Source of the DNA: an uncultured Bacteroidota bacterium
GTDB lineage: Bacteria; Bacteroidota; Bacteroidia; Flavobacteriales; Flavobacteriaceae
NCBI GenBank assembly: GCA_902518355.1
Contig: CABYFY010000004.1
Location: 1-64,000 of the forward strand
Direction of reading: 5' to 3'
DNA: 64,000 nt
Under the pieces are notes generated by a model that was not told the origin of the DNA, did no database searches, and was given only the letters and a program-made list of their open reading frames with translations. Each line of letters starts with the position of its first letter. The first letter of the stretch is position 1. Below, in pieces: positions 1 through 64,000 of the stretch. The translations under genes and the position numbers were made by a program.

Positions 1-51
1 ATTCATCATGTAATCTTTGTTTTTGAATTCTCAATAATAATGCCTAAATAT

Positions 52-80
52 AAAAAAACCAGCATATAGCTGGTTTTTTA
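52..80 (-). terminator. Intrinsic terminator after the hmuY-like gene
   Basis: A perfect inverted repeat (A-run, ACCAGC, a five-base ATATA-type loop, GCTGGT, T-run) lies just past the stop codon of the HmuY-like gene. It has a U-tract on either strand, so it could work in both directions. It would end the two-gene haem-uptake transcript. Confidence 0.85.
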
Positions 81-98
81 AATGAAAGATATTTGTAA

Positions 99-722
99 TT
101 ATTCAAAGTCCGTTACACCTTCATTGGGTTGATAAACGTAATTAAAGGTGTAATACCTACTAGGGTCTGAGAATGCATCAGGATTTTCAGGCGCACCAAG
201 ATAGTAGCTTAGTATCTCCATTTTTGCATATTTTCCATCTCTAGTACGAAATACTAATATTTTCCCAGGAGTTGGACTAATTAGATATGTAGGTGGCCCT
301 GTGTAAGTATACCATCCGTTTCCAGACCCTGAAGCAATGGCATAACCTTCAGATGAATCTTGGGTTATAAGTGATGTGTCAACTACAATCATTTCAGCCA
401 TAGTTCCGTTAAAAATATATACTCCTGCGTCTCCAGTTCTTTCAGGCTCATCATTTGTTCCTAAAGATATTCCACCGTTGACAATTATTGATGTTCCACG
501 AAATGCAATATCCCAATCAGTTTCACTGTTTGTTTCACTTCCAGTTTCGAAATCAAACTTTGTAAATTGCCCTGATATCGGTTGTCCCTGACCACCTTCT
601 TGCGGTGCATGTAAGTCCTCAACTGTAACACTTTGGATATCCTGTAAATTAGGTCCATCATCTTCACAGTTGTAGAATGAAATTAACATTATTGATAATA
701 TTAAAAATTTGATAGTTTTCAT
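99..722 (-). CDS. HmuY-family haem-binding lipoprotein
   Basis: This 207-residue protein resembles the HmuY family, surface or periplasmic lipoproteins that bind haem and pass it to a TonB-dependent receptor. The N-terminus is a lipoprotein signal with the modification Cys at residue 19 (context SFYNC) followed by acidic residues. The body holds family-like stretches such as FDFETG and TDWDIAFRG near residues 55-75, and a Tyr-rich end (YYTFNYVYQPN). The gene lies 25 bases after a TonB receptor gene on the same strand, the order known from hmuYR loci. Haem is the expected ligand from the family; the haem-ligating residues cannot be confirmed here. No Fur box was recognised. Confidence 0.75.
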   Translation of the reverse strand: MKTIKFLILSIMLISFYNCEDDGPNLQDIQSVTVEDLHAPQEGGQGQPISGQFTKFDFETGSETNSETDWDIAFRGTSIIVNGGISLGTNDEPERTGDAGVYIFNGTMAEMIVVDTSLITQDSSEGYAIASGSGNGWYTYTGPPTYLISPTPGKILVFRTRDGKYAKMEILSYYLGAPENPDAFSDPSRYYTFNYVYQPNEGVTDFE

Positions 723-746
723 AAAATGATATTTGATATTAATAAA

Positions 747-2819
747 TTAATTTAAATTGTGTTTAATTCTTAAATAGTAAATTCTTCCACTTAGGCTTGA
801 GATGTTTTCTGCATCTAAGTAGTTGAACATATTTTCAATTCCACCTGAAATCATGGTTTTCGAATTTATTTTTTTGTTTAAACTAAGATTAGCTGTTATA
901 TGACCTTTTACAAATGTGTCATACTTATCTAGGTAATTATTAGAGTTACTATCGAATAAACCATATTTACTTCTATACCTTAATCTCATGTTTGCACTGA
1001 ATTTTTTTTCAAGATTATTGTAATTAATTTTAAATATTCCCATATGTCTTGATCGATTATATAGGCCAAAATAGTCAGATTTATTTAGTCTAAATGCGGG
1101 GGAGGTTGGGGTTAATCTTGCAAAAATTTCACCATTTTCAAATGCTTTTCTCGCTTCTATATCAAATGCGTATAATAACTGATAGCCAAGAGAAAAATCA
1201 AAATAATTATCGGCTTTGAATTTTGTTTTGACTTCAAAACCAAAAGTTGATACATTATTTACATTGTAATAAGAAAAAACATTTTGACCATTATTTTTAT
1301 TTGCGATTACTCGATAATCAATTAAGTTTTTAGCTGAATTTCTAAAAATATTTGTAGAGATACCGACTTGTTCATTTACTTCTATGTCATATCCAATATT
1401 TAATCCAAAAGAGCTCTCTGGACTCAATGATTCTTGAAACTCCTCGATTGGAACAATTATGTTTGCAATTTGCCCCTCCTCAATTAATTGATTTAACACA
1501 TTTTCAACAACATTGTATCCGATTACCGAATAACCAACAGATGAATTTGAAAAATTAAAGTAAAGCTGTCTAAAGTCAGGAGTTTTATATCCGTATCCAG
1601 CCGATAATTTTATTGATTCATTATTATTTATTTCAAAAATACCTGAAAGTTTTGGGCTAAATTGAGATTTGTATTCTTCAAATTTATCAAATCTTCCCCC
1701 AAAGATTAGATTAATTTTTTTTGTTGGGTAAAAGTCATATTGAAAGTAAATAAATGGTGAATTTTGTTTTGGTTTACTGTCAAAAAATGTTCTGTTTAGT
1801 GTTTCATATTTATAGCCCATTCCAAAAACAAATTCTTTCTGCATATCGACTTTATAAACTGTCTTAATTTCGGGTTTTACAAGAATTTGATCATAAAAAC
1901 TCTCACTGAATCTATTTCCTTGATCATCGTTTAAAAATTCATCTCCAAAATAAGATGTATAATATATTTCAAAATCAGTTTTAAATTTTTCTGAATTATG
2001 ATTTAATATGAGGTTAATATTATCCTCAGCTGTAAAGGTTTCTCCAGTTAAGTTATTTGGCGCAATGTTATCAATTAGCTGAGCAAAGTATCGGGCATTA
2101 ATTTTAATATTTAATTTTTCACTAATTTCTTTCCTAAGCTTGATTTGAAGGGTGTTATTTCTAAATTTATTTACAGTGTTTAAACCATCACCTTCTACTA
2201 AATCATATCCGTTGCTTGAAAAATTATTAAAAAATATAGAGCTGTAAAAGGTATTTTTTCTGTAGCTAATATTGGCATTCTTATCAAAAGTATTGTGAGT
2301 CTCATACGAACCAGCTACCTCTGCTTTAAGTCCAGGTTTTGGTTCTTCCGTAATAATATTTACGACACCCGCAAATGCATTATTTCCATAAAGACTAGAA
2401 GATGGACCACGTACAATTTCTATTTGTTTTACATTTCCAACGGATATTCTGTTTAAATCCAGGGTACCGGCTAACCTACCAACCAATGGCTGGTTGTCAA
2501 TTAAAATTAGTGTATACTCCGAGTCTAATCCTTGCATCTGAATTCCTTCGACGCCTCCAAAATCAGAAACGGTTATTAACCCTAATTCTTCGTTAATTAT
2601 ATCAGAAAGCCTAGTAGCATTTGTTTTTTCAATTTCTTCTTTTTTTATAATTGACGCATTCAATGGTAAAGATGACAAAACTCTTTCTGTTTTTGTCCCT
2701 GTAATAATTACATCTTCAAGTTTGTTTTTGGTTGAGTCATTTACTAAAATAGTAGATTGACCAAATAAATAATAAGGGTATAAAAAAGGTATAATGAAAA
2801 AAAATATTTTTGTTGACAA
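747..2819 (-). CDS. TonB-dependent outer-membrane receptor (HmuR-like)
   Basis: This 690-residue outer-membrane receptor takes up a ligand, probably haem, using TonB energy. A signal peptide ends near residue 21 (LFGQ). A TonB-box-like segment (DVIITGTKTE, about residue 36) precedes the plug domain (about 40-165) with the typical VRGPSSSLYGNNAFAGVVNIIT signature. The rest is a beta-barrel rich in alternating aromatic segments. There is no N-terminal carboxypeptidase-like domain, so it is the shorter siderophore/haem class rather than SusC. The downstream HmuY-like lipoprotein gene supports haem, though iron chelates remain possible. The final residues (RIKHNLN) lack the usual terminal Phe. 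Confidence 0.85.
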   Translation of the reverse strand: MSTKIFFFIIPFLYPYYLFGQSTILVNDSTKNKLEDVIITGTKTERVLSSLPLNASIIKKEEIEKTNATRLSDIINEELGLITVSDFGGVEGIQMQGLDSEYTLILIDNQPLVGRLAGTLDLNRISVGNVKQIEIVRGPSSSLYGNNAFAGVVNIITEEPKPGLKAEVAGSYETHNTFDKNANISYRKNTFYSSIFFNNFSSNGYDLVEGDGLNTVNKFRNNTLQIKLRKEISEKLNIKINARYFAQLIDNIAPNNLTGETFTAEDNINLILNHNSEKFKTDFEIYYTSYFGDEFLNDDQGNRFSESFYDQILVKPEIKTVYKVDMQKEFVFGMGYKYETLNRTFFDSKPKQNSPFIYFQYDFYPTKKINLIFGGRFDKFEEYKSQFSPKLSGIFEINNNESIKLSAGYGYKTPDFRQLYFNFSNSSVGYSVIGYNVVENVLNQLIEEGQIANIIVPIEEFQESLSPESSFGLNIGYDIEVNEQVGISTNIFRNSAKNLIDYRVIANKNNGQNVFSYYNVNNVSTFGFEVKTKFKADNYFDFSLGYQLLYAFDIEARKAFENGEIFARLTPTSPAFRLNKSDYFGLYNRSRHMGIFKINYNNLEKKFSANMRLRYRSKYGLFDSNSNNYLDKYDTFVKGHITANLSLNKKINSKTMISGGIENMFNYLDAENISSLSGRIYYLRIKHNLN

Positions 2820-2833
2820 AATTAAATTTTGCG

Positions 2834-2841
2834 CAAATATA
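2834..2841 (-). promoter_or_regulatory. Bacteroidota -7 box for the receptor gene
   Basis: On the minus strand this reads TATATTTG, a perfect TAnnTTTG element, 14 bases upstream of the receptor start codon. No clear -33 TTG was found at the usual distance. Confidence 0.6.
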
Positions 2842-2957
2842 ACTATGGGTAAGATAAAAATAATAACGAATAAAGTTCTTTTATATAGTATAAAGTTCTA
2901 TCAGTAAAATACAAATTAGGATAAATAAAGTATCGTAGAAAGTCTAGTTTAAAAAAG

Positions 2958-3030
2958 TGACCTGGCTGGGGCTCGAACCCAGGACCCTCTCCTTAAAAGG
3001 GAGATGCTCTACCAACTGAGCTACCAGGTC
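2958..3030 (-). tRNA. tRNA-Lys (anticodon UUU)
   Basis: A complete 73-base cloverleaf is visible. The acceptor stem is GACCTGG/CCAGGTC with discriminator A. The D-arm is GCTC/GAGC, the anticodon stem TCTCC/GGAGA, and the loop CTTTTAA gives anticodon TTT. The T-arm CTGGG/CCCAG holds a TTCGAGC loop. All stems pair without mismatches. CCA is not encoded. It lies alone between the receptor gene and aroK with its own promoter. Confidence 0.97.
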
Positions 3031-3052
3031 AAATTTAACTACTTTGAGGCTG

Positions 3053-3082
3053 CAAATATAAAATGTTTAATTTATATTACAA
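3053..3082 (-). promoter_or_regulatory. Promoter of tRNA-Lys
   Basis: The minus strand has TATATTTG (3053-3060) preceded by TTG (3080-3082) at 19-base spacing, matching the Bacteroidota -33/-7 architecture. The -7 box ends 22 bases before the tRNA 5' end. Confidence 0.65.
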
Positions 3083-3101
3083 TGCTTTTAATAAAGAATT
3101 A

Positions 3102-3620
3102 ATGAATATAATTTTATTGGGATATATGGGTGTCGGTAAGTCTTTAATTGGGCAACATCTTTCCAACATACTAAACCAAAAGTTTATTGATTTAGACGAA
3201 TATATAGAAACAAAAAAAAGTAAGTCCATTCACGATATTTTTAGAGATTCTGGGGATATATATTTCAGAAAAATCGAAAGTCAATTACTGCATGATTGTT
3301 TGCTAAATAACACTAATATAATTCTCTCAGTTGGAGGTGGTACGCCGTGCTATAATAACAACATGTCTTTAATAAATTCAAACGAAAATATTTCAGTATA
3401 TCTAAAAAACAGAAATGTAGAATTAGCAAAAAGACTTTTTCAGATAAAAGAATGTAGACCTTTAATCTCTGATATAGAGTCTGAGGAAAAAATGATTGAA
3501 TTTGTTTCTAAACATCTTTTTGAAAGAGAGATTTTTTACAATCAGGCAACTATCAAAATTGATTGTCATGGAAATGACACAAATACAATTTGTAAAGAAA
3601 TAATTTCAGTTTTAAACTAA
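3102..3620 (+). CDS. aroK: Shikimate kinase
   Basis: This enzyme phosphorylates shikimate with ATP in the chorismate pathway (cytoplasm). The chosen ATG begins MNIILLGYMGVGKS, which is where the family starts and contains the P-loop GYMGVGKS. An upstream in-frame ATG at 3063 would add 13 unlikely residues. Further family motifs are DLDEYI (shikimate-binding Asp region), FRKIE, the VGGGTP motif and RPLI. At 172 residues it has normal length. The last nine bases overlap the 3' end of the convergent phosphoribosyltransferase gene. Confidence 0.92.
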   Translation: MNIILLGYMGVGKSLIGQHLSNILNQKFIDLDEYIETKKSKSIHDIFRDSGDIYFRKIESQLLHDCLLNNTNIILSVGGGTPCYNNNMSLINSNENISVYLKNRNVELAKRLFQIKECRPLISDIESEEKMIEFVSKHLFEREIFYNQATIKIDCHGNDTNTICKEIISVLN

Positions 3621-4109
3621 GTAGGCATTTATTTCATTATCATTAATTGAAACCTCAACATGATTTTGGATTGATGTTGAAAGCGATAATCCTTTATAAT
3701 CAGCCTTGATAGGATATTTTTTGTGGTTTCTATCAACTAGTACAGCTGTTTTTAATTTTTTAAGCTTTGTATCTAAAAAATATTTTACTGCATACATTAA
3801 TGTTGATCCGGAGTTTAAAACATCATCAACAATAACAACAGACTTATTTTCATATTGCTCTTCAACAAGAGATACGGTAATTTCTTTTCTTGGATTTTTT
3901 TTATCAATTTTAATACTGCACAGCTGTATTTTTTTATCAGAAATTTTTTTTATTTCATTACAAATTTTTTTTGCAATTAAATACCCATTATTTTCAATTC
4001 CAGCTATAATTATTTCATCATCAATTGAGTTAGACTCAATGATTTGAAGAGAAATTCTTCTGATTTTCTTTTTTACCAGATGATAATCTAAAATCTTATT
4101 CTTGTCCAT
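3612..4109 (-). CDS. Type I phosphoribosyltransferase
   Basis: A 165-residue cytoplasmic protein of the PRTase fold. The PRPP-binding loop VVIVDDVLNSGSTL lies near residues 90-103, with hydrophobic strands before it as expected for the family (IIIAGIENNGYLIA at about 33-46). It may act on a base or nucleotide as hypoxanthine/uracil PRTases or PyrR do, but the substrate cannot be read from the sequence. The gene is convergent with aroK and overlaps it by nine bases. Confidence 0.8.
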   Translation of the reverse strand: MDKNKILDYHLVKKKIRRISLQIIESNSIDDEIIIAGIENNGYLIAKKICNEIKKISDKKIQLCSIKIDKKNPRKEITVSLVEEQYENKSVVIVDDVLNSGSTLMYAVKYFLDTKLKKLKTAVLVDRNHKKYPIKADYKGLSLSTSIQNHVEVSINDNEINAYLV

Positions 4110-4149
4110 AAAAGAATGTTAAATTAATACAATATATTCTATATAATTG

Positions 4150-4157
4150 TATTTTTG
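4150..4157 (+). promoter_or_regulatory. -7 box for the FKBP lipoprotein gene
   Basis: TATTTTTG fits TAnnTTTG and ends 20 bases before the ATG. No good -33 element is visible. Confidence 0.5.
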
Positions 4158-4177
4158 CTGAGAAAGTTAATTATTCT

Positions 4178-5155
4178 ATGAAATTAAAACTACAGATACT
4201 TTTAATCTCAATTCTATTTGCTGGGTTTTCGTGCGGTGATGATGGAGCAGATGATGTTATTGAGGTGCCTGAGGCTGATAGAACCGAACAGCAAGTTATA
4301 GATAATGATTCTCTGGTAGGATATTTACAAACACATTATGTTAATGAATCGATTTTAATTAATAATCCGTCAATTTTATTTAATGATATTGAAATAAATG
4401 AATTACCTGAAGATGGTGATCTTCCAGATCCAGACCAAAATACATTACTTATAGATTTAGTTGAAACCTTCACAACAACTTATTTTGATGTTGAGTATGA
4501 GTATTATGTTTTAAAAGTTAATCAAGGTGGGTCAGATAATTCACCTAATTTTTCAGATAAAGTAAGAGTTTCATATGAGGGGACATTGATGGATAATACC
4601 GTATTTGATAGTTCCATTTCACCTGTAGATTTTGATTTAACTGCTTCAATCGCTGGTTGGGGTAGGGTTTTGCCTGAATTTAATAATGCTGAAGATTTTA
4701 TCATAAATTCTGATGGAACGGTTACTTATAATAATCCAGGAATTGGAATAATGTTTTTACCTTCAGGTCTTGGCTACTATTCTGCTGCGGCAGGTTCAGT
4801 TCCTGTATATTCAAACTTAATTTTTAAATTTAAAATATACCAATCAGAGGTTAATGATCATGATTTTGATAATGTTCCGTCTCATTTAGAAGATCTCGAT
4901 GGAGACTATGATTTGACAGATGATAATTCAGATGATGATTCATTTGCTGATTTTGTAGACAGTGATGATGATAATGATGGTACATTGACAATTGATGAGG
5001 ATTTGGAGCCTGACACTGACTTGACTGTAGACAGAGATGGTGATGGTGATCCAACTAACGATATCGGAGATGGTGATCCGACAAATGATGATACAGATGG
5101 TGACGGAGTTCCAAACTATTTAGATCCAGATAATTCAGAATCTCGTGATGACTAA
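4178..5155 (+). CDS. FKBP-type peptidyl-prolyl isomerase lipoprotein with acidic C-terminal tail
   Basis: A 325-residue lipoprotein (signal ending LFAGFSC, Cys 19). The central part (about residues 125-225) has the FKBP pattern: KVRVSYEGTL, VFDSS, a GW-containing strand followed by LPEF, and a Gly-rich segment near FLPSGLGYY. FKBPs isomerise prolyl bonds and assist folding in the periplasm or at the surface. From about residue 228 the chain becomes an Asp/Asn-rich tail with repeats of DGDGDPTND and DTDGDGVPNYLDPD, which resemble calcium-binding thrombospondin type 3 repeats. FKBP activity is inferred; the tail probably binds Ca2+. It is convergent with the next gene, with only five bases between stop codons. 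Confidence 0.8.
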   Translation: MKLKLQILLISILFAGFSCGDDGADDVIEVPEADRTEQQVIDNDSLVGYLQTHYVNESILINNPSILFNDIEINELPEDGDLPDPDQNTLLIDLVETFTTTYFDVEYEYYVLKVNQGGSDNSPNFSDKVRVSYEGTLMDNTVFDSSISPVDFDLTASIAGWGRVLPEFNNAEDFIINSDGTVTYNNPGIGIMFLPSGLGYYSAAAGSVPVYSNLIFKFKIYQSEVNDHDFDNVPSHLEDLDGDYDLTDDNSDDDSFADFVDSDDDNDGTLTIDEDLEPDTDLTVDRDGDGDPTNDIGDGDPTNDDTDGDGVPNYLDPDNSESRDD

Positions 5156-5160
5156 TTTAT

Positions 5161-5883
5161 TCAGTTTGAATTAAGAAAAGAGTGAGCTTTTATTATCGAT
5201 TTTCTTCTTATTTGAACCAAATCCCCTCTGGGGCCACCTCTTCTAAATTCATCTGGGTTAGATTCTTTAAGATAAAGCCCCAGTGATCTTTCGTTAAAAA
5301 CTATTTTAAATTCATCTGAGTAGTCTGATGTATAATAGACATCTCCTTTTATTTTTGAAAATTCGATTATAAATTTTTTATTTTGCTGAACCCCTTTGTT
5401 TACAATCTTACTCGATGCAACATCATCAATCGATATTTCAATCTTCGAAGCTGTCTTGATGTAAGCTTGCATTAATTTATTCCATTCATTTCTAGAAAAT
5501 AATTTCCATTTAAGTTTACTATAATCAACACCAAATTGGTTTGACCAACCATTACTTAGAAATGCAAACAAAACAAATTTTTCAGACGAATCAAGATCCT
5601 TGATTTCAAAAGTTACAATACCTACACTCGATAAATCTTTCATTTTGGTTCCTTTTAATGAACCAGTTTTAAGCTCAAAATTTACAAGACTAGGATAAGC
5701 TGTTAGAACCTCTTCAACAGCTTTTTGTTCAAGTTGCTCTTTAAGCTGTTCTATGGCAGCAATTCCTGCACCAATAGCTAATAATCCTGCAGCTGCTGCT
5801 GCAGCACCTTCATTGTTTTGTGATTTAGCCTTAGACGGAATTAACATTAATATGACCAATGCAATTGTAAATAATTTTTTCAT
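5161..5883 (-). CDS. Exported protein of unknown function
   Basis: I do not recognise this 240-residue protein. It begins with a cleavable signal peptide (MKKLFTIALVILMLIPSKAKSQ), then an Ala/Gly-rich segment (about 27-45, AAAAAAGLLAIGAGIAAIE) that could be a second membrane-active helix, then a short Gln/Glu/Lys helix. The remainder looks like a mixed alpha/beta soluble domain with alternating basic and hydrophobic residues and a basic end. It is probably periplasmic or membrane-associated. The signal and normal codon use argue that it is real. Confidence 0.7.
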   Translation of the reverse strand: MKKLFTIALVILMLIPSKAKSQNNEGAAAAAAGLLAIGAGIAAIEQLKEQLEQKAVEEVLTAYPSLVNFELKTGSLKGTKMKDLSSVGIVTFEIKDLDSSEKFVLFAFLSNGWSNQFGVDYSKLKWKLFSRNEWNKLMQAYIKTASKIEISIDDVASSKIVNKGVQQNKKFIIEFSKIKGDVYYTSDYSDEFKIVFNERSLGLYLKESNPDEFRRGGPRGDLVQIRRKSIIKAHSFLNSN

Positions 5884-5915
5884 GATGAGTTTGTTTTTTC
5901 TAAAGTTAGTAAAAA

Positions 5916-6872
5916 TTATAACTTTCTAGAAATTACTTTTTTGACCTTTTCAACAATTGAATCGGAATTTAAACCATATTTTTTCATTAATTGAGCTGGG
6001 GTTCCAGATTCTCCAAAAGTATCTTTTGTAGCTACAAATTCCTGTGGTAAAGGCATGTTTTTAGATAAAACCCTTGAAATACTTTCTCCTAATCCTCCAA
6101 GATAATTGTGCTCCTCAGCAGAAACAATACATTTAGTTTTTGAAACGGATTCTAAAATTATTTTTTCGTCTAAGGGTTTAATTGTATGAATGTTAATAAC
6201 CTCAGCACTGATGCCTGATTGGTTTAAAATTTTAGCAGCTTCAATTGATTCCCACACTAGATGTCCTGTAGCAACAATGGTTACATCGTTACCTTCAATT
6301 AGTTTAATCCCTTTTCCAATTTCAAATTTTTGATTTGGATTTGTAAATACAGGTACTTTAGGTCTGCCAAATCTTAAATAAACAGGCCCAACATGATCAG
6401 CTATGGCTAGTGTAGCTGCTTTAGTTTGATTATAGTCACAGGTATTAATAACAGTCATTCCTGGAAGCATCTTCATCATTCCAATGTCTTCAAGAATCTG
6501 ATGTGTTGCACCATCTTCACCAAGAGTTATACCGGCGTGAGATGCACATATTTTAACATTTTTCCCTGAGTAAGCAATAGACTGTCTTATTTGGTCATAG
6601 ACTCTACCAGTTGAAAAGTTTGCAAAGGTTCCAGTAAAAGGAATTTTACCACCAATTGTTAAACCGGCCGCTATACCCATCATATTTGCTTCAGCTATTC
6701 CAACTTGAAAAAATCTTTCTGGATGATTATTCTTAAATTCATTCATTTTAAGCGAACCAGTTAAATCAGCACATAGTGCCACGATATTTTCATTTTTAAG
6801 ACCTAGTTCAGTCAGTCCGTCTCCAAAACCACTTCTAGTATCCTTTTTTTCAGTGTAAGTAAAATTTTCCAT
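5916..6872 (-). CDS. Transketolase, C-terminal subunit
   Basis: This is the pyrimidine-binding plus C-terminal half of a split transketolase, working with the adjacent N-terminal subunit in the non-oxidative pentose phosphate pathway. Visible family features are TRSGFGDGLTELG near the start, a central GITLGEDGATHQILEDIGMM segment, the RFGRP strand and a C-terminal domain with the IHTIKPLD strand. The ATG at 6872 (MENFTYTEKK) is preferred over one nine codons upstream because it begins one base after the partner's stop codon. The product is 318 residues, the usual size for this half. Confidence 0.9.
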   Translation of the reverse strand: MENFTYTEKKDTRSGFGDGLTELGLKNENIVALCADLTGSLKMNEFKNNHPERFFQVGIAEANMMGIAAGLTIGGKIPFTGTFANFSTGRVYDQIRQSIAYSGKNVKICASHAGITLGEDGATHQILEDIGMMKMLPGMTVINTCDYNQTKAATLAIADHVGPVYLRFGRPKVPVFTNPNQKFEIGKGIKLIEGNDVTIVATGHLVWESIEAAKILNQSGISAEVINIHTIKPLDEKIILESVSKTKCIVSAEEHNYLGGLGESISRVLSKNMPLPQEFVATKDTFGESGTPAQLMKKYGLNSDSIVEKVKKVISRKL

Positions 6873-6873
6873 A

Positions 6874-7719
6874 TTAATAATCCCCCAGAGTTTCTTCATT
6901 TTGATTTAAACCTATCATTAATTGATCATCATTTGGTGCTTTTCCATGCCACTCATGAGTATGCATCATAAAATCAACACCATTACCCATAATTGTTTTT
7001 AATAAAATACACACAGGTTTATTATTAAAACATATTTCTTTAGCTTCTTTTAGTGACGATTTAATTTTATCAATATTATTTCCTTCAAAACATTCGATTA
7101 TCACCCAACCAAAGGCGTTAAATTTAGATTTTAAATTACCAAGACTTAATACATTTTCTGTGGATCCGTCAATTTGTTGACCATTTAAATCAACTGTAAC
7201 AACAATATTATCAACTTTGTTTGCTGATGCGTACATTATTGCTTCCCAATTTTGACCCTCTTGAAGCTCTCCGTCACCCATAAGACAGTAAACCAAATTC
7301 TTGTCATTATTCAATTTTTTTGATAATGCAGATCCAATAGCTACAGATAATCCTTGTCCCAAAGAGCCAGAAGCGATTCTTACACCTGGGAGCCCTTCAT
7401 GAGTCGTCGGGTGTCCCTGGAGTCTTGAGTTTATTAATCTAAATGTGTTAAGCTCATTAACCTCAAAATAACCACATCTAGCCAAAACACTATAAAAAAC
7501 AGGTGATATATGACCATTACTTAAAAAGAATATATCTTCATCTTTTCCATCCATTGAAAAGTCTTTATTTCTTTTCATTTCAGAATTAAATAATGTTACG
7601 AAAAATTCAGCACATCCAAGAGAGCCACCTGGGTGACCTGAATTAACTTTATGAACCATTCTTAAAATATCTCGTCTGGTCTGGGTTGTTATTTTTTCTA
7701 GGCTTTTTGTGTCAATCAT
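6874..7719 (-). CDS. Transketolase, N-terminal subunit
   Basis: A 281-residue thiamine-diphosphate-binding half of transketolase. It has the GHPGGSLGCAE motif (about residues 28-38) and the ThDP/Mg motif GDGELQEGQNWEA (about 145-157), plus HEWHGKAPN near the end, which belongs to the transketolase active-site region. It is translated just before the C-terminal subunit, with one base between stop and start, so stoichiometric coupling is likely. Such split transketolases are found in archaea and many bacteria. Confidence 0.92.
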   Translation of the reverse strand: MIDTKSLEKITTQTRRDILRMVHKVNSGHPGGSLGCAEFFVTLFNSEMKRNKDFSMDGKDEDIFFLSNGHISPVFYSVLARCGYFEVNELNTFRLINSRLQGHPTTHEGLPGVRIASGSLGQGLSVAIGSALSKKLNNDKNLVYCLMGDGELQEGQNWEAIMYASANKVDNIVVTVDLNGQQIDGSTENVLSLGNLKSKFNAFGWVIIECFEGNNIDKIKSSLKEAKEICFNNKPVCILLKTIMGNGVDFMMHTHEWHGKAPNDDQLMIGLNQNEETLGDY

Positions 7720-7841
7720 TGGAGAATTAATTTGGAATCACCAATTTAAATTAATGTGATACATTAATAAAATTATTTAAACGCCATTTATTAACAATTA
7801 GACTTTTTTAGTAACATGAAGATTTATGAATCTAACTTGGT

Positions 7842-7849
7842 TATATTTG
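7842..7849 (+). promoter_or_regulatory. -7 box for tgt
   Basis: A perfect TATATTTG ends seven bases before the tgt start codon. If transcription starts four to seven bases after the box, as is usual in Bacteroidota, the mRNA would have almost no leader. Confidence 0.65.
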
Positions 7850-7856
7850 CCAGTAT

Positions 7857-8993
7857 ATGATTCCAAAATTTACACTTGAATATAAAGATAAGCTTTCCAA
7901 TGCAAGAGCTTGTAAAATAAAAACACATCATGGTGAAATAAATACTCCAGTTTTTATGCCAGTTGGAACTCAGGCAACTGTAAAGGGGGTTCATCAAAGT
8001 GAGTTAAAGGATGAAATCAAATCAGAGATTATTTTAGGAAACACCTATCATCTTTATTTGAGACCCGGAATTGAGATTATTGAAAAGGCTGGTGGTATTC
8101 ATAAGTTTATTAATTGGGATCAAAATATTTTAACAGATTCAGGTGGTTACCAGGTTTATTCTTTATCCTCAAACAGAAAAATTACAGAAGAAGGTGTTCA
8201 ATTTAAAAGCCATATAGATGGAAGTAAACATTTTTTTTCACCAGAAAGCGCCATAGATGTTCAAAAATCAATTGGAGCTGATATTATTATGGCTTTTGAC
8301 GAGTGTCCACCTTATCCGTGTGATTATAGTTATGCAAAAAATTCAATGAATTTGACTCATCGTTGGTTAGATAGATGCATAAATCAATTTAAAGATACTC
8401 CACCAAAATATGGTTACGAACAAATATTTTTTCCAATTGTTCAAGGAAGTACTTTTAAAGATTTAAGAAAGGAGTCCGCACATTTTATATCTTCAAAAAA
8501 TTGTTTTGGTAACGCAATTGGTGGTCTTTCTGTTGGTGAACCTCATGATGAAATGTATGAGATGACTTCAATAGTTTGTGAAATATTACCCGAGCATAAA
8601 CCAAGATATCTTATGGGTGTTGGTACTCCCGTGAATCTACTTGAAAACATTGCTCTAGGAATTGATATGTTTGATTGTGTAATGCCAACACGAAATGGGA
8701 GAAATGGGATGTTATTCACTTCTGAAGGAATAATTAATATCAAAAATAAAAAATGGGAATTTGATTATTCTTTAATCGACCATAATGGTACTACATGGGT
8801 AGATAGAACTTATTCAAAATCTTACTTAAGACATTTATTCTCTGTTAATGAAATGCTTGGAAGACAAATAGCATCAATACATAATTTGGGTTTTTACTGT
8901 TTTCTCATGAGTGAGGCCAGAAAAAAAATAATTGATGGAGATTTTTTAAATTGGAAGGACAAAATGGTAAAAAAATTAAATAACAGGTTATAG
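7857..8993 (+). CDS. tgt: tRNA-guanine transglycosylase
   Basis: This enzyme exchanges guanine-34 for preQ1 in GUN-anticodon tRNAs on the way to queuosine. The 378-residue chain has the catalytic Asp region LTDSGGYQVYSL (about residues 92-103), the substrate-binding GGLSVGEP, and the nucleophile region FDCVMPTRNGRNG (about 273-285). The usual zinc motif CxCxxC before YLRHL is absent: here the segment reads HNGTTWVDRTYSKSYLRHL, while the later His (IHNL) is kept. I believe Bacteroidota enzymes commonly lack these Cys residues. The downstream permease gene starts directly after its stop codon. Confidence 0.93.
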   Translation: MIPKFTLEYKDKLSNARACKIKTHHGEINTPVFMPVGTQATVKGVHQSELKDEIKSEIILGNTYHLYLRPGIEIIEKAGGIHKFINWDQNILTDSGGYQVYSLSSNRKITEEGVQFKSHIDGSKHFFSPESAIDVQKSIGADIIMAFDECPPYPCDYSYAKNSMNLTHRWLDRCINQFKDTPPKYGYEQIFFPIVQGSTFKDLRKESAHFISSKNCFGNAIGGLSVGEPHDEMYEMTSIVCEILPEHKPRYLMGVGTPVNLLENIALGIDMFDCVMPTRNGRNGMLFTSEGIINIKNKKWEFDYSLIDHNGTTWVDRTYSKSYLRHLFSVNEMLGRQIASIHNLGFYCFLMSEARKKIIDGDFLNWKDKMVKKLNNRL

Positions 8994-10070
8994 TTGAATA
9001 AAATAGATAAATATATATTAAAAAAGTTTTTGCTGACTTATGTTTTAATTCAAGCATTATTTGTTCCAATTGCAATAGTTGTGAATTTAGCTGACAATAT
9101 TGATAAGTTATTAGCAAAACAAGTTCCACTTAACGAAATACTAGAGCATTATTATAATTTTAGTATTTATTTTTCTTCAAGTTTATTGCCCTTATTTCTT
9201 TTTTTAGCAATAACATGGTTTACATCAAAATTATCTTCTAATTCTGAAATAATTGCATTGTATTCTTCTGGTGTTTCAATTAGAAGAATTTTACAGCCAT
9301 ATATGATAGGTTCTCTTATTATTGCTGTTTTTTCATTATTTACGGGAATGTTTATAGTACCAGAATCTACAAAAAAGTACAATGATTTTTCTTACAAATA
9401 TTTGAAAGGAAACAGAAAAGCTGTCGATAATAAAAATATCTTTAGGAAGATTAATGAGGATGAGTATATCTTTTTGACTCAGTTTAATCAAAAAAACAAT
9501 GTTGGAACTAATTTTACTCTTGAAAATTTTAAGGGTGAAAAATTAAATTTTAAAATCAGTTCAACTAGTATAAGGTACATTCCAGATATTGAAAAATTTA
9601 GGTTAAATAACTACACAAAAAGAACAATAACAGACTCCATTGATTTACTTGAATCAAGAAGAACTTTTGACACCATATTTTCTTTTAATGTTGATGATTT
9701 AACTCCTTTAAACTATGTAGCTGAATCTCTTAACTATAATGAATTGGTTAATTTTATCGAAATTGAAAAAAGTAGAGGATCAACTAACATTGAAAGATAT
9801 TTAGTTGTGAAATATAAAAAATGGAGTATTCCTTTTTCAATTTTCATTTTAATATTAATAGGTTTTTCTGTTGCAGCAGAGAAGAGAAGAGGAGGTACAG
9901 GTGTTAATTTAGCTTTTGGAATTTGCGTTGCCATGGTATATGTATTTTTTGATAAAATTTTTGGAGTATTAGCTCAGCAATCTGATTTATCTCCGCTTGT
10001 AGCAGTATGGCTTCCAAATATTATTTTTGGAGTTTTAGCAATCTATTTGGTTTACAATGCAAAAAAATAA
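8994..10070 (+). CDS. LptF/LptG-family permease (YjgP/YjgQ)
   Basis: A 358-residue inner-membrane protein of the LPS export machinery; members pair with LptB2 and LptC to move LPS to the outer membrane. It has N-terminal TM helices (about residues 12-35, 55-78, 100-122), a long periplasmic beta-jellyroll part (about 125-265), and three C-terminal TM helices (about 272-355). The start codon is UUG, immediately after the tgt stop (TAG-TTG); MNKIDKYILKKFL matches the family N-terminus. Whether it acts as LptF or LptG cannot be decided. Confidence 0.88.
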   Translation: MNKIDKYILKKFLLTYVLIQALFVPIAIVVNLADNIDKLLAKQVPLNEILEHYYNFSIYFSSSLLPLFLFLAITWFTSKLSSNSEIIALYSSGVSIRRILQPYMIGSLIIAVFSLFTGMFIVPESTKKYNDFSYKYLKGNRKAVDNKNIFRKINEDEYIFLTQFNQKNNVGTNFTLENFKGEKLNFKISSTSIRYIPDIEKFRLNNYTKRTITDSIDLLESRRTFDTIFSFNVDDLTPLNYVAESLNYNELVNFIEIEKSRGSTNIERYLVVKYKKWSIPFSIFILILIGFSVAAEKRRGGTGVNLAFGICVAMVYVFFDKIFGVLAQQSDLSPLVAVWLPNIIFGVLAIYLVYNAKK

Positions 10071-10938
10071 TCTTAAGCATTTTTTTCATCTTCATTTCTT
10101 GGTTTTAATCGCTGGATTTACAGCAATTCTGGGTGAACTAATTACAAATTCATCTGAAGTAATTGTTTGGCATCGGATGATTATTGGATCAGTTTTACTA
10201 GGACTATACATGCTGGCTAGTAATAGAAGTTTTAAAATTGATTTTAAATTATTTTTAAAATATTCTTTTTTAGGATTAGTTATTTCTTTGCATTGGATTA
10301 CTTTTTTTGAAGCTATAGAACAGTCAAATATTTCGGTTACCCTTGCAATGTTTTCAACTGCAGCATTTTTCACTTCATTTATTGAACCAATTTTTTATAA
10401 AAGAAGTATTGTTTACTATGAAGTTATATTAGGTTTTCTAGTAGTATGTGGGATTTTTATGATTTTTAATGCAGAATTTCAATATTTAAAAGGAATTGTA
10501 TTAGGATTAATATCGGCTTTTCTTGCATCTCTTTTTTCTGTTTTGAATGGTTTAATGGTAAAAGAAAATAGTGCTTTAACAATCTCATTTTTTGAATTTA
10601 TTTCTGGTGTATTTTTTATATCAATATTTTTGATGTTCAATAATGAATTTTCCTCTGTAATAATTGATGATTTATTCTCTTTAAATTATTTATACATTTT
10701 CTTATTAGGAAGTGTTTGTACTGCATATGCATTCATGGCATCGGTTTATTTATTGAAGTTTATTTCCCCATACTCTTTGGTTTTGACATATAATTTGGAG
10801 CCTATATACGGAATCATTTTAGCTTTAATATTTTTTGGGGATAATGAAAAAATGAGTTTACCTTTTTATATTGGATTCTTTTTAATTTTATTTTCAGTTT
10901 TAACAAATATGTACATAAAAAAGAAAGTTAATAAATGA
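10057..10938 (+). CDS. EamA/DMT-family transporter
   Basis: A 293-residue inner-membrane protein with about ten hydrophobic helices in two similar halves, as in the drug/metabolite transporter superfamily. WHRMIIGSVLLG (about 31-42) and SLHWITFFEAIEQSNISVTLAM (about 76-97) match EamA signatures. The substrate is unknown. It overlaps the end of the LptF/G gene by 14 bases, so the two are co-transcribed and probably translationally coupled. Confidence 0.87.
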   Translation: MQKNNLKHFFHLHFLVLIAGFTAILGELITNSSEVIVWHRMIIGSVLLGLYMLASNRSFKIDFKLFLKYSFLGLVISLHWITFFEAIEQSNISVTLAMFSTAAFFTSFIEPIFYKRSIVYYEVILGFLVVCGIFMIFNAEFQYLKGIVLGLISAFLASLFSVLNGLMVKENSALTISFFEFISGVFFISIFLMFNNEFSSVIIDDLFSLNYLYIFLLGSVCTAYAFMASVYLLKFISPYSLVLTYNLEPIYGIILALIFFGDNEKMSLPFYIGFFLILFSVLTNMYIKKKVNK

Positions 10939-10982
10939 TTATAAAGACTAACTTTTTTATATTTATAATAAATAATTAGACG

Positions 10983-11936
10983 ATGAATTATCTTGATTTT
11001 GAAGAACCAATAAAAGAACTTGACAATCAGTTAAAGGAGTGCTTAGAGCTTGGTGAAAAATCAGACATTGATGTTACAGAAACTAGTAATAAAATTCGTT
11101 CTAAGTTAAAGCAGACTATTAAAGATATTTACTCAAATTTGTCTCCTTGGCAAAAAGTTCAAATTTCAAGACATCCAGATAGACCATACACTCTTGATTA
11201 TATAAACAATATCCTTGGAAATACTTTCTTAGAATTACATGGTGATCGAAATTTTAAGGATGATAAAGCAATGGTTGGTGGTTTAGGTAAAATAGATAAT
11301 CAAACTTTTATGTTTATAGGTCAACAAAAAGGCCATAACACGAAGGTCAGACAATACAGAAATTTTGGGATGGCAAATCCAGAGGGATATAGAAAAGCTT
11401 TGAGGTTGATGAAAATGGCTGAAAAATTTGACATCCCTGTTGTTACCCTAATAGATACTCCAGGTGCATATCCAGGATTAGAAGCTGAAGAAAGAGGTCA
11501 GGGTGAAGCTATTGCAAGAAATATCTTGGAGATGACTAGATTAAAAGTTCCTATCATAACCGTAATAATCGGTGAAGGTGCTTCGGGAGGAGCTTTGGGT
11601 ATTGGTGTGGGCGATCGGGTTTTAATGCTTGAAAACACCTGGTATTCGGTAATTTCTCCTGAATCTTGTTCTTCGATTCTTTGGCGAAGCTGGGAGTATA
11701 AGGAAAGAGCAGCATCAGCTCTGAAACTCACAGCTAAAGACATGAAAAAAATGAATTTAGTTGATAAAGTGATTAGAGAACCAGAAGGGGGTGCACACAG
11801 AAATCAGCAAAAAACTTTTGAAATAGTAAAATCAAATATTATTTCATCATACAATGAGTTAAAAAGTCTTTCTTCAGAAAATTTAGTTTCAAACAGAATG
11901 GAAAAATACTCAAATATGGGAGTTTACTCTTCATAA
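10983..11936 (+). CDS. accA: Acetyl-CoA carboxylase, carboxyltransferase alpha subunit
   Basis: The alpha half of the carboxyltransferase that makes malonyl-CoA for fatty acid synthesis (with AccB, AccC, AccD elsewhere). The 317 residues begin with the family stretch [14 protein letters not shown]. They include a helical N-terminal part, [25 protein letters not shown], and the crotonase-like core with [21 protein letters not shown] and [15 protein letters not shown]. Length and order are typical. Confidence 0.95.
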
Positions 11937-12041
11937 TTTTTGTCTATTAACATTTTGTAAGGCTTTATTAACATCTTTGATGTTGATTATTAAAAAAAAT
12001 TAAAGTCATTTTATCAATCTTATTTATTTACTTTAGACCTT

Positions 12042-13556
12042 ATGAAACAATCAGCATCATTCCAAGGGTTAAATATTGATAAGAATTCGATTATCAATTT
12101 GGAAAAAGGTAAATTACCTCCACAGGCTATTGATTTAGAAGAAGTAGTTTTAGGTGCGATGATGATTGATAAAAAAGGCGTCGATGAAGTTATTGATATA
12201 TTAACTCCAGAAGCTTTTTATAAAGAATCCCACCAATTAATTTTTCAGTCAATTTTTAGTTTGTTTCAAAAGAGTGAGCCTATTGATTTATTAACTGTTT
12301 CTAATCAGTTAAAAAAAGATAATAATCATGAAAGAATAGGAGGGGACTTTTATTTAATTTCTCTTACACAAAAAGTTTCTTCTTCAGCACATATTGAATT
12401 TCATGCAAGAATAATACTGCAGAAATTCATACAAAGAAGCTTGATAAAAATTTCTAACGAAATTATAACTGATTCTTATGATGAGACAAAAGATGTTTTT
12501 GACTTGTTAGATAATGCTGAATCAAAATTATATGATGTTACCCAAGGTAATATTAAAAAATCATCTGAATCTGCCCAAAGTCTTGTAATCCAAGCTAAAA
12601 ATAAAATTGAATCTGTTTCAAACAAAGAGGGTTTAAGCGGAGTAGCATCAGGATTTAGTAAAATTGATAAATTAACAGCTGGTTGGCAGGAAAGTGATCT
12701 TGTAATTATAGCAGCAAGACCTGGTATGGGTAAAACTGCATTATCACTTTCAATGGCTAGTAATATCGCTATTAATAATAAAATTCCACTTGCATTTTTC
12801 TCATTAGAGATGTCATCAATTCAGTTGATAACAAGAATGATTTCATCTGAAACTGGTTTAGACGCGAATAAATTAAGAACAGGTAAATTAGAAAAGCATG
12901 AATGGGAACAGTTAAATGTCAGAGTTAAAAACTTAGAAAATGCCCCATTATATATTGATGATACACCTTCACTTTCAATATTTGATTTGAGAGCTAAGGC
13001 TAGGAGGTTAGTGTCACAAAAAGATGTAAAGATTATCATTGTAGATTATTTACAGTTAATGACAACAGGAGCAAATATTAAAACTGGGAATAGAGAACAA
13101 GAAATTTCAACTATTTCAAGAAATTTGAAGGCTTTGGCAAAAGAATTAAATATTCCAGTAATTGCCCTTTCTCAGCTTTCCAGAATGGTTGAAGGAAGAA
13201 CTTCAAAGCGTCCATTATTATCTGATTTGAGAGAATCAGGTGCAATTGAACAGGATGCTGATATTGTATCTTTCATTTATAGACCAGAGTATTATAATAT
13301 CGACACCTGGGATGATAACGAAAGATCTTCAACAGAAGGTGAAGCAGAATTTATAGTTTCTAAACACAGGAACGGTGGTTTAGGAAATATAAGATTGAGA
13401 TTTATTTCTACCCTTGCAAAATTTGAGGATATTGAACAATATGATTCACCATATGAGTTTCATTCAAAGATGAATGCCGCAGCAAATGATGACACATTTA
13501 AATCAGACACTGGAAACATGGATGATTCAAATGATGATAATGATTTACCTTTCTAA
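12042..13556 (+). CDS. dnaB: Replicative DNA helicase
   Basis: The hexameric 5'-3' helicase that unwinds DNA at the replication fork. The N-terminal DnaB domain (about residues 25-135) contains PPQAIDLEEVVLGAMM. The RecA-like motor domain has Walker A ARPGMGKTAL (about 228-237), Walker B IIIVDYLQLM (about 334-343), the SQLSR motif and the DLRESGAIEQDAD segment. It ends with an acidic Asn/Asp-rich tail, as in many SSB- or DnaB-like replication proteins. Length is normal (504 residues) and no intein is present. Five bases separate it from the convergent rplT. Confidence 0.96.
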   Translation: MKQSASFQGLNIDKNSIINLEKGKLPPQAIDLEEVVLGAMMIDKKGVDEVIDILTPEAFYKESHQLIFQSIFSLFQKSEPIDLLTVSNQLKKDNNHERIGGDFYLISLTQKVSSSAHIEFHARIILQKFIQRSLIKISNEIITDSYDETKDVFDLLDNAESKLYDVTQGNIKKSSESAQSLVIQAKNKIESVSNKEGLSGVASGFSKIDKLTAGWQESDLVIIAARPGMGKTALSLSMASNIAINNKIPLAFFSLEMSSIQLITRMISSETGLDANKLRTGKLEKHEWEQLNVRVKNLENAPLYIDDTPSLSIFDLRAKARRLVSQKDVKIIIVDYLQLMTTGANIKTGNREQEISTISRNLKALAKELNIPVIALSQLSRMVEGRTSKRPLLSDLRESGAIEQDADIVSFIYRPEYYNIDTWDDNERSSTEGEAEFIVSKHRNGGLGNIRLRFISTLAKFEDIEQYDSPYEFHSKMNAAANDDTFKSDTGNMDDSNDDNDLPF

Positions 13557-13561
13557 AATTT

Positions 13562-13906
13562 TTATTTTACTTTTTCAACGATAGCTTTAAATCCATCAGG
13601 ATCATTTACGGCTAAATCTGCTAAAATCTTTCTGTTTATATCAATGTTATTAGATTTTAACTTGTTGATTAATTGTGAGTATGTAAGTCCGTGTAATCTA
13701 GAAGCAGCATTAATTCTCATTATCCATAATGCTCTAAAATTTCTTTTTTTAGCTCTTCTATCTCTATATGCATATTGTAGTCCTTTTTCTACGGCATTTT
13801 TTGCAACTGTCCAAACGTTTTTTCTTCTTCCGAAGTAACCTTTAGCTTGTTTTAAAACTTTTTTTCTTCTTGCTCTTTTAGCAACTGAATTTACTGATCT
13901 TGGCAT
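13562..13906 (-). CDS. rplT: 50S ribosomal protein L20
   Basis: A 114-residue basic protein that binds 23S rRNA early in 50S assembly. It begins [19 protein letters not shown] and contains GYFGRRKN and [16 protein letters not shown], the family signatures. It is last in the infC-rpmI-rplT operon. In other bacteria L20 represses its own operon by binding the mRNA. Confidence 0.97.
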
Positions 13907-13948
13907 AATTTATAATTTTAAATTAGGTGGTAAAACATTTACACTTTT

Positions 13949-13970
13949 TTAACCTAGATTTATGGGTTAA
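13949..13970 (-). promoter_or_regulatory. Small hairpin between rpmI and rplT
   Basis: On the minus strand TTAACC and GGTTAA form a six-base-pair stem around a ten-base loop, between the rpmI stop and the rplT start. An A-run, not a U-run, follows, so it is not a terminator. It could be part of an L20 control element, by analogy with E. coli and Bacillus; this is inference. Confidence 0.3.
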
Positions 13971-13978
13971 TTCCCTTC

Positions 13979-14176
13979 TTATTTTAATCTCAATTGTTCT
14001 TTGATACTATTCATATCACTTTCATGAACCAAACCTGAATGAGTTAATTTTAACTTTCTCTTTTTTGATTTTTTAGTTAGGATATGGTTTTTGAAAGCAT
14101 GCTTTCTTTTAATTTTTCCAGTACCGGTTACTTTAAACCTTTTTTTAGCACTAGACTTTGTTTTCATTTTTGGCAT
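13979..14176 (-). CDS. rpmI: 50S ribosomal protein L35
   Basis: A 65-residue basic protein of the large ribosomal subunit. [20 protein letters not shown] and the [19 protein letters not shown] stretch are diagnostic. It starts two bases after the infC stop codon, so the two genes are probably translationally coupled. Confidence 0.97.
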
Positions 14177-14178
14177 AA

Positions 14179-14742
14179 TTATTTACTTTTTTTTGGTGAG
14201 ATTATCATAATCATCTTTTTGCTTTCTAATTTAGGAAGTTGCTCTACTTTTCCGAACTCTTCCAATTCTTGAGCTAATTTTAGCAATAGAATCTCACCTT
14301 GGTCTCTATATATGATTGATCTTCCTTTGAAAAAAACAAAAGCTTTAAGTTTTGCTCCATCTTTTAAAAATTTTTCTGCATGTTTCTTTTTAAACGCGTA
14401 ATCATGTTCATCAGTTTGAGGTCCAAACCTAATTTCTTTGACAACTACTTTAGTTGCTTTTGATTTCAGTTGTTTCTCTCTTTTTTTCTGCTCATAAAGG
14501 AACTTTTTATAGTCCATTATTTTACAAACAGGTGGAACAGCGTTTGGAGATATTTGAACTAAATCTAATTCGAGTTCATTTGACTTTTCAAGTGCCTTTT
14601 GAATCGGATAAATACCAATTTCAACATTATCACCAACTAATCTTACTTCAGATGCTGAAATTTCAGCATTAATTTGATGTGGATTGGTTTTTTGGACTCT
14701 CCATGGTCTTCTGCCTCTACCTGTTCTTCTAATTGCTATAAT
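14179..14742 (-). CDS. infC: Translation initiation factor IF-3, non-AUG start
   Basis: IF-3 keeps 30S subunits free and checks the start codon and initiator tRNA. The N-domain contains [12 protein letters not shown] and [23 protein letters not shown]; the C-domain ends near the stop codon. An internal ATG at 14517 would delete the N-domain, so the gene must start earlier. The frame is open back to a TAA shortly after the thrS stop and contains no ATG, GTG or TTG. The expected AIRR... start lies directly after AUU (14742) and AUA (14739). I annotate AUU, giving 187 residues; AUA is equally possible. E. coli infC starts at AUU, which IF-3 uses to regulate itself. Confidence 0.9.
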
Positions 14743-14760
14743 TATACGTTTTAGTTAAAC

Positions 14761-16686
14761 TTATATTTTTGTTTTCTCTTTTATGATTTTAACAAAATCT
14801 TCAACTTTCATCTTACCATAATCTTCTCCACCATGGCTTCTCAGAGAAATTAAATTCTGATTTGATTCTTGCTCCCCAATGATAAGCATAAAAGGAATTT
14901 TTTCAAGTTCAGCATCTCTGATTTTTCTACCAATTGTCTCACTTCTGTTATCAATCAGGCCGCGAATTTCGTTATTTTCTAGCAAATTTAAAACATTTTC
15001 ACAGTATTTTTCATGCTTTTCACTGATTGGTAAAATGATAAATTGGTTTGGTGTTAGCCATAAAGGTAAATTACCAGCTGTATTTTCTAATAAAATTGCA
15101 ATAAATCTTTCAAGGCTTCCAAATGGGGCGCGATGAATCATCACAGGTCTTTTTGAATCATTGTTTTTATCAATATATGTTAAATTAAACCTGTCTGGTA
15201 GATTATAATCAACTTGAATTGTTCCTAATTGCCACTCTCGACCTAATGCATCTTTTACCATAAAATCAAGTTTTGGACCGTAAAATGCTGCCTCACCTTC
15301 CTCAATTTTATATTTAAGTCCCTTGTCTTTGACAGCTTTAATTATTGCTCTTTCTGATTTTTCCCATGCCTTAATATCCCCTATATACTTATCCATATTT
15401 TTTGGGTCTCTGATGGAAATCTGTGCGCTGTAGTCATCTAAGCCAAGAGATTTGAATACGTATAGAGTTAAATCAATTACATTTTTAAACTCACTATCTA
15501 ACTGATCTTCTGTACAAAAAATATGAGCGTCATCTTGAGTAAATCCTCTGACTCTTGTTAATCCGTGAAGCTCTCCACTTTGTTCGTATCTATATACTGT
15601 TCCAAATTCAGCATACCTTACCGGAAGGTCTTTGTAGCTAAATTTATTAGAATTATATATTTCACAATGGTGAGGACAATTCATAGGTTTAAGATAGAAT
15701 TCCTCATTCTCTTTGGGTGTTTTTATTGGTTGAAAACTATCATCTCCGTATTTTTCATAATGACCAGATGTAACATAAAGCTCTTTATTTCCTATGTGCG
15801 GTGTTATTACCATCTGATATCCAGCTTTTTTTTGAGCTTTCTTTAAAAACCCTTCAAGTCTATCTCTAAGTTCAACTCCTTTTGGAAGCCATAACGGTAG
15901 TCCCAACCCAACTTTACTAGAAAAAGAGAACAATTTTAAATTTTTACCAATTTTTCTATGATCTCTTAGCTTAGCTTGTTCGATGTTATTTAAATATTCT
16001 TTTAATAGTTTTTGTTTTGGAAAAGAAATCCCATAAATTCTGGTAAGTTGTTTATTATTCTGATCAGCTCTCCAAAAAGCACCTGAAATATTCAAAATTT
16101 TAACGGCTTTTATAATCGAAGTATTTGGGATGTGACCGCCTTTACATAAATCGGTAAAATTTGAATGATCACAGAAAGTTATTTCACCGTCTTTTAAATC
16201 ATTGATTAATTCAAGTTTGTAATCATTATCTTCTTCTTTATAAAACTTGATAGCTTCTTTTTTCGAAACAGATCTTAAATTAAAATCATGCTTTTCTCTA
16301 CATATTTCTAACATCCTTGATTCAATTTTGTCAAAATCAGATTCGGATATCTTATGACTACCTAAATCTACATCATAATAAAAGCCACTATTAATTGCAG
16401 GTCCAATTGTGAGTTTCACACCTGGAAATAATTCTTGTATTGATTGTGCCATTACATGAGATGATGAATGCCAAAAGGCACTTTTTCCTTCATCATCATC
16501 CCATGTGTAAAATTCTAGTTTTCCATCTTCATTAATCATGCTATTTACCTCAACAACTTTGTCATTAAAATTTGCAGAGATTACATTTCTTGCTAGACCT
16601 TCGCTGATATCTTTAGCGATGGATATTACAGAAGTTTCTTCACTGTATTGTTTTACAGAACCGTCCTTAAGAGTAATATTTATCAT
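14761..16686 (-). CDS. thrS: Threonine--tRNA ligase
   Basis: A 641-residue class II synthetase that charges tRNA-Thr. The TGS domain is at the N-terminus (MINITLKDGSVKQ), followed by the editing domain with HSSSHVMAQSIQ (about 77-88) and CDHSNFTDLCKGGHIP (about 170-185). The catalytic domain has the zinc-binding MNCPHHCEIY, the motif 2 region YRYEQSGELHGLTRVRGFTQDDAHIF, and HRAPFGSLERF. The anticodon-binding domain is at the end. It lies upstream of infC on the same strand, the common bacterial order; infC starts 18 bases after its stop. Confidence 0.97.
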   Translation of the reverse strand: MINITLKDGSVKQYSEETSVISIAKDISEGLARNVISANFNDKVVEVNSMINEDGKLEFYTWDDDEGKSAFWHSSSHVMAQSIQELFPGVKLTIGPAINSGFYYDVDLGSHKISESDFDKIESRMLEICREKHDFNLRSVSKKEAIKFYKEEDNDYKLELINDLKDGEITFCDHSNFTDLCKGGHIPNTSIIKAVKILNISGAFWRADQNNKQLTRIYGISFPKQKLLKEYLNNIEQAKLRDHRKIGKNLKLFSFSSKVGLGLPLWLPKGVELRDRLEGFLKKAQKKAGYQMVITPHIGNKELYVTSGHYEKYGDDSFQPIKTPKENEEFYLKPMNCPHHCEIYNSNKFSYKDLPVRYAEFGTVYRYEQSGELHGLTRVRGFTQDDAHIFCTEDQLDSEFKNVIDLTLYVFKSLGLDDYSAQISIRDPKNMDKYIGDIKAWEKSERAIIKAVKDKGLKYKIEEGEAAFYGPKLDFMVKDALGREWQLGTIQVDYNLPDRFNLTYIDKNNDSKRPVMIHRAPFGSLERFIAILLENTAGNLPLWLTPNQFIILPISEKHEKYCENVLNLLENNEIRGLIDNRSETIGRKIRDAELEKIPFMLIIGEQESNQNLISLRSHGGEDYGKMKVEDFVKIIKEKTKI

Positions 16687-16715
16687 TAATGAAAATTAAA
16701 TGCTAAAATTATGAA

Positions 16716-16916
16716 TCATTTTTTAAATAGTTCCGTTATTATTCCAAATAATGACATAAATATCATTACAACGGCACAAATACAAACTATTACACCTAAG
16801 ATTGTTAAAGTATATGTTTCCTTTATACCACCAAAATGAATTAGTATCGGTCCGATAAATATTGGGATTAATGATGAGATTAATAGTTTTATATGATTAG
16901 CAATTTTTTTATTCAT
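16716..16916 (-). CDS. Small two-helix membrane protein (DUF6095-like)
   Basis: A 66-residue protein with two TM helices (about residues 10-29 and 36-62) and a short Gly-Gly-Ile-Lys turn between them. It resembles a small Flavobacteriia membrane family, which I recall as DUF6095; no function is known. It starts directly before the murQ stop and shares the strand of icd-murQ-thrS, so it is likely part of that transcript. Confidence 0.6.
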   Translation of the reverse strand: MNKKIANHIKLLISSLIPIFIGPILIHFGGIKETYTLTILGVIVCICAVVMIFMSLFGIITELFKK

Positions 16917-17717
16917 CTATTTTTTGAAATTTTCAATTGCGGTTCTAATATTTTTATGCTCCTCTATTAATTTTTTTGCAGTTTCTGTTTCAATATCAAG
17001 AATTGTTTTTAAAATTCTAAGAGCCCTTTCGTAAAGTTTGTTATTTGATAATTTCATATCAATCATCTTGTTGTCGTGAATTCTACCCAATTTAATCATA
17101 ACAGTTGTTGATATCATATTAAGAATCATTTTTTGTGCAGTACCAGCTTTCATTCTAGAACTACCTGTAACATATTCAGGGCCAACAATTACCTCAATTG
17201 GAAAGTCTGAATTTTCTGCAATTTTTGTCTTTTGATTACAGGTTATACAACCAGTAGTTATTTTATTTTTTTTACACATTTCTAAACCTCCAATTACGTA
17301 TGGAGTTGATCCAGACGCAGAGATTCCTATTACCAAATCATTTTTGTTCACATTATGTTTGGATAAATCTAACCATGCATCAGATTTGGAATCTTCGGCA
17401 AATTCTTGTGAAACTCTAATCGCTTTATCTCCACCTGCAATTATTCCAATGATTTTATCATCAATTCCAAATGTTGGCAGGCACTCAGATGCATCAACAA
17501 TCCCTAGTCTTCCGCTCGTTCCAGAGCCAATGTAAAAAATTCTACCATTAAAACTAATTAAATCAATGGCCTTGGATATTAAATCATTTATTTGAGGTAA
17601 AGATTTTTTTACAGAGTCAGCAACAGTCGAATCCTCAAAGTTTATTTCAGAAAGAATTTCCTGAACTGATTTCTTTTCAAGATTTGAATATTTTGAATCT
17701 TTTTCTGTAGTTTTTAT
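16917..17717 (-). CDS. murQ: N-acetylmuramic acid 6-phosphate etherase, AUA start
   Basis: MurQ cleaves the lactyl ether of MurNAc-6-phosphate during peptidoglycan recycling, giving GlcNAc-6-phosphate and D-lactate. The SIS-fold signature YIGSGTSGRLGIVDASECLPTFG is clear (about residues 58-80), as are GISASGSTPYVIG and SSRMKAGTAQKMILNM. The only canonical start in frame, GTG at 17351, would remove the sugar-phosphate-binding core. The conserved N-terminus KTTEKDSKYSNLEKKS begins right after AUA at 17717. Upstream the frame holds no ATG, GTG or TTG before a TAA at 17736-17738. With AUA the protein has 266 residues, the family size. It starts 11 bases after the icd stop. Confidence 0.85.
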   Translation of the reverse strand: MKTTEKDSKYSNLEKKSVQEILSEINFEDSTVADSVKKSLPQINDLISKAIDLISFNGRIFYIGSGTSGRLGIVDASECLPTFGIDDKIIGIIAGGDKAIRVSQEFAEDSKSDAWLDLSKHNVNKNDLVIGISASGSTPYVIGGLEMCKKNKITTGCITCNQKTKIAENSDFPIEVIVGPEYVTGSSRMKAGTAQKMILNMISTTVMIKLGRIHDNKMIDMKLSNNKLYERALRILKTILDIETETAKKLIEEHKNIRTAIENFKK

Positions 17718-17728
17718 AGTTAGTAGTT

Positions 17729-19939
17729 TTAGATATTATCAATAATTTCATTAAATGATTTAGATGGTCTCATTATTTGTTCAATTATAATATCATTAGT
17801 GTTGTAATAACCTCCCAGATTTACCTTGCTACCTTGAGCAGCATCAATCTCATTAATTATCTGACTCTCGTTATTTAAAAGTTTAGTATAAACTTCATCG
17901 AATTCATCTTTTAATACAATATTGTCTTCTTGTTTTGATAAATATTCAGCCCAATATAAAGCAAGGTAAAAATGACTACCTCTATTGTCAATTTCACCTA
18001 CTTTTCTGGACGGTGATTTTTCTTCTAATAGTAATTTTTCGATTGCTTTTGAAAGACATTCTGAAAGGGTTCTACATTTTAAATTTGTACTTCCAATATT
18101 TTCCAATGCAACAGATATTGCTAAAAACTCACCCAATGAATCCCATCTTAAATGGTTTTCTTTTAATAATTGTTGTACATGCTTTGGGGCTGATCCACCA
18201 GCACCTGTCTCAAAAAGCTTACCTCCGTTCATTAAAGGCACAATTGATAACATCTTAGCACTTGTTCCTAACTCTAAGATTGGAAATAAATCTGTTAGAT
18301 AGTCTCTTAGAACATTTCCTGATACTGAAATTACATCATTCCCTTTCTTGATTTTCTCAAGTGTAAATAAAGTTGCCTTGTAAGGAGATAGTATTTGAAT
18401 ATTCAAATCAGAAATATCATATTTTTTAAGTTCCTCCTTGACAACGCTTATAAGTTGTTTGTCATGAGATCTATCTTCGTCCAACCAAAACACTGTTGGG
18501 TAATTTGTAGATTTTGCTCTTTCAACTGCTAGTTTTACCCAGTCTTTTATAGCTTCATTTCTTACCAAACACATTCTCCAAATATCCCCTTTCATTACAT
18601 TGTGTGTAAATAAAACTTTACCGTCTTTGGTTTCAACACATACTTTTCCATCTTCCTTGATTTCGAAGGTTTTATCATGAGAACCATATTCTTCAGCCTT
18701 TTTAGCCATCAACCCAACATTTTGAACTGTTCCCATAACAGCAGGATCAAATTGCCCATTTTCTTTACAAAAATCTATTGTTGCCTGGTATATTGAAGAG
18801 TAGCTACTATCAGGAATTATTGCTTTAGTATCTCTTAATTCACCATTTTTATTCCACATCTTTCCGGAACTTTTTATCATTGCAGGCATTGAAGCATCTA
18901 TAATCACGTCACTTGGTATATGGAAATTTGTAATATTCTTTTCAGAATTTACCATAGCTAAGTCTGGACCATTTTCTATATCTAGTTCTATTTCATTAAC
19001 TAATTTTTCCTTCGTTGGTTTATCTAACTGATTTATTTTTTCAAATAAATTAGATAAACCACTATTAAAGTTTACGTTGATTTTATCAAGTGTAGTGCTA
19101 TTTTTTTCAATAAAATTTTTGAAAAAAACTTTTAAAACATGACCAAAAATTATTGGGTCACTTACTTTCATCATTGATGCTTTAAGATGAAGTGATAAAA
19201 GCATACTTTTTTCTTTGCAATCGCAGATCTCTTTTTCGATAAAATCTTGTAATTCTGAAATACTCATAAAACTACAATCAATGATAGCATTTTTATGAAT
19301 TGTTATGTTTTCTTTAAGAATGCTTTTTTTCTCGCTTTTATTGTAGTGATATATATTTAAAAGTTCGTGTCTATCACTTGTTAATGAAGTTTCATTATTT
19401 CTAAAATCTCCTTTATGCATAGATGCAACATGGGTTCTTGAATCTTTAGTCCATTCTCCTAATTTATGGGGATTGGACTTAATATAATTTTTTACAGCAT
19501 TTGGCACTCTTCTGTCAGAATTACCCTCTCTTAAGACAGGGTTAACAGCGCTTCCCTTTATTTTATCATATATTGATTTTATGATTAGGTCATTATCATT
19601 TTCTACTTTCTCTGGATAATTTGGAATATCAAAGCCTTGACTTTGTAGCTCGTTTATGGCTTTTTTAAGTTGGGGAATTGACGCACTAATATTAGGTAAT
19701 TTGATAATATTAGCATTAGGATCTTTAACAAGTTTTCCTAAAAATTCTAAATCATTTTCATATTTAATTTTACTTCCTAAAAAATCGTTAAAAGTTGCAA
19801 GAATTCTTGAGGAAAGTGATATATCTCTACTCTCAAATTTAACTCCTGATGATTTTGAAAATGATTTAATAATTGGTAGTAATGAGGCGGTAGCTAAAGC
19901 AGGTGCCTCATCGGTCTTAGTGTATATAATCTTCGACAT
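17729..19939 (-). CDS. icd: Isocitrate dehydrogenase (NADP+), monomeric type
   Basis: A 736-residue monomeric isocitrate dehydrogenase of the TCA cycle, converting isocitrate to 2-oxoglutarate, CO2 and NADPH. The length (about 740) and the start KIIYTKTDEAPALATASLLPI are specific for this family. Further conserved stretches are LREGNSDRRVPNAVKNY (substrate binding, about 137-153), VIDASMPAMIKSSGKMW and GGSAPKHVQQLLKENHLRWDSLGEF. It is the first gene of the icd-murQ-thrS-infC run and has its own -7 box upstream. Confidence 0.97.
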   Translation of the reverse strand: MSKIIYTKTDEAPALATASLLPIIKSFSKSSGVKFESRDISLSSRILATFNDFLGSKIKYENDLEFLGKLVKDPNANIIKLPNISASIPQLKKAINELQSQGFDIPNYPEKVENDNDLIIKSIYDKIKGSAVNPVLREGNSDRRVPNAVKNYIKSNPHKLGEWTKDSRTHVASMHKGDFRNNETSLTSDRHELLNIYHYNKSEKKSILKENITIHKNAIIDCSFMSISELQDFIEKEICDCKEKSMLLSLHLKASMMKVSDPIIFGHVLKVFFKNFIEKNSTTLDKINVNFNSGLSNLFEKINQLDKPTKEKLVNEIELDIENGPDLAMVNSEKNITNFHIPSDVIIDASMPAMIKSSGKMWNKNGELRDTKAIIPDSSYSSIYQATIDFCKENGQFDPAVMGTVQNVGLMAKKAEEYGSHDKTFEIKEDGKVCVETKDGKVLFTHNVMKGDIWRMCLVRNEAIKDWVKLAVERAKSTNYPTVFWLDEDRSHDKQLISVVKEELKKYDISDLNIQILSPYKATLFTLEKIKKGNDVISVSGNVLRDYLTDLFPILELGTSAKMLSIVPLMNGGKLFETGAGGSAPKHVQQLLKENHLRWDSLGEFLAISVALENIGSTNLKCRTLSECLSKAIEKLLLEEKSPSRKVGEIDNRGSHFYLALYWAEYLSKQEDNIVLKDEFDEVYTKLLNNESQIINEIDAAQGSKVNLGGYYNTNDIIIEQIMRPSKSFNEIIDNI

Positions 19940-19966
19940 TAGTAATCTTCTGAACAGTTAGTATTT

Positions 19967-19974
19967 CAAAGATA
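19967..19974 (-). promoter_or_regulatory. -7 box for icd
   Basis: The minus strand reads TATCTTTG, fitting TAnnTTTG, 27 bases upstream of the icd ATG. Confidence 0.5.
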
Positions 19975-20018
19975 AAAAATGAGTATAAAATATAAAGAAT
20001 TAATAACGAATAGTTATT

Positions 20019-20066
20019 AAAAAGCGAAAGCCGCACTAATAGTATTGCTACTGTTGTGCGGCTTTC
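20019..20066 (-). terminator. Intrinsic terminator of the putative RNA
   Basis: An 11-base-pair perfect stem (GAAAGCCGCAC/GTGCGGCTTTC) with an internal AGTA/TACT pairing in the loop. On the minus strand it is followed by GCTTTTT, which gives it direction; on the plus strand there is no T-run. Confidence 0.85.
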
Positions 20067-20545
20067 TAATATCGAATATGTTTGCTTTTCGTTTCCGAGT
20101 TGCTCTCTTCCGAGGAATTGAGCTAGCAGACATTTTCGCTATTGTTGGAGTCTTTCTTGTTACTCAGCTCCGAAGAGCTTTTCCCTTTTCTGACTCCTAA
20201 TTACTTACTTAACATCATCTCTTGCGATTTGATGTTCCTTTCGAGACTTTTATTTCGCTACAGGCTACTAATTTCACACTGTGTTACTTTAATCGCTTTT
20301 CAGGATTCTCCTTGGGGCTAGGCCCTTTTGGACTCCGTTGGGCTAGGCCTTCCGGAGAGAAAGTCTTTTACTTTAAAATTGTGCAGGCACACATTTTAAC
20401 GTTTAGTTTCTTTCTGTTTAGCCTAAAGTTTCCTTTTGGCTTGGTAAGTAATCTGTTAAAGAACGTCCTTGAATTTGTTTCACTTAAAAAGTGTTTTGTT
20501 TATCCTTTTGGGATCCACTACAAACAAATCCTGATACTAATTTAG
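20019..20545 (-). ncRNA. Putative large structured RNA of unknown class
   Basis: No convincing gene exists in the 694 bases between icd and rplS, but this stretch is visibly richer in G+C than its surroundings. On the minus strand it is purine-rich and folds into many hairpins. AGCTC-TTCG-GAGCT (20166-20179) sits inside a GGAGTC/GACTCC stem (20147-20152 with 20192-20197). Another hairpin has a GAAA tetraloop (20421-20440). GCTC/GAGC (20102-20123), AACATC/GATGTT (20211-20236), CACTT/AAGTG (20481-20493) and two tandem hairpins with a CTA loop (20309-20357) complete the list. It ends in an intrinsic terminator at 20019-20066. I looked for and did not find the conserved sequences of RNase P RNA, tmRNA or SRP RNA. 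The 5' end is uncertain; no perfect -7 box was found. Confidence 0.65.
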
Positions 20546-20634
20546 TATAATAGTTGACTTTTTACTCAAATTTTTAAAAAAAGAAATTCACCTGTTGTAA
20601 ACCAACAATATTAACAATTGTTAATAACCTAATC

Positions 20635-20985
20635 TTAATTTCTTTTCTCTTTAATTTTTGCTTTTTTACCTGTAAGATTTCTGAAATATAAAATACGTGC
20701 TCTTCTGACTTTACCTCTTTTATTAATCTCAATTTTTTGAATTGAAGGAGAATTAATAGGGAAAATTCTTTCAACGCCTATTGAACCAGACATTTTTCTA
20801 ATTGTAAAAGTTTCTGTTGAACCTGAGCCTCTTCTTTGCAAAACAACACCTTTAAAGAACTGTGTTCTTGTTTTATCACCCTCTCTAATTTCGTAATAAA
20901 CTGTGATTGTATCTCCTGAACTAAAAGAAGGTAGTTCTTTTTTTTCTACAAATTGTTCTTCAACAAATTTTACTAATGAGCTCAT
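20635..20985 (-). CDS. rplS: 50S ribosomal protein L19
   Basis: A 116-residue ribosomal protein located at the 30S-50S interface. MSSLVKFVEEQFV, SGDTITVYYEIREGDKTR, FKGVVLQRRG and TFTIRKMS match the family, and the C-terminus carries extra Lys/Arg residues. It follows trmD on the same strand, as in many bacteria, but a separate -7 box and leader lie between them. Confidence 0.97.
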   Translation of the reverse strand: MSSLVKFVEEQFVEKKELPSFSSGDTITVYYEIREGDKTRTQFFKGVVLQRRGSGSTETFTIRKMSGSIGVERIFPINSPSIQKIEINKRGKVRRARILYFRNLTGKKAKIKEKRN

Positions 20986-21064
20986 TTTTGTTTTTTTTTG
21001 AATTTGTTCTGCACAACGTTAATTACTTTAACTAAGAGGTTGGACAGAAACGCGTGCAAATATA
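20986..21064 (-). promoter_or_regulatory. rplS promoter and possible L19 leader
   Basis: The minus strand has TATATTTG at 21057-21064 followed by a roughly 70-base leader. In it, GTTTCTG/CAGAAC (21045-21051 with 21006-21011) can close a stem with one bulge, and GTTAA/TTAAC (21018-21022 with 21028-21032) makes an inner hairpin. A structured leader before rplS suggests autoregulation by L19; I recall leader motifs being proposed for flavobacterial L19 but cannot check the match. Confidence 0.5.
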
Positions 21065-21106
21065 ATTAAAAAAATAAATTATATTAAAATTAATTTGAAC
21101 TTTAAT

Positions 21107-21778
21107 TTACAGAAGGTCTGGCCTCTTTTTCTTTGTTAATTCTAAAGATTTTTCCATTCTCCATTTTTCAATCTTTTTTTGATCACCAGAAAATAATATT
21201 TCTGGTACTACCCATGATTTATATTCTTTTGGTCTCGTGTACACAGGATATGACAGTAAATTATCTTGAAAAGAGTCAGTTAATGCAGATGTCTCATCGC
21301 CTAATGCACCAGGAAGTAATCTAACAATACTATCTGTCAAAATCGCTGCGGGTAGCTCTCCTCCGGTAAGGACAAAATCTCCGATTGATACCTCCATTGT
21401 AATAATATTATCTCTTATTCTCTGGTCTATTCCTTTATAATGACCACAAAGAATAATTATATTTTTCACGCATGATAATTTATTGCTAATTCCTTGATTT
21501 AATGTATCACCATCAGGTGTCATGTAGATTATATGATCATAATCACGCTCTTTTTTTAATTCTGTAATACAGTTATCTATGGGTTCTATAAGCATAACCA
21601 TACCAGCACCACCCCCGTATTGGTAATCATCAATTGATCTATAATTATTTGTTGAATAGTCTCTTAAATTGTGGATATGTATTTCAATAATTTTCTTATC
21701 AATTGCTTTTTTAATTATAGATGAATTAAAAGGTCCGGAGAGAAGTTCTGGTACAACTGAAATTATATCGATTCGCAT
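21107..21778 (-). CDS. trmD: tRNA (guanine-N1)-methyltransferase
   Basis: TrmD methylates G37 of tRNAs with a G36G37 sequence, preventing frameshifts. The SPOUT knot shows [37 protein letters not shown] and [14 protein letters not shown] in order, with the C-terminal domain following. It is 223 residues, normal. It starts eight bases after the stop of the upstream protease gene and is followed by rplS. Confidence 0.96.
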
Positions 21779-21786
21779 AGAAAAAT

Positions 21787-23214
21787 TTATCTAAAGTTAA
21801 ATCTTTCTAATTTATTATCCTTAGTCAATATTTCAATACTAATTGGATCATAATATTTTCTGGATTTTACTATTTTATCAATATCTGCGATTGAATTTAT
21901 CTCTTCACCGTTAATTTTTTTAATTATGTCATTTTCTTCGACTCCATAATCTTCCCAATACGATTTATAGTCAGAGTTAAATTCTGAAATCTTTACACCC
22001 CTTTCTAAATCTCTATCTATCAATTCTGATGAACTCATATTTTTGAGTATTCCTATTAAATAAAAATTTATCCTTTCATTTTTATTTAATTGTACTCTTA
22101 CCTTTTTAGAGATATTATCTCTTTTTAGATTTACTTCTACTATATCATCAGGTCGTTTAGTGTTTAGGTAACCTTTTAAATCAGAAAACTTAGAAATTTT
22201 TATACCATCAATATCTTTGATTATATCGCCTATTTTTATTCCAGCCGAATTAGCTCCAGATTCTTTGTCAATACCGTTTATAAAAAATCCCTCAGTATCT
22301 TCTACATCTAATTCTTTTGCTCTAAAACTATTTAGTGAAGTGCCTGTAACGCCTAGAAAGCCATATTGAACATTTCCATACTCTAAAATATCTTCAATCA
22401 CCTTTTTTGCTATGTTACTAGGCACAGCAAAGGAATAACCCACATATGAACCCGTTTGGGTTTGTATTGCTGTATTTATCCCAATCAATTCACCTTTATC
22501 ATTTATTAATGCCCCACCTGAGTTTCCTGGATTTACTGCAGCATCAGTTTGAATGTAAGATTGAGTTGTTCTGCCAGTTGGATCTAAATTTCTTGATTTT
22601 GCAGAGATAATCCCAGCTGTAACTGTTGAAGTTAGATTAAAAGGGTTACCAACAGCTAAAACCCATTCTCCAATTTGAGTACTATCGCTGTCTCCAAAGA
22701 CTGCATATGGAAGTTCATCATTAGTTTCAATTTTGAGAAGAGCAATATCATTTTGTTCGTCGCTTCCGATTATTTTAGCATCATATGATTGGTTGTTGTT
22801 TGTAGTAATTTGTATATCTTCCGCTGTTTCAATCACATGATGATTGGTTATAATATAACCGTCAGACGAAATTATAACACCAGAGCCAGAGCCCATTTGA
22901 GGTCTTCTTTGTGATCTTCCAAAAATAAAATCTTCGATGCTGTAATCACCTCCTGATGAAGAACTTTTAACGTGTACAACTGTGTTAATAGATTTTTTTG
23001 CAATTTCGACAAAATCAGGTCTTTGAACATCTAAATAATTAAAATTTGTGTTTTTTGCCTGAGTTTTGAAGCTTTTTAAAACTAAATCTTTGCTTTGTTC
23101 TTCTTTTAATTTACTTATTTCCTCTTGAATATTATTTCTTATAATATTAGTAACAAGTACAATGGAAAGAATTGAAAGTGTAGAAATAAAAAAGTAAAAA
23201 ATAAATTTTTTCAT
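21787..23214 (-). CDS. DegP/HtrA-family serine protease
   Basis: A 475-residue periplasmic protease/chaperone. The start at 23214 gives a TM signal ([21 protein letters not shown]); an earlier ATG would add 12 residues. The catalytic triad is visible as TNHHV (His), NDIALLKI (Asp) and NPGNSGGAL (Ser). Two PDZ domains follow, the first near [12 protein letters not shown] and [13 protein letters not shown], the second at the C-terminus ([14 protein letters not shown]). A linker with [12 protein letters not shown] precedes the protease core. The same strand carries trmD directly downstream. Confidence 0.93.
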
Positions 23215-23307
23215 GATCAAAAATTGATATTTAAATTTAACTATTATCAATTTTCATGCTAATTTTTTTAACTCATATTTAACAATTTAACATGCCTCAT
23301 TTATTGC

Positions 23308-23315
23308 TATATTTG
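23308..23315 (+). promoter_or_regulatory. -7 box for dapF
   Basis: TATATTTG ends five bases before the dapF ATG, so the transcript is likely leaderless or nearly so. Confidence 0.65.
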
Positions 23316-23320
23316 CCCAT

Positions 23321-24118
23321 ATGCAACTTGATTTTTACAAATATGAAGGTACGGGTAATGATTTTGTAATTATTGACAATAGAGAGTCAACTTTTCAAAA
23401 AAATGATAAAACATTAATTCAGAATATTTGCGATAGAAAAAAAGGAGTTGGAGCTGATGGATTAATTCTATTGGAAAATCATGATGAATTAGATTTTTCT
23501 ATGATATACTTTAACGCTGATGGTTCTGAGTCAGGCTTTTGTGGTAATGGTTCAAGATGTATTACTCATCTTGCAAATAATTTAAATATAATCAATGATA
23601 ATGCTAAGTTTAATGCTATTGACGGTATTCATGAATCAAAAATTATTAATGGAAACATTAGTGTAAAAATGAATGATGTTTCGAAATCTAATATATACAG
23701 ATTCAACGATGGTTATAATACTACATTTATAGATACAGGTTCTCCTCATTTAATTAGAAAATATGAAAATATTGATAAAATAGATGTGGTTAAAGAGGCA
23801 CGAGAATTAAAGAAGAAATACTCTGAATATACACAAGGTTTAAATATTAATTTCTGTGAGATATCTGATTCTGAATTCAAATTAAGAACTTATGAAAGAG
23901 GTGTTGAAGACGAAACTCTTTCCTGTGGAACAGGAGCTGTTGCATCTGCAATTTTTTTAAAAGATTTAGCATTAGTAGATAATATTAAGATTGATATTTT
24001 AATGAAAGGTGGTTTTCTGACTGTTGATTTTATAATAAAAGAAACCACATATTCTGAAATTTGGCTAACTGGATCGGTTAATATGGTTTTTAAAGGAGTT
24101 TATAATAATTTTGATTGA
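23321..24118 (+). CDS. dapF: Diaminopimelate epimerase
   Basis: DapF interconverts LL- and meso-diaminopimelate for lysine and peptidoglycan synthesis. The two catalytic Cys are in SGFCGNGSRC (about residues 70-79) and TLSCGTGAVAS (about 203-213), at the expected places of the two-fold repeated domain. GTGNDFVIIDN near the start is also typical. The 265 residues are normal. The next gene begins on the last base of its stop codon. Confidence 0.96.
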   Translation: MQLDFYKYEGTGNDFVIIDNRESTFQKNDKTLIQNICDRKKGVGADGLILLENHDELDFSMIYFNADGSESGFCGNGSRCITHLANNLNIINDNAKFNAIDGIHESKIINGNISVKMNDVSKSNIYRFNDGYNTTFIDTGSPHLIRKYENIDKIDVVKEARELKKKYSEYTQGLNINFCEISDSEFKLRTYERGVEDETLSCGTGAVASAIFLKDLALVDNIKIDILMKGGFLTVDFIIKETTYSEIWLTGSVNMVFKGVYNNFD

Positions 24119-24624
24119 TGATTTACCTGAGAAATTTAACAATCGATGATTTTGATTATTTAAACTCTGTTGAAAACAACAAAACTTTTTGGAAATACTC
24201 ATTTCAAAACAAAAATTATTCAAAAGAGGACCTTATTCAATTTATCTATGATTCTCAGCTTCCATTGGAGCAAACAAATCAGATACGATTTGTAATTTGT
24301 AAAAAAGAAACAGATGAACCGTTAGGTTTTATTGACTTATTTGAAATTGATTTCACCAAATCTCAAGCAGGAATTTCAATATTAATTTCAAATTCTGAAA
24401 ATAGATCAAAAGGTTATGGAAAATTATCAGTGAAAAAGATTTGTGAATATGCAAGAAAAGAGCTGAAAATCAAAAATCTTTATTGTAATATTTCTGTCGA
24501 TAATATATTAAGCTTTAATTTTTTTAAATCAGTTGGTTTTAAAGAAATTTCCAAAAACAATAATCTATATGTATCTTCAATTGATAATCATCATGAGTCT
24601 ATAATTCAAATGCAATGTATATAA
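24118..24624 (+). CDS. GNAT-family N-acetyltransferase
   Basis: A 168-residue RimJ/RimL-like acetyltransferase using acetyl-CoA. LRNLTIDDFDYL begins the family pattern. The acetyl-CoA loop is NRSKGYGKLSVKKI (about 98-111), and a strand NISVDNILSFNFFKSVGF follows. The ATG at 24118 overlaps the dapF stop by one base (TGATG); a TTG one codon upstream is less likely. The substrate is unknown. The 3' end overlaps mltG by 10 bases. Confidence 0.85.
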   Translation: MIYLRNLTIDDFDYLNSVENNKTFWKYSFQNKNYSKEDLIQFIYDSQLPLEQTNQIRFVICKKETDEPLGFIDLFEIDFTKSQAGISILISNSENRSKGYGKLSVKKICEYARKELKIKNLYCNISVDNILSFNFFKSVGFKEISKNNNLYVSSIDNHHESIIQMQCI

Positions 24625-25652
24625 GAAGGTTATTAATGCTTACAGTGATAATTGGTCTCATTTTTATGGGGTCATTTGCTTTTTATGTATACAAAGTAAT
24701 GTTCATGTCAAACACATCTTTTGAAGCTGATTATGTTAATTTATACATAAAATCGGAAACTACATTTAATCAGTTTGTTGAACAGGTAGATCCATTTTTA
24801 TTAAACATTGATGATTTTAGTGTTTTAGCTAAAAGAAAAAAATACATTGTTAGACCAGGAAAGTACAGAATAAATAAGGGAATGAGTAATAATGATATTA
24901 TAAATTCGCTAAGATCCAATAACATTACAGTTAATGTAATTTATAATAATGTCAGTGATTTAAATGATTTAGCGGGTAATATTTCAAATCAAATTGAAGC
25001 CGATAGTATTTCATTTTTAAATTCATTCAGAACTGATTTTTTCATTGAAAAGGGCTTTGATGAAAAAAACATCTTATCAATGTATATTCCAAATAGTTAT
25101 AATTTTTTCTGGAACACCAGTGCTGAAAAGTTTAACCAAAGAATGTTTGAGGAGTATACAAAATTCTGGCAAAAAAATAACAGGGTTGAAAAAGCAAATA
25201 AAATTGGATTGTCAAAAATAGAAGTAATGATACTTGCTTCAATTGTATATGAAGAGTCCAAGGGAAACATAGAACTTCCTAAGATTGCAGGGGTCTACTT
25301 AAATAGACTTAAAAGTAATTGGAAGTTACAAGCAGATCCAACAGTAAAATTTGCTGCATATCAACAAGATGAGTATAAAAATACCGTTATAAGAAGGGTA
25401 TTAAATAAGCATCTAAAAATAGATTCCCCTTATAACACATATAAATATAGTGGTTTGCCTCCTGGTATAATTTCGATGCCTTCAATTCAAGCAATTGATG
25501 CCGTTTTAAATTCCGAGAAACACAACTATTATTTTTTTGCAGCTGACCCAAGCAATCCTGGATATCACAGTTTTGCTAGAACACTATCTGAGCATAAAAG
25601 AAATGCCCGAAAGTTTCATAAGTATTTAAACAGTAAAGGAATTAAAAAGTAA
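24615..25652 (+). CDS. mltG: Endolytic transglycosylase MltG
   Basis: MltG cuts nascent glycan strands and sets their length. This 345-residue inner-membrane protein has one N-terminal TM helix (about residues 8-29) and the YceG-like domain. The catalytic-region pattern ILASIVYEESKGNIELPKIAGVYLNRL (Glu near 212) is followed by LQADPTVKFA and SPYNTYKYSGLPPGIISMPS. It ends 11 bases inside the convergent RsmI-like gene. Confidence 0.94.
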   Translation: MYIRRLLMLTVIIGLIFMGSFAFYVYKVMFMSNTSFEADYVNLYIKSETTFNQFVEQVDPFLLNIDDFSVLAKRKKYIVRPGKYRINKGMSNNDIINSLRSNNITVNVIYNNVSDLNDLAGNISNQIEADSISFLNSFRTDFFIEKGFDEKNILSMYIPNSYNFFWNTSAEKFNQRMFEEYTKFWQKNNRVEKANKIGLSKIEVMILASIVYEESKGNIELPKIAGVYLNRLKSNWKLQADPTVKFAAYQQDEYKNTVIRRVLNKHLKIDSPYNTYKYSGLPPGIISMPSIQAIDAVLNSEKHNYYFFAADPSNPGYHSFARTLSEHKRNARKFHKYLNSKGIKK

Positions 25653-26349
25653 CCATTCCAGAGTGAAAAATAAAAATGGAAGGTTCTTTTTCTAGTATTT
25701 CTTTTTTTGATTTCCAATTTTTTATTTGCATTGTTTTTATTTTCTGATTTTTAGATCCGATATTTTTTGCAACACATAAAAAAGTATGGTTATTTAAATT
25801 TCTTTTCAATTCATCAAAGAGTAATTGATTTCTGTAAGGAGTCTCTATAAAAATTTGAGACTGATTATTATTTCTAGATTGCGTTTCTAGTTTTTTAATT
25901 CTTGACGATCGTTCGTTTTTATCAACAGGTAGATAGCCGTTAAAGCTAAAATTATTTCCATTTAGTCCAGAGCCCATCATAGCTAATAAAATGGAGGATG
26001 GTCCAACAAGTGGAATTACATTAATATTATTTTCGTGCGCATGTAAGATTAGTTTAGCTCCAGGGTCTGCAATATTTGGACAACCAGCATCGGTTAATAG
26101 TCCAATATTTTCTCCACTCATGCAGGGCCCTAATTGTTTTGATGTGATTATTGGGTCATCTTCGTCAAGTACTTCAAAATTTTCATAACTAATTTCTTTT
26201 TCAGGACAAATACGTTTAATAAATCCAAGTGATAACTTGCTGTTTTCAACAACAAAATGATTAATCGAATTTATGATGTCTTTATTAATTTCAGGGAAAA
26301 TATTTTCCTCACTAATTGAGCTAGGGATTATGTAAAGATTTCCTTTAAT
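25642..26349 (-). CDS. RsmI-like SAM-dependent methyltransferase, AUU start
   Basis: A tetrapyrrole-methylase-fold protein of the RsmI group; RsmI itself 2'-O-methylates C1402 of 16S rRNA. The core GLLTDAGCPNIADPGAKLILHAHE and VPLVGPSSILLAMMGSGLNG are clear. The first ATG in frame (26121) lies in the middle of the SAM-binding core, so it cannot be the true start. Reading upstream in the same frame gives the expected KGNLYIIPSSI start right after AUU at 26347-26349. No ATG, GTG or TTG occurs between there and the dnaA stop. The AUU start gives 235 residues, the size of Bacteroidota members. It begins 11 bases after the dnaA stop. Confidence 0.8.
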   Translation of the reverse strand: MKGNLYIIPSSISEENIFPEINKDIINSINHFVVENSKLSLGFIKRICPEKEISYENFEVLDEDDPIITSKQLGPCMSGENIGLLTDAGCPNIADPGAKLILHAHENNINVIPLVGPSSILLAMMGSGLNGNNFSFNGYLPVDKNERSSRIKKLETQSRNNNQSQIFIETPYRNQLLFDELKRNLNNHTFLCVAKNIGSKNQKIKTMQIKNWKSKKEILEKEPSIFIFHSGMVTF

Positions 26350-26360
26350 ATTGAATTGGT

Positions 26361-27788
26361 TTAAACAGAGAGTTTTTTACCTAAGTCTTCAACAAATTTT
26401 CTAAACTGCTTGTCTGTAGATGAAAGATTATCAACTGTTTTGCAAGCATGTAAAACAGTTGCATGATCTCTTTTTCCAATTTGTGAGCCAATACTAGCAA
26501 GGGATGCTTTAGTATATTTTTTAGCAAAAAACATTGCCAACTGTCTAGCTTGAACAATGTGTCTTTTTCTCGTTTTGGACTGTAAAGTAGGGATATCCAT
26601 TTGGAAATAATCAGAAACAATTTTTTGTATGTAGTCAATCGAAACTTCACGTTTTGTATTCTTGACGAACTTTTCTATTATTTCTTTAGCAAGGGATAAG
26701 TTAATTTCTTTTCTGTTGAATGATGCCTGTGCAATAAGTGATATAATTGCACCTTCTAATTCACGAACGTTACTCTTGATGTTTTTAGCAACATAATGAA
26801 TAACTTCTTCATTCATTTCGATTCCATCACGATACAATTTATTTTTTAAGATTGACACTCTTGTTTCAAAATCAGGTTTTTGCAATTCTGCAGAAAGACC
26901 CCATTTAAATCTTGAAAGTAATCTGAGTTCAATATCCTGCATATCAACAGGCGGTTTATCACTTGTAAGAACCACTTGTTTACCGTTTTGATGCAAGTGA
27001 TTAAATATGTGAAAGAATACATCCTGTGTTCCAGGCTTTCCAGAAAAGAACTGTATATCATCAATTATAAGTACATCAATAATTTGATAAAAATAAATGA
27101 AGTCATTTCTATTATTCTTTTTTACTGCCTCAATATATTGTTGAGTAAATTTTTCTGCAGTTGTATAAAGAACAGTTTTTTCTGGATATCTTTTTTTGAT
27201 ATCAATTCCAATGGCATTTGCTAAATGTGTTTTACCTAATCCAACACCACCGAATATTAAAAATGGATTAAATGAAGTTCCTCCAGGTTTATTAGCCACA
27301 GCGATACCTGCATTTCTAGCAAGCCTGTTTGAATCACCCTCAAGAAAATTTTCAAATGTGTAGTTAGGATTTAGTTGAGATTCAACTTTTACATTTTTGA
27401 TTCCAGGAATAACAAAAGGATTTTTTAATTCAGGAACTGACCTATTTATTGGTGTAGTAGCATTCTGTGTTAGAATCGATGAAGAATTAGAGCTTGGAAT
27501 TTTTTCAGTGAATGGTTGTGAGTTACCAAATGTATTTTCCATTTTAATGATGTATACAAGCTTTGCGTCATCGCCTAAAGTTTTTTGTAATGCAACTTTA
27601 AGAATTTTTACATAATGTTCTTCAAGCCATTCGTAAAAGAATTTGCTAGGGACTTCAATGCTAAGAACTTTGTCAGCTAACTTTATTGCTTTGATTGGTT
27701 CAAACCAAGTTTTGTAAGCTTGTGGTTGAATGTTGTCTTTAATAAACTTAAGACAGTCAGACCACACAGAATTAGCATTTACATTCAT
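26361..27788 (-). CDS. dnaA: Chromosomal replication initiator protein
   Basis: DnaA binds oriC and opens the duplex. The 475 residues contain domain I (WSDCLKFIKDNIQPQAYKTWFEPI), a variable linker, the AAA+ domain with GGVGLGKTHLANAIG (about 180-194) and VLIIDDIQFFSGK, and domain IV with the DnaA-box-binding signature KRDHATVLHACKTVDNL near the C-terminus. It is divergent from a thioesterase gene across an AT-rich spacer that may be oriC. Confidence 0.97.
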   Translation of the reverse strand: MNVNANSVWSDCLKFIKDNIQPQAYKTWFEPIKAIKLADKVLSIEVPSKFFYEWLEEHYVKILKVALQKTLGDDAKLVYIIKMENTFGNSQPFTEKIPSSNSSSILTQNATTPINRSVPELKNPFVIPGIKNVKVESQLNPNYTFENFLEGDSNRLARNAGIAVANKPGGTSFNPFLIFGGVGLGKTHLANAIGIDIKKRYPEKTVLYTTAEKFTQQYIEAVKKNNRNDFIYFYQIIDVLIIDDIQFFSGKPGTQDVFFHIFNHLHQNGKQVVLTSDKPPVDMQDIELRLLSRFKWGLSAELQKPDFETRVSILKNKLYRDGIEMNEEVIHYVAKNIKSNVRELEGAIISLIAQASFNRKEINLSLAKEIIEKFVKNTKREVSIDYIQKIVSDYFQMDIPTLQSKTRKRHIVQARQLAMFFAKKYTKASLASIGSQIGKRDHATVLHACKTVDNLSSTDKQFRKFVEDLGKKLSV

Positions 27789-27984
27789 TTATATAAAAAT
27801 TAAATTTTCGAAATTAGTCCAATTTTAGTTTAACATTGAATAATATTAAATCCAAAACGTGAATAACAAATATGTAAACAAATTTTTTAAAAAAAAAATT
27901 AAAATGGGTTGTTTTTTAAATTTTTTTTTTGGAGGTTTTAATCATTGAAAAATTATTTGTTTTTTGATGTTTTTTTTGTGAATA
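27789..27984. other. Possible oriC in the dnaA upstream region
   Basis: This AT-rich spacer between dnaA and the divergent thioesterase gene contains one perfect DnaA box on the minus strand (TTATTCACA, 27977-27985) and one with a single mismatch (TTATTCACG, 27858-27866). Between them lie long A and T runs (27880-27935) that could unwind. Two boxes are few, so the call is tentative; they could instead autoregulate dnaA. Confidence 0.4.
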
Positions 27985-28392
27985 ATGAAAAATTTTTCTA
28001 TACAAATTAAAGTACGTTATTGTGAAACAGACCAAATGGGTTTGGTGCACCATGGAAGTTATGTAAATTATTTTGAAGAAGCACGAATTGCTTGGATTTC
28101 TAACCTAGGTTTTTCATACAGTGAAATGGAAAAAACAGGAATTATACTTCCTGTTTCAATGCTTAATGTAAGTTATTTAAAACCAGCATACTTTGATGAT
28201 AATTTAGTTGTCAATGTTGAGCTTGCAGAGATGCCAACCTCTAGATTAATTTTTAATTACACGATAAAAAAAAATAATGATGAAGTTGTTGTTACAGGCA
28301 AGACAGTTTTAGCTTTCTTAAATAAGGAAACGAAGAGACCCGTGAGATGTCCAGATTATATATTGGAAAAAGTCACTCCTTTGTTTTCGTAA
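27985..28392 (+). CDS. YbgC/4-HBT-family acyl-CoA thioesterase
   Basis: A 135-residue hotdog-fold thioesterase. KVRYCETDQMGLVHHGSYVNYFEEAR matches the 4-hydroxybenzoyl-CoA thioesterase/YbgC signature, with the catalytic Asp in ETDQMG. It probably hydrolyses short or medium acyl-CoAs; the exact substrate is not known. The last 37 bases overlap the 3' end of ribD on the other strand. Confidence 0.9.
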   Translation: MKNFSIQIKVRYCETDQMGLVHHGSYVNYFEEARIAWISNLGFSYSEMEKTGIILPVSMLNVSYLKPAYFDDNLVVNVELAEMPTSRLIFNYTIKKNNDEVVVTGKTVLAFLNKETKRPVRCPDYILEKVTPLFS

Positions 28393-29378
28393 TACACAAG
28401 TTCGTTATCTCCAATTTCAATTTTTTTTGATTCTTCGAATTTTACATTGGGACCTTTTATTCCATCTCCTAATTTTTCTTTTGTTTTAAAAACTCTCATC
28501 TCGTCCCAAGTTTCAGAATCTATAAAGTTTGATAATGTTTTGGTTCCTCCTTCAACAATAATTGAAAGAATTTTATCATCATAAAATTTGTCACACATTT
28601 GTTTTATAATGTCTTTTTCAAAATCTATTTTCTCATTGTTTAGTGTGGTTACTTTTGATTCTTGATTGAAAATTTTATAATCCTTTTTAAACCCATTTTT
28701 TGACAATATATATATGTCACAATTCTTTCCTTCCCAGTCTCTAGTTGTTAACCTTGGATCGTCTTCACGAATGGTTTTTGCACCAACCAAAATAGCTTGT
28801 TCTTCACTACGCCATTTGTGAACCAGTTGTCTGGATTTTGTATTTGAAATCCAAAAGGGTTCGTTTATATTTTTTTCAATGGGAGCAATAAACCCGTCAG
28901 CAGTTTCAGCCCACTTTAGAATTATATACGGTCTCTTATTTATAATGTAGCTTAAGAATCTTTTGTGATGTTCAATACACTCGTTTTTTAAAATGCCAGA
29001 AATTACTTCGACTCCATTTTCCTTTAGTTTTTCAATTCCTTTTCCGCAGACAAGTGGGTTAGGATCTTTAATTCCAATAACAACTTTTTTAATTCCACAA
29101 GCTATAATTTTATCCACACATGGTGGTGTTTTTCCATGATGACAACATGGTTCCAGTGTCACATAGATAGTAGATAGTTTTAATAATGATTTGTCTTCAA
29201 CGGAATTAATAGCATTGACCTCTGCATGATTTCCACCAGCCTTGGATGTATAGCCTTCACCAATTATTTTATCATTAACCACTAGACAAGCACCAACACT
29301 TGGATTTGGATAAGTATTTCCTATCCCTAATTTACCTAGCTCAATACATCTACTAATATATTTTTCGTGTATATTCAC
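28356..29378 (-). CDS. ribD: Bifunctional riboflavin biosynthesis deaminase/reductase
   Basis: RibD deaminates and reduces the pyrimidine intermediate of riboflavin synthesis. The N-terminal deaminase domain has the zinc site HAEVNAI (about 51-57) with PCCHHGKTPPC (about 76-86). The C-terminal reductase has WAETADGFIAP, a substrate loop with GAKTIREDDPRLTTR, and VEGGTKTLSNFID. The start codon is GTG, four bases after a TATTTTTG box. The 340 residues are normal. Its 3' end overlaps the thioesterase gene by 37 bases. Confidence 0.95.
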   Translation of the reverse strand: MNIHEKYISRCIELGKLGIGNTYPNPSVGACLVVNDKIIGEGYTSKAGGNHAEVNAINSVEDKSLLKLSTIYVTLEPCCHHGKTPPCVDKIIACGIKKVVIGIKDPNPLVCGKGIEKLKENGVEVISGILKNECIEHHKRFLSYIINKRPYIILKWAETADGFIAPIEKNINEPFWISNTKSRQLVHKWRSEEQAILVGAKTIREDDPRLTTRDWEGKNCDIYILSKNGFKKDYKIFNQESKVTTLNNEKIDFEKDIIKQMCDKFYDDKILSIIVEGGTKTLSNFIDSETWDEMRVFKTKEKLGDGIKGPNVKFEESKKIEIGDNELVYYENKGVTFSNI

Positions 29379-29382
29379 AATA

Positions 29383-29390
29383 CAAAAATA
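29383..29390 (-). promoter_or_regulatory. -7 box for ribD
   Basis: The minus strand reads TATTTTTG, four bases before the ribD GTG. The spacer to the divergent acetyltransferase gene is only 19 bases and must hold both promoters. Confidence 0.55.
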
Positions 29391-29397
29391 GTATAAA

Positions 29398-29895
29398 ATG
29401 CTTCAATATAATGGATATGATATTAGGGTTATTGAGAAGAGTGATAACGAACAAGTATGTGGCGTTATAAAGGGGGTGTTTTACGAATTAGGATTACCAT
29501 TAGTTGGAACAGCATATGCCGATAAAGACACCTTAAGTATGTATGAGGCATACCAAGATTCTAGATCTATCTATTATATTGTTGAAAAGGAGGGATGTAT
29601 TCTAGGAGGTTGTGGAATTAAACAGCTCAATGGTACAGATCAAAATATATGTGAACTGCAAAAGTTTTATTTTCATAAATCACTTAGAGGAAAAGGATTA
29701 GGAAAGTATCTTTTAAAATTATGTTTAGATTTTGCTAAAGAGGTTAAGTATGATGTGTGTTATTTAGAGTCTACTTCTGCATTAAAAACATCTCACCATC
29801 TATATAAAATATTTGGTTTTGAAAATTTAAACGGACCAATGGGTGACACTTGTCATCACAATTGTGATGTGCATATGACCAAGAAGCTACAATGA
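29398..29895 (+). CDS. GNAT-family N-acetyltransferase
   Basis: A 165-residue acetyltransferase with the acetyl-CoA loop SLRGKGLGKYLLKLCLDFA (about 97-115) and a long N-terminal alpha/beta region. The substrate is unknown. It is divergent from ribD and overlaps prmC by four bases (ATGA), so it is co-transcribed with prmC. Confidence 0.87.
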   Translation: MLQYNGYDIRVIEKSDNEQVCGVIKGVFYELGLPLVGTAYADKDTLSMYEAYQDSRSIYYIVEKEGCILGGCGIKQLNGTDQNICELQKFYFHKSLRGKGLGKYLLKLCLDFAKEVKYDVCYLESTSALKTSHHLYKIFGFENLNGPMGDTCHHNCDVHMTKKLQ

Positions 29896-30731
29896 CCTTA
29901 CAAGATTTTAAATTAAAAATGATTTCAGAGCTTTCGTCTATTTATGAAATGGATGAGTTGAATTCTATATTTAATCTACTGGCAGAAGAGTATTTAAAAA
30001 TTCCAAGATCAAAAATCCTTTTAGCTGACGAGATTGATCTGAACGAATCAAATCAAACCCTTTTTCTAAATGCATTAGAAAGATTAAAAACTTATGAGCC
30101 AATTCAATATGTTGTAGGAAAGACAACATTCATGGATTTGGAATTTAAGGTCAATAATTCGGTTTTGATTCCAAGACCTGAAACGGAAGAGTTGGTTAGA
30201 TTGATGTTAAAAGAAGATTTAGACGGAAAAGAAATTCTTGATATAGGTACGGGAAGTGGTTGCATTGCAATAAGTCTTGCTAAAAATCTATCTAATGCAA
30301 AAGTTAGTGCTTTGGATATTTCAAGTGACGCACTAAAAGTTGCTAAGGAAAATGCGAAATTGAATAATGTTGAGGTTAGTTTTATCAATGCAGATATTTT
30401 TGAATATCAATCCGATAAAAAATATGATGTTATTGTTTCAAATCCACCATATGTCACTGAATCTGAAAAATTAATAATAAATAAAAATGTTATAGATTTT
30501 GAGCCTGAATTAGCCTTGTTTGTAAAAGACTCAAATCCATTAAAATTTTATAAAGTTATCATAGATAATTGTAAAAATAATAAAGATCCCAATGCAATTA
30601 TATTCTTTGAAATAAATGAAAATTTAACCGATTTGTTTTTAAAAGTTTTTAGGGATTATAATTTAAAAACATGTGAGATTGTTAAGGATTATAAGCTAAA
30701 AAATAGATTTGTAAAAGTTGTAATTAATTAA
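29892..30731 (+). CDS. prmC: Peptide chain release factor N5-glutamine methyltransferase
   Basis: PrmC methylates the Gln of the GGQ motif in release factors RF1 and RF2. The helical N-domain is followed by the SAM site ILDIGTGSGCIAISLA (about 114-129) and the catalytic SNPPYV (about 183-188). The LIPRPETEELV segment is also characteristic. Length 279 is normal. Its stop overlaps the end of a small minus-strand ORF by eight bases. Confidence 0.95.
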   Translation: MTLQDFKLKMISELSSIYEMDELNSIFNLLAEEYLKIPRSKILLADEIDLNESNQTLFLNALERLKTYEPIQYVVGKTTFMDLEFKVNNSVLIPRPETEELVRLMLKEDLDGKEILDIGTGSGCIAISLAKNLSNAKVSALDISSDALKVAKENAKLNNVEVSFINADIFEYQSDKKYDVIVSNPPYVTESEKLIINKNVIDFEPELALFVKDSNPLKFYKVIIDNCKNNKDPNAIIFFEINENLTDLFLKVFRDYNLKTCEIVKDYKLKNRFVKVVIN

Positions 30732-30876
30732 CCCACCAATTTTCTACAATCATCAAACTAATAATCTTTTTATTATTTAGCTCAAAAAAAGAAAATAGGA
30801 ATTTATGATGATGTTCTTGTTCCTCACCACCACGCATACAAATTCCGTGATTTTTGTATTTGATAACTTTTAGCAT
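30724..30876 (-). CDS. Small ORF, 50 residues, uncertain
   Basis: I do not recognise it. The product is Lys/His-rich at first (KNHGICMRGGEEQEHHHKF), then FSFFELNNKKIISLMIVENWWVN, a hydrophobic/aromatic end that faintly recalls the last strand of NTF2-like proteins. Its start overlaps the end of the hexosaminidase fragment and its end overlaps prmC by eight bases. It may be a real gene or the residue of a deletion; no promoter is visible between it and the upstream fragment. Confidence 0.35.
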   Translation of the reverse strand: MLKVIKYKNHGICMRGGEEQEHHHKFLFSFFELNNKKIISLMIVENWWVN

Positions 30877-31226
30877 AATTTGAAACCTTTTGAATTAATT
30901 TTATCTTTAAAAGAACCATGAATTTCCTTAAATAATTCAAAATTTTTCAGATTTTTTTTAGAAATACCACTTCCGGGCATAATTAAAATTCTATTTTTTG
31001 TTTTTTTATCATTAGCAAATCCAAGTTTTTTTACTGCATTTTTAAATAGTGTTGCAGCTGAATTAAGTTCGAAGTCAGCTATTATTTCTGGACTATTTTC
31101 TATTTCCATGTAGCCACTATTAATGGTTTGTTCAATAGGCGTTGGAATAATGTTATTTTTTTGGGAAAAAAGTGTGTTTATATGGGAAAAAAATATAAAA
31201 AAAACAATTATTTTAGACCAATTCAT
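30870..31226 (-). pseudogene. Truncated GH20 hexosaminidase N-terminal fragment
   Basis: The 118 residues start with a signal peptide (MNWSKIIVFFIFFSHINTLFSQ) and then NIIPTPIEQTINSGYMEIE, which matches the N-terminal domain that precedes the catalytic barrel of GH20 beta-N-acetylhexosaminidases. The family is normally about 500-800 residues; here the chain ends before any catalytic Asp-Glu pair. It looks like a decayed or internally deleted gene. A TTG three codons upstream is also possible as start. Confidence 0.6.
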
Positions 31227-31285
31227 GAGCTTCAATTTAGTATCTTAGAGTAGTTTTTTTACTGTATTGTAATTAGATAAATGTA

Positions 31286-33292
31286 ATGAATATATCAGAG
31301 AAAATTTTTAGTCTAAGAAAAAAACTTCATGATCATAATTATAGATATTATGTTCTTGATGATCCTTTAATATCAGACTATGATTTTGATATGATGTTAA
31401 AAGAATTAGAGCGATTAGAAAAAGAAAATCCTGAGTATTTTGATATTAATTCACCAACCCAACGAGTAGGTGGTAGTGTCACGAAGTCATTCAATACTTC
31501 AGTTCATAATACCCCAATGTATTCTCTCGACAACTCATATTCACTTGAGGATTTAAAGGAATGGGAGAAAAGAATAAAAAAAAACATTGACACACCTGTT
31601 GAATACACTTGTGAGCTTAAGTTTGATGGTGTTTCAATTAATTTGACATACAAAGACGGAGAGCTTGTAAGGGCAGTTACAAGGGGAGATGGCGTAAAAG
31701 GTGATGATGTTACAAATAATGTAAAAACAATTCCAACTGTACCATTAAAACTTAGAGGTGACTTTAAGGGTGAATTTGAGGCAAGGGGAGAGATTGTCAT
31801 GCCTATTTCAGGATTTAATAAGCTTAATTTGTCTCGTGTTGAAAATGGAGAAGAACCATTCAAAAACCCTAGAAATACCGCTTCAGGGAGTTTAAAGCTT
31901 CAAGACAGTAAAGAAGTTTCAAATAGACCACTAGAATGCCTATTATACTCTATTGAAGATTCAAAAATATTTAATAATCATATAGAGTTCCTAAGGAACG
32001 CAAAATCTTATGGTTTTAATATTTATAACACTTATAAGCATAGTACATCACTTGACGAAATATTTGAATTTATACAGCACTGGGAAAAAAATAGGTCTGG
32101 ATTACCATTCGAAATAGACGGGGTTGTTTTAAAAGTAAATGATTTTTATCAGAGGGAAGTTCTTGGCTTTACATCCAAATTTCCAAGATGGGCAATGGCC
32201 TATAAATTTAAGCCTGAAAATACTGGTACCAGATTAAATAGTATTTCTTTACAAGTTGGAAGAACAGGTTCAATTACTCCTGTAGCAAATCTAGAGCCCG
32301 TTAACCTTGCAGGTACAATAGTGAAAAGAGCATCTCTTCACAATGCAGACTTTATTGAAAGCATGGATATCAGAGTCGGAGATTTTGTATATGTCGAAAA
32401 AGGTGGGGATATAATACCAAAAATCACTAATGTAGATAAGTCAAAAAGAGCACTTGACTCAAAGAAATTTGAATTTCCAGAGTTTTGCCCAGAATGTGGC
32501 TCTAAACTTCAGAGACTAGAAGGCGAAGCAAATCATTATTGTCCAAACTATAATGGATGCAAACCACAAATAATTGGAAGAATACAACATTATATTTCCA
32601 GAAAAGCTTTGGATATTGAAGGATTAGGTCAAGAGACTGTTGCTTTACTGGTGAATAACGGACTTATTAATAACTATTCTGATTTATATGATTTGAGGTT
32701 TGATCAAATTGTAGGTCTAGAAAGAATGGCTGAAAAAAGCGCAAATAACTTAATCAATGGAATCTTAGATTCTAAAAACATCCCTTTTGAAAGAGTATTA
32801 TACGGATTAGGGATAAGATATGTTGGGGAGACTGTCGCAAAAAAATTAGCAAAGCATTTTGAAAACATTGATAATATTCTAAATTCTGATTTTGAAGAGT
32901 TGATTTCAGTTGACGAAATAGGTGAGAAAATAGCGAAAAGCATAATTGAATTTTCTCAAAACCAACAAAACATTGAGATAATTAATTCTTTAAAGAATCA
33001 TAACATTCAATTTGAAATTGATGATTCAGCTAAAAATGTTTCTTCGATACTGCTGGGTAAATCCTTTGTAGTTTCAGGTGTTTTTTCGAATTTTTCAAGA
33101 GATGAAATTAAAAAACTTATAGAAACAAATGGAGGTAAAATATCATCTTCAATTTCATCAAAAACAACCTACCTAGTGGCTGGGTCAAACATGGGTCCTA
33201 GTAAAAAAGAAAAGGCTGAAAAACTTAACATTAAAATAATTTCTGAAACTGAGCTAACAAATTTAATTTCTGGTCAGAATTTATTGTTCTAG
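31286..33292 (+). CDS. ligA: NAD-dependent DNA ligase
   Basis: LigA seals nicks at Okazaki junctions. The nucleotidyltransferase domain has the AMP-accepting Lys in CELKFDGVSINL (about residue 112) and FEIDGVVLKVN. The OB fold follows, then a four-Cys zinc finger (CPECGSKL and HYCPNYNGC), helix-hairpin-helix repeats with VGLERMAEKSANNLINGI, and a C-terminal BRCT domain (GKSFVVSGVFSNFSRDEIK). Length 668 is standard. Confidence 0.97.
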   Translation: MNISEKIFSLRKKLHDHNYRYYVLDDPLISDYDFDMMLKELERLEKENPEYFDINSPTQRVGGSVTKSFNTSVHNTPMYSLDNSYSLEDLKEWEKRIKKNIDTPVEYTCELKFDGVSINLTYKDGELVRAVTRGDGVKGDDVTNNVKTIPTVPLKLRGDFKGEFEARGEIVMPISGFNKLNLSRVENGEEPFKNPRNTASGSLKLQDSKEVSNRPLECLLYSIEDSKIFNNHIEFLRNAKSYGFNIYNTYKHSTSLDEIFEFIQHWEKNRSGLPFEIDGVVLKVNDFYQREVLGFTSKFPRWAMAYKFKPENTGTRLNSISLQVGRTGSITPVANLEPVNLAGTIVKRASLHNADFIESMDIRVGDFVYVEKGGDIIPKITNVDKSKRALDSKKFEFPEFCPECGSKLQRLEGEANHYCPNYNGCKPQIIGRIQHYISRKALDIEGLGQETVALLVNNGLINNYSDLYDLRFDQIVGLERMAEKSANNLINGILDSKNIPFERVLYGLGIRYVGETVAKKLAKHFENIDNILNSDFEELISVDEIGEKIAKSIIEFSQNQQNIEIINSLKNHNIQFEIDDSAKNVSSILLGKSFVVSGVFSNFSRDEIKKLIETNGGKISSSISSKTTYLVAGSNMGPSKKEKAEKLNIKIISETELTNLISGQNLLF

Positions 33293-33300
33293 TAAATTAC

Positions 33301-34206
33301 CTAAATCATCAAAAGATTTGAATTAAATATCTTGTTGTTATTGCTATCAAATATGAAATCAATTCTTCCAAGATAAAGACCAAAACAACCTGCCTGATTT
33401 ATTATTACTTTTTTACCAGCCTTATTGTAGGCAATTAATGGTTCATTCATAAATGTATGCGTGTGTCCTCCTATAATTAAGTCTATATCTTTTGTTTCTT
33501 TTGCAAGATTCACATCACAAATTCTGCTGGGAAATTTCTCATATTTATAACCTAAATGAGAAAGACAGATAACTAAATCACAGTTTTCAGTTTCTTTTAA
33601 TTTTTTAGAACTGTCATTAGCTATTTCAATAGGATCTAAATATTTGGTCTCTCTGTATAAATCTTTTGAAACAAGCCCTTCTAATTCAATTCCTAATCCA
33701 AAAACTCCTATTTTAATTCCTGATTTATTATAAATTTTATAGTCATTAATTTTTGAATCTAAAACTGTGTTAGTAAAATCATAATTTGATGAAATTATAT
33801 CAAATTTTGCATTAGGCAATTGTTTCTCCAAGCCGTCGATTCCGTTATCAAAATCATGATTTCCTATGGTTATAGCATCATATTTTAACATACTCATTAA
33901 CTTGAACTCAATTTCACCTCCGTAAAAGTTGAAGTATGGTGTGCCTTGAAATATGTCACCAGCATCTAGAAGAAGAGTATTTGGATTTTCTTTTCTGATT
34001 TTATTAATAATTGTAGACCTTCTTTCAAATCCTCCCTTATTAGGAAATTCAGAATGGTCTTTGGAAAAAGGTTCAATATGGCTGTGAACGTCATTTGTAT
34101 GAAGAATTGTAATCCTTTTCATTGAATCACAACTCAAATTATTCAAAGCTAGACCAATTCCAGCTGTTCCAAATAGGGAGTTTTTTAAAAAGGCTTTTCT
34201 ATTCAT
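33301..34206 (-). CDS. Metallophosphatase half of a split 5'-nucleotidase
   Basis: A 301-residue exported metallophosphoesterase that hydrolyses nucleotide phosphates or related esters. The N-terminus has an Arg-Lys segment, a hydrophobic core and a lipobox-like NNLSC, consistent with a Tat or Sec lipoprotein. The metal ligands are in ITILHTNDVHSHI, LLDAGDIFQGTP, AITIGNHDFDNG and LIIGGHTHTF. The C-terminal substrate-specificity domain is encoded by the neighbouring gene, with which it shares an ATGA overlap. Confidence 0.87.
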   Translation of the reverse strand: MNRKAFLKNSLFGTAGIGLALNNLSCDSMKRITILHTNDVHSHIEPFSKDHSEFPNKGGFERRSTIINKIRKENPNTLLLDAGDIFQGTPYFNFYGGEIEFKLMSMLKYDAITIGNHDFDNGIDGLEKQLPNAKFDIISSNYDFTNTVLDSKINDYKIYNKSGIKIGVFGLGIELEGLVSKDLYRETKYLDPIEIANDSSKKLKETENCDLVICLSHLGYKYEKFPSRICDVNLAKETKDIDLIIGGHTHTFMNEPLIAYNKAGKKVIINQAGCFGLYLGRIDFIFDSNNNKIFNSNLLMI

Positions 34207-34958
34207 TTTATTCTTATAAATCTATTATCTGATTTTAATTTAAGTGTATCGTACTTTTTAAAATAATCAATTAAGATATCCCTCATTTTGTAGTTAATAT
34301 CAGTAGTTTTAGTTGTTTCTGCAAGAAAATACATTTTATCACCACCCTCCAGTAAGTAGTCTGTTGTAGCTACATAATATTTTTTTTCATTTTCGATACT
34401 AACACCGTTAATTTTAACCTCATTTACAGAGTAATCATTATTTAAAGTTATTTGTAAACCACTTATTGGATGTTGTAGTTTTACTTTTCTTAGATAATCA
34501 ATCATTTTAATTATTGATAATCCATTTAGTTCCAAAACAACTATACTGTTTTCAAAAGGCATTAACTCAAATGCCGTTTTTTCACTGATATTTCCTTTAG
34601 ATATAATTGAACGAATTCCACCATTATTTAACAGTACGATATCAATATTTTCTCCTGACATCTTATTAAAAACTGGATTTGACATTTCATAAGTAGCATC
34701 AGCAAACATATTACTTAAAGTACTATTAAGTTCTCCATCATTTTTCTTATAAGTTTCAGGTGAATATGAAATCGGAGTATTCATTAGGGACTCCTCTAAA
34801 TTCTTTTTGAATGGTTGGTAATATTTAACAATAGATGAGTCACTCAAAACCTGTTGATTTATCTCAATATTATAACCATACTTTTGCTGATTTGATTCAG
34901 TTTTACAAGCAACTAATACAAAGCAAAATGATAATATGGATAGGTAAAAAACTCTCAT
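34203..34958 (-). CDS. 5'-nucleotidase C-terminal domain lipoprotein
   Basis: A 251-residue lipoprotein (signal MRVFYLSILSFCFVLVAC). It carries the 5'-nucleotidase C-terminal domain, with LNNGGIRSIISKGNISEKTAFELMPF and TTDYLLEGGDKMYFL matching the substrate-binding half. The start at 34958 is chosen because it gives a proper lipoprotein signal ten bases after a TAACTTTG box; an earlier ATG would add 16 poorly fitting residues. Together with the downstream metallophosphatase it probably forms one periplasmic 5'-nucleotidase. Confidence 0.83.
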   Translation of the reverse strand: MRVFYLSILSFCFVLVACKTESNQQKYGYNIEINQQVLSDSSIVKYYQPFKKNLEESLMNTPISYSPETYKKNDGELNSTLSNMFADATYEMSNPVFNKMSGENIDIVLLNNGGIRSIISKGNISEKTAFELMPFENSIVVLELNGLSIIKMIDYLRKVKLQHPISGLQITLNNDYSVNEVKINGVSIENEKKYYVATTDYLLEGGDKMYFLAETTKTTDINYKMRDILIDYFKKYDTLKLKSDNRFIRIK

Positions 34959-34967
34959 ATTGAAAAA

Positions 34968-34975
34968 CAAAGTTA
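34968..34975 (-). promoter_or_regulatory. -7 box for the split 5'-nucleotidase pair
   Basis: The minus strand reads TAACTTTG, nine bases upstream of the lipoprotein start codon. Confidence 0.5.
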
Positions 34976-34982
34976 AATTAGT

Positions 34983-34990
34983 TATTTTTG
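34983..34990 (+). promoter_or_regulatory. -7 box for the DUF6913 gene
   Basis: TATTTTTG ends 18 bases before the start codon and lies back-to-back with the divergent nucleotidase promoter. Confidence 0.5.
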
Positions 34991-35008
34991 TTTTAACTTC
35001 ATCCAACT

Positions 35009-35530
35009 ATGTTTATAAAATTCTTCAAAGACAGATCCAATAAAAAATTTATAAATAAAGCATTAGAAAGCAGATCAAGTTCGGTAAGTGATAGTAAAAT
35101 TCAGACTGTAGGAATAATTTTGAATATAGGGGAATTCAAAGACTATGATAAGTTAAGATTGATATTTCAAAATTATGGAGTAAATGAAAATAAAATCAAG
35201 TTCATAGCTTTTCTTTCAGAAAATGACACTAAACTCAATCATTGGGATTCATACTTTGAAAAAAAGGATTTTGGATGGAATGGATTGATAAATAATTTGG
35301 ATTTACAGGAGTTTATAGATACTGAGTTTGATGTACTAATTAGTTATTATAAGAGGGATAATCTAGAACTTAATTACGCGACAGCCTGCTCCAAAGCAAA
35401 TTTTAAGGTTGGATTATCCAATCATAATCAAAACCTGAATGATATTATTATAGAAATAAGTCCAAATTTCATCGATATATTTGGAAAAGAATTAAAAAAA
35501 TATTTAACTGGATTAAAGAAGATTGGTTAA
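35009..35530 (+). CDS. DUF6913-like protein of unknown function
   Basis: A 173-residue soluble protein with no signal peptide. It resembles a Flavobacteriia family I recall as DUF6913, which has no known function. Hydrophobic strands (VGIILNIGEF, IKFIAFLSEN, FDVLISYY) alternate with helices, suggesting an alpha/beta fold, and the start is basic. It lies between the 5'-nucleotidase pair and bamD, on the bamD strand, 51 bases upstream of the bamD start codon. Confidence 0.65.
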   Translation: MFIKFFKDRSNKKFINKALESRSSSVSDSKIQTVGIILNIGEFKDYDKLRLIFQNYGVNENKIKFIAFLSENDTKLNHWDSYFEKKDFGWNGLINNLDLQEFIDTEFDVLISYYKRDNLELNYATACSKANFKVGLSNHNQNLNDIIIEISPNFIDIFGKELKKYLTGLKKIG

Positions 35531-35558
35531 CTAAGTTTTATTATCCATAATAAATTCA

Positions 35559-35566
35559 TAATTTTG
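35559..35566 (+). promoter_or_regulatory. -7 box for bamD
   Basis: TAATTTTG fits TAnnTTTG and ends 15 bases before the chosen bamD start codon. Confidence 0.55.
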
Positions 35567-35581
35567 ACCACCGATTTACGC

Positions 35582-36367
35582 ATGAAAAAATTAATTTATT
35601 TCATATTTATATTATCCCTGATCTATAGCTGCGGTGAATATCAAAAGGCTCTAAATTCAGATGAGGTTGCTGTAAAATTTAATCTTGGTACAGAATTATA
35701 TGATGCTGAAAAATACTCAAAAGCATCTAGATTATTTGCGCAAATTTTACCACAATACAGAGGAAAACCTCAAGCTCAAAAGCTTACTTACATGCAAGCT
35801 ATGTGTTTTTACAACACCAAAGACTACAATAGTTCATCTTATCAAATGGAGAGATTTGTTAATTCATATCCAGATAGTGAAAAAGTTGAAGAAATGGCTT
35901 TTCTAGGGGCTAAAAGTTATTATTTAATGGCTCCTATTTATTCAAAAGATTCAGATGATACTAAAATTGCAATAGATAAATTACAATTGTTTATTAATGC
36001 TTTTCCTGACTCTGAATTCATTGAAGATGCAAACAATTTAATTTTTGAACTTGATTACAGGTTAGAATTAAAAGAGTTTAATATTGCCTTACAATATAAT
36101 GTGCTTACTGATTATCAGGCAGCTATCAAATCTTTTGAAAATTTTTTGATAGATTTTCCTGGTTCAGACTTAAGAGAAAAAGCAATGTACTACAGGTTTG
36201 ACTCTGCTTATAAACTAGCAATTAACAGTGTAGTAAGGAGACAAAAAGAAAGAATAGAAAACGCAGTTAGCTACTTCAATTCATTCATAAATAATTACAA
36301 AGAATCTGAATTTTTGGTAGAAATGGAGGCCAAAATGTCAGAATTAACAGAAATTAACAATACTTAA
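35582..36367 (+). CDS. bamD: Outer-membrane assembly lipoprotein BamD
   Basis: BamD works with BamA to insert beta-barrel proteins into the outer membrane. The start at 35582 gives the lipoprotein signal MKKLIYFIFILSLIYSC; an earlier ATG would add six residues. The mature protein is made of TPR helices: FNLGTELYDAEKYSKASRLFAQILP, AMCFYNTKDYNSSSYQMERFVNSYP and further repeats to about residue 245. Length 261 is typical. It heads the omega-coaBC-DUF4835 run. Confidence 0.92.
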   Translation: MKKLIYFIFILSLIYSCGEYQKALNSDEVAVKFNLGTELYDAEKYSKASRLFAQILPQYRGKPQAQKLTYMQAMCFYNTKDYNSSSYQMERFVNSYPDSEKVEEMAFLGAKSYYLMAPIYSKDSDDTKIAIDKLQLFINAFPDSEFIEDANNLIFELDYRLELKEFNIALQYNVLTDYQAAIKSFENFLIDFPGSDLREKAMYYRFDSAYKLAINSVVRRQKERIENAVSYFNSFINNYKESEFLVEMEAKMSELTEINNT

Positions 36368-36379
36368 TTACAAATAAAA

Positions 36380-36709
36380 ATGGATATCAAAAACACAAAT
36401 GCTGCTCAGACCACAAAAACATATAATCGTGATCAAATAGAAAACGAGACGCAGAATATTTATGAAGCTATTTCAATTATCTCAAAAAGAGCTGATCAAA
36501 TAAAAGGTGATGTCAAAAAAGAATTGATTGAAAAACTAGAAGAATTTGCAACTTTCAATGATAGTTTAGAAGAAATCTTTGAAAATAAAGAGCAAATTGA
36601 AGTTTCAAAGTTTTATGAAAGGTTACCTAAGCCACATGCAATTGCAATTCAAGAATGGTTAGATAACAAAGTATACCACAGAGATAGCAATGAAGAAATA
36701 GAGGAATAA
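36380..36709 (+). CDS. rpoZ: RNA polymerase omega subunit (Bacteroidota type)
   Basis: A 109-residue protein matching the divergent omega family of Bacteroidota, which stabilises the RNA polymerase beta-prime subunit. The central helix ETQNIYEAISIISKRADQI resembles the omega core. The position between bamD and coaBC is conserved in flavobacteria as I recall. It begins 13 bases after bamD and stops one base before coaBC. Confidence 0.82.
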   Translation: MDIKNTNAAQTTKTYNRDQIENETQNIYEAISIISKRADQIKGDVKKELIEKLEEFATFNDSLEEIFENKEQIEVSKFYERLPKPHAIAIQEWLDNKVYHRDSNEEIEE

Positions 36710-36710
36710 A

Positions 36711-37913
36711 ATGTCTATTTTAAGTGGTAAAAAAGTACTTCTAGGAATTTCAGGTGGTATTGCTGCTTATAAAACCCCAAATTTAGTTAGATGTCTTATT
36801 AAAAAAGGCGCAGAGGTAAAGGTCGTCATGACTGACTCCGCAAAAGACTTTGTAACACCTCTTTCTCTTTCTACAGTTTCAAAAAACCCTGTTCATTCTT
36901 CCTTCAAATCAGATGATGAAAACGGTGTTTGGAATAATCACGTAGAGTTAGGACTATGGGCTGATTTTATGCTCATATGTCCAGCCACTGCCAATACTAT
37001 GTTTAAAATGGCTAATGGTAACTGTGATAATCTTCTTCTTGGAGTTTATTTATCGTGTAAGTCTGAAACCTTTTTTGCACCAGCAATGGATTTAGATATG
37101 TATAAGCATCAATCTACAAAGGAGTCCATAAATAAACTTATTTCATTCGGAAACATACTTATTCCACCTGTACACGGAGAACTTGCAAGTGGACTTTCAG
37201 GTGAAGGTAGATTGCCAGAACCTTATGAAATTGTAGATTTTATTGAGAAACATTACTCTAAAAATTTACCACTTGCAGGAAAAAAAGTTTTAATTTCTGC
37301 TGGACCAACAATCGAAGAGTTAGACCCAGTAAGATACATTTCTAATCATTCATCAGGAAAAATGGGTTATTCGCTGGCTGAGACAGCTTTAAGCTTAGGG
37401 GCTGAGGTTAAATTAATTAGTGGACCAACAAACCAATCTATTTCTTCAGAAAATATTAAGATTGTTCATATTAAAAGTGGAAAAGAACTAAATGAAGCAA
37501 TACTTAATGACTACAATAACTCAGATATTGTTATTATGGCAGCAGCAGTCAGTGATTATAAACCGATTGAATTTTCTGAAAAAAAGATTAAAAAAGACAA
37601 TAATGAATTAAATATCAAGTTTGAAAAGACAACTGATATTTTATTTGAATTAGGTCAAAATAAAAAAAATCAGATTTTAGTTGGTTTTGCACTAGAAAAT
37701 AATAATGAGCTTTCAAATGCAATAAATAAATTAGAAAAGAAAAATTTAGATTTGATAGTGTTAAATTCGTTAAATGATGAGGGTGCTGGTTTTGGTTATG
37801 ATACAAATAAAATCACAGTAGTTGATTGTTCAGGCAATGTTACTCCTTACAAGCTCAAAAAAAAGAATGAAGTAGCCGACGATGTTTTTAAACATATAAT
37901 TGAATTAATGTGA
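36711..37913 (+). CDS. coaBC: Phosphopantothenoylcysteine decarboxylase/synthetase
   Basis: CoaBC makes 4'-phosphopantetheine in coenzyme A synthesis. The decarboxylase half starts KKVLLGISGGIAAYKTPNLVR and has CPATANTMFKMANGNCDNLL and PAMDLDMY. The ligase half has KKVLISAGPTIEELDPVRYISNHSSGKMGYSLAE (from about residue 196) and IVIMAAAVSDYKP. Length 400 is standard. The last bases form a GTGA overlap with the DUF4835 gene. Confidence 0.96.
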   Translation: MSILSGKKVLLGISGGIAAYKTPNLVRCLIKKGAEVKVVMTDSAKDFVTPLSLSTVSKNPVHSSFKSDDENGVWNNHVELGLWADFMLICPATANTMFKMANGNCDNLLLGVYLSCKSETFFAPAMDLDMYKHQSTKESINKLISFGNILIPPVHGELASGLSGEGRLPEPYEIVDFIEKHYSKNLPLAGKKVLISAGPTIEELDPVRYISNHSSGKMGYSLAETALSLGAEVKLISGPTNQSISSENIKIVHIKSGKELNEAILNDYNNSDIVIMAAAVSDYKPIEFSEKKIKKDNNELNIKFEKTTDILFELGQNKKNQILVGFALENNNELSNAINKLEKKNLDLIVLNSLNDEGAGFGYDTNKITVVDCSGNVTPYKLKKKNEVADDVFKHIIELM

Positions 37914-38797
37914 AGAATTTTTATTTAATATTTTTTTTATTGTTGTCAAACATTTTTGTTTCACAAGAATTAAACTGTGAAGTGGTTGTTGAGGCTCGTC
38001 AAACTGGCAATGAGAATCTTCAGGTTTTTAAAACATTACAGACACAACTTACAGAATTTATTAATAGTACCAGTTGGACAAATAAAGTTGTACGACAGAA
38101 TGAAAAAATTGATTGTACAATGTTTATTAATATAAGCTCATATGAAAATGATGTTTTTCAGGGAACCCTTCAGATACAATCATCAAGACCAATATTTAAT
38201 TCCTCATACAATTCACCAACTTATAATTTTAATGACAGGAATTTCACTTTTAATTATCAAGAATTCCAAAATTTTACTTTTAACGAAAATCAGTTTGAAA
38301 ATAATTTAGTTTCTGTTATTGCTTTTCACATTTATGTAATTCTTGGAATTGATGCAGATACTTTTAAGTTGAATTCTGGTACATCTTTTTTTGAACAAGC
38401 TCAAAAAATCCTTGATTTTTCACAACAGAAAGGTTTTAGAGGCTGGGGGCCAGGCGATGGCCTGCAGTCTAGATACTATTTAATCGATAATATTTTATCA
38501 ACAACTTTCAAGGAATTTAGAAGCGTAATGTATGATTATCATATAAAAGGTTTGGATATTATGGTCAATGAAACTAAAGCAGGAAAGGAAGCTGTTGCTA
38601 AATCGTTAATGATGCTTGATCAAATGAATAGAAGAAGACCAAATTCCTATATTTTGAGAGTTTTTTTTGACACCAAAGCAAATGAAATTCTTGATGTTTT
38701 TAGTGGAGGCCCAAAAGTTCCTGTAACTAATCTAATATCAACTCTATCTAAAATTGCCCCAAATCATTCTGATAAGTGGAGAAATATTAGTTTTTAA
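37910..38797 (+). CDS. DUF4835-family exported protein
   Basis: A 295-residue protein with a signal peptide (ending NIFVSQ) and the DUF4835 pattern ELNCEVVVEARQTGNENLQVFKTLQ and CTMFINISSYENDVFQGTLQIQSSRPIFNSSY. The function is unknown; members sit beside coaBC and recN in flavobacteria as I recall. The start codon is GTG and overlaps the coaBC stop. Confidence 0.82.
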   Translation: MKNFYLIFFLLLSNIFVSQELNCEVVVEARQTGNENLQVFKTLQTQLTEFINSTSWTNKVVRQNEKIDCTMFINISSYENDVFQGTLQIQSSRPIFNSSYNSPTYNFNDRNFTFNYQEFQNFTFNENQFENNLVSVIAFHIYVILGIDADTFKLNSGTSFFEQAQKILDFSQQKGFRGWGPGDGLQSRYYLIDNILSTTFKEFRSVMYDYHIKGLDIMVNETKAGKEAVAKSLMMLDQMNRRRPNSYILRVFFDTKANEILDVFSGGPKVPVTNLISTLSKIAPNHSDKWRNISF

Positions 38798-38837
38798 TAA
38801 AAAACAATTTTATTTTTAGTAACTATATTTACTAAAA

Positions 38838-40490
38838 TTGCTCAAGAATCTATCCATAAAAAATTACTTGTTAATCGATGATTTATCAGTATCGTTTAAT
38901 AATGGTTTTACCGTTATTACTGGTGAAACTGGTGCAGGAAAATCGATTCTTGTAGGTGGTATTTCTTTAATTCTGGGTAAACGAGCTGATTTATCTGTCA
39001 ATAGAGATAAATCCAAAAAGTGTATAATCGAGGGAGTCTTTGATATTGGATCATTTGATTTAAAATCTGTATTTGATGAAAATGGATTAGATTATGACAC
39101 TGAAACTATTTTAAGAAGAGAAATATCAGTTTCAGGTAAATCCAGGGCATTCATTAATGATAGCCCTGTTAACCTCAGTCAATTATCTTTAATTGGTTCT
39201 AAAATAATTGACATTCATTCGCAACATCAAAATATTGAAGTGTTAACTAGTAAATTTCAATTTGAACTACTTGATTTAATATCAAAAAATAAGGACAGAG
39301 TTTTAAATTACACTGAAATATTTGAGGAATATCGGACTAATTCAAATAAACTTAATGAACTAAAAAATAAGAAGCAAAGCCTTATACAGTCTATTGACTA
39401 CAATAAATTTATACTGGATGAGATTGACAGAGCTGATATACTTAATGAAGATTTGGAAAAGCTTGAAAATATGCAAAATTCACTATCAAATTTTGAAGAA
39501 ATTTCAAGTGAATTAAGTTTGGGTTCACAAATCATCTCTGAAGAAAATATTGGATTGATTTCTAATTTATTAAAATTGAAAAATTCTATTGATAAAGTAT
39601 CAAAGAATTCAGAAAAATTCAAATCAATATCAAAGAGGTTGGATGCGATTAAAATTGAACTGGAAGATATTGTCCATGAAATTGATTATTTCTTAGATTC
39701 ATTTGAACAAAGTCCAGAAAACTTAAGTAGGGTGATTGATAAAATTGACTTAATTAATAATTTATTGAGAAAACATTCCTTGCACTCAATTGATGAGTTG
39801 TCAGAATTTAGAGATAATCTTGCAAAAAAAGTTGATACTACGGAAAATATTGATAATGAAATTCAGAAAACTAAAACAAATTGTGATGAATTGAAAAATA
39901 GGCTTGATAGTATTGCTCTAGAAATTCATAATAATAGAAAATTGGTAATACCTGATTTGACTAAAGAAATTGAAAATATATTACACGAATTAGGAATGAA
40001 TAATAGTAAGTTTAAAATCAATTTACTTTTTTCCGATGAACTCTACTCAAATGGAAGGGATACAATCGAATTTGAATTTCTTGCTAATAAAGGTTATGAA
40101 TTTAAAAAAATTAAAGAAGCGGCTTCAGGCGGAGAAATGTCAAGAATAATGCTAGCAATAAAATCGATCATGGCTAAATATAAAAAGTTGCCTTCGATTA
40201 TTTTTGATGAAATAGATACAGGGGTTTCTGGTGAAATATCAAAAAAAATGGGTTTTATTATGAAAGATTTAGGCGAAAAGATTCAAACTTTTTCGATTAC
40301 TCATTTGCCTCAAATTGCAGCTATGGGTGAATCACATTTTAAAATATATAAATCAGATGTTGATGGTATTACAAAAACTATGATTTCTAGATTAAATGAA
40401 AATGATAGAATAATAGAAATTGCTAAGATGTTGGAAGGAAATAATGCATCAAAATCTGCCTACACACATGCTAAACAGTTACTTAATTAA
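38838..40490 (+). CDS. recN: DNA repair protein RecN
   Basis: An SMC-like ATPase that acts in double-strand break repair. LKNLSIKNYLLIDDLSVSF and the Walker A GETGAGKSILVGGI (about 33-46) lie at the start. A long coiled coil covers about residues 150-365. The C-terminal part has AASGGEMSRIMLAIKSI, IIFDEIDTGVSGE and ITHLPQIAAMG. The start codon is UUG; the family N-terminus matches exactly there. Length 550 is normal. Confidence 0.95.
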   Translation: MLKNLSIKNYLLIDDLSVSFNNGFTVITGETGAGKSILVGGISLILGKRADLSVNRDKSKKCIIEGVFDIGSFDLKSVFDENGLDYDTETILRREISVSGKSRAFINDSPVNLSQLSLIGSKIIDIHSQHQNIEVLTSKFQFELLDLISKNKDRVLNYTEIFEEYRTNSNKLNELKNKKQSLIQSIDYNKFILDEIDRADILNEDLEKLENMQNSLSNFEEISSELSLGSQIISEENIGLISNLLKLKNSIDKVSKNSEKFKSISKRLDAIKIELEDIVHEIDYFLDSFEQSPENLSRVIDKIDLINNLLRKHSLHSIDELSEFRDNLAKKVDTTENIDNEIQKTKTNCDELKNRLDSIALEIHNNRKLVIPDLTKEIENILHELGMNNSKFKINLLFSDELYSNGRDTIEFEFLANKGYEFKKIKEAASGGEMSRIMLAIKSIMAKYKKLPSIIFDEIDTGVSGEISKKMGFIMKDLGEKIQTFSITHLPQIAAMGESHFKIYKSDVDGITKTMISRLNENDRIIEIAKMLEGNNASKSAYTHAKQLLN

Positions 40491-40493
40491 TAT

Positions 40494-40501
40494 TATATTT
40501 G
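40494..40501 (+). promoter_or_regulatory. -7 box for fabI
   Basis: TATATTTG begins four bases after the recN stop codon and ends 19 bases before the fabI ATG. Confidence 0.6.
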
Positions 40502-40520
40502 CTTATCAAAAATTTTACAC

Positions 40521-41336
40521 ATGTCAAATAATCTGTTGAAAGGAAAAAAAGGAATTATATTTGGGGCACTCGATCCAAATTCAATCGCTTGGATTACTGC
40601 TGAGCGAGTATTTGAGGAAGGTGGCACCTTTGTTCTAACAAATGCTCCAGTTGCCATGAGAATGGGACAAATTAACGAACTTGCAAAGAAGACAAATTCC
40701 AAAGTTATTCCTGCTGATGCGACATCCCTAGAAGACTTAGAAAATCTAATTACCAAATCAATAGAAATTTTGGGAGGAAAATTAGATTTCGTGCTTCACT
40801 CGATTGGAATGTCAATAAATGTCAGAAAAGGTAAATCATATACTGATCAAAATTATGATTGGACACATAAAGGCTTAGATGTTTCAGCAATGTCTTTTCA
40901 TCGTGTTATGCAGACCCTTTACAAAAATGATGCAATGAATGAATGGGGTAGTATAGTAGCACTTTCGTATATGGCTGCTCAGCGAGTTTTTCCTGATTAT
41001 AATGATATGGCTGACAATAAAGCTTTTCTTGAAAGTGTTGCGAGAAGTTTTGGCTACTTTTTTGGAAAAGATAAAAAGGTTCGGGTTAACACTATTTCTC
41101 AATCTCCAACTCCAACTACAGCTGGAAAGGGAGTGAAAGGCTTTGACGGGTTTATTAAATATGCAGATAAAATGTCACCATTAGGAAATGCCACAGCATT
41201 GGATTGTGCTAATTATACAATTACCTTGTTTAGTGATCTTACAAAAAGAGTTACTCTTCAAAACCTTTACAATGATGGTGGATTTAGTAATATGGGAGTT
41301 AGTGATAGTATCATGGAAATTATTGATAATACATAA
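40521..41336 (+). CDS. fabI: Enoyl-ACP reductase (NADH)
   Basis: FabI reduces enoyl-ACP in the last step of each fatty acid elongation cycle. The 271 residues start GKKGIIFGALDPNSIAWITAERVFEEGG, the glycine-rich cofactor segment. The catalytic Tyr/Lys pair is in the SYMAAQRVFPDYNDMADNKAFLE region (spacing YxxxxxxK). KVRVNTISQSPTPTTAGKGVKG and SPLGNATALDCANYT follow. Length and order fit Bacteroidota FabI. Confidence 0.94.
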   Translation: MSNNLLKGKKGIIFGALDPNSIAWITAERVFEEGGTFVLTNAPVAMRMGQINELAKKTNSKVIPADATSLEDLENLITKSIEILGGKLDFVLHSIGMSINVRKGKSYTDQNYDWTHKGLDVSAMSFHRVMQTLYKNDAMNEWGSIVALSYMAAQRVFPDYNDMADNKAFLESVARSFGYFFGKDKKVRVNTISQSPTPTTAGKGVKGFDGFIKYADKMSPLGNATALDCANYTITLFSDLTKRVTLQNLYNDGGFSNMGVSDSIMEIIDNT

Positions 41337-41449
41337 ATCACACAAATTTTTTTTTAATTATTCAATATAAATTCAAATTATTTCAAATTATTTATAGGTA
41401 ATTAATTGTTTTTTAATACTTTAGGATTTCATTCAAAAAAATCATAAGT

Positions 41450-44248
41450 ATGAGAAAAAACTACTTTTTATCATTTATCCTTGTTTTTATTTTTTCGATT
41501 TATTCCTTTTCCCAGGTTTCAATTGGAAACGGAACTAATGTAAACGAGGAATTGCCTATTGAACCTTATTATGGTTACACTTATTCTCAATCAATTTATA
41601 GTTCGACTTTAATTAACGCAGCTGGTTCAATTACAGGAGTAAAATATTTTGCAACTGAAGCTACTACATTAGAAACTAGTAGTGAATGGGTTGTTTATAT
41701 TGGTATCACTGAACTTACCGAATTTGAAACAACTGATAGTTGGGTTGATGCTTCTCAATTATCTCAGGTTTATAATGCTCAGACTACTATTGCTGAGGGA
41801 GTCGTTTCTATAACATTTGATACACCTTTTGAATATGACGGTATTTCAAATATTGTTATGGCTGTTGAGGAAAATCAGCAGGGGTATGATTCTTCCAATC
41901 ATGATTTTTTCTGTACCCCATCTTCATCAAGTGTTTCCCTAACATATTACAGTGATTCAAATAACCCTGATCCAACTTCACCTCCTACAGGTCAATTTAG
42001 AAATTTTTTACCAAATATAGTATTTGAAGGTATTACCCAATCATGTTCAACCCCATCTTTGAACCTTGAAAGTTTAACTGCAACTTCCGCATCAATTTCA
42101 TGGGATGCAGCAGATGTAGAGACTTTTGAATACGCTTTACAACAGGCTGGAGATAGTGTTCCTGAATCAGGAACCATAATTGAAAATTCTTCAATTGAAT
42201 TTACTGATCTTACCCAGGGTCAAGAATATGAGTTTTTTTTAAGATCAGTTTGTGGAGATACAACAACCGACTGGTTTAGTATTTCTTTTACTCCACCACC
42301 TGCAGGTAGTACAGCTGATGATCCAATAATCATTGAAACATTACCTTATTCAACAAATGATGACACTATAAATTATGGTGATGACTATACAAACTCTGCA
42401 ACTGATTGTGAGGGAAGTGGAAGCTACTTAGGTGGAGATGATGTAGTTTATCTTTATACTGCAGAAAACGATACTTCAATTAATGTAAAGTTTACACCGG
42501 CTGGAACATGGAGTGGAATATACGTTTATGAAAATGCTGAAGATATTGGAGTTAATTGTTGGATAGTAAATTATACAAATTCAGCAGCGGAGCAGTCGGT
42601 TTTTGATTTAAATGTCTATGCTGGCCAAACTTACTATTTTGTGATTTCTACTTACCCAAGTCCGCAAAATGTTGCATATACACTGGATATTTCAGAAAAT
42701 ACATGTGTTTCTCCAGCTTACACTACGGAAGTGATTGCTAACTGTTCTGGTGGTGAAGGAGACTATTCCGTTAATGTTGATGTATCGGATATTGGCTCTT
42801 TTAATGATTTTAATCTTTCAGATGGAACATCAACAATTTCAGTTCAAGAAGCAGGAATTTACACGTTCGGACCCTACAATAGTGGTGATTCTGTTTCAAT
42901 TACAGTTGAGACCGGAGATGTAAATTGTGATTCAAGTTTCGATTATGCATACAGTTGTCCTCCAACTGGCTCTACTTGTGAAGACCCGCTATTGATTGAT
43001 TCACTTCCATATAATGTCAGCGATGATACTGCTAATTATGGAGATGATTACGAAGGATCAGCTGGTGAGAATTGCGGTTCATCATCAAGCTATTTGGGTG
43101 GAGATGATGTTGTTTACTCTTATACTTCAACATTTGATGGAGCTATTTCTGTTCTATTTGGGCCCTCTGAAACTTATGCAGGTATTTTTATGTATGATAG
43201 TTGTGATTCAATCGGAGTTCAATGTTATGCTGGTTCTGTGAATAGTTTTAGTTCCGATATCATTACATTTGAAGCTGAGGTTTCGTCTGGTTCTACCTAC
43301 TATTTTGTTATTTCAACCTGGCCATCTCCACAATCTACAACTTATGATTTGGTTATTAGTGAATTATTATGTGCTTCACCAACTGATTTTGTTGTTTCTG
43401 ACGTAACTTCTTCATCCGCTTCGGTTTCTTGGGCTCAAGGTGATGCAGTTTCGTGGGAATATGTATTGTCTGAAGGTGGTTCAACTTTACCATCTGATGC
43501 AGGAGAACCCTTAACTGAACCATCTGTTAGTATTGAAAGTCTAGAATCATTAACATCTTATGATGTTTGGGTTAGAGGTGTGTGTGCTGATGGTACTTTC
43601 AGTGATTATGTATTAACATCATTTACAACTCTTCTGTCAGCTCCTGCTTGTGGAGAATCGTTAACTTATGATTATCCAAATGCTAGCAGTGGTGGATACA
43701 ATTTTGATACGAATTTCACCGAGCCTAGCGTTGAGGATTTATTATTTACTTCAGTTGCCGGTGACCAAGATAGTGATGGGAATATTGATGAAATCTCGGT
43801 TTCATTGTCTGGAACAACAGAAAATAACTATGACTGGATATATATAACTGACGGATCTGGTGAGTTATTATACGGTCCTATTTCTGGCGAACAAAGTGGT
43901 ACATACACATCTGTTGATGGCACAATAAATGTATATTTAGCAGCTGATGGTTCTGTACAAGGTGGTCCGGTAACATTTAATGTTAGTTGTGCTGGTTTAT
44001 CAATTTTAGAAAATGAGATTAATGATCTTAGAATTTATCCAAATCCTGTAAGTGATAACTATGTGTCAATAGTTTCATCAGTTTCTGGAGAAAAGTTTAT
44101 TGATATTTTTGATCTAAATGGAAGAAAAGTGCTTTCAACTTCAATTATTGGTGATAAATTAGATATATCAGCTTTAGAGGCTGGATTCTATATGACTAGA
44201 GTAACAATTGATGGTAAGTCTAGTACTTCAAAATTAATTATAAATTAA
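41450..44248 (+). CDS. T9SS-exported modular protein with FN3 domains
   Basis: A 932-residue secreted protein. After the signal peptide (ending YSFSQ) comes a domain of about residues 22-205, then a fibronectin type III domain (about 206-283). A module of about 135 residues occurs twice, at about 286-419 and 507-641; both contain SYLGGDDVVY and end TYYFVIST. A second FN3 domain (about 642-735) and a CUB-like part with DQDSDGNIDE and NYDWIYI follow. The C-terminus is a T9SS sorting domain (LRIYPNPVSDN and LEAGFYMTRVTIDGKSSTSKLIIN, about 858-932). The role may be adhesion or binding to a polymer; no catalytic domain is seen. Confidence 0.85.
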   Translation: MRKNYFLSFILVFIFSIYSFSQVSIGNGTNVNEELPIEPYYGYTYSQSIYSSTLINAAGSITGVKYFATEATTLETSSEWVVYIGITELTEFETTDSWVDASQLSQVYNAQTTIAEGVVSITFDTPFEYDGISNIVMAVEENQQGYDSSNHDFFCTPSSSSVSLTYYSDSNNPDPTSPPTGQFRNFLPNIVFEGITQSCSTPSLNLESLTATSASISWDAADVETFEYALQQAGDSVPESGTIIENSSIEFTDLTQGQEYEFFLRSVCGDTTTDWFSISFTPPPAGSTADDPIIIETLPYSTNDDTINYGDDYTNSATDCEGSGSYLGGDDVVYLYTAENDTSINVKFTPAGTWSGIYVYENAEDIGVNCWIVNYTNSAAEQSVFDLNVYAGQTYYFVISTYPSPQNVAYTLDISENTCVSPAYTTEVIANCSGGEGDYSVNVDVSDIGSFNDFNLSDGTSTISVQEAGIYTFGPYNSGDSVSITVETGDVNCDSSFDYAYSCPPTGSTCEDPLLIDSLPYNVSDDTANYGDDYEGSAGENCGSSSSYLGGDDVVYSYTSTFDGAISVLFGPSETYAGIFMYDSCDSIGVQCYAGSVNSFSSDIITFEAEVSSGSTYYFVISTWPSPQSTTYDLVISELLCASPTDFVVSDVTSSSASVSWAQGDAVSWEYVLSEGGSTLPSDAGEPLTEPSVSIESLESLTSYDVWVRGVCADGTFSDYVLTSFTTLLSAPACGESLTYDYPNASSGGYNFDTNFTEPSVEDLLFTSVAGDQDSDGNIDEISVSLSGTTENNYDWIYITDGSGELLYGPISGEQSGTYTSVDGTINVYLAADGSVQGGPVTFNVSCAGLSILENEINDLRIYPNPVSDNYVSIVSSVSGEKFIDIFDLNGRKVLSTSIIGDKLDISALEAGFYMTRVTIDGKSSTSKLIIN

Positions 44249-44264
44249 ATTTAAGAATTTTCTT

Positions 44265-44299
44265 TAAAAAAGGGTTTAGAATGTCTAGACCCTTTTTTT
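44265..44299 (+). terminator. Intrinsic terminator after the T9SS protein gene
   Basis: An A-run, GGGT, TAGA-ATG-TCTA hairpin, ACCC and a seven-T run form a stem about 16 bases past the stop codon. It has the form of a strong rho-independent terminator. Confidence 0.85.
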
Positions 44300-44323
44300 G
44301 TATATAATTGACTAATTTTGAAT

Positions 44324-45325
44324 ATGCTTTTAAAGAATATATCATTTGTAATTCCGGTTTTTAATAGGCCTAATGAAATAGATGAGCTTCTTAACAGTTT
44401 TTCGGTTCAAAAAGGTGTTAAGGACTTTGAAATAGTGATTATCGAGGACGGCTCTTCAAATAAATGCGATAAAATCATAAAGAATTACAAAAATCTAAAT
44501 ATTTCATACTATTACAAAGATAATTCAGGGCCTGGAGATAGCAGAAATTTTGGAATGAATAAAGCAAAAGGTAGTTATTTTATAATTTTAGATTCCGATA
44601 TAATTCTTCCAGAAAATTATTGTACAATTTTGATAGATAATTTATCAAAAAATTTTTCAGAATGTTTTGGTGGAGTTGATGATTCACATAGCTCTTTCAA
44701 TAATTTTCAAAAGGCAGTCAGTTTTTCAATGACTTCGTTGATAACAACTGGTCATCTTAGAGGTGGTAGTAGAACTAATAATTTCCAGCCCAGAAGTTTT
44801 AATATGGGGATTTCGAAAGAAGCTTTTTTAAAAAGTGGAGGATTTGGTAAAATTCATCCAGGTGAAGATCCTGATCTCTCGATAAGACTACAAAAAGCAG
44901 GTTTTAGAACCGTACTATATGAAAATTTGAAGGTATTTCATAAGCGAAGGGTTTCGATTAAAAGTTTTTTTAAACAGGTTTATAAGTTTGGAGTTGCAAG
45001 AAGTATCCTAAACCATAAATTTCCTTACACCAGAAAAATCATATATTGGTTCCCATCAATATTTTCATTTGTATTTTTCATTTCTATAATGTTAGTGTTA
45101 CTTAAAATAGATAGTTTGATATTTACTATTTACTCATTTTATTTCTTGTTAGTTTTTATACTGTCGTCAATAAAAAATAATATATGGGTAGGTTTTTTGT
45201 CAATTATAACAACATTGATTCAGTTCTTTGGATACGGATATGGTTTTATCAGATCATTTATATTGATAAATATTTTTCCAAATAAAAAAATTGAAAGTAT
45301 ATTCCCTAAAATGTTTTTTAATTAA
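44324..45325 (+). CDS. Glycosyltransferase family 2 with membrane segment
   Basis: A 333-residue family 2 glycosyltransferase. SFVIPVFNRPNEIDELLNSF begins the GT-A domain; ILDSDIILP carries the DxD-like motif, and GEDPDLSIRLQKAGFR the acceptor-side Glu-Asp motif. The C-terminal third contains about two to three hydrophobic helices (about 245-325). The likely role is in surface polysaccharide or glycolipid synthesis, or protein glycosylation; the sugar is not known. The ATG at 44324 is chosen over a TTG two codons upstream. Confidence 0.87.
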   Translation: MLLKNISFVIPVFNRPNEIDELLNSFSVQKGVKDFEIVIIEDGSSNKCDKIIKNYKNLNISYYYKDNSGPGDSRNFGMNKAKGSYFIILDSDIILPENYCTILIDNLSKNFSECFGGVDDSHSSFNNFQKAVSFSMTSLITTGHLRGGSRTNNFQPRSFNMGISKEAFLKSGGFGKIHPGEDPDLSIRLQKAGFRTVLYENLKVFHKRRVSIKSFFKQVYKFGVARSILNHKFPYTRKIIYWFPSIFSFVFFISIMLVLLKIDSLIFTIYSFYFLLVFILSSIKNNIWVGFLSIITTLIQFFGYGYGFIRSFILINIFPNKKIESIFPKMFFN

Positions 45326-45330
45326 TCATA

Positions 45331-46254
45331 ATGAAAGTTTTTTCTAGTCAGGGTAAGTTTAATGTATTTATTATTTTTTTGATACTTGCAATTTCATCAT
45401 CATTAGTCGGAAAATTAACATCGACATATGATAAGGATATTCTTTTTAAGTTGGTTTTAACGGATTTGCCAAATGATAAAGTTGTTTATGATAAATCACA
45501 TGATTCAGTTATGCTAAAGGTTAGGGGGTATGGATTTAATTTAGCTAAATATTATTTTGAGACCCCCAGTCTTAATATCTCTGTGAAAAAATTAAAAGAA
45601 TCCAATAATACATTTTTATGGAATCAAAAAGAAAATTTTAATGATACAAAGTTATCTTTCGATTCATCAATTCAACTTTTGACCATTTCAGAGGATTCAT
45701 TATTTTTTTACTACGACCAGTATATTTCTCAAAACAAAAAAATTAAACCAAATATTTCAATTGATTACAAATCTGGTTATGACTCATTTAAGTCCTTTTC
45801 AATGACGAATGACTATGTCACAATTTTAGGACCCAGAGATATTTTAGAAAAAATAGATTACATAGATACTGAACTTGTAAGATTAAATAATGTTGATTCA
45901 GATATTAAAATTGATTTGAATCTTTTGAAACCGCCATATGATAACCTTAAATTTGATTTTAGCTCTGTGAAGTATGAGCTAGAAGTTGACCAATATACCG
46001 AAGAAATCATTTCAATTCCTGTAACTATTCTTGGAAATACTGATCTTAAATATAATTTCTATCCTAAAGAGCTTATGGTTAAGTATTTTATCAGTGTAGA
46101 AAACTATAAAAAAACCACCCCAATAGATTTTAGAATTGAGTGTATTTTTGATAAGAATGAAAGTACTCTCATACCAAAATTAGTCAAAAAACCAGATTTT
46201 ATTAAGAATACTAGGCTTAGTTCAAATCAAGTTCAATTAATCATTTTAGAATGA
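45331..46254 (+). CDS. YbbR-like domain protein
   Basis: A 307-residue protein with one N-terminal TM segment (about 12-28) followed by beta-rich YbbR-type repeats, for example VMLKVRGYGFNLAKYYF and VTILGPRDILEKIDYIDTELV. In Firmicutes, YbbR/CdaR regulates the diadenylate cyclase CdaA, but no such gene is visible here. In flavobacteria it commonly precedes coaE as I recall; its stop overlaps the coaE start by four bases (ATGA). Confidence 0.75.
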   Translation: MKVFSSQGKFNVFIIFLILAISSSLVGKLTSTYDKDILFKLVLTDLPNDKVVYDKSHDSVMLKVRGYGFNLAKYYFETPSLNISVKKLKESNNTFLWNQKENFNDTKLSFDSSIQLLTISEDSLFFYYDQYISQNKKIKPNISIDYKSGYDSFKSFSMTNDYVTILGPRDILEKIDYIDTELVRLNNVDSDIKIDLNLLKPPYDNLKFDFSSVKYELEVDQYTEEIISIPVTILGNTDLKYNFYPKELMVKYFISVENYKKTTPIDFRIECIFDKNESTLIPKLVKKPDFIKNTRLSSNQVQLIILE

Positions 46255-46826
46255 AAAAAATAGGTCTTACTGGAATAATTGGAAGTGGTAAAACTACAGC
46301 TGCATTATATTTTAAAGGTTTGGGAGTTCCTGTATTTATCGCAGATGATTGTGCAAAAGAATTAATGGAGAATGATGATAATTTAAAAAATCAAATTATA
46401 AATCTGCTTGGTGACTCAGCATATTTAAATGGTAAACTAAATAAAGAATTTATCTCTGAAAAAATATTTTCTGACTCAATGTTATTGAATCATGTTAATA
46501 ATATTGTTCATCCAAGAGTACATGAATATTTTAATATTTGGATATCTAAACAGAATTTTAAATACATTGTTTATGAGGCTGCATTAATTTTTGAAAATAA
46601 CTCTCAACATATTTTTGATAAAATAATCTGTATAAAAACCCCAATAAATCTTATTCTTGATAGAATTAATAAAAGAGAAAATTATTCAGAAGATAAGGTA
46701 AAAAGAATTTTAAATAATCAGTTATCCCAAGAGCTAAAGTGTTCAAAATCAGATTTTTGTATAGAAAATATATCAAAAAATAAATTATATAATGAATTAT
46801 TAAATATTCATACTTCTCTAATTTGA
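46251..46826 (+). CDS. coaE: Dephospho-CoA kinase
   Basis: CoaE carries out the last step of coenzyme A synthesis. The 191 residues include the P-loop GLTGIIGSGKTTAALYF (about 5-20), VPVFIADDCAKELME, NIVHPRVHEYF and the lid DRINKRENYSEDKVKRILNNQ. It complements coaBC further upstream. Start and length are typical. Confidence 0.95.
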   Translation: MKKIGLTGIIGSGKTTAALYFKGLGVPVFIADDCAKELMENDDNLKNQIINLLGDSAYLNGKLNKEFISEKIFSDSMLLNHVNNIVHPRVHEYFNIWISKQNFKYIVYEAALIFENNSQHIFDKIICIKTPINLILDRINKRENYSEDKVKRILNNQLSQELKCSKSDFCIENISKNKLYNELLNIHTSLI

Positions 46827-46878
46827 TTTATATTGTTAATGTTTTATTAAATATCAAAATTTGTCTTTGATTAAATGA

Positions 46879-46886
46879 TAAATTTG
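46879..46886 (+). promoter_or_regulatory. -7 box for the two-component system
   Basis: TAAATTTG ends four bases before the histidine kinase ATG, again implying a near-leaderless transcript. Confidence 0.55.
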
Positions 46887-46890
46887 GAAT

Positions 46891-48489
46891 ATGAGTAAAA
46901 GGATATTTGTATTACTTCTAGTTTTGATGAGTGTATCGTTAATCGGTATAATATTTATCCAATACTTTTTTATTTTAAAAAATTACGAAGAGAATAATAA
47001 GCAATTCTCGATTAATGTAAATTATGTCCTTGAGGAAACTACTTCTGATGTAGAAAGAAATGAATTTAGAAAGTATGTTCGAAAATTCCGAGATCTAATA
47101 GAAAATGAGGCTCTTGTTGATGTTGATACATTGTCAATTCAAAATTTAATAATTATTGACGAAAATCCAGAAAAAAGAGAAACTATAATTTATAAAAATG
47201 GTGTTATTGAAGAAAACCTAATAATCCCCAAGACTAAAAGCTATTATGATGACATTATTGATGTAATTTCAGACCGCGAAAATATTTCAATTAAGAGACT
47301 TTCCAATCAGCGTGAAGAAAATGTGTTTTATAACAGAAGAATTGAAGATAATTTAAGCCCAGAGCAATTTTTATTAAAAGTTGGAAAAATATCAAAAAGC
47401 AAAGAGGTCTTGTTTGAATCTGCGTACAATGATATTTCAAAAAGGAATCCAATTGAAGAAAGAATTGGTGACATTAATAAATTTGAAAAAATTATAAAAA
47501 GAAATCTAGAAAGAATGAATATTAATCTTGATTTTGAATACGCCATTTTTGATCAGGATAGTATTACCAAAATATCATCCGAAAAATTTGATTTATCAAA
47601 TCAAAGTTACTCATCACTTATTTTTAAAGATGAAAATGATTTGAGTAATTACTCTTTGAAGGTTGCGTTTCCTGCAAGAACTCCCTTTTTATTGGGGTCT
47701 TTGGTTTCGGTTATTATTACTTCAATCATTTTTACATCAATTATTATAATTGCCTATGTGACTACTATTCTTTTGTTATTGAGACAAAGACAAATTTCCC
47801 AGATAAAGACAGACTTTATTAACAATATGACTCATGAGTTTAAAACACCAATTGCAACTATAAATCTTGCTTTATCAGCTATCAAAAACCCTAAAACAAT
47901 AGTCAATAAAGAAAAGGTTAAAAAGTATCTTCAGATGATTTATGATGAAAATAATAGAATGCATGACCAGGTTGAGAATGTTCTTATGATCAGCCATCTG
48001 GAGAGAAACCAGCTTAATATTGAAAAAACTAAGCAAGATATTAATGAAATTATAGATTTAGCTATATCTCATGTCAGTTTGATAGTAGAAAATAACAACG
48101 GAAATATTATCACTGAAAAAGATGCAGATAATTCTATGGTTATTGGAAATGAGACTCATTTAATAAATGTTATGGTTAACATATTAGATAATGCAATAAA
48201 ATACAACGATAATAGCCCTGAAATTTTCATCAAAACATTAAATATTGGGAGTAAAGTCCTAATCGAGATTAAAGACAATGGAATTGGAATGAGTAAAGCT
48301 GTACAATCAAAAATATTTGAAAAATTTTATAGAAAACAAACTGGCGACCTACATGATGTGAAGGGTCATGGTTTAGGATTAGCTTACGTTAAAAAAATTA
48401 TTGCTTTTCATAACGGAAATATCACTGTTGACAGTGCCGTTGGTAAGGGAAGTAAATTTACAATACAATTAAATACATTAACCAAATAA
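46891..48489 (+). CDS. Sensor histidine kinase
   Basis: A 532-residue inner-membrane kinase. TM1 is at about 6-29 and TM2 at about 264-298, with a periplasmic sensor of about 235 residues between them that I cannot assign. The HisKA motif FINNMTHEFKTP has the phospho-accepting His near residue 315. The HATPase domain has NAIKYND, DNGIGMS and HGLGLAYVKKI. Its partner response regulator starts six bases after its stop. The signal is unknown; similar pairs in Bacteroides are named RprX/RprY. Confidence 0.92.
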   Translation: MSKRIFVLLLVLMSVSLIGIIFIQYFFILKNYEENNKQFSINVNYVLEETTSDVERNEFRKYVRKFRDLIENEALVDVDTLSIQNLIIIDENPEKRETIIYKNGVIEENLIIPKTKSYYDDIIDVISDRENISIKRLSNQREENVFYNRRIEDNLSPEQFLLKVGKISKSKEVLFESAYNDISKRNPIEERIGDINKFEKIIKRNLERMNINLDFEYAIFDQDSITKISSEKFDLSNQSYSSLIFKDENDLSNYSLKVAFPARTPFLLGSLVSVIITSIIFTSIIIIAYVTTILLLLRQRQISQIKTDFINNMTHEFKTPIATINLALSAIKNPKTIVNKEKVKKYLQMIYDENNRMHDQVENVLMISHLERNQLNIEKTKQDINEIIDLAISHVSLIVENNNGNIITEKDADNSMVIGNETHLINVMVNILDNAIKYNDNSPEIFIKTLNIGSKVLIEIKDNGIGMSKAVQSKIFEKFYRKQTGDLHDVKGHGLGLAYVKKIIAFHNGNITVDSAVGKGSKFTIQLNTLTK

Positions 48490-48495
48490 TTACAC

Positions 48496-49194
48496 ATGAA
48501 TAACAAGAAAAGAATATTACTAGTTGAAGATGATCCTAATTTTGGAATCATATTAAGAGATTTTCTTAAAATGAACGAATATGATGTGATTTTGGCTAAA
48601 AACGGTATGGAGGGGTTTGAAAAATTTAAAAAATTTGAATTTAATCTATGTATTTTGGATGTTATGATGCCCTATAAAGATGGTTTTACTTTAGCAACTG
48701 AAATAAAAAGTGTATCACCAGATATTCCCATAATTTTTTTGACAGCTAAGTCAATGAAGGAAGACGTATTAAAAGGTTATAAGGTTGGAGCAGATGATTA
48801 CCTTAAAAAACCATTTGACAGTGATGTTTTATTATTTAAAATAAAAGCAATATTAAAGCGAAATAAATTATCATCAGTTATAGACTCCGAAGAGACTGAA
48901 TTTAATTTTAGTTCATTTTACTTTAATTCAAAACTAAGACATCTAAAATACAAGGATGAATCTCCGGTTAAATTGTCTCCAAAGGAAAATATGTTACTAA
49001 AACTATTATTAATACATATAAATGACCTAATGCCAAGAGAATTAGCTTTGACAAGAATTTGGCATGATGACAATTATTTTACTTCAAGAAGCATGGATGT
49101 TTACATTGCAAAACTCAGAAAACAGCTTCAAAAAGATTCCAAGGTTAGCATCAATAATATTCACGGAGAAGGCTTCAGGTTGATTGTTGAATAG
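48496..49194 (+). CDS. OmpR-family response regulator
   Basis: A 232-residue DNA-binding response regulator. The receiver domain starts KKRILLVEDDPNFG, the phospho-accepting Asp is in CILDVMMPYKDG (about residue 54), and the conserved Lys is in LKKPFD (about 103). The C-terminal winged helix contains KLSPKENMLLKLLL, the SRSMDVYIAKLRKQL recognition region and NIHGEGFRLIV. Its 3' end overlaps miaA by 20 bases. Confidence 0.94.
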   Translation: MNNKKRILLVEDDPNFGIILRDFLKMNEYDVILAKNGMEGFEKFKKFEFNLCILDVMMPYKDGFTLATEIKSVSPDIPIIFLTAKSMKEDVLKGYKVGADDYLKKPFDSDVLLFKIKAILKRNKLSSVIDSEETEFNFSSFYFNSKLRHLKYKDESPVKLSPKENMLLKLLLIHINDLMPRELALTRIWHDDNYFTSRSMDVYIAKLRKQLQKDSKVSINNIHGEGFRLIVE

Positions 49195-50095
49195 ATTGGA
49201 AAGATTTAATCATATTTAATATAACTTTTAAATCGTAATCATAACTGTACCAATTAACTTTTTTATTTGATTTAAACCATGTTAATTGCCTTTTAGCATA
49301 TCTTCTAGAGTTTGTCTTAATTTTATCAATTGCCTGCTCTAAATCTATCTTATTTTCTAAATATTCAAATATCTCTTTGTAACCTATTGTATTTAATGCA
49401 TTTAATTTTTTATACTTAATTAGTGCATTAACCTCATCTACAAGCCCTTTTTTTATCATTACATCAACTCTAGAGTTAATAAGAGAATGAAGCTTTGATC
49501 TATCAGAATCTAATCCTATAATTATTTCATTATATTTTGATTGTTTTTCAGAGCTTTTTAAAAAGGAAGAATATGGTTTATTTGAAGATATTGATACTTC
49601 TAGCGCTCTTATTATTCTTCTATGATTATTCAAATCAATTTTTTTGTAAGTTATTGGATCAAGTTTTTTAAGCTTTGTGATTAAATTTTTTAAACCATTA
49701 ATATTGAATTCTTCATTTAAATTTTCTCTTATCGAGATGTCAACTTTTGGGATTTCATCAATTCCATACAAAACGCTATCAATATAAAGACCAGAACCAC
49801 CAACCATAATTACAAAATCCTTCATTTTAAAAAGATTATTTATTTTTTCTCTGGCATCTGATTGAAACTGCGAAATATCATAGTCATCCGTTACTGAAAT
49901 GTTATTTATTAGATGATGTTTTACTGAAGAAAGTTCTTCACTTGTTGGTTTAGCAGTACCAATATTTAATTCTTTATAAAACTGTCTAGAATCAGCAGAG
50001 ATTACATCTGTTTTGTAATGCTTTGCTAACTTAATTGCAAGTGATGTTTTTCCTATAGCTGTTGGTCCAACAATCGTTATTAAAAATTTATTCAT
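49175..50095 (-). CDS. miaA: tRNA dimethylallyltransferase
   Basis: MiaA adds an isopentenyl group to A37 of tRNAs that read UNN codons. The P-loop GPTAIGKTSLA (about 9-19), SADSRQFYKELNIGTAKPT, GGSGLYIDSVLYG and the QLTWFKS segment near the end are diagnostic. The ATG at 50095 is chosen; a TTG two codons upstream is less likely. It overlaps the exonuclease gene by eight bases and the response regulator gene by 20. Confidence 0.95.
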   Translation of the reverse strand: MNKFLITIVGPTAIGKTSLAIKLAKHYKTDVISADSRQFYKELNIGTAKPTSEELSSVKHHLINNISVTDDYDISQFQSDAREKINNLFKMKDFVIMVGGSGLYIDSVLYGIDEIPKVDISIRENLNEEFNINGLKNLITKLKKLDPITYKKIDLNNHRRIIRALEVSISSNKPYSSFLKSSEKQSKYNEIIIGLDSDRSKLHSLINSRVDVMIKKGLVDEVNALIKYKKLNALNTIGYKEIFEYLENKIDLEQAIDKIKTNSRRYAKRQLTWFKSNKKVNWYSYDYDLKVILNMIKSFQSIQQST

Positions 50096-50645
50096 TTTCA
50101 AAACTTACAAGTTTATCGAGTTTATCTCTTTCAATATTTTTTGTTAGCAAAACAAATAAATTAAGTGTTGCCTCTGCATCTCCATCGGCCCTATGTCTAT
50201 TTTTTATTTCAATTCCTAGATTTGAAACTAATTTACCAAGACTGTATGATTTCATTTCAGGAAAAACAATTTTTGATAATTCAATCGTACATAGTAAATC
50301 ACGTTGGAATTTCATACCAATTCTTGAAAACTCCTTTTTTAAAACTCTGTAATCGAATTTAACATTATGAGCAACAAAAATACATCCCTTTGTAAAGGAA
50401 TTAATCTCTTGAGAAATTTCACTAAAAACAGGTTTATTTTCTAACATTTTATTATTCAATCCTGTAAGCTTTTCAACAAATGGTTGTATTTTTTTTTCAG
50501 GATTAATCAATTTATGGTATTTGGAAATATTACCATTCTTTGACAATTTAAAAATTGCAATCTCGGTTATTTTTTCCTCATTGAATTTACCTCCGGTTGT
50601 TTCTATGTCAATAATTGTATAAATAATATCAGTAGTTTCTTTCAC
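50088..50645 (-). CDS. DnaQ-like 3'-5' exonuclease
   Basis: A 185-residue DEDD-family exonuclease resembling the proofreading epsilon subunit. Metal ligands are in IDIETTGGKFNEEKITEIA (ExoI), AHNVKFDYRVL (ExoII) and RHRADGDAEATL (ExoIII). The start is unsure. GTG at 50645 lies inside the end of the upstream PLP gene and adds a short VKETTD lead. AUU at 50624, five bases after that gene's stop, matches the usual family start (xYTIIDIETTGG) better. No ATG is available. It overlaps miaA by eight bases. Confidence 0.83.
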   Translation of the reverse strand: MKETTDIIYTIIDIETTGGKFNEEKITEIAIFKLSKNGNISKYHKLINPEKKIQPFVEKLTGLNNKMLENKPVFSEISQEINSFTKGCIFVAHNVKFDYRVLKKEFSRIGMKFQRDLLCTIELSKIVFPEMKSYSLGKLVSNLGIEIKNRHRADGDAEATLNLFVLLTKNIERDKLDKLVSFENE

Positions 50646-51282
50646 CAAAAATTAAACTTCCCAATCTAATCATATTACTTCCGCATTCAATCGCAATTTT
50701 ATAGTCATTACTCATACCCATTGATAAAATTTCAAAACTTTTATCTCTATTCTTAATTTCATCAAATATCTTCTTAGCGTGAACAAATTCTGATCTAATA
50801 ATTGATTTTTTGCTTGTATTACTAGCCATGGCCATCAGTCCCTTAATCTTTACATTTTTCATCTCTTTATACTCATCTGAATAAATTATTTCTTTAAATT
50901 GTTTTTCACCAAGTCCAAATTTTGATTCTTCTTTAGAAATTTTTAGCTGTAACAAGCAATTCAAAATTCGATTATTTTTAGCGCCTTCTTTGTTTAAGAT
51001 TTTTATTGATTTTAAAGAGTCAATTCCGTGTATTAAATCTACATATGGCGCCATGTATTTTATTTTATTGCTTTGTACATGACCAACCATATGCCATTTT
51101 ATATCTTTTGGTAAATCTTCGTATTTAGCAGACATTTCCTGAATTTTATTTTCTCCAAATACTCTTTGACCTGTTTCGTAAGCCATCATAATATCCTCAG
51201 CAGATTTTGTTTTTGAAATGGCAACTAACTTGACATTTTCAGGAATATCTGAAATTATTCTAAGAATATTTTTATTTAACAT
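50629..51282 (-). CDS. YggS-family PLP-binding protein
   Basis: A 217-residue pyridoxal-phosphate-binding protein of the YggS/PROSC family, which keeps free PLP in balance. The PLP Lys is in LVAISKTKSAEDIMMAYE (about residues 19-36). FGENKIQEM, WHMVGHVQSNKIKY, LSMGMSNDYKIAIECGSNMIRLGSLIFG complete the pattern. The start overlaps the stop of the upstream dehydrogenase by one base (TAATG). Confidence 0.92.
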   Translation of the reverse strand: MLNKNILRIISDIPENVKLVAISKTKSAEDIMMAYETGQRVFGENKIQEMSAKYEDLPKDIKWHMVGHVQSNKIKYMAPYVDLIHGIDSLKSIKILNKEGAKNNRILNCLLQLKISKEESKFGLGEKQFKEIIYSDEYKEMKNVKIKGLMAMASNTSKKSIIRSEFVHAKKIFDEIKNRDKSFEILSMGMSNDYKIAIECGSNMIRLGSLIFGERNY

Positions 51283-52166
51283 TAACTAAATCTTTTAGAA
51301 ACAAATTCAGCTTTTTTTGAATCAGAATAGTCATAAAAGCCTTCACCAGACTTAATTCCTAATTTTCCATTTTTAACCAATTCTATTAATAGCTTATTGG
51401 GTCTATATTTTGGATTTTTTAATCCATCAAGCATCACCTCTAAAATTGATTTACACACATCTAATCCAATCAAATCGGCAAGCTGTAACGGACCCATTGG
51501 ATGCCCCATACCTAACTTCATTATTCCGTCAATATTTTTGACGTCAGCGACACCCTGATCTAAGGATTCTATCGCTTCATTTATCATAGGCATTAATATT
51601 CTATTTGAAATAAATCCGGGAAAATCATTTACTACTAGTGGAATTTTTTCTAGTTGTTCTGAAAGAGTTATTATCATATCAGTTGTTTCTTTACTTGTAT
51701 ATTTAGAATTAATAACTTCTACCAGCTTCATGATAGGAACGGGATTCATGAAATGCATACCAATTACTTTATCTTTTCTTGTTGTAGCTTCAGCTAATTT
51801 TGTTATGGAAATTGATGAAGTATTTGATGCTATAATGGTATTCTTTGGACATTTCAAGTCAAGTTCTTTGAAAATTGATTTTTTTAATTTGAAATTTTCG
51901 CTTACAACTTCAATTACCAGATCTGCGTTTAAAATTGAATCAAAGTCAGATGTATATTTGATATTACCTACAGTGTTTTCTGCCTCAGATTCAGTGATTT
52001 TTTCTTTATTAACCATTCTTTGAAGATTTTTCAAAATGGTTTGTTCACCTTTTTTCAGGTTTTCCGAGTTTATATCATATAATCTAACTTTGAAATTGAA
52101 TAAAGCAAATGTCTGAGCAATTCCATTTCCCATTGTTCCAGATCCAATTACAGAAATATTTTTCAT
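51282..52166 (-). CDS. 3-hydroxybutyryl-CoA dehydrogenase
   Basis: A 294-residue NAD(P)-dependent 3-hydroxyacyl-CoA dehydrogenase. The Rossmann motif GSGTMGNGIAQTFALF (about 7-22), SNTSSISITKLAEAT, IGMHFMNPVPIMKLVEVI and GFISNRILMPMINEA are typical, as is LGMGHPMGPLQLADLIGLD. It is likely involved in fatty acid or short acyl-CoA breakdown or synthesis. It lies in a four-gene minus-strand run with the Gfo/Idh gene upstream and yggS-like downstream. Confidence 0.93.
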   Translation of the reverse strand: MKNISVIGSGTMGNGIAQTFALFNFKVRLYDINSENLKKGEQTILKNLQRMVNKEKITESEAENTVGNIKYTSDFDSILNADLVIEVVSENFKLKKSIFKELDLKCPKNTIIASNTSSISITKLAEATTRKDKVIGMHFMNPVPIMKLVEVINSKYTSKETTDMIITLSEQLEKIPLVVNDFPGFISNRILMPMINEAIESLDQGVADVKNIDGIMKLGMGHPMGPLQLADLIGLDVCKSILEVMLDGLKNPKYRPNKLLIELVKNGKLGIKSGEGFYDYSDSKKAEFVSKRFS

Positions 52167-52168
52167 AT

Positions 52169-53125
52169 TTATTTGAAGTTTTTAATTATTTTAATTGCTA
52201 CATCTAATGCATTATGACCGTCAGAAATATCAACTCTTGGCTTTTCATTATTTTTTATTGATAGTGCAAAGCTGTTTAATTCATCCAAAATAGCGTTATT
52301 TTCAGAAATCTGAGGTTTACTAAAATAAATCTTCTTCTTTTTCCCGTTTTCTGCCTCAAGTATCATAATTGGTAATTCAGATTTTTTTTCATCAATTTCT
52401 ATAACTTCTGCTTCTCGATTTAGGAAATCAACAGAAATATATTTACCTGATTGAAAAAACCTTGTTTTTCTCATATTCTTTAGGGAAACTCTACTAGCAG
52501 TTAAATTAGCTACGCAACCGTTTTCAAATTCTATTCTGGCATTTGCAATATCAGGACTGTCACTAATAACCGAAATTCCGTTGGATGAAATTGTTTTAAC
52601 AGGTGATTTAACAGAATTTAATATTATATCAATGTCATGAATCATCAAATCAAGTACGACCGAAACATCAGTTCCTCTTGGGTTAAACTTAGCTAATCTA
52701 TGAGACTCGATAAACATAGGTTTGCTAATGTTTTCTTCAACTGTAATGTAAGCAGGATTAAATCTCTCAACATGTCCAACTTGTATTTTAATGTTATTAG
52801 ATTCCGACAGCCTGAGTAACTCTGTGGATTCTTCAGTATTTGAGCAAACAGGTTTTTCTATGAATAAGTGTATTCCCTTGTCAATAGCTTTTTTAGCATA
52901 ATTGAAATGAAAAGGTGTAGGAGTAACAATGTCTAATACTTCGATATCATTTAACATCTCTTCAAAACCAGTATATGCTTTACATCCATATTCTTTTGCT
53001 ATTTCATTAGACAATTCTGCATTAATATCATAAACGCCAATGAGTTTATAATTTTCAGATTGGAATAGCAGCTTTGAGTGAATTTTTCCCAAATGACCAC
53101 ATCCTACAACACCAGCTTTAAGCAT
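52169..53125 (-). CDS. Gfo/Idh/MocA-family oxidoreductase
   Basis: A 318-residue oxidoreductase. The Rossmann start KAGVVGCGHLGKIHSKLL, the family motif HLFIEKPVCSN (about 90-100) and VGHVERFNPAY are clear; C-terminal residues form the typical beta-sheet domain. The substrate, perhaps a sugar or amino-sugar derivative, cannot be determined. Two bases separate its stop from the next gene's start. Confidence 0.88.
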   Translation of the reverse strand: MLKAGVVGCGHLGKIHSKLLFQSENYKLIGVYDINAELSNEIAKEYGCKAYTGFEEMLNDIEVLDIVTPTPFHFNYAKKAIDKGIHLFIEKPVCSNTEESTELLRLSESNNIKIQVGHVERFNPAYITVEENISKPMFIESHRLAKFNPRGTDVSVVLDLMIHDIDIILNSVKSPVKTISSNGISVISDSPDIANARIEFENGCVANLTASRVSLKNMRKTRFFQSGKYISVDFLNREAEVIEIDEKKSELPIMILEAENGKKKKIYFSKPQISENNAILDELNSFALSIKNNEKPRVDISDGHNALDVAIKIIKNFK

Positions 53126-53185
53126 ACATATTTTTTTACAAATTTAATATTTTGAGACTAATATGTTTTAAATTTAAATAATTTA

Positions 53186-53827
53186 ATGGTTGACTCATTT
53201 AAACATAAAGGACTAAGGAATAAGCTTGTTGAAGAATTATCTAACAAAGGAATAAAGGATGTTAAAGTTTTAGATGCTATTTCAAAGGTTCCAAGACATT
53301 TGTTTATGGATTCGAGTTTTATTGATCATGCCTATCAAGATAAAGCATTTCCTATTGGTTCAGGGCAAACAATTTCCCAACCTTTTACAGTTGCATATCA
53401 GACTCAACTGCTTGAAATAAATAAAGGAGATAAAATTCTTGAAATAGGTACTGGAAGTGGCTATCAAGCCGCTGTTTTGTGTGAAATGGGGGCAAAGGTA
53501 TTTACTATCGAAAGAATTAGAGAGCTTTACAGAAAAACATCAGCTTTTTTACCCTCAATCAATTATTTTCCAAAGAAAATGATATACGGAGATGGTTATC
53601 AGGGATATGAAAAAGAAGAACCATTCGATGGTATAATAGTTACTGCTGGAGCGTCAAAAATTCCTGAGAAGTTACTTTTACAATTAAAAATTGGAGGTAG
53701 AATGGTAATACCTGTAGGTGAAAATACACAGAAAATGGTCCTTTATTTAAAAAAATCTGCATCAGAGTTTGATATTGAAAATTTTGGTGATTTTCAATTT
53801 GTTCCAATGCTGAAAAATAAAATTTAA
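53186..53827 (+). CDS. pcm: Protein-L-isoaspartate O-methyltransferase
   Basis: PCM methylates isoaspartyl residues to start their repair. The 213 residues contain VPRHLFMDSSFIDHAYQDKAFPIGSGQTISQPF and the SAM site ILEIGTGSGYQAAVLCEMG (about 89-107), then DGIIVTAGASKIPEKLL and GGRMVIPVG. All are standard family motifs. Its end overlaps the convergent smpB by four bases. Confidence 0.95.
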   Translation: MVDSFKHKGLRNKLVEELSNKGIKDVKVLDAISKVPRHLFMDSSFIDHAYQDKAFPIGSGQTISQPFTVAYQTQLLEINKGDKILEIGTGSGYQAAVLCEMGAKVFTIERIRELYRKTSAFLPSINYFPKKMIYGDGYQGYEKEEPFDGIIVTAGASKIPEKLLLQLKIGGRMVIPVGENTQKMVLYLKKSASEFDIENFGDFQFVPMLKNKI

Positions 53828-54279
53828 TTTTTCTTTTTATTAACTCTGTCGAGACTTCTTTTATTTTCCTTTTCTTTTATTGAAGATCTTTTGTCGTAAA
53901 GTTTTTTACCTGTAGCTGTGAAAATTTCTAATTTAGCTAATCCTTTTTCATTTATAAAAATTTTATAAGGAATTATCGATGATCCTTTTTGCTGAATTGA
54001 CTTCTTTAGCTTACTTAGTTCTTTTTTGTTTAAGAGTAATTTACGAGGTTTTTTTGCATTATATGTTTCATCATTTGAAAACCCGTATTTTTCAATATTC
54101 ATATTAATAATAAAAAGCTCATCATTTGTAAATTTGCAAAAACTTTCCCTGATAGAAACTTTGCTATTTCTGATTGATTTTATCTCTGATCCAGTTAACA
54201 CAATTCCAGAAATATATGAATCACTTAGAATGTATTCATATTTTGCTTTCTTGTTAATAATTTTAACTGAATTTTTCAT
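53824..54279 (-). CDS. smpB: SsrA-binding protein
   Basis: SmpB carries tmRNA to stalled ribosomes. The 151 residues have NKKAKYEYILSDSYISGIVLTGSEIKSIRNSKVSIRESFC at the start, RKLLLNKKELSKL and AKLEIFTATGKKLYDKR, with a basic C-terminal tail. The tmRNA gene is not in this window. Confidence 0.95.
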   Translation of the reverse strand: MKNSVKIINKKAKYEYILSDSYISGIVLTGSEIKSIRNSKVSIRESFCKFTNDELFIINMNIEKYGFSNDETYNAKKPRKLLLNKKELSKLKKSIQQKGSSIIPYKIFINEKGLAKLEIFTATGKKLYDKRSSIKEKENKRSLDRVNKKKN

Positions 54280-54367
54280 CTGAAAGATTTTATCATTGCT
54301 GTTAATTAATTATTAATAAGTATTGCATTAATCTTATTTATTCTGATATTTTTTTTTTGCAATTGTT

Positions 54368-54375
54368 TAATTTTG
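54368..54375 (+). promoter_or_regulatory. -7 box for glyA
   Basis: TAATTTTG fits TAnnTTTG and ends 23 bases before the glyA ATG. Confidence 0.5.
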
Positions 54376-54398
54376 TCTTGTAAAAATATACTACAAAT

Positions 54399-55673
54399 AT
54401 GCAAAAAGATAAGCAGATTTTTGATTTAATTGATGTTGAAAAAAAACGTCAATTAGAGGGCATTGAGCTAATAGCATCTGAAAACTTCACTAGTGAGCAG
54501 GTTATGTCAGCTACAGGATCTATACTTACAAATAAATATGCTGAAGGTTACCCTGGAAAAAGATATTATGGTGGTTGTCAAGTTGTTGATGAAATTGAGA
54601 CCCTAGCTATTTCCAGAGCAAAAGAATTATTTGGTGCTTGTTGGGCTAATGTTCAACCTCATTCCGGAAGTCAAGCTAATTCTGCTGTATTTTTTGCTTG
54701 CTTGAAGCCTGGTGATACGATACTTGGTTTTGATTTAGCACATGGAGGTCATCTAACCCATGGCTCTAGTGTAAACTTTTCAGGTAGACTTTATAATCCC
54801 GTTTTTTACGGAGTAGATGAAACCACAGGAATGTTAGATTATGACGAAATAGAAAGAATCGCAAACAAAGAATTGCCTAAAATGATTATTGCAGGTGCCT
54901 CTGCTTATTCCAGGGATATTGATTTCAAGAGATTTAGAGAAATTGCAGATTCTATCAACGCATTATTACTTGCGGATATTTCTCATCCGTCAGGATTAAT
55001 AGCTAAAGGAATATTAAATGATCCTGTTCCTCACTGTCATATCATTACAACAACCACGCATAAGACCTTAAGAGGGCCCAGGGGAGGCTTAATTTTAATG
55101 GGCAATGATTTCGACAATCCATTTGGAATTAAACTTAAAAACGGTTCTTTAAGAAAAATGTCGTCTTTACTTGATTCAGCTATTTTTCCAGGAAATCAGG
55201 GTGGACCGCTTGAGCATGTAATTGCTGCAAAAGCTGTTGCTTTTGGTGAGGCATTATCTGAAGATTTTCTATTTTATGTACTTCAGGTTAAGAAAAATGC
55301 TAAAGTTATGGCTGATGAATTTATAAAACGAAATTATAAGATTATATCTGGTGGTACTGATAATCATATGATGCTAATTGATTTAAGAAATAAAAATATT
55401 ACAGGCAAAGATGCTGAAGCAGTTTTAGGTAAAGCTGAAATAACCGTTAATAAAAATATGGTTCCATTTGATGATAAATCTCCTTTTGTGACATCAGGAA
55501 TCCGTATTGGTACGGCAGCGGTTACTACTAGAGGTTTGAAAGGGGATGATATGCTTAAAATTGTAGATTTCATTGATAAAGTAATTATCAATAATGATAA
55601 TGAAGTTGTATTAAATGAGATTGCCTCTGAAGTAAAAGCATTCATGAGTCACAGACCTTTATTTGATAGTTAA
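54399..55673 (+). CDS. glyA: Serine hydroxymethyltransferase
   Basis: GlyA converts serine and tetrahydrofolate to glycine and methylene-tetrahydrofolate. The 424 residues include [39 protein letters not shown], the PLP Lys motif [17 protein letters not shown] (about 220-236) and [17 protein letters not shown]. Length is standard. Its end overlaps the convergent lipoprotein gene by four bases. Confidence 0.97.
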
Positions 55674-57259
55674 TCTTCAATTATAATATGTTGATAAGCC
55701 CCTAAATCTGGGCTATCGGTTCTATTATTGTTTAGAATATCAAATGGTGTTTGAGTAGCAAATTCAAGAGAGCCAAGCCCAATAATTTCAGAATTTTGGT
55801 TAATTCTTAAGTCATTATTCACAGCATTTATGAAACCAGGAGATAAATTTTGAAATAAGTTCTCATAATATAGATTATTTGAAAAATCGTAAATAGGGTT
55901 ATTGTCAAAATAATCATTTATGTCATTGAATTTTATTAAGCTGTTACTAAGTTTATAATCAAGGTTTGCATCACCTAACTTTTCAATTAGGAATTCTATG
56001 TTTTGATTACCGTCTATTATGGAATTTGTAATGTCAACGTCAAATAAATTATTGATGAACTCATTATCGTCAGAATCAATATAAAAATTATTCAAAAGCA
56101 AAGAAGGAAATTGTCTAATTCCAGAATTCCAAAAATTGGATATTGTAGAGTGATTTAGTCTGTATTTACCTCCATAAGTACCGGCAAATGATGACTGACC
56201 AGACTTATTTATTACTAGATTTTCTGCATCGATCGATGATGAAACCGAAAGAATCCCAAAATTACTACTGTTATATACTTCAACACTTGAGAGATTAAGT
56301 TTATAATTATCAAAATTTGCACCACCTATAGTATATATTCCAACAGATGCATTTTTTATTGTACAATAACTGAATTCATTATCAAAACTACCGTCAAGAA
56401 GCCATATAGTACCCCATTGTCCTGGAATATTTTCAAAGAATGGCTCTAATCTATCTCCCTCAAAAATTATCTGATTTTCTAATTCATCCTGATTTTGACT
56501 AAACTCTCCATTAGCTTTAATACTAGCGCCATTAGTTACAATTATTCCTGAGTTATCATGGAAATGTATCCTAGAACCTTTTTCAATTATTAGCTCATTT
56601 CCTTGCCCAACAGCAGCATAACCATATATAACATAGGGTTTCTCATTTGTAAAAGTTAATTCTTCATCATTCAAATACCTTCCTGTTATTTCGGTTTCTT
56701 CATTTATTCCATCTCCGTCAAAATCTATCTCAAGAGTCTCATAAACGAATTGTTGATTGTTTTCATATCTGCTTGGGTAAATAAAAACTGCATCTTTTAC
56801 AAGAGATATCAGATTTACTTCTTGAGTATTATTTGAGTTTAAAAATTCTATTTTATCATCATATAAAAACGATGTTTGATTCGTATCAATATCATTTATA
56901 TCAATTGTTGTTTCAATAAATATATAAAGACTATCATTGGCTAAAAGTTCAATATTTTCAAAACTTTTTCCATGATTATTATCTTGATTATAAATACCAT
57001 CTACATTAAGTCTATAAAAAGAATTTTCTCCGTTTGAAAGTTTGATTTCGGGAATTATTATGTTTTTACTCGAATTATTATAAACCTTTAGGTTGTAGGT
57101 GCTAGATCCTATATTAGTAAAAACAGTATCTAAATAAACAGTATCTTTTGAAAATGTTAATAGTGTGTCATTAATTTCAAAATCTATCTCATTGTCACAT
57201 GAATTCCAAAGAAAAATAACAGAAACAATTAATAATGCTTTTAAAAAAAAATTATACAT
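55670..57259 (-). CDS. Large exported lipoprotein, probably a beta-helix
   Basis: A 529-residue lipoprotein (signal with LWNSC, Cys near residue 21). It has no recognised catalytic motif. The N-terminal part (about 25-130) alternates short strands; [15 protein letters not shown] suggests an immunoglobulin-like domain. The second half has repeated Asn/Ser-rich strands and [42 protein letters not shown], patterns seen in right-handed parallel beta-helices. It lies two bases after the glutaminyl cyclotransferase gene, so both are probably one transcript. The function is unknown. Confidence 0.7.
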
Positions 57260-57261
57260 GA

Positions 57262-58326
57262 TTATTTTTTAATCCTTATTTCAAATATTTTATCCCACAT
57301 CTTTCCGGTTACAAAAATTGAATTCCTCTTCTCATTATATGCGATTCCGTTAATTACATCAAGTTTTTCGTGTTTGGTAACCATATTTTTAAGAGATGAT
57401 AAATTAATTACAGCTTCTATACCACCATTATTTGGATTAATGATGGCAATACCATCGAATAGGTATCTGTTTGCGAAAATTTTTCCATTAACCCATTCAA
57501 GTTCGTTAAGACCTACAACTTTATTTTTATTTGTATAGATTTCAATAAATCCCTCTTCTTTTTGGTTGTCAGGGTCTAATAACCAAATTTTTTCAGTTCC
57601 ATCACTTTTATACAATTTACTACCATCGTTACAGATTCCCCATCCCTCTAAACTCTTGTTGTATTCAAACGAATTAATTTGGTCAAAAGTATTTACATCA
57701 TAAACAAAACCGATTTTCTCTTTCCATGTTAGCTGATAAATTTTGTTATTTAAAATAGTAATACCTTCGGCAAAGAAATTTGATCTAAGTTTATATTCTT
57801 TTAGTATGTTTCCATTTCTGTAGTCAACCTTAACAAGCTTCGATTTTCCATACTGACCCAGGCTTTCATAAAGAGTATCATTATAAAATTCTAGTCCCTG
57901 AGTGTAGGAGTTTTTAGGTCTTTCAAATACGTTTAAAATCTCATAGTCTAATACAGTAGGTATAATATGATTTAATAAGGTAAAGCTTATCTTTTTACTA
58001 GTATTTTTAGCTTTAATAAACAACTCTTTTTTACCAAGTGTTATATTATTTAGTAAGAATTTATATTCACTATTTATTTCTGAGTTTAGATTAATTGGTT
58101 TTATTTCTCTAACCTTATTGTTAGACTTTATTTCAAATGAAATGCTGGATAAATTTTTATTAATACTATTAACCCTAATTGTAAGAGTATCATCAGTTTG
58201 AATTTTACCGTTTGTGATATTGCTAGATACGGTAAAATCTGGCTTTTGTTTATTTTCTCCACATGAAATCAAAAGAAAAATGATAATACAAAAACCGCTT
58301 ATAAAAAATATCTTTTTTAGTTTCAT
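57262..58326 (-). CDS. Glutaminyl-peptide cyclotransferase lipoprotein (plant-type beta-propeller)
   Basis: A 354-residue exported protein (signal ending LISC) of the glutamine cyclotransferase family, which turns N-terminal Gln into pyroglutamate. The family run NSYTQGLEFYNDTLYESLGQYGKSKLVKVDYRNGNILKEYKL (about 137-180), FAEGITILNNKIYQLTWKE and GWGICNDGSKLYKSDGTEKIWLLDP are visible and fit a five-bladed propeller. An N-terminal region of about 110 residues with a different fold precedes it. Exported proteins whose mature N-terminus is Gln would be natural substrates. It is the first gene of a pair with the beta-helix lipoprotein. Confidence 0.88.
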   Translation of the reverse strand: MKLKKIFFISGFCIIIFLLISCGENKQKPDFTVSSNITNGKIQTDDTLTIRVNSINKNLSSISFEIKSNNKVREIKPINLNSEINSEYKFLLNNITLGKKELFIKAKNTSKKISFTLLNHIIPTVLDYEILNVFERPKNSYTQGLEFYNDTLYESLGQYGKSKLVKVDYRNGNILKEYKLRSNFFAEGITILNNKIYQLTWKEKIGFVYDVNTFDQINSFEYNKSLEGWGICNDGSKLYKSDGTEKIWLLDPDNQKEEGFIEIYTNKNKVVGLNELEWVNGKIFANRYLFDGIAIINPNNGGIEAVINLSSLKNMVTKHEKLDVINGIAYNEKRNSIFVTGKMWDKIFEIRIKK

Positions 58327-58396
58327 AATTACTTCAAATTTAAGCTATATTTTCAAACATATTCAAAAATTATTCTTCTGCATTTCTAATTAATTG

Positions 58397-58404
58397 TATA
58401 TTTG
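58397..58404 (+). promoter_or_regulatory. -7 box for the SRP RNA gene
   Basis: TATATTTG ends about four bases before the RNA stem begins. A degenerate -33 element (TTCTG) may lie at 58376-58380. Confidence 0.65.
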
Positions 58405-58407
58405 AAA

Positions 58408-58506
58408 TGGCAAGTCCTACACAACTAGCTCCTGATTAATCCTCCAGGGTGGGAACACAGCAAAGGTATTCGGTTGTAGCAGTGTGATGTAGATAGCTTG
58501 CCATTT
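58408..58506 (+). ncRNA. ffs: Signal recognition particle 4.5S RNA
   Basis: A roughly 98-base hairpin RNA that binds Ffh for co-translational targeting. The ends pair as TGGCAAG/CTTGCCA. The tip holds the SRP domain IV signature: CAGG on the 5' side of the asymmetric loop, a GTG/CAC stem, a GGAA tetraloop and AGCA on the 3' side (58445-58461 region). Its own -7 box lies just upstream, and an SDR gene follows about ten bases later. Confidence 0.92.
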
Positions 58507-58516
58507 TTGTATCATT

Positions 58517-59317
58517 ATGTCAAAGGTAATTTTAATAACAGGCGGATCTTCTGGAATTGGCAAAGCTATTGCTACTTTTTTAAGTAAAAATAACAGCTAT
58601 ATTGTTTATGGCTCAAGTAGAGACTTAAAGAAATTAGAAAACGTATCATTCTTACCGATTAAGTTAGATGTTACTTCTGAGGAGTTAATAAGTGAATGCG
58701 TACAAAAAATAATAAAAGATCAAGGAAGAATTGATGTTCTAATAAATAATGCCGGTGTAGGTATAACAGGACCGTTAGAGGAGACCCCTAATGCTGAAAT
58801 CGAAAAACATTTTAAAACAAATTTATACGGTCCGATAAATCTTATCAAAACGGTATTACCATACATGCGTAAAAATAATTCAGGATTAATAATAAATATT
58901 ACATCAATTGCTGGTCATATTGGCACTCCATTTAGATCAATTTATAGTGCTGGAAAATCTTCATTGGATATTATTTCAGAAACTCTAAATATGGAAACCA
59001 AAGACTTTAATATAAATGTTGTATGTGTTGCGCCAGGAGATTATTTAACTAATATTTCAAAAGGTAGATTCCATTCTCCGGTAATTCATGGTTCTCCCTA
59101 TGAATTTAAATATAACTCGTCACTGAATAAAATGAATGAAAATATATCAAAAGGAGCAAATCCCTTAAAGGTTGCAAAACTTGTTAACAAAATCATACAT
59201 TTAAAGAATCCTAAGAAAAAATATATTTCAGGCTCTCTTTTAGAAAGATTTGGAATAATTTTGAAGTTTATTTTACCCCAAAAAGTTTTTGAATTTTTAG
59301 TGTTAAAACTTTTTTAA
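58517..59317 (+). CDS. Short-chain dehydrogenase/reductase
   Basis: A 266-residue SDR-family oxidoreductase. [15 protein letters not shown] (cofactor, about 8-22), NNAGVG (about 81-86), NITSIAGH and the catalytic YSAGK (about 149-153) are present in order. The C-terminus has a hydrophobic helix that may hold it near the membrane. The substrate is unknown. The spacer to the SRP RNA is only ten bases. Confidence 0.9.
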
Positions 59318-59370
59318 ATTGGACTAACAAATCAGGTAGTTTTTATCGTAAATTTATACAAACTATTTAT

Positions 59371-60024
59371 ATGAAATTTTTTATAGACACGGCTAATCTT
59401 GATCAAATTAAGGAAGCACAAGATTTAGGTATTTTAGATGGAGTTACAACCAATCCATCATTAATGGCTAAAGAAGGCATAACAGGGAAGAGTAATATAC
59501 TCCATCATTATAAAAATATATGTGAAATTGTTGATGGTGATGTTTCTGCAGAGGTTATTGCAACTGATTTTGAAAATATGGTAAAAGAAGGTAAGGAATT
59601 AGCTTCCCTTCATACTCAAATAGTTGTAAAACTTCCTATGATAAAAGATGGGGTGAAGGCAGCTAAATATTTTTCTAATAATGGAATTAAAACAAATGTA
59701 ACTTTGGTTTTTTCTGCAGGACAAGCATTATTAGCAGCTAAAGCTGGTGCAACATATGTTTCCCCTTTTCTTGGAAGACTAGATGATATCTCAACTGACG
59801 GTCTTAATCTAATTTCAGAAATAAGAGAAATTTATGATAATTTCAATTTTGACACTCAGATTCTTGCCGCTTCAATAAGACATACAATGCATATAATTGA
59901 TTGTGCCAAAATAGGGGCCGATGTAATTACATCACCACTTTCTTCCATCACAGGTTTATTAAAACATCCTTTAACAGACATTGGACTAGATAAATTTTTA
60001 AAAGATCACAAAAAAGGGAATTAA
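59371..60024 (+). CDS. Transaldolase-family protein (fructose-6-phosphate aldolase-like)
   Basis: A 217-residue class I aldolase of the short transaldolase family (TalC/FSA size). [16 protein letters not shown] and [14 protein letters not shown] begin the barrel; the Schiff-base Lys is in [14 protein letters not shown] (about 86-99); [16 protein letters not shown] and [16 protein letters not shown] complete it. It may act as transaldolase with the split transketolase elsewhere in the window, or as a fructose-6-phosphate aldolase; the sequence does not decide. Confidence 0.9.
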
Positions 60025-60028
60025 TTTC

Positions 60029-60036
60029 TATTTTTG
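60029..60036 (+). promoter_or_regulatory. -7 box for the ABC-F gene
   Basis: TATTTTTG fits TAnnTTTG and begins five bases after the transaldolase stop, 19 bases before the next ATG. Confidence 0.5.
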
Positions 60037-60055
60037 CGGCAAATAAAAATTTGAA

Positions 60056-61669
60056 ATGCTTTCAGTATCCAATTTATCTATCCAGTTCGGTAAAAGAGTC
60101 CTATTTGACAATGTAAATACCTCCTTTAATAATGGAAATTGTTACGGTATCATTGGGGCTAATGGTGCCGGTAAATCAACTTTTTTAAAGATATTAAGTG
60201 GTAAGATTGACCCAACATCAGGACATGTTCATCTTGAATCAGGAAAAAGAATGTCTGTTTTAGAACAGGATCATCGGATATTTGACGATAATTCTGTATT
60301 GGAAACAGTTATTATGGGGGATATCAAATTATATGAAATTAAGAAAGAAATTGACTTTTTATATGAAAATTACTCAGACGAAAATGCAGAAAAAATAGGA
60401 TCTCTTCAGGTTAAATTTGAGGAAATGGATGGTTGGAACGCTGAAAGTAATGCAGCATCTTTACTTTCAAACTTAGGAATAAAAGAATCCCTGCATCAAT
60501 CAAAAATGAGTGATGTAGATCCTAAACTCAAGGTTCGTATATTATTAGCTAAATCATTGTTTGGTAATCCTGATGTGCTTGTTATGGATGAGCCTACCAA
60601 CGACCTCGACTATGAAACAATATCTTGGTTAGAGGAATACTTAGCAAATTTTGACAATTGTATAATAGTTGTTTCGCATGATAGGCATTTTTTAGATTCA
60701 GTATGCACACATATTTCTGATATTGATTTCGGAAAAATTAATCATTATTCAGGTAATTATACCTTTTGGTATGAATCCTCTCAATTGGCAGCAAGACAAA
60801 GGGCTCAACAAAATAAAAAAGCTGAAGAAAAAAAGAAAGAACTTGAGGAATTTATAGCTCGATTTAGTGCTAATGTTGCAAAGAGTAAACAAGCAACAAG
60901 TAGAAAGAAAATGATTGATAAGTTAAATATTCATGAAATTAAACCCTCTAGTAGAAGATATCCCGCTATAATATTTGAAAGAGAAAGAGAGGCTGGAGAT
61001 CAAATTTTAAATATTGAGAATCTTTCTAAGTCAATTGAAGATGAATTATTATTTAGTAAAATTGATCTCAATTTGGTTAAAGGTGATAAAGTCTTGCTTT
61101 ACTCAAAAGATTCTAGAGCTACAACTAGCTTCTACCAAATAATCAATGAAAAACTATCGGCTGATTCAGGTAATTATAAGTGGGGTATAACAACAAATCA
61201 TTCATATCTACCCCTTGATAATAGTGAATTTTTTAATAAAAATATTTCGCTAGTTGACTGGTTAAGAAACTGGGCACAAACCGAGGAGGAGCGCGAAGAA
61301 GTATACTTAAGAGGTTTTTTAGGAAAGATGATATTTTCAGGTGAAGAGGCATTAAAAAAGTGTACTGTACTTTCTGGTGGAGAAAAGGTTAGATGTATGC
61401 TTTCAAAGATGATGATGAAAAAAGGAAATGTTCTAATTTTAGATGAACCAACAAATCATCTTGATCTTGAGAGTATTACTGCTTTTAATAATTCACTAAA
61501 TAAATTTAAGGGAACTGTTTTATTTTCAACTCATGACCACCAGTTTGCTCAAACAATTGCTAATAGAATCGTAGAACTAACTCCTAATGGCGTAATTGAT
61601 AGATATATGAAGTTTGATGAGTATATGAATGATGATAAAATCAAAGAGCTGAGAGCGAGTATGTACTAA
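60056..61669 (+). CDS. ABC-F ribosome-associated ATPase
   Basis: A 537-residue soluble ABC-F protein, a family that acts on ribosomal tRNA sites. The first domain has Walker A GANGAGKSTFL (about 36-46), KLKVRILLAKSLF and MDEPTNDLD. A linker (about 245-300) rich in Lys/Gln/Glu follows. In the second domain, LSGGEKVRCMLSKMM and LDEPTNHLDLES are intact, but the Walker A position reads YSKDSRATTSFYQ, lacking the canonical Gly-Lys-Thr. I recall a degenerate site here in related flavobacterial proteins. The exact role (translation factor or antibiotic resistance) is not clear. Its stop abuts pheT. Confidence 0.88.
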   Translation: MLSVSNLSIQFGKRVLFDNVNTSFNNGNCYGIIGANGAGKSTFLKILSGKIDPTSGHVHLESGKRMSVLEQDHRIFDDNSVLETVIMGDIKLYEIKKEIDFLYENYSDENAEKIGSLQVKFEEMDGWNAESNAASLLSNLGIKESLHQSKMSDVDPKLKVRILLAKSLFGNPDVLVMDEPTNDLDYETISWLEEYLANFDNCIIVVSHDRHFLDSVCTHISDIDFGKINHYSGNYTFWYESSQLAARQRAQQNKKAEEKKKELEEFIARFSANVAKSKQATSRKKMIDKLNIHEIKPSSRRYPAIIFEREREAGDQILNIENLSKSIEDELLFSKIDLNLVKGDKVLLYSKDSRATTSFYQIINEKLSADSGNYKWGITTNHSYLPLDNSEFFNKNISLVDWLRNWAQTEEEREEVYLRGFLGKMIFSGEEALKKCTVLSGGEKVRCMLSKMMMKKGNVLILDEPTNHLDLESITAFNNSLNKFKGTVLFSTHDHQFAQTIANRIVELTPNGVIDRYMKFDEYMNDDKIKELRASMY

Positions 61670-64000
61670 TCATCTTAACTCTGCATTAAACTCTTTTTTC
61701 AATTTACTTGTAATATTACTCATAACTGATTCAATTTCAGCTTCAGATAATGTTTTTTCATTGTCTTGCATTTTGAAAGATATACCGTAGCTTTTTTTAT
61801 TTTTTGGAAGATTTTTACCCTCGTAAACATCAAATAAAGTAATTTCTTTTATGAGTTTTTGATTTATTTGTTTTGAAACTTTGTAAATATTTTCAAATTT
61901 GATTTCAGAATCAATTAAAATTGATAAATCTCTAATGACTTCGGGGAACTTAGAAATGCTTTGAAATTGTGCAGGTTTATTTGAAAATTTATTTAAAACT
62001 GTATTTATGTCCATTTCTGCATATAAAACATCTTCATTTAAATCAAAAAATTTGCAAATTTCTTTGTTGATAATACCAAAACTTAATATTTCAGATTTAT
62101 TGTAAGAAATTCTTTCCCCTTCGGAAATATTTTCAGAAACTATTGGTTTTGATTTAACATTATTAAATCCTAATCTATCTGTTAGAGACTTTACGATTCC
62201 TTTTAAAAAATAATAATCAGATTTTTTTTCAGGATTGTTCCAATGCTGATTATTTTTAGGCCCGTATATAAATATTGCTAGCTTTTCAATCTCAATATAC
62301 TTCCCGTTATCAGTTTTATGATATTCCTTGCCAAATTCAAATAATTTTAAATCAATTTTCTTCCTGTTTACATTATATTTAATAGCTTCTAATCCAGAAA
62401 AAATCATAGAATTTCTAAGTTGTGACTGGTCAATGCTTGAGAAATTTAACATTTCAACATTTTTCAGATTTTTTTGAATCATTATTGAGATTGTTTTTCT
62501 TCACGGAAATCAATGAATTGGTCATTATTTCATAAAAACCAACAGAGACAAGATGGTTAGAAATTGAATCAATTATTTTATTCTTATGATTGTTTTTTTC
62601 AAGAATAATTGATTGATTGATTTTTGTTGCTGAGTCGATATTGTCATAACCGTATATTCTTAATATTTCTTCGATAACATCAGCCTCCCTTTTAACATCA
62701 TTTCGGTAATTTGGAATTGATAGGCCTAAATTAGATTCAGTGATACTATTAATTTTAATATCTAAAGAGCTAATAATATTTTTAATTAATTCCTTTTCAA
62801 TTTTTTGACCAATAATTTTTTCAATTTTCTCAAAACCTAGTATAATTTGAGTGTCTTCGAATGGTTTTGGGTAAAGATCAATTAAATCACTAGACACGAT
62901 AGAGCTATCGCAAATTTCTTTTATCATCAACACTGCTCTTTTTAGAGCGTATTTTGTGGTATTTGGATCTATTCCTCTTTCAAACCTGTATGATGAGTCT
63001 GTACTTAAATTATGATGTTTTGCACTTTTTCTTACCGTTACTGGGTCAAAAAATGCACTTTCAATAAATATTGAGTTAGTTTCATTTGAAATACCTGAAT
63101 TAACTCCTCCAAAAATTCCAGCTAAACATAGAGGATGCTTTGAGTCAGAAATTGTTAAGTCATTAGGGTTAATTATTCTCTCTACCTCATCCAATGTTTT
63201 GAATTTCAGTTCTTTCTTATACTTCTTTACATTTATTGTTTGATTATTAATCTTATCATAATCAAATGCATGAAGAGGTTGACCGATATCGTGCATCACA
63301 TAGTTTGTTATGTCAACAATATTGTTTATTGGAGATAATCCAATTGAAATAATTTTATTTTGAAGCCATTTTGGAGAATCCTTAACTATAATATTCTCCA
63401 TTACAATTCCACAATATCTAGGTGTTGATAAATTATCTTCAATATTGATTTTGATATTTTTTGTTCTTTTATCTATCGTAAAGTTGCTTACAGATGGCGT
63501 TTTTAGTTCTAAATTTTGTCCTTCTTGTATAAGCTTGGCTCTTAGATCTCTTGCTACACCAAGATGACTCATTGCATCAGCTCTGTTAGGGGTTAGTCCA
63601 ATTTCATAAATCCAATCAGATTCAATCTCATAAATTTTAGAAAGGGGAGTACCAGCTTTTAGTTTATCATCAAGAATCATTATTCCGTCATCATATTCTC
63701 CTAAATTCAATTCGTCTTGACCACAAATCATACCATTGCTGATTTCACCCCTAATCTTACTTTTTTTTATTTTTACTTTTTCGTTGTTAGGGTAGAGTAC
63801 TGTTCCTACCGTGGCAACAGCTACAGTTTGGTTTTTATTTACATTTGGAGCTCCACAAACTATTTGCAGAGGTTCATCCTCACCAATGTCAACTGTTGTA
63901 ATTTTAAGTCTGTCTGCATTTGGGTGTTTTTTTATCGATTGGGTCTTTCCTACTACAACCCCTTTTAAACCACCGGGAATAGATTCAAATTTTGTTATTC
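61670..64000 (-). CDS. pheT: Phenylalanyl-tRNA synthetase beta subunit, frameshifted and 5'-incomplete
   Basis: PheT is the large subunit of the tRNA-Phe charging enzyme (with PheS). The frame is open from the right edge of the window and reads GVVVGKTQSIKKHPNADRLKI (tRNA-binding domain), GMICGQDELNLG, SIYRFERGIDP-like SSYRFERGIDPNTT, and FEIMTNSLISVKKN. Near 62469-62475 the coding strand has AAAAAAA, and the first frame ends 24 bases later. The C-terminal half continues in the next frame (NLKNVEMLNFSS... to the ferredoxin-like anticodon domain near the stop). Losing one A joins the two frames into a normal protein. The cause may be a sequencing error, a real mutation or slippage. The start lies outside the window. 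Confidence 0.85.

Follow-up and report, generated by a model that had tools for sequence, protein, structure and literature searches.

The 64,000-nucleotide stretch of DNA analysed here (the window), from an uncultured member of the Flavobacteriaceae, contains in the spacer between rplS and icd what is almost certainly a real structured RNA. It covers positions 20018-20532 of the minus strand (about 515 nt), as delimited by its fold, an alignment within the genus and the support for its base pairs. We consider it likely that this large structured RNA of the Flavobacteriaceae has a stand-alone gene in the spacer, and that it most likely serves as a folded scaffold in trans. Comparison of sequences points to a conserved and covarying structure with promoter and terminator motifs, independent of both neighboring genes. 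The RNA has no known relative in Rfam 15, the catalogue searched, and it is in this sense that the family is new.

Both neighbors are encoded on the minus strand. The upstream gene, rplS (ribosomal protein L19; 20635-20985), was named from its sequence and by an earlier note on this DNA; the downstream gene (17729-19939, 736 aa) we take to be icd, for a monomeric isocitrate dehydrogenase, the name given in the same note. The note had described a gene-free, [G + C]-rich spacer holding a large structured RNA on the minus strand. Its coordinates and strand proved correct, with the 5' end probably at about 20532-20534 rather than at 20545; judged from the motifs, the transcript probably spans 20534 to about 20015. 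The minus strand of the element is indeed free of open reading frames of 40 aa or more, the longest with an ATG start having 38 aa. On the plus strand, mechanically called reading frames of 51, 59 and 107 aa run across the element, all started by TTG; the longest (20222-20545), antisense to the RNA, is probably due to chance. The GC content of the element is 39.0%, compared to 29.7% for the window, and only 10 of 2540 sliding windows of 515 bases are as GC-rich, which bears out the reported island. The minus strand folds with -150.9 kcal/mol (z -6.15), a value equaled by none of 100 shuffled sequences. The plus strand folds equally strongly (z -6.26), and folding energy alone can therefore not identify the strand; this choice is based on the promoter, the U-tract and, in other genera, the G-U pairs.

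The predicted structure can be followed along the minus strand. Helix P1 is formed by GGATTTGTTT (20522-20531) and AAACAAATTC (20471-20480), a pairing that was also tested in other genera, and between its arms lie the hairpins P2 (ATCC...GGAT, 20502-20514) and P3 (CACTT...AAGTG, 20481-20493). The hairpin AAGGACGUUCUUU with its ACGUU loop (20458-20470) is the motif that is easiest to recognize in other genera. The alignment within the genus supports a long-range helix P4 between GATTACTTAC (20444-20453) and GTAAGTAATT (20199-20208), as well as hairpin P5 with its GAAA (20420-20442). Within P6, the hairpin AATGTGTGCCTGCACAATTTT (20375-20395) has a core, GTGTGCCTGCACAATT, that is identical in all 16 sequences of the genus. 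A variable domain contains the first of two GGCCTAGCC hairpins (20341-20349), which is missing from two divergent relatives; the second is located at 20316-20324. Hairpin P10, CATCAAATCGCAAGAGATGATG (20213-20234), shows covariation. There is comparative support for P11 (GGAGTC/GACTCC, 20147-20197), for P13 (AATAGCGAAAATGTCTGC...GCAAACATATTCGATATT, 20068-20143), which contains two inner hairpins, and for an intrinsic terminator at 20018-20066, consisting of GAAAGCCGCAC...GTGCGGCTTTC with a U-tract and the apical hairpin GUAGCAAUAC. Three hairpins singled out by the note are thus present and comparatively supported: the UUCG hairpin (20166-20179) inside GGAGUC/GACUCC (20192-20197 with 20147-20152), the GAAA hairpin, and the terminator with its arms at 20056-20066 and 20026-20036.

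In a blastn search of 60 genomes the element was located in 16, namely the window's own and 15 of its 20 congeners, and in none of 39 of other genera. A covariance model of the 5' domain (R1, 88 positions) retrieved the same 16 of the 21 genus genomes. The five genus genomes without the element are 57-68% complete; four have no match to rplS and the fifth only one of 44% identity, so that its absence is explained by a missing contig. In the genus the RNA measures 416-518 nt. The alignment of the 16 sequences has 101 predicted pairs, of which 31 remain paired although both partners have changed. In the 3' half, changes on both sides were counted in 35 cells, compared to 12.5 in shuffled alignments and 2-11 when the structure was slid; of five measures, four never reached the observed value in 500 shuffles, and the fifth did so 9 times. 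The G-U and A-C counts in this genus alignment (A3; 20 and 21, respectively) are uninformative on the strand.

Applied to 397 genomes of the family at a threshold of 0.001, R1 gave three matches, all in congeners and none in another genus. The picture of a genus-only RNA, drawn from blastn and R1, was overturned when synteny revealed relatives. In other genera, too, a long spacer free of genes separates rplS from icd downstream. Collecting these spacers from related flavobacteria, as had been proposed in the note, brought out an RNA of the same layout between rplS and icd in many genera. The shared motifs include a palindromic stretch carrying GTTNATA boxes, a promoter, the CGUU-loop hairpin, the long-range helix, a GUGUA.GCA hairpin, P11, P13 and a AAAGCCAT...ATGGCTTT terminator. 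In many of these loci the CGUU-loop hairpin reads AUAAAG-UAACGUU-CUUUAU, and in most loci having the hairpin the loop ending in CGUU is conserved while the stem varies. Among 112 rplS loci examined, icd lies downstream in 83 and a terminator-ended spacer is present in 77. These loci are a non-random set (27 from an initial survey, the 25 best rplS matches and 60 picked by hand) that includes nine from other families, none with the RNA, an rplS that looks foreign (L067) and, for one genome, an additional match (L068). A terminator rule was used to pick the 77 RNA-like spacers, a few of which may be misjudged. In 40 of the 77 loci (12 shuffles each) the median fold z was -5.2, and in 39 loci the RNA measures about 430-570 nt, with a median of 512. 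In nine further rplS-icd loci the spacer measures 107-400 nt and lacks such an RNA. For the genus g146, which is probably Flavobacterium, the one spacer inspected (L140/L196, genome G169) is 287 nt long and contains neither boxes nor the RNA, which we read as loss or relocation.

Covariation was analyzed in an alignment of 47 of the 77 spacers (500-600 nt), 45 of which were used for alignment A4 and 35 for A5. The consensus structure of the 47 sequences has 130 pairs. Against a phylogeny-aware null, in which the inferred substitutions were scattered on a FastTree tree in 30 simulations, 19 of the 130 pairs were significant at E<0.05, a test that is easier than one over all column pairs and uses a structure derived from the same alignment; the guard is given by the slid structures (-3 to +3), which had 0, 0, 1, 0, 0 and 0 significant pairs. 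Of the 20 best-covarying column pairs among approximately 154,000, 16 belong to the structure, and in the test over all pairs a single column pair reached E<0.05 (208-225, a pair of the structure). In A4, which covers P11-P13 in 45 sequences, none of 500 shuffles reached the observed value on any of the five measures, and 145 cells with changes on both sides were found, compared to 17-34 when slid. Both anchors of P1 were found in 42 of the 77 loci, and in 38 of these its arms pair better with their own partner than with swapped ones (z -10.5). The pairing cells of A4 contain 104 G-U as opposed to 12 A-C combinations, which fixes the strand there and argues for an RNA. Conservation and covariation in relatives, on which the note had made its RNA claim depend, are thus both present (19 of 130 pairs as opposed to 0-1 when slid; 0 of 500 shuffles). 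Together with the promoter and terminator motifs, the recurrence in many genera and the absence of a match in Rfam, these results uphold the large structured RNA it had proposed.

A second model, R2, covers P11-P13 and was built from 45 other genera. It matched 123 of the 397 family genomes, in 81 of 237 genera, with one match per genome (its filters lose some weak matches). The remaining 274 gave no match, and among the g146 genomes listed there was none either; with the nine rplS-icd spacers that are devoid of the RNA, this implies that the RNA is not essential family-wide. A locus with a long spacer that nevertheless failed the terminator rule (L085) was matched by R2 only at E 0.045. In a draw from the order and one from the phylum, R2 matched 10 of 395 and 4 of 395 genomes, respectively, all within the same family, and the RNA is likely limited to the Flavobacteriaceae. 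An exact 21-base motif of P11 was found in at least 118 stretches of GTDB genomes, and R2 confirmed each locus in a set of 27 carrying the motif. Carriers among the matches listed include Gelidibacter, Olleya, Algibacter, Lacinutrix, Psychroserpens, Winogradskyella, Tamlana, Seonamhaeicola, Bizionia and Mariniflexile. Among the 118 stretches listed, 105 have rplS upstream and 90 have icd downstream; both are present in 79. Of the 39 listed stretches that do not show both, 29 end before the missing neighbor could appear, and R2 confirms 8 of the 10 with room for it. L283 was discarded as a carrier, being a chance match of the 21-base pattern, and L287, at the start of a contig, has an R2 E-value of 0.074. 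Contigs titled Chlorobiota (L204) and Bacteroidia (L241, L251) also carry the RNA, with R2 scores of 86-121 bits; these are possibly misbinned Flavobacteriaceae contigs. A mobile element was rejected as an explanation: searches of phage and plasmid records gave no match to the RNA, one exact motif of the other-genera RNA was absent from IMG/VR, and there is one match per genome.

The homology between the RNA of the window and those of the other genera is supported by position, by layout and, weakly, by model scores. At 0.001, R2 has no match in the window's own genome (G000). Locus L133 bridges both models (R2 8.5e-5, R1 0.09), inside the spacer and on the right strand, and L126 is matched by R1 at E 0.031, again inside the spacer and on the right strand. 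L133 was also the only strong R2 match among 25 loci used for this bridging test, the other 24 showing weak matches on either strand. A sequence-only profile without base pairs (R3) gave five matches in the 25 loci, with E-values of 0.037-0.67, all inside the spacer and on the right strand; two of the five are from the genus of the window.

The Bacteroidota promoter consensus is TTTG-N19-TAnnTTTG. Directly upstream of the RNA, the window has a promoter-like motif, TTTG-N22-TAAATTAG (20537-20570, minus strand), and motifs of the form TTTG/TTG-N17-22-TAnnTTnG follow rplS in 46 of 77 loci, compared to 4.6 in shuffled copies. Further upstream, RNA-bearing loci in other genera (L042-L155) contain GTTNATA/TATNAAC boxes ahead of the RNA promoter, spaced by 11, 13 and 11 bp in genome G174. 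Of 77 loci with the RNA, 49 have at least three GTTNATA boxes after rplS; none of 10 loci with icd and no RNA has so many, nor has any of 25 with neither. Their counterpart in the window is the palindrome TTAACAATTGTTAATA (20609-20624, minus strand), which is conserved in the genus. The window itself has only two exact GTTNATA boxes here, a count that is also reached at several sites elsewhere in it. The boxes are likely the site of a regulator, with a weak signal in the window; they may be sites for DnaA or for another regulator.

The location of the RNA raises the question whether it belongs to one of its neighbors. As a long 5' leader of icd, a riboswitch or attenuator ending in a regulated terminator, it would lie on the same strand with the terminator shortly before icd, as it does: the distance is at most 300 nt in 62 of 77 loci and larger in 11 (icd is absent from the locus in four), and in G174 the RNA adjoins icd while rplS is found on another contig. 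However, icd has a TAnnTT(T/C)G box of its own within 140 nt in 71 of 73 loci, compared to 9.1 in shuffled copies; in the window this is TATCTTTG (TAnnTTTG; 19967-19974, minus strand), downstream of the terminator. Moreover, a leader would always have icd next in the same transcript, whereas several loci have other genes in this place: eight have an intervening gene of about 190-213 aa, L114 and L143 a next gene of opposite orientation, and L242 a TonB-receptor-like gene. We therefore regard an icd leader as very unlikely. The intervening gene, found between RNA and icd in 8 of 11 loci (L045, L091, L113, L125, L131, L136, L138 and L142), reads like one for a pentapeptide-repeat protein, and a similar gene comes after the RNA in L090. 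Alternatively, the RNA could derive from the rplS operon mRNA, as its 3' UTR or a processed tail. This would agree with the presence of rplS upstream in all 38 R2 loci inspected and in 105 of 118 motif loci among the matches listed, but is less probable still, as the RNA has its own promoter motif, the other-genera spacers inspected have a separate rplS terminator before the RNA, an opposite-strand gene lies between the two in L195, and rplS is not beside the RNA in L194. In G139, too, an opposite-strand gene parts rplS from the RNA, and here, as in G174, the GTTNATA boxes remain with the RNA. Where rplS or icd is no longer adjacent, promoter and boxes are still found with the RNA. We therefore reject both an icd leader and an rplS tail, and the unit in other genera consists of boxes, promoter, RNA and terminator.

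The two other explanations concern the nature of the element. A chromosomal replication origin, with the hairpins as part of it, is suggested by dnaA at 26889-27374 (minus strand), 6 kb from the RNA, by distances of 9-14 kb between dnaA and rplS in several complete genomes, and by the DnaA-box-like GTTNATA repeats upstream in other genera. In G201, G213 and G064, however, dnaA and rplS are hundreds of kb apart. The skew minimum of G201 lies at approximately 2.4 Mb and the RNA at 3.37 Mb, the skew of G213 switches at about 1.0-1.2 Mb and the RNA is at 2.2 Mb (20 sampled stretches each, noisy for G213), and the third-position skew of the window has no switch at 20 kb. With the G-U pairs pointing to an RNA, we rejected the origin, which is the least probable of the alternatives, on the GC skew of the two complete genomes and the window. 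An ordinary regulated trans-acting sRNA, base-pairing through the CGUU or another loop as a seed, is the most serious rival, although we judge it unlikely. It would account for a CGUU-ending loop that is conserved while its stem varies and for the regulator-like boxes upstream, and it has a precedent in Flavobacterium in Rfp18, a structured sRNA that affects protease mRNAs according to the portions of the study consulted (PMC9723704). On the other hand, about 515 nt and a dozen conserved helices exceed what a seed needs, and the same source puts the median of the independent Rfp transcripts at 176 bp (PMC9723704).

We favor, as probable, an RNA that is the product of its own gene and acts in trans. 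RNA polymerase would start at the Bacteroidota-type promoter just before P1, a regulator would probably bind the GTTNATA boxes upstream, as the dedicated boxes suggest regulation, and the intrinsic terminator would end the RNA. At its 5' end the folded product would have P1-P3 arranged as a three-way domain; next would come the CGUU-loop hairpin and a large domain of several helices, which the long-range helix P4 closes, and P11 and P13 would make up the 3' domain. Transcription, control through the boxes, action in trans and the scaffold role are what we infer from these elements. In trans, the RNA might combine with protein into a particle, or assemble with RNA only, through its conserved loops. 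Its size, closed multi-domain architecture, single copy and conserved loop would be expected of a scaffold more than of an sRNA that pairs through a seed, and from size and structure a scaffold role appears most likely. In the loops listed that end in CGUU the preceding base is a purine (several loci have no such hairpin in the list); at a guess, self-pairing of RCGU in the loop could allow RNA dimers.

New large structured RNA families are rare in bacteria, and several known ones were recognized as ribozymes, as particle cores or as RNA assemblies that had not been expected. More tentatively, and with some doubt on our part, the present RNA could be a widespread uncatalogued RNA that forms its own particle, with protein or with itself via the CGUU loop, under a dedicated regulator reading GTTNATA, rather than a riboswitch, a seed-pairing sRNA or a known housekeeping RNA. 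If so, it would represent a new functional class of bacterial RNA. Named genera with isolates carry the RNA (Lacinutrix, Winogradskyella, Algibacter, Olleya, Tamlana and Gelidibacter, among others), and the fixed locus, the consensus structure and the existence of genera that naturally have no such RNA make deletion, pull-down and structural work directly possible.

Known RNA families were compared through all families of Rfam 15, as the note had proposed, and no known family was found in the element. The element had no match at the gathering threshold, and at E<=5 the region 19940-20640 had two matches, both far below their thresholds. Similarly, 18 rplS loci, 14 of them of this family, and eight loci searched at E<=0.5 had nothing above threshold in the RNA. 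In the whole window, two matches reached the gathering level, a small SRP RNA of the Bacteroidales type (58401-58507, plus strand, 99.8 bits) and one tRNA, and ARAGORN reported no tmRNA in the window. The sole RNase P RNA match (RF00010) in the genome of the window is G000:C4:130991-131291 (183 bits), and tmRNA (RF00023) has one match above cut-off, at G000:C2:1231-1620. The note had seen no signature of RNase P RNA, tmRNA, SRP or 6S RNA in the element; the first three indeed lie at other sites, and 6S RNA was not located. In the open literature, titles and abstract openings yielded no description of the RNA, with most subscription journals outside the scope. The strings 'Flavobacteri' and 'Bacteroid' do not occur in the main text of a 50-genome study (PMC11109978), and the portions consulted of a Red Sea study name no such RNA (PMC5069720).

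RNase P RNA, tmRNA and small SRP RNA resemble the new RNA as independent structured RNA genes, the first two also in size, but sit elsewhere and show no match to it. The L19-Flavobacteria ribosomal leader (RF03130) is an RNA element that relatives have at the same gene, rplS; it is, however, a leader of 29 positions before rplS, whereas the new RNA comes after the gene, and the two do not match. The Rfp RNAs of Flavobacterium psychrophilum, whose transcriptome has 85 new independent RNAs including Rfp18, are likewise structured noncoding RNAs of the Flavobacteriaceae outside Rfam, as far as the consulted text of the paper goes (PMC9723704). The independent Rfp transcripts are short (median 176 bp), and that text gives no position for Rfp18; a single Rfp could still be identical with the RNA described here. 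Also among the close parallels are OLE, GOLLD and ROOL, whose models are presumably counted among the Rfam 15 families and gave no covariance-model match to the element. Although these occur in other taxa and in another gene context, and the present RNA is known here from sequence alone, all are noncoding RNAs that are large, stand alone and have an elaborate structure in which long-range helices are combined with loops that are conserved.
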